IMG/VR virus record: IMGVR_UViG_3300028925_009627
Coordinates: 1-21,458 of that record
DNA: 21,458 nucleotides
Reading direction: 5' to 3' (one strand)
Source: a virus
In this document: positions 1 to 21,458 of the stretch, piece after piece
Layout: each line of letters starts with the position of its first letter
Position numbering within the stretch: position 1 is the stretch's first letter
The notes under the pieces: model-generated
The model's database searches: none
Seen by the model: only the letters and a program-made list of their open reading frames with translations
What the model was told of the DNA's origin: nothing
Program-made: the position numbers and the translations under genes

Positions 1-36
1 GTCAATAATCCAACCGTACTTTTCGGACATTTCCAT
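1..36 (-). CDS. 5' end of a leftward gene, cut by the window edge
   Basis: Only the first 12 codons are visible, reading MEMSEKYGWIID and still open at base 1. The ATG at 34-36 has a good ribosome binding site (GGGAGA, seven bases upstream), and an earlier out-of-frame ATG at 42-44 stops after 13 codons. Its leader holds a candidate promoter (90-119) and two elements also found upstream of the 6854 operon. Nothing can be said about function from so few residues. Confidence 0.5.
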   Translation of the reverse strand, partial: MEMSEKYGWIID

Positions 37-89
37 CTTGCATTCTCCCGATGGTCTCGGCCCGGCAAGATTGCCAAAGGCTCTAGACC

Positions 90-119
90 AGTGTAGCGGA
101 ACAATCCCAGACCCTGCAA
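90..119 (-). promoter_or_regulatory. Candidate sigma-70-like promoter for the left-edge gene
   Basis: On the minus strand, TTGCAG (114-119) is followed after 18 bases by TACACT (90-95), a moderate -35/-10 pair. It lies just downstream of the terminator at 118-147 and upstream of the ribosome binding site of the left-edge gene. The spacer holds a 14-mer (96-109) that recurs with two mismatches at 6884-6897. Assignment is by eye only. Confidence 0.4.
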
Positions 120-147
120 ACAAAAAACCCCAGCACGAATGCTGAGG
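118..147 (-). terminator. Rho-independent terminator after the DUF932-like gene
   Basis: Read leftwards, CCTCAGCA - TTCG - TGCTGGGG forms an 8-bp stem (one G-T pair) with a stable TTCG tetraloop, followed by six T residues (122-127). It lies 24 bases past the stop codon of the 171-962 gene and insulates it from the left-edge gene. Confidence 0.8.
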
Positions 148-170
148 TTCTTGATGGGGTCGTGGTCGGG

Positions 171-962
171 TTAGGCGTCGAAAGTCCGGCCCCCTATCTG
201 ACGGTCGCCAGCACTGCGCGACACGTGGTCGAAAACCACGGCGGACCTGTGGGCCAGGTCAACGTGGTTGTGCGTTTGGCCGGTGGGTTTGAGGGCGTGC
301 GTGGCGGAGTTGAAAAGCCACCAGAGACCACGGCCATATTGCGTGTGCTCTTCCATCGAGCAATCGTCCCAGTCGTCAATCGCGCGGCCAAGTTGGGAAG
401 GCGAGAACCCGCCGGACCTAAAGATTCCGAGCAAAACGTCGTCGCCCTGGTCGCGCGTCAAAGGGGTCTGAGTGAAGTTGTCAAAGTCCACCGTCAGTTT
501 TTTTGTCGCGGCACCCAGGCCAGCAACCGCGCCCGAGACCATGGAGGGAATGCGCGCGGCAATGTTTGTGGTTTGCTTACTTTTCCAAACACCTAGGTCG
601 CCGTGAAAGCATAGATTGCTACAAACGAGCACGCGCGAACCCACAGTCAAGGCCCTACTAAATGCCTGGTCATGCGAACCCCGAAGTCCGACCAACATGT
701 CGTGTCTTTTAGCAGTCGAACCCTCCGCATCATTCGACACTCGGATAAGGCCAAACATCCGGTTCTCATCTTTCGTGATCGCGTAGTCCTCCTCTAAAAC
801 CTTGAAGCCGCTCTGTTCGATGGCGGCGACGGTGGTATCCGCGAAGGTAAAAAAGGGGACCGGCGCATGCCGTGCGCCCAGGCCTGGCGGCGTTTGCAAG
901 TTCGCCATGTAGTCGCGCGTCACCTTGATGTCGGTCGCGTTGTCATACATTAAAGTGCTCAT
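171..962 (-). CDS. DUF932-like phage/plasmid-type protein
   Basis: This 263-residue protein has the look of the DUF932 (phage/plasmid-like TIGR03299) family. The central stretch has MLVGLRGSHDQAFSRAL followed by RVLVCSNLCFHGD, close to the family pattern of a conserved S-H-D and a V-x-C-S-N. The family is common in phages and plasmids and its biochemical role is not established. The ATG at 960-962 lies ten or so bases after CTGGAGAAC, an acceptable ribosome binding site. It appears to be a single-gene transcript, with a candidate promoter at 1013-1040 and a terminator at 118-147. No membrane segment or signal peptide is visible. The family call rests on motif memory and not on a search. Confidence 0.75.
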   Translation of the reverse strand: MSTLMYDNATDIKVTRDYMANLQTPPGLGARHAPVPFFTFADTTVAAIEQSGFKVLEEDYAITKDENRMFGLIRVSNDAEGSTAKRHDMLVGLRGSHDQAFSRALTVGSRVLVCSNLCFHGDLGVWKSKQTTNIAARIPSMVSGAVAGLGAATKKLTVDFDNFTQTPLTRDQGDDVLLGIFRSGGFSPSQLGRAIDDWDDCSMEEHTQYGRGLWWLFNSATHALKPTGQTHNHVDLAHRSAVVFDHVSRSAGDRQIGGRTFDA

Positions 963-1012
963 CAGGTTCTCCAGTCATCATTGCCACCGGGCCAGTCCCG
1001 GCGTGTAACAGG

Positions 1013-1040
1013 ACTATATAGGACGGGTGGCATAAGGCAA
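1013..1040 (-). promoter_or_regulatory. Candidate promoter of the DUF932-like gene
   Basis: Minus-strand TTGCCT (1035-1040), a 16-base spacer and TATAGT (1013-1018; five of six to the consensus -10). It lies between the terminator of the upstream operon (1056-1089) and the ATG at 962, leaving a leader of roughly 45 bases. Confidence 0.5.
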
Positions 1041-1055
1041 GGCCCTAGGATCAGG

Positions 1056-1089
1056 CAAAGAAAAACCCGGCGCGTTTTACCGCGCCGGG
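1056..1089 (-). terminator. Strong rho-independent terminator ending the small-gene operon
   Basis: Perfect 9-bp GC-rich inverted repeat (1066-1074 and 1081-1089, arms CCCGGCGCG/CGCGCCGGG, six-base loop). Leftwards it is followed by TTTTTCTTTG. It begins 18 bases beyond the stop codon of the 51-residue zinc protein at 1107, so it ends the leftward operon that starts upstream of the terminase-like gene. Confidence 0.9.
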
Positions 1090-1106
1090 CGTAAAGGTCG
1101 GTCGGC

Positions 1107-1262
1107 TTATCGTGCCGCAATTTCCTCGCGCGCGTTTTCGAGAATGTCGCGAAGGGTTGCCGGTCGGTTTACTTCGCCGGTTGAGCGGCACCGGCCGCAT
1201 TGCCTCAGTTCTGGTCGAGTGCGGTAACCGTTCCCATGGCAACTTGGGCAAACGCGCGTCAC
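1107..1262 (-). CDS. Mini zinc-binding protein with DnaJ-type CxxCxGxG motif
   Basis: A 51-residue protein in a different frame from longer spurious ORFs here. It starts VTRVCPSCHGNGYRTR and continues RQCGRCRSTGEV. The pair CPSCHGNG and CGRCRSTG (cysteines at residues 5, 8, 22 and 25) matches the zinc-binding CxxCxGxG repeat of DnaJ central domains, here reduced to one zinc site and followed by a short helical tail. The GTG start overlaps the TGA of the tiny upstream ORF (GTGA), as at other junctions in this operon, and a terminator follows closely. Similar stand-alone mini-DnaJ zinc proteins occur in phages. The partner is unknown, and a J domain is absent. Confidence 0.75.
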   Translation of the reverse strand: MTRVCPSCHGNGYRTRPELRQCGRCRSTGEVNRPATLRDILENAREEIAAR

Positions 1263-1330
1263 TTGTTTTGCTCCAACCAAAACGCCAGTTTTTCAAAAAC
1301 GCGCTCCAACCATTCTTCGAACCAGTTCAC
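1259..1330 (-). CDS. Possible 23-residue peptide between overlapping genes
   Basis: A GTG-started ORF encodes a short amphipathic peptide beginning VNWFEEWLERVFEK, rich in Trp, Phe and Glu/Lys. Its GTG overlaps the TGA of the 111-residue gene upstream, and its own TGA overlaps the GTG of the zinc protein downstream. Both overlaps are of the GTGA type typical of translational coupling. It is either a real micro-peptide or simply a bridge that lets ribosomes re-initiate. No homologue is recognised. Confidence 0.4.
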   Translation of the reverse strand: MNWFEEWLERVFEKLAFWLEQNK

Positions 1331-1662
1331 GCTACACCCCCGGCGCGTTCGGTGGCGGCCCTTTTGGCGGCCTTAAACTTAGCAGCCCTGACGGCGGCGT
1401 CGGCCTTAGCGGTGGCCTCGGCGGCGAAGGCGGCAGCGATCCCGGCGCGTTCGGTGGCGGCGACGGCCTCGGCAACGGCGGCTTCGGCGTTGGTCATTCT
1501 CTCGCGCTGGTAGATTTCCCACTTGGGATGCAACACAAAGTCCATCCCGGTCTGTTCCTCGTAGTATTCGGCCTGCCGCATGGCGTCCTCCCGCGACGTC
1601 GCGAAAATCTCCAGGTGGGCTTGGGTGTCGAACACCCACAGTCGTTCCGGTTTATTTATCAC
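1327..1662 (-). CDS. Hypothetical protein with alanine-rich helical C-terminus
   Basis: A 111-residue protein. The first 55 residues look globular (MINKPERLWVFDTQAHLEIF, then an EDAMRQAEYYEEQTG helix). From about residue 57 it is a long alanine-rich, charged helix (EAAVAEAVAATERAG...) that probably forms a coiled coil. An identical 20-bp direct repeat (1339-1358 and 1441-1460, 34 codons apart) encodes the twice-occurring TERAG and suggests internal duplication. Its start overlaps the stop of the upstream gene by four bases and its stop overlaps the next GTG, so it sits inside a tightly coupled operon. Function unknown. Confidence 0.7.
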   Translation of the reverse strand: MINKPERLWVFDTQAHLEIFATSREDAMRQAEYYEEQTGMDFVLHPKWEIYQRERMTNAEAAVAEAVAATERAGIAAAFAAEATAKADAAVRAAKFKAAKRAATERAGGVA

Positions 1663-1880
1663 GACGCGGGCTCGCTGACCCGAAGGGATTGACTACCCTC
1701 GGCGGCTGTCCAACGATAAGTCACGGGTTCGCTTGTCGGCTCCGCCTCGTACGATAGCGGCGTGGACCACACGCGGAACTTGTCACCGGCACTTCCGAGT
1801 GCCTCGGCTTCGGTCTCGAAAACCTGGCCGTTCTTGCCCCGCTCATTTCCCTTCAAAATAAATATCGGTCGATAGTTCAC
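1659..1880 (-). CDS. Small hypothetical phage protein
   Basis: About 73 residues, beginning VNYRPIFILKGNERGKNGQVF and ending in LRVSEPAS. The chosen start is the GTG at 1878-1880, because GGGAG lies eight bases upstream. In-frame ATGs at 1916 and 1895 would add 12 or 5 residues but have poorer ribosome binding sites. The sequence looks like a small beta-rich domain: alternating hydrophobics, then FETEAEALGSAGDKFRVW. It overlaps the downstream 111-residue gene by four bases. No family is recognised. Confidence 0.65.
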   Translation of the reverse strand: MNYRPIFILKGNERGKNGQVFETEAEALGSAGDKFRVWSTPLSYEAEPTSEPVTYRWTAAEGSQSLRVSEPAS

Positions 1881-1922
1881 GTTTGGTACTCCCATGTGAT
1901 GTGAGGTTAATCCCATAGCGAG

Positions 1923-2423
1923 TTACGGCGGGCAGGTCAACTCTAGAAACTCTTCCCACTGGTACGGCTCTTCAAAAACAGCCAAAGGCGCCACGGCTGC
2001 AAAGCCATCCATACGAAGATCAACAGCGTCGGCACCGTCAAAAACACTAATAGCCAGGCTGCGATCCCGAAGCACAACGAAGCAAGGAGCACCGGCATGG
2101 CGAGAAAGCCACGCACACTGATGAGGTGATAACGCCAGCTTCGTTGCGCCGTCGCGCAAGACTTTAAGTTCGAGGAACGAAAACCGGCCGCTCTCCGCGC
2201 AGAGTAAGACGTCGGGGACGCCCGGTATCGCCCAGCTTTCGAGCCGCGTCGTTTCAATCCGGCGCCCGGACTTCTGTATCCCCTGACGTATCAGGTTCCA
2301 CAGCCCCGACTCGCGGTTTGCGGACCCGCTTGGCACTTTGTTTTTTGACTTTTCCTGATTTTGGAGTGACGTCAATAATTGGTCGAACTGGCTCGAAGCT
2401 GGATCTGATTCTCTCGAGTTCAT
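1923..2423 (-). CDS. VRR-NUC-like PD-(D/E)xK nuclease
   Basis: Nuclease-like protein of 166 residues from the ATG at 2423, or 137 from the GTG at 2336. The core reads WAIPGVPDVLL (residues 64-74), FLELKV (83-88), then LSPHQCAWL (98-106). A PGxPD aspartate (D71), an E-x-K pair (E85, K87) and a following S-P-H-Q-W helix are the hallmarks of VRR-NUC and related phage nucleases of the PD-(D/E)xK fold, which cut structured or branched DNA. The role could be junction resolution or DNA processing in replication or packaging. The start is uncertain: the ATG places the first 57 codons inside the upstream terminase-like gene in another frame, whereas the GTG still overlaps by about 83 bases. The conserved domain begins near residue 40. 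Confidence 0.8.
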   Translation of the reverse strand: MNSRESDPASSQFDQLLTSLQNQEKSKNKVPSGSANRESGLWNLIRQGIQKSGRRIETTRLESWAIPGVPDVLLCAESGRFSFLELKVLRDGATKLALSPHQCAWLSRHAGAPCFVVLRDRSLAISVFDGADAVDLRMDGFAAVAPLAVFEEPYQWEEFLELTCPP

Positions 2424-2889
2424 CCTCTACGGCCTCTCGCGACATGGAATCGATTGAGCCTGTCCGCACTTCGCTTTTCGACACGTAAATGTCGCCCTGC
2501 GCCTGGCCCCTGCGGTACTCGGCCATCACGGCCGCACTGTAAGCACCTGCACCCATAGCAGCGTCTCGAATCTTTTGAAGATCGCGGACATGCTTCTTGT
2601 AGCCGACTCCATACATTTCGTCGAGTTCCTCGCGGTACTCTTGTATCTTGGCTACCACATGGGGGCACATGCGTTGGTTGGTCATTTCGCTGGCACGAAC
2701 GTGAGCCGAACCAACAGGATAGCCCGCCCGGATTGCTGCTTCACGTAGCGTTATTAAGCCGTCGTTCGAAACCAGTTCTTTCACGAATTTCTCCTGACGT
2801 CGCGTCAACTTCCGCGCGGCTCGTCGGGCTTCTTTCTCGGCATCGTCCGGTATTACCGCAACTTGCGCCTTCTGTTTCTTCTTTGTCAT
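2254..2889 (-). CDS. Terminase small subunit-like DNA-packaging protein
   Basis: This 211-residue protein opens with a basic stretch, then LTRRQEKFVKELVSNDGLI and LREAAIRAGYPVGSAHVRAS. This is the N-terminal HTH pattern of small terminases: a 'T-x-K-Q-x-x-F' helix, then 'A-A-x-x-A-G-Y' and a recognition helix. A helical middle (VVAKIQEYREELDEMYG) fits the oligomerisation region, and the C-terminus is Lys/Arg-rich and then acidic. Small terminases bind the packaging site and hand DNA to the large subunit, which is not in this window. An AT-rich intergenic region with seven GTCCCAC copies lies directly upstream and could be its binding site. The C-terminal 28 or more codons also encode the start of the nuclease in another frame. 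Confidence 0.75.
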   Translation of the reverse strand: MTKKKQKAQVAVIPDDAEKEARRAARKLTRRQEKFVKELVSNDGLITLREAAIRAGYPVGSAHVRASEMTNQRMCPHVVAKIQEYREELDEMYGVGYKKHVRDLQKIRDAAMGAGAYSAAVMAEYRRGQAQGDIYVSKSEVRTGSIDSMSREAVEDELERIRSSFEPVRPIIDVTPKSGKVKKQSAKRVRKPRVGAVEPDTSGDTEVRAPD

Positions 2890-2911
2890 CTCAGCCTCGA
2901 TTTCCCTTTAA

Positions 2912-2929
2912 TTTCAACGCTGTACCACC
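2912..2929 (+). repeat. Direct repeat copy 1 (TTTCAACGCTGTaCCACC)
   Basis: An 18-base element that recurs at 3015-3032 with a single difference (A to C). Each copy is joined to GTCCCAC motifs, so the unit looks like a duplicated protein-binding site. It lies directly upstream of the terminase-like gene. Confidence 0.7.
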
Positions 2930-3014
2930 GTCCCACTCCGAACACGGGACACCATGCCAAATCGGACGTGTTTGAGGTCCCAAAACAGGCCTCAAAAGGC
3001 ACTTTTCTCTTTAC

Positions 3015-3032
3015 TTTCAACGCTGTCCCACC
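3015..3032 (+). repeat. Direct repeat copy 2 (TTTCAACGCTGTcCCACC)
   Basis: Second copy of the 18-base element at 2912-2929, 103 bases away. It overlaps the second GTCCCAC copy. Confidence 0.7.
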
Positions 3033-3084
3033 ACTGTCCCACCACTTGACATTAGGTTCGTACTCGTCTTGTTCCATTTTGGCA

Positions 3085-3104
3085 GTAAACTACAGTTAGT
3101 TTAC
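3085..3104. promoter_or_regulatory. Perfect 8-bp dyad, possible operator
   Basis: GTAAACTA - CAGT - TAGTTTAC is a perfect inverted repeat with a four-base spacer in the AT-rich region upstream of the terminase-like gene. The size and symmetry suit a dimeric repressor or initiator. No U-tract follows, so it is not a terminator. Confidence 0.5.
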
Positions 3105-3372
3105 ACTAAAAGCGCTCAATTATAACTGTTTTATACTGTCTTTTGCCGTCCCACCTCTCCTTCCCATATAGTCCGGTGGGACGGTTGCCGTGACAGCTAG
3201 AAGTGCAAAAAACCTATATAGAATATGTAGTTACTTATGGGTGTCCCACTGTCCCACCAATCCCGCTAAATAACTGGAGATTTTATTTTTTTTTAAATAC
3301 GGAATTTAGTACTATAGGGGGACAACAACTTAGGAAAGCCGTGGGCCGTGGTTCTTGTTACGTGATTATTTC

Positions 3373-3849
3373 TTAGAACCCGTCGATTTTCGCTTCATCA
3401 TGTCCGGGCACCGTGTGGTGCTCCTCGACAACCCAGTCGGTCATCATGTCGAGCTTGAAGGCGTCGAGTTCACCTGACGTTGCTGTGTCTACATGGTCCC
3501 TGATCGCATCCCAGTCGAGGTTCCCTGCTTTGTCGATGGTTTTGGCAATCGACCTTGCCATAGCTTTGGTTATTTTCACTCCGACCCCCATCTTCTCGTA
3601 GACCTCGACCATTTCGAGCACTTCGTTCCAGTCGTAACAAATGGGTCCGTTTACTTCGATGCCTTCCGGTGGGTACACCGCATAGTCGATGTCCCGACCT
3701 ATCCGGCACGTCTCAATTTCGGCACCGATCTTTTTGGCAATCCGCTTGGCCTTTGCTCTGGCTGTCGCGTAGATATCTTTTTTCTTTGTCTTCGGCTTGG
3801 AAATTCCAAGCGCCTCACCTAGCAGTGAGTTGAATAATGACTTTGTCAT
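3373..3849 (-). CDS. Hypothetical phage protein, 158 aa
   Basis: The chosen ATG (3847-3849) has a strong ribosome binding site (CGGGAGAC), whereas the in-frame codon nine residues earlier does not. The N-terminus is MTKSLFNSLLGEALGISKPK, then a Lys/Ala-rich helix (ATARAKAKRIAKKIG), a more globular middle (DIDYAVYPPEGIEVNG) and an acidic C-terminus (DMMTDWVVEEHHTVPGHD). The Lys-rich helix could bind nucleic acid. The ATG overlaps the TGA of the small candidate ORF upstream (ATGA). It is the last gene of the leftward operon that begins at 6854. No family is recognised. Confidence 0.7.
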   Translation of the reverse strand: MTKSLFNSLLGEALGISKPKTKKKDIYATARAKAKRIAKKIGAEIETCRIGRDIDYAVYPPEGIEVNGPICYDWNEVLEMVEVYEKMGVGVKITKAMARSIAKTIDKAGNLDWDAIRDHVDTATSGELDAFKLDMMTDWVVEEHHTVPGHDEAKIDGF

Positions 3850-4004
3850 GGACGTCTCCCGATATTGGAGGCCCACGACTCACCTAAGTCGTGTTGTAGT
3901 GCCGCATCGAGGGCGGCCGACGTATTCACAATGGCAAAGAGCAGGTGGAAGATTGCTCGATCTTCTCTTGATGCCAGACTATCAGACCAATCCCATAAAG
4001 TCAA
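3846..4004 (-). CDS. Candidate small ORF with weak TTG start, 52 aa
   Basis: Reading leftwards from TTG at 4002-4004 gives LTLWDWSDSLASREDRAIFH, then LLFAIVNTSAALDAALQHDL and GESWASNIGRRP. The composition is protein-like (mixed amphipathic helix), and the TGA overlaps the ATG of the next gene (ATGA), as elsewhere in this operon. Against it, there is no ATG or GTG and only a weak ribosome binding site (GGATAAG). It could also be the tail of a decayed longer gene interrupted by the DnaA-box segment. Confidence 0.35.
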   Translation of the reverse strand: MTLWDWSDSLASREDRAIFHLLFAIVNTSAALDAALQHDLGESWASNIGRRP

Positions 4005-4078
4005 CCTACTTATCCACAGGTTAAGAAGATTTCTGGGGATAACTTTTAGAAAGTTGGGGATAAGTCTGGTACAACAAC
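4005..4078. other. Cluster of DnaA boxes, candidate phage origin
   Basis: A perfect DnaA box TTATCCACA lies at 4010-4018 on the plus strand. Two one-mismatch boxes, TTATCCCCA, lie on the minus strand at 4034-4042 and 4055-4063. The start-to-start spacings of 24 and 21 bases are close to two helical turns. A palindrome AACTTT-TAG-AAAGTT (4041-4055) joins the two minus-strand boxes. The segment is AT-rich and sits between two genes of one operon. Host DnaA binding here could serve replication initiation or regulation. Confidence 0.5.
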
Positions 4079-4330
4079 TTAGTCGGTCTCGTCTATCGCC
4101 CATCCGCCGTGGTTGTCGTCACCGTCGGTGATCCTTCGCTCGTCGGCATCGACCTTCACGGCGCCAGCACCGTGGGCCGACCACGCCGAAATTTTCCGCC
4201 TCTGAGCCGCAAGCGCCGCCAAGTCTGTCTCGGCACCGCAGTCGCACCGAGCGGTAATCATTCCGGTCTCCTCGTCGTACCGCGACAGGGACGTGTAGAT
4301 GTGTTCGTGCTTCCGCGTTTTCGGGGGCAT
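4079..4330 (-). CDS. Small hypothetical protein with a CxC motif, 83 aa
   Basis: Begins MPPKTRKHEHIYTSLSRYDE, then ITARCDCGAETDLAALAAQR and an acidic end (DGDDNHGGWAIDETD). The single C-D-C pair with upstream histidines (H8, H10) could hold a metal, but this is weak. Its ATG overlaps the TGA of the 168-residue gene by one base (TGATG), so the pair is translationally coupled. No family is recognised. Confidence 0.65.
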   Translation of the reverse strand: MPPKTRKHEHIYTSLSRYDEETGMITARCDCGAETDLAALAAQRRKISAWSAHGAGAVKVDADERRITDGDDNHGGWAIDETD

Positions 4331-4836
4331 CAGTTCTCTTCTCTTGTAAGAGGGGGGATAAGCCCTGCGGTGGGCGAGGAAGCGATGGCGTGCAAAGCGC
4401 CCAGCAAGAACGCAGCGTCGAAGGCGCTCTCACCCCTAGTGTAGGTCCTAACCTTGTGGCCGTTAGTGCCCATCGCGTTAGCGAGGTCCTGGGGCCGCCA
4501 GTGGTTGCGGTCAAGGAGCCACCTAAGCACCTCCCCCGCCTCTTTTTTGTCGCCTAAGTTCTTCTTGATCCAACGATCTTGGCCTAGGTTCGACCCCAAT
4601 GCCGCGTGCGCCAAGTCGTCCACGGTGAAAGTTACTCCCAGGCCGTCTAGCGCGTGGAAGTTAATCAACTTCGAGACTATCGCATCGGTCCGCATCATCT
4701 CATTTTTAGCCGCTTCACCTCTGGTAGCCGCTTGCATTGCCGCTACTCCGGTAGGGAGGTCTATCCCGGCGGCCGCAATTTTTTGGAACGCCTCTAACCC
4801 AATGCGGTACGCCGTGTTCCAGTGGCTTCGGTCCAT
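4330..4836 (-). CDS. Hypothetical phage protein, 168 aa
   Basis: Begins MDRSHWNTAYRIGLEAFQKI and is largely helical. A middle segment (FTVDDLAHAALGSNLGQDRW) and DKKEAGEVLRWLLDRNHWRP look like two winged-helix or HTH-type repeats, followed by DLANAMGTNGHKVRTY, which could be another DNA-recognition helix. A DNA-binding role is therefore possible but not shown. The ATG follows GGGAGAG by six bases. It lies downstream of the cell-wall hydrolase gene with a 33-base gap and overlaps the next gene by one base. Confidence 0.7.
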   Translation of the reverse strand: MDRSHWNTAYRIGLEAFQKIAAAGIDLPTGVAAMQAATRGEAAKNEMMRTDAIVSKLINFHALDGLGVTFTVDDLAHAALGSNLGQDRWIKKNLGDKKEAGEVLRWLLDRNHWRPQDLANAMGTNGHKVRTYTRGESAFDAAFLLGALHAIASSPTAGLIPPLTREEN

Positions 4837-4869
4837 CAGTTCTCTCCCGGTTTTCCAGCGCGCGGATTG

Positions 4870-5346
4870 CTATCGCTGTACATAAAATATGTGGTCGCCC
4901 ACCGTTTGCAGTCGTTCCATGTCCTTGGCCCATGAGGGCTGGACCGTGGTCGCGTGGTAGTGCGTCGCGCCCCCTATGCCCACCAGTTCGACGCGGCTTT
5001 CCAGAAGCAGTTCCGCCAGACCTTGGGCCGCGTTCCATGCTTCGCTCTCAATTTTCCCCGGCAGCGGCCGCTCTGACTTACCGTCGCAGTAGAATGAGAA
5101 TTGACATGCCCCCGGTATTATCTTGCCGCCCCGTCTTTTCGCTTGTCGGACTACACCGCACACCGTTCGTGGATAGCGCTCGTCCTTGACCCTGTTTTGT
5201 ATGACGACGGCCACGGCGATGCGGCCTTTGAGACTTTGGTTCCGCGCCTCGAAGTAGATCGCCTCCGCCAGGCATTGTTGCTCGTTTGCCTCTGCCGCCA
5301 TGGGCGCCAACAGGCCACCGAGCAACAATGCGGCGGCTAACTTCAC
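4870..5346 (-). CDS. SleB/CwlJ-type cell-wall hydrolase with signal peptide
   Basis: A secreted peptidoglycan hydrolase of the Hydrolase_2 (SleB) family. From the GTG at 5344-5346 the protein starts with a textbook signal peptide (KLAAALLLGGLLAPMAAEA, cleavage expected after residue 20). The domain follows at once: CLAEAIYFEARNQSLKGRIA with the family's conserved glutamates, then VVIQNRVKDERYPRTVCGVV, CQFSFYCDG, and GATHYHATTVQPSWA near the end. SleB enzymes cleave glycan strands. In a phage this would act as endolysin or cell-wall opener and be exported by the host Sec system. The GTG overlaps the TGA of the upstream gene (GTGA). An in-frame ATG at 5388 adds a poorer N-terminus. Confidence 0.9.
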   Translation of the reverse strand: MKLAAALLLGGLLAPMAAEANEQQCLAEAIYFEARNQSLKGRIAVAVVIQNRVKDERYPRTVCGVVRQAKRRGGKIIPGACQFSFYCDGKSERPLPGKIESEAWNAAQGLAELLLESRVELVGIGGATHYHATTVQPSWAKDMERLQTVGDHIFYVQR

Positions 5347-5744
5347 GGGACGGGCCAGACGTACTCCAGATCGTGGGGTTCGTCCCATCCCAGCACACCG
5401 TAGAAGTCGGGGTCTTTTCTCAGGAGGTTAGAGCGGTGGCTGGCGTGGATGTCCTCACGGCCCAGCCACTCCGGCATCACCAGACCCCCGTGCGACTCTT
5501 CCATCTTCATGGTGTTTTTGTAGCCCCGGCGGATCCACTCCTCGATGCACAAGTCTTTGTACCATCCCAGGGCTGCTTCATATCCCCGCCACATCCGCGT
5601 TGCGGGGTGGTTGGTCCAGCCTTTGGACTTGCCCGCCAGGGCATTGAGAATTTGGAACGCCTCGACGCGCTGCTTGCCGAGCCTTCGGTAGTCGAGGCTG
5701 CGGACGGATTTTCCCATGCTTGGGTAAGGTAAGAAGGTTTGCAT
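5343..5744 (-). CDS. Pyrimidine-dimer DNA glycosylase-like protein (MSMEG_6728 family)
   Basis: The 133-residue protein starts MQTFLPYPSMGKSVRSLDYR, then RLGKQRVEAFQILNAL, GWTNHPATRMWRGYEAALGW, EWIRRGYKN, PEWLGREDIHASHRSNLLRK and a DPDFYG segment. This is the characteristic pattern of the MSMEG_6728 family, annotated as pyrimidine dimer DNA glycosylase/endonuclease V, distantly related to T4 DenV. Such enzymes excise UV-induced thymine dimers, fitting a phage exposed to sunlight. The ATG at 5742-5744 was chosen because family members start M-x-T-F-L-P and GGTGGGG precedes it. The start overlaps the stop of the 32-residue membrane peptide (TAATG). Confidence 0.85.
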   Translation of the reverse strand: MQTFLPYPSMGKSVRSLDYRRLGKQRVEAFQILNALAGKSKGWTNHPATRMWRGYEAALGWYKDLCIEEWIRRGYKNTMKMEESHGGLVMPEWLGREDIHASHRSNLLRKDPDFYGVLGWDEPHDLEYVWPVP

Positions 5745-5842
5745 TATGACCCCACCGTCGCCCACAGCACCAAGGCCATGAGATAGAGGCTGCCGACCAA
5801 CGCAAAATATGCAAACGCTTGCCTGAATACATTCACTACCAC
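5744..5842 (-). CDS. 32-residue single-pass membrane peptide
   Basis: Starts at the GTG 5840-5842, which has a strong AGGAGGG upstream inside the end of the preceding gene. The product begins VVVNVFRQAFAYFALVG and continues SLYLMALVLWATVGS, so residues 10-30 form one transmembrane helix. It lies in a tight operon (stop overlapping the next ATG, TAATG) two genes before the secreted cell-wall hydrolase. A pinholin- or lysis-accessory role is conceivable from that context, but no homologue is recognised and one helix is minimal for a holin. Confidence 0.6.
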   Translation of the reverse strand: MVVNVFRQAFAYFALVGSLYLMALVLWATVGS

Positions 5843-5843
5843 G

Positions 5844-6263
5844 TCAATTGCCCTCCTGTTTGTATTCGGACATTCCAAATACGCCATTGACGATCTCGTC
5901 GTGGCGGCTCGTTTCGCCGTCAAGCGGGAGGTGCTCGGCCAGCATCGTGGCGTGAACTTCGCGGCGCGCTCTCTTGATGCTTTTGCCTTTGTAGCCATTG
6001 CAGTGGGCGTCTCCACGCATCCAGAACCTGTACTTGTAAGCCCAGAAGTAAGCCAGGCCCTCGTACGCCGTCGTGCCGACACGACCTCCGTCGCGCAGGA
6101 GGTCGATCATTATTTCCGCGTGATCCGCAAAGTCTATGACGCTCGACTTCGTAATTGCTACGGAATTTGTTTTGAAGAAGTTGACGCCGTAATTTGCTTC
6201 GCGGGCCGTGTAGCCCTTTCCGCAAAGAACGGCACTAACTGCAATCGATAGGGGACTGTTCAT
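5844..6263 (-). CDS. Hypothetical phage protein, 139 aa
   Basis: Begins MNSPLSIAVSAVLCGKGYTA, contains an aromatic-rich segment (YEGLAYFWAYKYRFWMRGDA) and a basic patch (YKGKSIKRARREVHATMLAE), and ends SEYKQEGN. A good ribosome binding site (AAGGAG) precedes the ATG, which overlaps the TGA of the upstream 55-residue gene (ATGA). The basic patch might contact nucleic acid. No family is recognised. Confidence 0.65.
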   Translation of the reverse strand: MNSPLSIAVSAVLCGKGYTAREANYGVNFFKTNSVAITKSSVIDFADHAEIMIDLLRDGGRVGTTAYEGLAYFWAYKYRFWMRGDAHCNGYKGKSIKRARREVHATMLAEHLPLDGETSRHDEIVNGVFGMSEYKQEGN

Positions 6264-6427
6264 TTCATCTCCTTGTCAGGCATTGGGTAATAGTAGAGTG
6301 CGTAGCAAACCTGGGCTCGCCTCAGGTCGTATGCCGCCATGAGTTCGGTAACCGTCATGGTCTTCTTTGCGGCTTGGATAGCGACAACCTCTTCCAAGGT
6401 CCAAGCCTTCTTTGGTCCAAGTGCCAT
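6260..6427 (-). CDS. Small HTH-like protein, 55 aa
   Basis: Begins MALGPKKAWTLEEVVAIQAA, then MTVTELMAAYDLRRAQVCYA and a tyrosine-rich LYYYP. The stretch V-T-E-L-M-A-A-Y-D-L-R-R-A-Q-V-x-x-A-L-x-Y-Y resembles the HTH core of DUF433-type antitoxin-like domains or other small HTH proteins, so DNA binding is plausible. It lies between the 78-residue gene (two bases between stop and start) and the 139-residue gene, which it overlaps by ATGA. Its length is close to the minimum for an HTH fold. Confidence 0.6.
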   Translation of the reverse strand: MALGPKKAWTLEEVVAIQAAKKTMTVTELMAAYDLRRAQVCYALYYYPMPDKEMK

Positions 6428-6429
6428 GC

Positions 6430-6666
6430 TCAGTTTTCCAACGCGCGGATTGTGGGGTTTAGTTCGTCAACCAGCATGACGTCGAGCGCCTCGCCGTGAA
6501 GAATTTTGCACGCGCTGGTCGCCTTGTACCCCATGATCGTTTGCATGGGGTGGCTCAACTCGCGCATCAGGTCCTCGGCCATGTCGCGTACTTTGATGAG
6601 GTGGTCGAGGTCCTCGGCCATGTCGCGACGTTCGTCGGCGACGGTGTAGTCCGGTGCGGGCCTCAC
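6430..6666 (-). CDS. Small coiled-coil protein with duplicated RDMAEDL segment
   Basis: A 78-residue protein from a GTG start that overlaps the upstream TGA (GTGA). It reads VRPAPDYTVADERRDMAEDL, then DHLIKV, then again RDMAEDLMREL. The repeat is 13 residues apart and matches a near-perfect 20-base direct repeat in the DNA, which suggests recent internal duplication. The helix-rich, acidic composition predicts a coiled coil. The remainder (HPMQTIMGYKATSACKILHG) shows no known motif. Function unknown. Confidence 0.6.
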   Translation of the reverse strand: MRPAPDYTVADERRDMAEDLDHLIKVRDMAEDLMRELSHPMQTIMGYKATSACKILHGEALDVMLVDELNPTIRALEN

Positions 6667-6854
6667 GAGGACAGCCTCTTGCGTTTGACGCGGAGGGCTG
6701 CCGCGTGGGCCTCCCAGATGTCACTGAACCGTGGGTCGTGAGCCGCGTCTCGTGCGCGCTCGCAATTTCTAATTAGTGCGGATAGCGACCACGCCGTGTG
6801 GGTCGCCCCCGTATATTGGATAGGTTCGTCATTACGCTGTTCTGTTTGGAACAC
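6663..6854 (-). CDS. Small hypothetical protein, first gene of the leftward operon
   Basis: 63 residues from GTG at 6852-6854, which follows GGGAGAG by five or six bases. It begins (V)FQTEQRNDEPIQYTGATHT, continues as a helical segment (AWSLSALIRNCERARDAAHD), and ends in a basic tail (ALRVKRKRLSS). Its leader carries the candidate promoter 6897-6925 and shares two elements with the leader of the left-edge gene. It overlaps the next gene by GTGA. Function unknown. Confidence 0.6.
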   Translation of the reverse strand: MFQTEQRNDEPIQYTGATHTAWSLSALIRNCERARDAAHDPRFSDIWEAHAAALRVKRKRLSS

Positions 6855-6860
6855 ATTCGC

Positions 6861-6897
6861 TCTCCCGATGGTCTGCCGCTAATGCGGAATAGTCCCA
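6861..6897 (-). promoter_or_regulatory. Leader elements shared with the left-edge gene
   Basis: Two pieces recur between this leader and the one at 44-109. The first is an identical 14-mer, AGACCATCGGGAGA on the minus strand (6861-6874 and 44-57), which contains the ribosome binding site. The second is TGGGAYTRTTCCGC (6884-6897 and 96-109), 12 of 14 identical. The spacing between the pieces differs (9 versus 38 bases). They are probably shared regulatory sites. Confidence 0.5.
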
Positions 6898-6925
6898 TAT
6901 TGTTGGGGATATTAACGAATGTCAA
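6897..6925 (-). promoter_or_regulatory. Promoter for the 6854 leftward operon
   Basis: A perfect -35 box TTGACA (6920-6925) is followed after exactly 17 bases by CAATAT (6897-6902), a weak -10. The start of transcription would fall near 6890, about 35 bases before the first GTG. A weak -10 next to a strong -35 suggests activator help or repression. Confidence 0.5.
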
Positions 6926-7049
6926 GAGCGCATACTGATGCTGCGTGCAGCAAAGAGACTGGGGTCTTGAGCCTTCCCGTTATTATTGATAAATTCCGGG
7001 GGTAGTTTTTACTCTCGGTATTTCCACGAAAAGTCGAGACTATTTTTAA

Positions 7050-7280
7050 CTGACCTTATCCATTTGCATTCTGCTTTTTCTCTGCCCCGAGCTTCAGTAC
7101 GTCCGGATCTTGGAGGCGGAGCTATTTCGCAGAGCGAATATTCTGTCAACCCAAGAGCCTCCAAAGGAACCTGAAAAAGTCGAGGAGCCACGGGTGATAC
7201 CCAGGGAAAAGCCTCCCCGACCTGTCGAGCCGCTGATCCGGTATGTCTTGCCGGGGTTCAAGATGCCAGCAGGGACATAA
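7050..7280 (+). other. Rightward open frame, possible membrane-anchored Pro/Glu-rich peptide
   Basis: In frame with the TAA at 7278-7280, the reading runs LTLSICILLFLCPELQYVRI (hydrophobic segment), then LEAELFRRANILSTQEPPKE, a Pro/Glu/Lys-rich stretch (PEKVEEPRVIPREKPPRPVE) and PLIRYVLPGFKMPAGT. The layout of a membrane anchor followed by a charged proline-rich arm is protein-like and recalls periplasm-spanning accessory proteins. A 9-bp hairpin starts four bases after the stop. Against it, no ATG, GTG or TTG with a ribosome binding site opens the frame, so it may be a decayed gene or chance. Confidence 0.3.
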
Positions 7281-7283
7281 GAG

Positions 7284-7322
7284 AGAAGCCCCAGCAGGCT
7301 GGGAGGCGCCGCCGGGGCTTCT
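7284..7322. terminator. Possible terminator hairpin
   Basis: AGAAGCCCC (7284-7292) pairs perfectly with GGGGCTTCT (7314-7322) around a 21-base GC-rich loop. Leftwards the stem runs into a T/C-rich tail (CTTCTCTCTTATG); rightwards there is no T-run. It lies directly after the stop of the candidate rightward frame. Confidence 0.45.
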
Positions 7323-7400
7323 ACGTCGGGGGGTCCGGTGGGGAGGACGGCCCGACACCCCAGGAGGTTCAAGTCTCAGGGGTCCGGCAAGAGTAGCACA

Positions 7401-7434
7401 AAAAAAGACGGGCTCTCGGGAGAGGCCCGTCTTT
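7401..7434. terminator. Strong bidirectional rho-independent terminator
   Basis: AAAGACGGG (7404-7412) pairs with CCCGTCTTT (7426-7434), extended by CTCT/AGAG around a CGGG loop. A run of seven A residues (T residues leftwards) lies on one side and CTTTCTTC on the other. It ends the leftward replication operon, and would also stop rightward transcription from 6926-7400. Confidence 0.9.
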
Positions 7435-7498
7435 CTTCACATCGGGAGATGTTGAACCTTGGAGGGTGGCTCGTGGGCACCCTACCACACGCTTCGAT

Positions 7499-7714
7499 CT
7501 ATTCGCCAGCCCCACGATAAAAAAGTTCTGCGTGCTCCTCGCAATATGCTCCTCGGGTGGAGAGCAAGCCGCAGCCTACCTTCTCGCACGTCTTCGACCG
7601 GGGGATACCCAAGCCGAAGTGGCTCGCCGTCATCTTTGCTCCGAAGCCCTCGTGCTTTTCGCTGGAGCCGCCACGACTTCTCGCTTGGCTCGCGCCGGGG
7701 TGAAGCTTTGCCAT
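7499..7714 (-). CDS. Small zinc-binding protein resembling the N-terminal part of HNH enzymes
   Basis: 71 residues, starting MAKLHPGASQARSRGGSSEK and containing TCEKVGCGLLSTRGAYCEEH. The C-x4-C ... Y-C-x2-H arrangement (residues about 43-61) matches the treble-clef zinc site that opens many phage HNH endonucleases, but the catalytic H-N-H part is missing, so it is a free-standing zinc module or a truncated gene. The ATG lies one base after the upstream stop (TAACATG), with AGGAGACTG upstream. It is the last gene before the bidirectional terminator. Confidence 0.7.
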   Translation of the reverse strand: MAKLHPGASQARSRGGSSEKHEGFGAKMTASHFGLGIPRSKTCEKVGCGLLSTRGAYCEEHAELFYRGAGE

Positions 7715-7715
7715 G

Positions 7716-8060
7716 TTAGGTCAGTCTCCTTATTAGGTACTCGGTCTTGCCGGTATAGCTACCATCCTCCGAGACATTCTTGCGCTGCGCGAACTCGAAC
7801 ATCGGCTTCCCGGCCTTGGGGCCTGTCGTTTGCAGCATTTTTTCCTGGGACCACGCAAGCCGTCTCGCGGCACTCGCGATCTGAGCCTTGGTCAATATGT
7901 GTTGGAGATTGTCGCGTTGGGTTGCCCGCGACAGGGGCCTTCCAAGAGAATCTCCAAGAAGTGTCTCAGTTCTGTCTGCAAAATAGTAGGCGACCCACAC
8001 TGGCGCCGAGGCAATTTCGTTTTCTATTCTCAGGATGTCAGGGTCGCCGTCCACGGTCAT
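7716..8060 (-). CDS. Hypothetical phage protein, 114 aa
   Basis: Starts at the ATG overlapping the TGA of the zinc-finger gene upstream (ATGA); a GTG 11 codons earlier has no better ribosome binding site. Reads MTVDGDPDILRIENEIASAP, VWVAYYFADRTETLL, then a helical KAQIASAARRLAWSQEKMLQ and a basic C-terminus (TEYLIRRLT). No family is recognised. The position between two zinc-binding small proteins suggests an accessory role tied to the polymerase operon. Confidence 0.65.
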   Translation of the reverse strand: MTVDGDPDILRIENEIASAPVWVAYYFADRTETLLGDSLGRPLSRATQRDNLQHILTKAQIASAARRLAWSQEKMLQTTGPKAGKPMFEFAQRKNVSEDGSYTGKTEYLIRRLT

Positions 8061-8251
8061 GGCTCCAACAACGTGTTTATGGTCCGGTGGCACGCACCAC
8101 AGCGCACCGAGGAGGGATCAGAATCATAGATGCGTCCACGGGTCAGGCCGCCGCAAAAGTCGCACTCCAGATATGTCTGGCGAAATCTCTTATAGGGGCC
8201 CTCGGGGTTTTTTTCCCTCAAGTCGTTCCAAGGGTTCTTAGCGGGAGGCAC
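8057..8251 (-). CDS. Small zinc-ribbon protein
   Basis: From GTG at 8249-8251 the protein reads VPPAKNPWNDLREKNPEGPY, then YLECDFCGGLTRGRIYD and SSVRCGACHRTINTLLEP. Two C-x2-C knuckles (CDFC and CGAC) 18 residues apart make a clear zinc ribbon, as in nucleic-acid-binding proteins. A TTG at 8293 in the same frame would add 14 residues but would overlap the upstream gene by 56 bases; the GTG overlaps by 14. Ribosome binding sites are weak for both. It overlaps the next gene by ATGA. Confidence 0.65.
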   Translation of the reverse strand: MPPAKNPWNDLREKNPEGPYKRFRQTYLECDFCGGLTRGRIYDSDPSSVRCGACHRTINTLLEP

Positions 8252-8405
8252 TTTTGGTTGTCTTTGGATCAGAGACCTCAGACATCTTTTCAAGCATGTG
8301 CGTGAATTGTCCGCTAATCGTGCGGTGTTCAGACCGCGCCAACGCCTTCAACTTATTGTAGGAAGGCACGGTTATGACAACGCTCTTCCACTTTTCGGGG
8401 TTCAT
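8238..8405 (-). CDS. Ribbon-helix-helix-like DNA-binding protein, 55 aa
   Basis: Starts at the ATG 8403-8405, preceded by GAGGAG at good distance. Reads MNPEKWKSVVITVPSYNKLK, ALARSEHRTISGQFTHMLEK, MSEV. A short beta strand (S-V-V-I-T-V-P) followed by two helices, with a turn of the type 'R-T-I-S-x-x-F-T-x-M-L-E', is the classic Arc/MetJ ribbon-helix-helix layout of phage and plasmid repressors that bind as dimers. It lies 40 bases after the DNA polymerase stop and is a candidate regulator of this operon or of the divergent promoters at 15.7 kb. Confidence 0.7.
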   Translation of the reverse strand: MNPEKWKSVVITVPSYNKLKALARSEHRTISGQFTHMLEKMSEVSDPKTTKSASR

Positions 8406-8445
8406 AATTGCAGTCTCCTCGTGGTGGACATTACAGGACTCGTCC

Positions 8446-10350
8446 CTAGTGGTCAATATCAAGTGTCGCGAGGTTCCCCCAGTTACCACCCATAGATATA
8501 TCGCTGGGAGATGGCACCTCTAGCTTTACCGCGTCCTCCATAATCGTGCAGAGGTCGCGGGCTTCCTTCTCGCTGGCAACAGAGAACGCAAGCTCGTCGT
8601 GGATTTGCAGTAGGGGTATCTTGCCCGTCTCCTCGTGGATCTTAGCCATCGCCTCCTTGGTCTGGTCCGCTGCGCTGGACTGGATCAGTCTGTTGAGCGC
8701 CTTGTATGTGTAGGCGCGTTTGATGTTGTCGCCGTATTCGATGTTGGCCTCCTCTTTGGGTAGGGCCCTGGCCGACACGAACATGTTGGGCTCCCACAGG
8801 TCGAACCGGCACTTGCGGCCGAGCAAGGAGCGGACGGCGCCACCCTTGTCCCGGTGTGACACCTTGCGCTGTACGGCGTCCATCAACTCCTTAACGAACG
8901 GGACCTCCTCGTGGTACACGCGCATAAGACGCTTGGCCTCCTGCGGCGTCACGTCCAGTTGCTCCGCGAGCCGTGTTTGCCCCATGCCGTACATGATGCC
9001 GAGGTTGATGGTCTTCGCTTGCTTGCGTGGGATGCCCGCAATGTCCGCGACCTTCTGGTGGAAGTCGGTCTTGGGGTCTGTGTTGTAGGCGTGAACGAAG
9101 GCGTCGGCACCCGTCAGGCCATTGTGCGTGAGGCTTGCGAAGTGGACCATGATGCGTGGTTCTTGCTGATCGAAATCCATAGACGCCCACTGCTCGCCTT
9201 CCTCCGGCAGGAACAGGCCGCGTATCTTTGCCGCCATCTCTGGGTTCCGGGCAGGGATTTGTTGGAGGTTGGGGTTGGAGCATGAGATGCGTCCCGTGAC
9301 TGTCCCCCCTCCCTCCGAGCGCAGTTGGTTGATGTGGCCGTGGATGCGGCCGTCCTCGGCGTAGCGGAAGATGCTCGACAGGAACGTATTGCCCAGCTTC
9401 GAGTATTCCCGCGCCATCGATATCTGTTGCGCGATGGGGTGCTCGTGTTGCGCCAGGAAGTTCTTCGTGAAGCTTGGAAGCCCCGTCGGGGTCCGGCCAT
9501 AGGTTATGTCCAGATGGTCGAACACCTTGGCGATAGACGCGGCGGCCCAAAGCTCGACCCCAAGTCCGGTCTGCTTCTTGACGTCGGCCAGGATGTCGTT
9601 GACGACAGAAAGGGTTTCCTGCTTTAGCCGCTCGGCGGCGTCTAAGTCTACTCGGACGCCCCGCCACGTCATGTCGATGCAGACGGGGAGGACGCGCGTC
9701 TCCAGGTCAAAGATTTGCCAGAGGTCTTGCTTGGTGAGTTCCATCTTGAAGATGCGCCACAGTTCCAACGTCAGGCGGGCGTCAGCCTCGGCGTACTCCC
9801 CCACAAAACAGGCGGGCAGTTTGTATAGCTCGGCCTTGGGGTCCACGCCGAAGTTCTGGGCGGCATCCCGGAGGGCGGCCTCTGACTTCATGTTCCCGGT
9901 GTAGTCGTAGCTGACTGCGTTGAGGGAAAAGCTGAACCGGTTCTCGTTAAGCAGGGGCGCTGCGAGCATGGCATCGATCAGTCGGCCGCTCAGGTCTATG
10001 CCCAGCCGCTTGAGCCAACCCACGTCGTAGGCCGCGTTGTAGAAGATCTTGTCAGAGGGGTGGCTCGCTATTTCCTTCTCGAACCAACGCATGACGATGC
10101 GCCGGTCGAGGTTTCCCCCGCCCTCGTGGGCAATGGGCAGGTAGGCGTTAAACCCGTCGTACGCGACGGCGATGCCGACGACGTCCCCATGTCCCGTGGC
10201 CCACCCAGGGCCGTGGGTCCTGAGGCGTGGGTCTTTAGTCTCTAAGTCAATCGCGATTTCTGTTATGTCGCTGGGCGTGGGGGGGAGGCTCTCAACGGGA
10301 ACCCACTCGGTCTGCACTCCCCAGACGGGCTTTTTAAGATTCTTCTTCAT
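8446..10350 (-). CDS. polA: Family A (PolA) replicative DNA polymerase with 3'-5' exonuclease
   Basis: 634 residues, starting at the ATG 10348-10350 (an ORF extension upstream is out of family and overlaps the neighbour). The 3'-5' exonuclease domain comes first: IDLET (D35, E37), YNAAYD (D109) and YAEAD (Y186, D190). The polymerase domain follows: motif A MDFDQQEPR (D392, E397), O-helix RKQAKTINLGIMYG (R442, K446, L450, Y454) and motif C QIHDE (H584, D585, E586). No 5'-3' exonuclease is present, as in most phage PolA. L450 replaces the Phe762 of E. coli Pol I. The gene overlaps the DUF6378-like gene by 17 bases. It should copy the phage genome with the primase and helicase encoded upstream. 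Confidence 0.97.
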   Translation of the reverse strand: MKKNLKKPVWGVQTEWVPVESLPPTPSDITEIAIDLETKDPRLRTHGPGWATGHGDVVGIAVAYDGFNAYLPIAHEGGGNLDRRIVMRWFEKEIASHPSDKIFYNAAYDVGWLKRLGIDLSGRLIDAMLAAPLLNENRFSFSLNAVSYDYTGNMKSEAALRDAAQNFGVDPKAELYKLPACFVGEYAEADARLTLELWRIFKMELTKQDLWQIFDLETRVLPVCIDMTWRGVRVDLDAAERLKQETLSVVNDILADVKKQTGLGVELWAAASIAKVFDHLDITYGRTPTGLPSFTKNFLAQHEHPIAQQISMAREYSKLGNTFLSSIFRYAEDGRIHGHINQLRSEGGGTVTGRISCSNPNLQQIPARNPEMAAKIRGLFLPEEGEQWASMDFDQQEPRIMVHFASLTHNGLTGADAFVHAYNTDPKTDFHQKVADIAGIPRKQAKTINLGIMYGMGQTRLAEQLDVTPQEAKRLMRVYHEEVPFVKELMDAVQRKVSHRDKGGAVRSLLGRKCRFDLWEPNMFVSARALPKEEANIEYGDNIKRAYTYKALNRLIQSSAADQTKEAMAKIHEETGKIPLLQIHDELAFSVASEKEARDLCTIMEDAVKLEVPSPSDISMGGNWGNLATLDIDH

Positions 10351-10684
10351 CACGTTTTCCCGCCTCGTTGCAACGACGCTTCTCGTTCTCGTAGTACGCG
10401 CACTCGAAGGCCACTCCGGCGTATCCGGCACCGTCCACGTAGTCGTCCGCGTTGAAGTTCCCCTGCTTGCGTCGGGCAATCTTCAGCAGTTCCATTAGAT
10501 TTGCGGCGTCTTCTGGAGTTAGGGTCACGCCGTCTTTAAGCGAGTCGTGAAGGTAGCCACTCCACAGGTGCGCGATGTTTGCGTGGTTTTCTACCGCAGG
10601 ACCGTGGGCGTCGGCTCTGTCTCCCGCGACGTATTCCGAAGCCTTGGCTAGTACTCCGCGTGCCGTAGTTATCCTTAGCGTCAT
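10334..10684 (-). CDS. DUF6378-like phage protein
   Basis: 116 residues. The ATG at 10682-10684 follows GAGAGG by nine bases and overlaps the TGA of the helicase gene (ATGA). It reads MTLRITTARGVLAKASEYVA, then HANIAHLWSGYL, TPEDAANLMELLKIARRKQG and DDYVDGAGYAGVAFEC. The order 'N-x-A-x-x-W-x-x-Y-L', 'T-P-E-D-x-x-x-L-M-x-L-L-K-x-A-R', 'D-D-x-V-D-x-A-G-Y' is that of DUF6378 proteins, widespread in phage replication modules and of unknown function. The acidic residues in helices are reminiscent of all-alpha NTP pyrophosphohydrolases (MazG-like), which is inference only. Confidence 0.8.
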   Translation of the reverse strand: MTLRITTARGVLAKASEYVAGDRADAHGPAVENHANIAHLWSGYLHDSLKDGVTLTPEDAANLMELLKIARRKQGNFNADDYVDGAGYAGVAFECAYYENEKRRCNEAGKRDEEES

Positions 10685-12204
10685 AGTGCCCATCCTCTCT
10701 GTGAATCTTCTGGGAGCTTTAGGACAAGGTTTGACTTGGCCCTTGTTAGTCCGACGTACAGAAGCCGGTGCGCGTCGTCTGGGTTCTTCTCCAGTTTCTG
10801 AATAGCCTTGCCAGAAAGGTCAAGGTACAGGAGGACGTTGTCGGCCTCCCCGCCCTTGGCGCCGTGGATGGTGGAGAGTTTGATCTTTGGCTTCTCGAAG
10901 ATGTTAACGCCACGGTTCAAGAGAGATGTGGCGTAGGCCCGGTCCTCGTCGGCTATCCTGTCCAGAGCTTCGTCCCACGGCCCGTCCGGAGTTTCCAGTC
11001 CAAAGTGTTTCCTGAGCACCTCCAGACTTAGAAGGTCTTTCTCGTCGGCTCCCCCCAGCATTTTCTTGGCGCCCCGCTTCAGACGACCGGACCCGCTGGA
11101 TATGAAGTTGTACAAGTTGATGGCGTCCTTGAGCGAGACCTCGTGGCCCGCCCCCTCCTGCAAGTAGTCCCACGATCCAATGGCGTTCTTGACGTTTTTG
11201 TCCAAGGACGGCGAGCCCTTCCGCTCGAAGTACTGGCCGTTAGACGTCATCCGATTCGAGATGTCGTCCAGCATGTAGTTTGCTTGCGCCAGCACCAGCC
11301 AGTTCTCGTCTCCGAACATGCTGGGGTCCACGTCGTAAACCCGCTCAACGGTGCCCTCTTCCTTCCGGGGGCGCCACTGCTTCTGCTGGCGTTTTTTGAT
11401 GCGCCGAACCACGGAGTTAGCCACCGCGTGTATGCTCCGGGGCACCCGGTAGGACTGCGACAGTACCTCTGAGCTACCCTCTAGGGTTACGAAGTGGTCT
11501 ATGTCTGCGCCCGCCCACCGGTAAATTCCTTGGTCGTCGTCCCCCGCAACGAACATCCGCTCGCTGCGCTCACTGAGGTGGCGCGCCACCTTCCACTGTA
11601 GGGGCGTCAGGTCCTGCGCCTCGTCGAGGAACACCACCTTCAAAGACGGAATGCTGGCCGGTCTTTCTGCGAGCTTCACCATCATATCGGTGAAGTCCAG
11701 GAGGCCCTTCGCCACCTTGAACCGTTCGTACTCGCTGTAGAGGTGCGCGAACTCATAGAACGGAATGCCCAACTCCGACTCGTTGTAGGCGCGCTCTATC
11801 CCGCCCATGGAGTTCCGGGCAAGGTCGAAACCCTGCATGATTGGATTGTTGGACTTTACGGCGGCAAAGCCGTCGTCGGAAACCCTCTGAGACCCGAGGC
11901 TCGTAAGGTCAAGGCCAATCTCCTTGGAGAAATCCTTGAGGCCTTTTTCCCCGAGTACTTCAGCTTTGGACAAGCCCAACGACTGAAAAGCCAAACTGTG
12001 CAACGTCCGGAAATAGGTGAAGTCTTTTTCCGGATCCAACCCGAACCGGGAGGTAGCCCTGTCGCGGGCCTCGTGGGCAGCCTTGCGGGAAAAGGCGAAG
12101 TAGCCGATCTCATTGGGCGAGACCCCGTTGGACAGCAACCCATCTACCTTGTTTAGAAGTGTGGTTGTTTTCCCCGTGCCGGGAGGGCCGAAATACCTAA
12201 ACAT
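10681..12204 (-). CDS. UvrD/Rep-like superfamily 1 DNA helicase
   Basis: 507 residues from the ATG at 12202-12204; an upstream in-frame extension of 26 codons lies inside the neighbouring gene. All SF1A motifs are visible: Walker A GPPGTGKTTT (6-15, K12), Ia YFAFSRKAAHEA (35-46), Walker B FLDEAQDLTPLQ (192-203), motif III AGDDDQGIYRWAG (220-232), motif IV QSYRVP, motif V STIHGAKGGEADNVLL and VI LLYVGLTRAK near the C-terminus. UvrD-like helicases unwind DNA 3' to 5' using ATP. In this phage it may be the main replicative unwinding motor, since no DnaB-type helicase is seen in the window. It overlaps the upstream HTH gene by eight bases and the DUF6378-like gene by ATGA. Confidence 0.95.
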   Translation of the reverse strand: MFRYFGPPGTGKTTTLLNKVDGLLSNGVSPNEIGYFAFSRKAAHEARDRATSRFGLDPEKDFTYFRTLHSLAFQSLGLSKAEVLGEKGLKDFSKEIGLDLTSLGSQRVSDDGFAAVKSNNPIMQGFDLARNSMGGIERAYNESELGIPFYEFAHLYSEYERFKVAKGLLDFTDMMVKLAERPASIPSLKVVFLDEAQDLTPLQWKVARHLSERSERMFVAGDDDQGIYRWAGADIDHFVTLEGSSEVLSQSYRVPRSIHAVANSVVRRIKKRQQKQWRPRKEEGTVERVYDVDPSMFGDENWLVLAQANYMLDDISNRMTSNGQYFERKGSPSLDKNVKNAIGSWDYLQEGAGHEVSLKDAINLYNFISSGSGRLKRGAKKMLGGADEKDLLSLEVLRKHFGLETPDGPWDEALDRIADEDRAYATSLLNRGVNIFEKPKIKLSTIHGAKGGEADNVLLYLDLSGKAIQKLEKNPDDAHRLLYVGLTRAKSNLVLKLPEDSQRGWAL

Positions 12205-12712
12205 CTTCACCACTGATGGGAAGCAAAGGTACCTTCCGCCGCAAATCGACATTGGCCTGTCTCTGCCGACTCTCGAAAGCATCTTGTCTCGCTTTCGTAA
12301 GCCTGATGTGCGTTCTTTTTATCTCTTCTCTCTTGGCCGACGCTCCCGCCAGGCCACCAAGAGGAACGTACGGCGGCCAGATATCGTATACAGCAACCCC
12401 AACGATAGAGCTTATGTGGCTTTTAATTTCCTCGGACGGGACCGAGACGCCCGTGATATACCGGCGAATTGTCTCGGCAGATTTTGTCACCCCGTTGACT
12501 CTGAGATTCGCGGTAAGTCCGACTGCGCTCATCTTTATGGCGTTTAACCTCAGCCGCAACGGGCTGTTCCAGCCCGCCGATACGTCGGGATGCACAGAAT
12601 TTTTCTCCGCCGGTTGGGGCGCGTCCCCATACTCCACGCGGATCGGCTCGCGAAGCCGCAGTATCTCGGCTCGCGCTAGTTCAAGAAGATCGACGATGTC
12701 AATTTTGCTCAC
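12197..12712 (-). CDS. HTH protein with Ner/Nlp-like motif, 171 aa
   Basis: Starts MSKIDIVDLLELARAEILRL, then a Pro-rich linker. The centre (LNAIKMSAVGLTANLRVNGV, TKSAETIRRYITGVSVPSEE, IKSHISSIVGVAVYDIWPPY) resembles an XRE/Ner-type HTH. 'S-A-E-T-I-R-R-Y' looks like a recognition helix, and 'V-x-x-x-D-I-W-P-P-Y' echoes the W-P-x-x-Y end of Ner/Nlp regulators. The C-terminus is Arg/Lys-rich. It lies between the primase and helicase genes, so it could be a replication accessory or a regulator of the operon. There are 18 bases between the primase stop and its start. Confidence 0.65.
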   Translation of the reverse strand: MSKIDIVDLLELARAEILRLREPIRVEYGDAPQPAEKNSVHPDVSAGWNSPLRLRLNAIKMSAVGLTANLRVNGVTKSAETIRRYITGVSVPSEEIKSHISSIVGVAVYDIWPPYVPLGGLAGASAKREEIKRTHIRLTKARQDAFESRQRQANVDLRRKVPLLPISGEDV

Positions 12713-12730
12713 AATTAAGTTCCCTGTTAA

Positions 12731-14278
12731 TCAAAACGGAACGTCCTCCTCGTCGGCAAACTTCGTTGCGAAGTCCACTGACACTTTTTCAAAGGCTGGT
12801 ATTGACCAGCACCGGATCGTGCGACCCTTTATTCGGAACTGCTCGGAGGCCCCACCCATGTCCCGGATGCGTTGCGCGACCTTGTTTGATTTGTACTCGA
12901 AGAACTTGTGGCGCTTCAGGTACGACTCGAAGTCCTTGAGCCGGAAGTATGTCCGCTTCGTTTTCTCGTCAGTCCACGGACGACGCAGCAAGATCTCTTC
13001 CTTGTCCTGGGCGGACTGCATGTGCGTGGAGAACTCCTCCAGCAGATCGTTGAACTGACCCCGGAGACTGGTGTCGTCGGACGTCAAGATGACCGCGCCC
13101 TCGGTGCTTATCATCTGGCTTAGGAGGCCGTTCATCAGAGCTTCCCAAGCTGCGCGCGCCACGGTCCGGGGCATGAAGTTGATCTGCTCCATGCAAAGGA
13201 TCTGGAACCGCGCCTGTTTTTGTAGGCCCTCGGTGTCTAGCTCTACCGGGCTCCCGTTGACGTCTAGGAACCAAAGGGGAGGCTCGTTGCCGTACTTCCT
13301 GAGGTTAGCGACGGTCGGCGTATTCGCGCCGCCACCCACGCCGTGCTTCCGGCTGCGGCACAGGTCCTTGTTGCAGAAGCTGCATATGGGCTGGTCGGCG
13401 CATTTGTACTGGTAGTCCTTCTTGCCGATCTGGTCCGCGACGACGTTGACCTCCTTTAGGTCAAGGGGCGGGCTCATAATCGTTTGGTTGTAGTCCAGTA
13501 TTCTGGTTTCCCAGTCGTCTGGGTACGCCTTGCGGAGATACACGCCAAGGTTGAACAAGCCGTTGTTGCGAGTTCCCTCTGGGAAGCCCTGCCGGAGTAG
13601 TGCTTGCAAGCACGGCGGGCCGTCCTTGAGCCTATCGTCAACGGCGGGGGCCTCTTGCGTGAGTAGGGTGTCTAGGTCGGCGACGTCGATAGCCGATTCC
13701 TCGGCATACTTTAGAAACTCTTCAAGCGTGGCCGCGCTTCCGTCGCTCTTGAGCGCGTAGCGCAGTCCCCCCTCTTGGTCAAAGTACGGGAGGTTCAGAA
13801 AATTGCCGTTATCTCCCCGTTCTACAACGAGTTTTATCTGCTTTGGAAATATCTCACATCCACCATAGCCAAGTTCTGCGGCTATCTCCTTCAGCTTCAA
13901 CTGTAATGCCTCGGCCTCCACGAAGTCCTTTAGGAACAGGAAGACGTGCGCGCCAGCGGACTTGCTGCGGCACACCACCAGAGGCAACTCCAGCTTCTCC
14001 ACTCTCCTTATCAACGCGACATGGTCGAGTGGGTACTGGTCAATGTCTATGGCCCCCCACACGCATAAGTTGTCCTCGTTGATTGGCACGACGCCAATGC
14101 TCTGCTTCCCCGCGAGGTGCGCGTCAAAGGTTGCCGTGGTCCGTGGTTCCTTGACAAATAAATATTGCCCCTTTTGCTTCTGCGTCCGGGCGTCCTTGTC
14201 TCCAATCTGCAAAGAGCCGTAGGCCCTTTCGAGGCCTCGGAAAAGCGTGGCGAACCGTTCTGTGTTGGATTTTTCCAT
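12731..14278 (-). CDS. AEP-type primase (TOTE-like) with SSB-like C-terminal tail
   Basis: 515 residues. The archaeo-eukaryotic primase core is clear: motif I WGAIDIDQY (D78, D80), motif II KSAGAHVFLFL (H111), motif III CEIFPKQ (E142, K146) with GNFLNLPYF following. The closest family I recall is the primase domain of TOTE conflict systems and its phage relatives. A metal-binding cluster C293, C299, C302, C307 (ICSFCNKDLCRSR) follows. The C-terminal third has a winged-helix look and ends FADEEDVPF, an acidic tip resembling the E. coli SSB tail. It would synthesise primers for PolA. The ATG lies only six bases after a terminator-like hairpin, and no ordinary ribosome binding site is seen. Confidence 0.85.
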   Translation of the reverse strand: MEKSNTERFATLFRGLERAYGSLQIGDKDARTQKQKGQYLFVKEPRTTATFDAHLAGKQSIGVVPINEDNLCVWGAIDIDQYPLDHVALIRRVEKLELPLVVCRSKSAGAHVFLFLKDFVEAEALQLKLKEIAAELGYGGCEIFPKQIKLVVERGDNGNFLNLPYFDQEGGLRYALKSDGSAATLEEFLKYAEESAIDVADLDTLLTQEAPAVDDRLKDGPPCLQALLRQGFPEGTRNNGLFNLGVYLRKAYPDDWETRILDYNQTIMSPPLDLKEVNVVADQIGKKDYQYKCADQPICSFCNKDLCRSRKHGVGGGANTPTVANLRKYGNEPPLWFLDVNGSPVELDTEGLQKQARFQILCMEQINFMPRTVARAAWEALMNGLLSQMISTEGAVILTSDDTSLRGQFNDLLEEFSTHMQSAQDKEEILLRRPWTDEKTKRTYFRLKDFESYLKRHKFFEYKSNKVAQRIRDMGGASEQFRIKGRTIRCWSIPAFEKVSVDFATKFADEEDVPF

Positions 14279-14307
14279 AAAAAAGAGGGGGGGATAATCC
14301 CCCCCTC
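14279..14307 (-). terminator. Terminator/attenuator hairpin just before the primase start
   Basis: Leftwards, GAGGGGGGGA - TTA - TCCCCCCCTC forms a perfect 10-bp hairpin (14285-14307) followed by six T residues that lead straight into the primase ATG (14276-14278). It fits a rho-independent terminator at the end of the SSB-like gene. Since the primase lies immediately downstream, it probably works as a partial terminator that lowers primase expression. Confidence 0.8.
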
Positions 14308-14312
14308 AAATC

Positions 14313-15101
14313 CTAGAAGGGCACGTCGTCTGAAGACGAGGACGAAGAACCGGGTTCCTCGTTGACGTGTTGCACCTTCACTTGGCCCGCCCTAATAGAC
14401 TCGGCGAACAGTTTTGCCTCTGCGTAGAGGGCCGGGTCAGTTAGCGGCTCCCCCTTGGAGATCTGCCAGCCGTGCCATGAGCCGTTCTTGTTTTCCTCCG
14501 AGGCGGTCTCAAGTTTCCACTCGTGGCTAAACCGTGGCGGCGTAAACAGGTTGCCGTTCCGGTCCTTCATTTTGCTAGCCCGCATGGCGGAGTTCCATTG
14601 CTTGGACTTCTTGAACTGCGTTGATTTCATAGGGAGGAGGGCCTGCTGGGTAATGCCATCCCCGTCCACGACAAGAACATAGTGCTGTGCCGTGCGCTCT
14701 AGGTAGCGGCCGTTTCCGTCCACCACGTAGTCTTTGTTGTCGTCTCCACGCTCAGTCTTTGGCGTTTCCTCACCCGCACCGTAAATACGGTGTGGCGCTC
14801 CCGTGCCGGTGCCGCGTGGCTCCCACTCGATGTGCTGTAGGGTGTAGGCGCAGTTGACGACGGTAATGCCTTCGCCTCCCTTTACGACTTCCTTAGTGAC
14901 GGTGTTGTAGATGTCACCGGCTTTGGCGCCGTCTAGGTCGTCCAATTCGTCGGACATCTTCTGCAAGACCTTGAGAAAGGGGATCGCAAGATCGTCGGTT
15001 CCGAGGTCGGTAACGCCGACCCCCGCGTCCGCCGCGAACATATCCTCGTCCATGAGGGCGAGTTCCGTGGCGTCCTTCTTAGCTACGCTTGTCTTAGCCA
15101 T
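14313..15101 (-). CDS. SSB-like phage protein with acidic DDVPF tail
   Basis: 262 residues from an ATG with GAGGAG upstream. It starts MAKTSVAKKDATELALMDED, then LAIPFLKVLQKMSDELDDLD, GDIYNTVTKEVVKGGEGITV, YTLQHIEWEPRG, YVVDGNGRYLERTAQHYVLV, KSTQFKKSKQWNS and FTPPRFSHEWKLETASEENK. The tail is serine-rich and ends SSSSSDDVPF, the acidic tip used by bacterial SSBs to recruit partner proteins. The arrangement is that of putative ssDNA-binding proteins common in environmental phages. ssDNA binding is inferred from the tail, the beta-rich core and the position beside the primase. No OB-fold signature can be proved by eye. Confidence 0.7.
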   Translation of the reverse strand: MAKTSVAKKDATELALMDEDMFAADAGVGVTDLGTDDLAIPFLKVLQKMSDELDDLDGAKAGDIYNTVTKEVVKGGEGITVVNCAYTLQHIEWEPRGTGTGAPHRIYGAGEETPKTERGDDNKDYVVDGNGRYLERTAQHYVLVVDGDGITQQALLPMKSTQFKKSKQWNSAMRASKMKDRNGNLFTPPRFSHEWKLETASEENKNGSWHGWQISKGEPLTDPALYAEAKLFAESIRAGQVKVQHVNEEPGSSSSSSDDVPF

Positions 15102-15103
15102 GC

Positions 15104-15679
15104 TTATTTGCTCCTCTTGATTGTTGCTTTTTGCGATATGTAGGCCCCAAATAAATCAAGCGGGATGGGGTCGCCCGCCTCTACCCGTTCGCGCAGCCAC
15201 GCCTTCAAGGTCATTGGCTCGACCTTCTCAAGCTGACTGGGAATAAGTCCCAGCGTGTGGACAGTGCCAACGAACTCTTTCGCGACGTCGTCTTCGCCAC
15301 GGCCAAAGGTCACCGTGACGTTGTTCTTGACGAGATCGCCAAACTCATGGTCGCGGAGCCACTGGAACGCCTCTTCCCGGCGGTTTACCGGGATGGATGC
15401 AGCATAAATCGGCTTCACCGAAATCTCTGATCCATCTGTCAGCGTGAACTTTTGGAGCCCCATCTGTTCGAGGGCCTCCGGCAACTTCTCATCTAAGATG
15501 GCGTGAAGAGCCTTCTTCTGATCCTTGAGTAGCTGCTCTTGGGTCGCCACACTTTCTTCAAGCCTTGCGGCTTCGTGTGCCAACCGGGATATGGTTGATA
15601 GACCGCCATCGTCTAGCGTGTCTATCTTGTCCGGGGCGTCTCCGGAGTCGGATGCCATTTCTGAAATTAGATCACTCAC
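15104..15679 (-). CDS. Coiled-coil phage protein of the replication module
   Basis: 191 residues from the GTG at 15677-15679, chosen because AGGAG lies six bases upstream; the ATG at 15697, six codons earlier, has no ribosome binding site. After an acidic start (VSDLISEMASDSGDAPDKID) comes a coiled coil (EAARLEESVATQEQLLKDQK), then a more globular part (LTDGSEISVKPIYAASIPVN, REEAFQWLRDHEFGDLVKNN) and an Arg/Glu-rich end (LKAWLRERVEAGDP). First gene of the leftward replication block, two bases before the SSB-like gene. Such proteins commonly sit beside phage SSB genes, but their function is not known to me. Confidence 0.7.
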   Translation of the reverse strand: MSDLISEMASDSGDAPDKIDTLDDGGLSTISRLAHEAARLEESVATQEQLLKDQKKALHAILDEKLPEALEQMGLQKFTLTDGSEISVKPIYAASIPVNRREEAFQWLRDHEFGDLVKNNVTVTFGRGEDDVAKEFVGTVHTLGLIPSQLEKVEPMTLKAWLRERVEAGDPIPLDLFGAYISQKATIKRSK

Positions 15680-15704
15680 TCGCTTCTCCTGGTTCATTCA
15701 TCGG

Positions 15705-15719
15705 CGGTTGACTTAACCG
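15705..15719. promoter_or_regulatory. Small inverted repeat over the rightward -35, possible operator
   Basis: CGGTT - GACTT - AACCG is a perfect 5-bp inverted repeat whose left arm and centre overlap the TTGACT box of the rightward promoter. A repressor bound here would block the helicase promoter and lies about ten bases beyond the leftward -10. Confidence 0.4.
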
Positions 15720-15736
15720 TCAGGAGACGTTATATG
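15708..15736 (+). promoter_or_regulatory. Promoter of the SNF2-type helicase gene
   Basis: TTGACT (15708-15713), a 17-base spacer and TATATG (15731-15736). Transcription would begin near 15743, about 26 bases before the GTG start. The -10 overlaps that of the leftward promoter. Confidence 0.55.
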
Positions 15737-15757
15737 GGGAGATATCAGGGAATGCAA
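15729..15757 (-). promoter_or_regulatory. Leftward promoter of the replication block
   Basis: Minus-strand TTGCAT (15752-15757), a 17-base spacer and TATAAC (15729-15734; five of six to the consensus -10). It overlaps the rightward promoter face to face, so only one polymerase can occupy the site at a time. Confidence 0.55.
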
Positions 15758-15768
15758 GAGAAATCTTC

Positions 15769-17208
15769 GTGAAAGACTTCGTCTACAAAACCGAGCCCTA
15801 CGACCACCAGCGCAAGGCGTTCGAGGCTAGCGTCGGCATCAACTCTTATGCGTTGTTGATGGACATGGGGACGGGCAAAACGAAGGTGGCCCTGGACACG
15901 ATAGCGAGTTGCTTCGAGAGCAAGCAGATCAACTTCGCCCTCATCGTAGCGCCCAAGGGTGTCATTGCAAACTGGGTGGGGGAAATTTCTACTCACCTCC
16001 CGGACCGCGTAGAGAGAGAAGTCGTGCTGTGGAAGCCAAACCTGACTAAGGAGCGGCGCAAAGGGCTCAACGATCTATACACGGAAACCGGGAAGCTCAA
16101 GCTGCTGCTGATGAACATCGAGGCCTTCTCGTCCAAGAAGGGCGTAGCGGTAGCCGAGTTGTTTGTGAAGAAGTTCCGGGTCCTGATGGCCGTGGACGAG
16201 TCAACCACCATCAAGAACCGCCAAGCCAAACGCACGAAGGCTGTGTGCAGCGTGGGCCGTGATGCGGTAATGCGGCGCATTCTTACGGGGTCTCCCGTCA
16301 CGAAGAGCCCCATGGACCTGTACAGCCAAATGGATTTCCTGGACCCCGGCATCTTGGGCTTCAAAAGTTATTACGCCTTCCAGGGGCGTTACGCTGTAGT
16401 CCGACGGCGCAGCATGGGCGCGCACTCCTTCAACCAGATCCTCGGCTTCCAACGTCTGGACGAGCTTTCGGAGAAGCTGGACAGTTCCTCCTTCCGCGTC
16501 CGCAAAGAAGACTGCCTCGACCTTCCCGACAAGGTCTACATGAAGCGCGCGGTCGAACTGACGCCAGAGCAGTCGGACGCCTACGTGCAAATGAAGAACC
16601 TCGCACTGGCTCGTCTGGACAGCGGAGACCTCTCCACCACCCAGAACGTGCTGACGCAGATCATGCGACTACAGCAGATATGCCTGGGCAGCCTGACCGA
16701 CGACGACGGGGAGGTTCACCCTCTGAAGTCTAACCGGCTCACGGAACTGCTAGACATTTGCGACGAGATACAGGGTAAGGCGATCATATGGGCGACCTGG
16801 ACGCGGGATATCGTCTCGATTGCCGAGGCCCTGCGCGACCGCTTTAGCGTACAAGCGGTCGCAACGCTCCACGGTGGAACACCTGACTCTGATCGGCAAC
16901 AGATTGTGGAAACATTCCAGGATCGTCAGTCGGAGTTGCGTTTCATCGTGGGGCACCCCAAAACCGGGGGCTACGGCCTCACGCTGACGGCCGCGAGCAC
17001 CGTGGTCTACTACAGCAACAGCTACGACTTGGAGCTTCGGCTACAGTCGGAGGACCGCGCCCACCGCATCGGGCAGGAGAACAAGGTCACCTACATCGAC
17101 CTCATCTCCCCCAAGACCATCGACGAGAAGATCGTCAACGCCCTCCGAGACAAGATCAAAATTGCTGACCTCGTCCTGGGAGAAGACGCGAGGTCGTGGC
17201 TGGAGTAG
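15769..17208 (+). CDS. SNF2-type superfamily 2 DNA helicase/translocase
   Basis: 479 residues from a GTG with a weak AAGAGAAA upstream. Walker A MDMGTGKT (31-38, K37), motif Ia LIVAPKGVIANW, a DEST box at AVDESTTIKNRQ (D143, E144) in place of DEAH, motif III LTGSPVTKSP (172-181), then in the second half KAIIWATWT, GYGLTLTAASTVVYY and the closing SEDRAHRIGQ, which is typical of SNF2/Rad54 proteins. The family moves along dsDNA with ATP. In phages these proteins sit with replication genes and may remodel protein-DNA complexes or drive recombination. It is the only clear rightward gene in the window and is convergent with the virion gene. Confidence 0.93.
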   Translation: MKDFVYKTEPYDHQRKAFEASVGINSYALLMDMGTGKTKVALDTIASCFESKQINFALIVAPKGVIANWVGEISTHLPDRVEREVVLWKPNLTKERRKGLNDLYTETGKLKLLLMNIEAFSSKKGVAVAELFVKKFRVLMAVDESTTIKNRQAKRTKAVCSVGRDAVMRRILTGSPVTKSPMDLYSQMDFLDPGILGFKSYYAFQGRYAVVRRRSMGAHSFNQILGFQRLDELSEKLDSSSFRVRKEDCLDLPDKVYMKRAVELTPEQSDAYVQMKNLALARLDSGDLSTTQNVLTQIMRLQQICLGSLTDDDGEVHPLKSNRLTELLDICDEIQGKAIIWATWTRDIVSIAEALRDRFSVQAVATLHGGTPDSDRQQIVETFQDRQSELRFIVGHPKTGGYGLTLTAASTVVYYSNSYDLELRLQSEDRAHRIGQENKVTYIDLISPKTIDEKIVNALRDKIKIADLVLGEDARSWLE

Positions 17209-17220
17209 GGCTAACCCTAC
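17205..17220. terminator. Hairpin at the convergent gene ends
   Basis: GTAGGG - CTAA - CCCTAC is a perfect 6-bp stem with a four-base loop, exactly between the two convergent genes. Its left arm contains the rightward stop (TAG, 17206-17208) and its right arm the leftward stop (TAG on the minus strand, 17217-17219). There is no T-run on either side, so termination strength is doubtful. Confidence 0.45.
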
Positions 17221-20200
17221 CCGACCATCTGCCTCGGCTTGGGCTTCACCGCCATAATTCCAGTTATGTGGCCGCCCCGTGCTGCGAACACTGGGTCGTT
17301 CATACCGAAGATAGACCGCCCCTGTTCAGCTACTTGCGGAGACCCTGGCCCTTGGGCCGCGAGCGCCGCTTGCTGAACCGGTGCCCCACCCGTGGGGTTC
17401 ACTTGATTGAGCACCGAGCCGGGAACGATGAAGGGCGGCGCTTGTGTGTTGACCGGCGCCAAGCGGCGCTGCACAGGCGGAGGATCGTCATCAAGTTCTT
17501 CTTCGGCGCGTTTGGTTATAGCCAATCTGGATGCGGGCCTTCCGGAGACATCAACCACATCTATAGCCGCCCGGCGCAGCGCGTTGGCAAGCCCGCTCCG
17601 TTGGTCTGAGGCTCTTAGGACAAGCGCGGCACCTTTGTCGGGGTTCAAAGCGGCGTCAATTAGAATATCTTTAATCTTTGATCCCGTAACTCTCAGTCCC
17701 AAGGTCTTCCCGACTTTTGAACCGGCTGCCCCCGCCCACAGTGCATTTACAGTCCTTGTTGAATCCGCGGCCCCAAGGGCTGCAACTCTGCCAAGGAAAC
17801 CCCACCCGCTAAGGTTGACGGCCTCTGCCGGGTTTACCCCACCCGCCAACTTGCCACCTTGCGTGAAGTTGGAGGTCTCAAAGGCCACCTTCGCCATGTT
17901 GTCAAGGTTACCAAGAAGATCACCATTGTCCGGGAAGGCTTCTAGTAAGATAGTTCTGACGCGGGGATCCCCGATCAATTCTCGAAATTTAACGGGGTCA
18001 AACGCCTGAAATGAAGAGTCTCCGGTTTCTTTTATAAGAAGGTCACTGCGGCTAAGAGACCGCTCGAAAAGCTGTCCCAGGACAGAAGCCTGAAACCCTT
18101 TTTCTGCTTGCTTGTTCCCACGCACGATAGACATGAACTCCTGCATGTCCTGCTTGGGTCGGCTGTTCCCACTGCCCAAAACTCTGTCGAACAGGCTTCC
18201 TACTGCCCGACCAGGGTCGGAATTAAGGACTTCGGAGAATGCGTTTTTCTCTGAAATCCTTTTTCTACGTTGGCCGATGTAGTCTAAGTAATCATCTATT
18301 TTAAGACCCTCTAAGTCCAACGAACCGCTTTCCACGAGTTCCGTAAGCTGCCGTTTTGTTTTATCCCGCCGGAGATTTGCAAGCACGTCTAACTGTAGCG
18401 CCAGACCGTCGGCGTTGTTCAGGAGATCCGGTACGGAATTAAAACCGTTGTCCTCCAAGAACTTTATTGCAACTTTGTTGTTTTTCCGGAAAGACTGCAA
18501 CCTGTTTGAGTCCACACCGTCCGGGAAATCAAGCGCCAGCCTTTCTAAGATAATGCTTTCGGCTAACTTCAAAGAACGGTCTGACACGGGGGCGTTCTGT
18601 TTAAGTCTTATTTCAAAGGGGGTGCCCGCCTGCCCCACGGAAACCATTTCAAATGGAGAATCCGGGCGCTCAAAGAGAGACGCAGATCCGTCCAGAGCTT
18701 TTTCGTCAATTGTCGCAACCGTAACTCCGTCATCTCCCCGCGTGATGGTAACGAAGTCAGGTACTTCGGCGGTAGACTGTTGGAGCAATCTTAGTTCTGA
18801 GGCGCCTGCCGCATTTGGTAGAACCTTTTCGGGGACGTTTTCTACCTCGACCTTAACTTGAGAACCCCGCCTCTTTTCCAAGACAGGTCCCTGGGAGTCG
18901 ATCACGCTATTTTTTACACGAGAGGCTTCCCTTGCAAAGTTTAACTGCCCTGCGTCCAACTCCGGAAAAGTCCGGGAGTCCAAGAGTTGCTCAACAGTTT
19001 CCCTAATTTGTTGGATTCTACGATATTTAGGCGAAGTGCCGTTAAGAGCCTTCTCCACTCTTGCCGCTTCCGAAAGATCCGAAACAACTTCTCTAACGTC
19101 TTCGGCGGAAGTTCCGGATCGCACCAAGTCGCCATTGCCATCCCGAGCGGTTAACCGACCGCTTTCCGGAACTTGGACATCGTCGCCCACCCCGAGAATC
19201 TTTTGTGTGATGTCTTCTATGTCTCTTTGTGCTTTCCGGGCGGTGTCCGCAAAGGCACTCATTCTCTTGTCTATAGCCCTTACAGCCGTCGAAGAAACGG
19301 TGCCGTCACCTAGGCCTGCTATAATTTTCTTTTGGCGGGCTATTTCTGCAAAAGCATTCCCCATCTTTTTTGCGCCTGGAGGAGCATAGGCTCTTGCCTC
19401 GGCCGGGCTGAGGGTCTTCCAGATTAGGTCTGGGTTGTTAACAAATTTATCCATCTCGAATAAGGGGTCGAAGTCTGGTCCATTGCGCGGAACCATCGAG
19501 GAGTCTCTATGCGCCATTTGCACATAGCTCGTCAGCGCTTTCGACTGCGCTTCAGAAGCCACCCTGTCCGCAGAAACCTGCGCGGTCATCTCGGCGTCAA
19601 GCTCATCCCTTTGTGCGACGGCGTCGTTCCGGCGTCGTTCAAGGACAAGTATCTTTTCGTCCGAACCGCTAGGACCCCCTGTCTCTGCATCTCTCATTTG
19701 ACGCCGGTTCATCTGAGCCAAGATGGTTCTTGAACCGGCAAGTTGGGCAAGCTGCTGCGGAACTTCCTTGGGATTAAACGCTTCTGTGGGGGAAAGGTTA
19801 TCGAAACGGCTGGAGGCCCATTCCTCCACGGTCATGCCGGAAATATCAGCACCGTCTGAGGGGTCTCTGGAACCCTTCGGAAAGACGATGTTCTCCGTAA
19901 CCTTACTATCCAAGCCGTTTATCCGACTGTAGGCGGCACTTTCAAACGCCCTGAACTCGCGGGCTGCGTCGTCGTACGTGCTCCGAATTAAGTCCCCAAC
20001 AAGTTTTCTTTCCGCTTCGGGTAAGTCAGCAGCAGTCTTCAGACCCCTGTTCCTAGCGTACAACTCTACGTCCTGCTGCCAGAACTCAACTCGGCGTTGG
20101 GCCGCTTCTTGCGCGTTCGCGAGGACTTCGTCCATTTTCGCAGACAAATCCACCCTAATTGCGTCTACTCGCGATGCTGTTTGCGGTTCTAACCAAAGCA

Positions 20201-21458
20201 ACTCCGAGGATTCAACTCCTCTTGGGTCGCCCTCCATAACCAGTTTCCGGCGGTTGACTTCAAACTCCGGCGCAGAGTTTCCTTGAAGAGCTTTCTCCAA
20301 ATCAACGCGATGCTCGTCGGGGGTGCCCCCTGGCTTTCCGTTGAAGTCTAATTCGTCAACGGATCTCTTGAATTGCCCTTCAATGTAGTTGAAGAACTGG
20401 TCCCGGCGCTCAACCAACCGTTTCGTTTCAGCTTGGAAGAACCTGCTTGCTACCCCCGGAGTTTTATCTTTAGCCGCCGATTCAAGAACGGCCTCGTAGA
20501 AATTGGATGTTCGGTTAAGGTTGCCGACGTTTATTTCGTCTGTCTCTATTTCTTTCTCCAACCGCTCCCGTACTTTTTCGTCTGTCTCCTGAGACAGGCG
20601 CTCCCGTTTAATCTGAACCTCCGACCTCAATATGTTTGCTTCGGTCCTTGCCAGTTCAGGCGTTGTGAACACGAGGCCTGAGGCCTCGTCAACATGCCTC
20701 CCGTCTGCAATTGCTGCTCTTAACAGAGTGGCAACGGACAGTACCGCTGCGCGGTCTTGGGAGCCGCTTCCGAGTTGTTTCTGTGCGAAACTGGTTGCCG
20801 AGCGACTGGGCCTGAAAAGAGGGTCTACGACTAATTTTGTTACTGTTCCGATGACCGGCCCTTGTAGAAGACCGGTAAATACTCCTCTTGCAGCAATAGG
20901 AGCAATAAGGCCCGACCCTAAGGCAACCGATGCTTTGATCCACCCTGCGGCGTCCGGGTCGACGTTATCCAAAATCTCTAAGCCACCCACTGTTGATGCC
21001 CCTGCCGCAGAACCAAAAGTAGCTTCTTGACTAAGGTTCCGACGGCCGCCCTTGGTCAAAGGATTGTAAGCGGCGTAGGCTTTGTCCACTAAGGTTTGGA
21101 CGTTCTTGGGGTCTAATGCGTCCTCTCCAAGTTCCCTGACACTTTCCTTAGCGAACCTTGAAAGAAGGAACCTCTGCCCTCCCTGCAACATTTTTGCAGG
21201 GGCCGTAACACCCAAAACCATCGGGGGACCGCTAACCGCAGTCTCTAAACCTACTTTAAGAACTTCTTCCCAGAAACCTCGGGCTTCCGGGGTCATGTCC
21301 GTCCCGACACTATCCTCGAAAGGTGCAAATCCCCAGTTGTCCTTCGCCCAACTGTCCGCCGCCCGGACGTACTGTGAGAACCTCTTCTGTTGCGCTGCAC
21401 TCCCGTAATCCGCTGCAAATTGTCTCTTCTGGATATTTGCGCTTTTTCGTTGTTCGTT
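17217..21458 (-). CDS. Very large virion protein (internal virion/tail-associated), 5' end outside the window
   Basis: Open from base 21458 to the TAG at 17217, at least 1,413 residues; the frame continues past the ATG at 21296 to the edge (NEQRKSANIQKRQFAADYGS is the first visible stretch), so the true start lies outside. Visible residues about 174-214 are Gly/Ala-rich and hydrophobic (WIKASVALGSGLIAPIAARG, VFTGLLQGPVIGTVTKLVVD) and could enter a membrane. Long charged helices follow (VQIKRERLSQETDEKVRERL and others), with many predicted coiled coils. The C-terminus is Pro/Gln/Ala-rich and ends HITGIMAVKPKPRQMVG. Size and composition fit an internal or ejected virion protein of podovirus-like phages. 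No lytic transglycosylase motif is visible here. Third-position A/T is commoner than in the replication genes. Confidence 0.75.
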   Translation of the reverse strand, partial: NEQRKSANIQKRQFAADYGSAAQQKRFSQYVRAADSWAKDNWGFAPFEDSVGTDMTPEARGFWEEVLKVGLETAVSGPPMVLGVTAPAKMLQGGQRFLLSRFAKESVRELGEDALDPKNVQTLVDKAYAAYNPLTKGGRRNLSQEATFGSAAGASTVGGLEILDNVDPDAAGWIKASVALGSGLIAPIAARGVFTGLLQGPVIGTVTKLVVDPLFRPSRSATSFAQKQLGSGSQDRAAVLSVATLLRAAIADGRHVDEASGLVFTTPELARTEANILRSEVQIKRERLSQETDEKVRERLEKEIETDEINVGNLNRTSNFYEAVLESAAKDKTPGVASRFFQAETKRLVERRDQFFNYIEGQFKRSVDELDFNGKPGGTPDEHRVDLEKALQGNSAPEFEVNRRKLVMEGDPRGVESSELLWLEPQTASRVDAIRVDLSAKMDEVLANAQEAAQRRVEFWQQDVELYARNRGLKTAADLPEAERKLVGDLIRSTYDDAAREFRAFESAAYSRINGLDSKVTENIVFPKGSRDPSDGADISGMTVEEWASSRFDNLSPTEAFNPKEVPQQLAQLAGSRTILAQMNRRQMRDAETGGPSGSDEKILVLERRRNDAVAQRDELDAEMTAQVSADRVASEAQSKALTSYVQMAHRDSSMVPRNGPDFDPLFEMDKFVNNPDLIWKTLSPAEARAYAPPGAKKMGNAFAEIARQKKIIAGLGDGTVSSTAVRAIDKRMSAFADTARKAQRDIEDITQKILGVGDDVQVPESGRLTARDGNGDLVRSGTSAEDVREVVSDLSEAARVEKALNGTSPKYRRIQQIRETVEQLLDSRTFPELDAGQLNFAREASRVKNSVIDSQGPVLEKRRGSQVKVEVENVPEKVLPNAAGASELRLLQQSTAEVPDFVTITRGDDGVTVATIDEKALDGSASLFERPDSPFEMVSVGQAGTPFEIRLKQNAPVSDRSLKLAESIILERLALDFPDGVDSNRLQSFRKNNKVAIKFLEDNGFNSVPDLLNNADGLALQLDVLANLRRDKTKRQLTELVESGSLDLEGLKIDDYLDYIGQRRKRISEKNAFSEVLNSDPGRAVGSLFDRVLGSGNSRPKQDMQEFMSIVRGNKQAEKGFQASVLGQLFERSLSRSDLLIKETGDSSFQAFDPVKFRELIGDPRVRTILLEAFPDNGDLLGNLDNMAKVAFETSNFTQGGKLAGGVNPAEAVNLSGWGFLGRVAALGAADSTRTVNALWAGAAGSKVGKTLGLRVTGSKIKDILIDAALNPDKGAALVLRASDQRSGLANALRRAAIDVVDVSGRPASRLAITKRAEEELDDDPPPVQRRLAPVNTQAPPFIVPGSVLNQVNPTGGAPVQQAALAAQGPGSPQVAEQGRSIFGMNDPVFAARGGHITGIMAVKPKPRQMVG

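Follow-up and report, generated by a model that had tools for sequence, protein, structure and literature searches.

A conserved, lineage-specific repeat array upstream of the small-terminase gene of an uncultured phage, a candidate replication origin or control region

Operator arrays of the Omega/CopG/Arc type are built of short direct and inverted sites, and ribbon-helix-helix (RHH) proteins bind tandem sites of 7-8 bp. The alpha protein of P4 binds repeats at the P4 origin through a winged helix and both unwinds and primes, its primase being of the TOPRIM type, and in RSF1010 the iterons are read by a separate protein, RepC (PMC4234260). At SPP1 pac, direct repeats lie over the terS promoter, adjoining and covering the terS start, and the HTHs of SF6 TerS bind with little sequence specificity (PMC4737164). 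We use P4 and SPP1/SF6 here as models for a possible mechanism, not as proven memberships.

The window analysed is a linear IMG/VR fragment of 21,458 bp, not a whole phage genome, from an uncultured phage that is probably marine. Nearly all of its genes are on the minus strand, with SNF2 on the plus strand, and their order is SNF2, gp33-like, Pam3 gp34-like, AEP-TOTE primase (12731-14278, minus strand), UvrD, PolA, RHH-like (8238-8489, minus strand), lysin, a small gene without a match in the family search (3373-3876, minus strand), the array, TerS (2254-2889, minus strand), and a gene with matches to phage nuclease/helicase families, which we read as a VRR-type nuclease. The TerS-like gene matches PHROG 51 (E=5.7e-11) and, under the Pfam cut-off, Terminase_2 (E=6.7e-4); the small RHH-like protein matches RHH_5 at E=0.034, also under the cut-off. 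This gene order resembles that of phage DSL-LC04, where several genes separate TerS from a later TerL. An open frame of >1400 codons (17217-21458, minus strand) runs off the contig end, and the DSL-LC04 gene at the matching place is annotated 'DNA transfer protein'. The AT-rich gap upstream of the DSL-LC04 TerS operon (L003, 2747-3391) holds an inverted repeat whose arms, TTCCTATAGGATACACTCTCT / AGAGTGTATCTATAGGAA, lie far apart. In the window, primase and Pam3 gp34-like protein share an acidic ending, ...DVPF (12731-12750 and 14313-14330), that is reminiscent of the SSB C-terminal tip.

The initial annotation had reported seven copies of GTCCCAC in about 330 bases beside the TerS gene, and exact positions and shuffles confirm this: the copies lie within 328 bp, at 2930, 3025, 3036, 3148, 3243 and 3251 (plus strand) and 3176 (minus strand). 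On the TerS-sense strand the word is GTGGGAC; with one variant site, GGTGGTACAG, the array spans 2920-3257. Just two further copies occur in the window (10972 and 11167), both within the UvrD gene. The total of nine, against 2.9 expected, was reached in none of 100 shuffles, and seven per 330 bp compares with at most three in 200 dinucleotide shuffles. When all 7-mers were allowed, the largest cluster in shuffled windows was five (one of 60 shuffles). The copies had been described as often extended, and three do reach GTCCCACCA; the 18-bp direct repeat that had been described exists, with its length corrected to 29 nt at 90% identity (2901-2929 and 3004-3032, plus strand).

Nearest to TerS is a pair kept in relatives, made of the variant, eighth site GGTGGTACAG (2920-2929) and GTGGGAC (2930-2936), both on the minus strand. 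Beyond it come a tandem pair of GGTGGGACAG spaced by 11 bp (3025-3042, minus strand), a convergent inverted pair, CCGTCCCACC (3146-3155) and GGTGGGACGG (3175-3184), with convergent sites also found in L091, L148 and L054, and a CTATATAG block (3214-3221) that relatives keep as TATATAAGG or TATATAGG between array sub-blocks. The distal tandem sites (3243-3257, minus strand) are spaced by 8 bp in the window; some relatives have three, in triplets spaced by 8-9 bp. An A/T-tract adjoining them (3281-3297) is also kept in relatives. The AT-rich context already noted holds, since no 300-bp windows of the contig are lower in GC than those in the array region (41% vs 56%), and in relatives G001 and G002 too the lowest-GC stretch is at the array. 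The A-tract and TATATA block adjoining the sites are candidates for unwinding. An Rfam search gave no match.

For conservation, 573 IMG/VR stretches encoding TerS relatives were matched and 80 loci retained, and the tally covered 75 distinct TerS sequences whose upstream DNA was long enough, requiring at least two copies of the class site. Alignment among relatives had been proposed as a check, and 70 of the 75 distinct relatives carry such sites upstream of TerS. By classes named after the loci were inspected, and therefore post hoc, these divide into 29 GTGGGAC, 8 GTGGTAC, 2 GTGGCAC, 2 GTGATAG and 29 GTAACC. The copies of the site change together from lineage to lineage (GGTGGGACAG, GGTGGTACAG, GGTGGCACAG, GGTGTAACCG, GGTGATAGGA). 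The classes have a similar arrangement, with an inverted site, an A-tract, tandem sites spaced by 8-9 bp, a TATATA block, convergent sites and a pair close to TerS. The array is a real, conserved and lineage-specific feature. Since its site differs between phage lineages and has been homogenised within single genomes, a phage-encoded partner is suggested.

Arrays were also found further afield. HTVC023P has five copies of CTAGGAAA upstream of TerS, and HTVC027P has GTGAAACAG/TGTAACA sites within a nearby gap. With GGTGGCACAGGTGGCACAG as the pattern, an IMG/VR scan turned up arrays close to genes for TerS relatives at 35-43% identity. The GGTGGCACAG-scan matches in L205 and L219 were set aside as collagen-like or Gly-Gly-Thr coding repeats. 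A genome scan with a strict pattern matched just Streptomyces and Skermania contigs; a TGGCACA/TGTGCCA array was noted in a Skermania contig.

The cultured siphophages PMBT28, VLCpiS6a, Kokobel2 and Bhz9 encode related primases (~30% identity), with related UvrD, PolA and SNF2-type genes. Each has two arrays, both with one lineage-specific site, as against one array per genome in the window group and in HTVC023P; one of the two lies directly upstream of the primase gene, 21-25 kb from TerS. TGGCACA arrays lie directly after a D5/DUF5906 primase-helicase gene (D5_N and DUF5906 both present) in L241 and L279. No array was recognised in R5C, Pan1 and ct3Et533, which have a related primase, so the association of array and primase module is not universal; none was recognised in DSL-LC04. 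As separate observations, TGGCACA/TGTGCCA arrays occur by D5/DUF5906 primase-helicases or terminase genes of other phages (L241, L279, L273, L253 and L394), and Kokobel2 (L389) has, at 13401-13440, three tandem ATCTTTTGTACCC repeats that precede a sigma70-like promoter and have no relation to the arrays.

A DnaA-box cluster is found at 4010-4063 of the window, separated from the array by the small gene 3373-3876, with one exact TTATCCACA (4010-4018, plus strand) and two one-mismatch TTATCCCCA (4034-4042 and 4055-4063, minus strand). The boxes of the window alone are not above chance; enrichment shows in the comparison of relatives. Non-GTAACC representatives have 23 copies of TTATCCACA at -1750 to -280 from TerS vs one elsewhere, scrambled versions give 0-2 copies in the same comparison, and AAAGTTATCCACA words, i.e. 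the same box word, ranked top in an unbiased 9-mer scan. The enrichment in GG-type phages falls 1.0-1.5 kb upstream of TerS. The exact box is present in 10 of 22 non-GTAACC representatives with enough upstream DNA and in 0 of 14 GTAACC-type representatives, and no DnaA box was found at any array of the cultured phages.

Our preferred reading, to which we give a probability of just under one half (about 0.48), is that the array would provide the iterons of a replication origin, or of a region controlling replication, perhaps read by the AEP-TOTE primase. Supporting it are the array in 70 of 75 relatives with its similar layout and coordinated site change, the recurrence of arrays in cultured phages with primase, UvrD, PolA and SNF2-type genes, the TGGCACA arrays after the primase-helicase gene in L241 and L279, the TTATCCACA enrichment near TerS in non-GTAACC phages, the position of the lowest-GC stretch in the window, G001 and G002, and the winged helix predicted for the primase, with its difference by type described below. 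Counting against it are the lack of DnaA boxes in the GTAACC class and at the cultured-phage arrays, the four phages without a recognised array (R5C, Pan1, ct3Et533 and DSL-LC04), the distance of 10 kb between primase and array in the window, and a monotonic GC skew, in itself uninformative on an origin, with no turning point at the array. Iteron plasmid origins are alike in their tandem sites and AT-rich block and, for part of the group, in their nearby DnaA boxes. The initial annotation had offered an iteron origin as its alternative, and repeats, AT-rich blocks and the primase module make this better supported than a TerS-binding array, with the DnaA boxes applying to part of the group only.

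In outline, a sequence-specific phage protein of the conserved primase-UvrD-PolA-SNF2 module would bind the sites of the GGTGNNACAG type, tandem as well as inverted, would bend or melt the adjoining A-tract and TATATA block, and would let the phage primase begin synthesis; in GG-type phages host DnaA may assist from the box cluster ~1 kb off. That any protein binds the array, which protein it is and that replication starts there we infer rather than observe.

The best candidate for the array reader, by analogy with P4 alpha, is the AEP-TOTE primase acting through its C-terminal winged helix. Its AlphaFold2 model has an AEP domain, with CAPP Prim-Pol as best PDB match (E 6e-11), and a C-terminal winged helix at residues about 435-494. 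Modelled alone, the winged helix has a mean pLDDT of 70, and its best PDB matches, TcpK-oriT and HSF/PadR domains, have weak E values (0.03 and above). At the predicted recognition helix, GG-type phages have SNK and GTAACC-type phages SHK, a difference that follows the two main clades and is thus confounded with descent. P4 ori and crr are alike in having multiple short repeats, a primase with a winged helix (predicted for the window primase) and, as in some phages here, two separate arrays; the P4 repeat, GGTGAACAG(A/T), resembles the site GGTGNNACAG. The P4 alpha primase, however, is TOPRIM-type rather than AEP-TOTE, and the window primase gave no D5_N, DUF5906 or SF3 match, so the SF3 helicase of a P4-type origin was not found. 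By Foldseek, the window primase lies close to RSF1010 RepB' (3h20, E 8e-5), but in RSF1010 RepC reads the iterons, and a RepC-like gene was not identified in the window. An HTH-like gene between primase and UvrD (12197-12712, minus strand) was rejected as reader, being without ortholog in the relatives checked. In a wider proposal, which we regard as speculative and on balance unlikely, a large group of marine phages with no SF3 helicase of its own would use a stand-alone AEP-TOTE primase, equipped with a C-terminal winged helix, as the initiator that binds its iterons, and iterons and winged helix would co-diverge by lineage.

It is also rather unlikely, in our estimate, that the array is an operator at which a phage regulator, RHH-like or other, binds the repeats and controls the replication-operon and late-operon promoters. 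Arrays do lie upstream of operons (the primase operon; TerS), and in siphophages promoter-like sequences follow them, but similar promoters in those siphophages have no array and a promoter scan of the window did no better than chance. The window DnaA-box cluster, too, directly precedes a promoter-like sequence, and a DnaA-controlled promoter there is a possible alternative role for the boxes. The tandem sites fit the binding habit of RHH proteins, and the Omega/CopG/Arc arrays are alike in their short direct and inverted sites, here spaced by 8-11 bp. An RHH-like gene is present directly after PolA and is kept in the podovirus group, including HTVC023P (gp13, annotated hypothetical). It does not occur wherever the array does, however, as a search of the array-bearing siphophages PMBT28 and Bhz9 gave no match, and the RHH strands are identical between GTGGGAC and GTGGTAC phages.

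Less probable again is a pac site, where TerS rings would bind the array by their own gene and packaging would start. The TerS-binding array of the initial annotation stands insofar as the repeats are beside terS, as in SPP1/SF6: the window group has its single array directly upstream of TerS, and the A-tracts could bend DNA. Two further observations weaken that reading. The TerS HTH does not track the site, since L010 (mainly GTGGTAC) and L013 (GTGGGAC) share the same 52 residues there (100% identity), although this comparison is a weak test, SF6 TerS being barely sequence-specific (PMC4737164), and the site centre may simply not be contacted by the reader protein. Second arrays, in contrast to SPP1/SF6, lie at primase genes, some 21-25 kb from TerS, in the four cultured phages that share the replication module, and phages with a different TerS have arrays after primase-helicase genes. 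The TerS proteins of PMBT28 and L253 are remotely related and fall in the same PHROG 51, which favours the pac reading, and the two-array argument therefore rests on array position, not TerS ancestry. CRP-901 was set aside as packaging-only control, a weak test since its TerS looks like a different family. A PHROG 2 search of the group gave no match, and the TerL of HTVC023P falls in PHROG 38.

That the array serves a host protein, or some other conserved phage protein, in a different role (partitioning, host-factor recruitment) is very improbable, for although the GGTGGCACAG word is also found in phages with unrelated primases, a lineage-specific site homogenised within the genome suggests a phage-encoded partner.

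In the sections available to us of two papers (PMC9599517, PMC10149686), HTVC023P-type relatives are placed among the abundant ocean phages and their DNA-copying start is not stated. Under the preferred reading of an iteron-type origin or control region, the array is a precise candidate location for this start in HTVC023P-type phages, and the lineage-specific versions of the site are a natural series for identifying the reader protein. If the primase does read the array, the P4 principle, in which a primase with a winged helix reads iterons, would extend to TOTE-type primases without a fused helicase.
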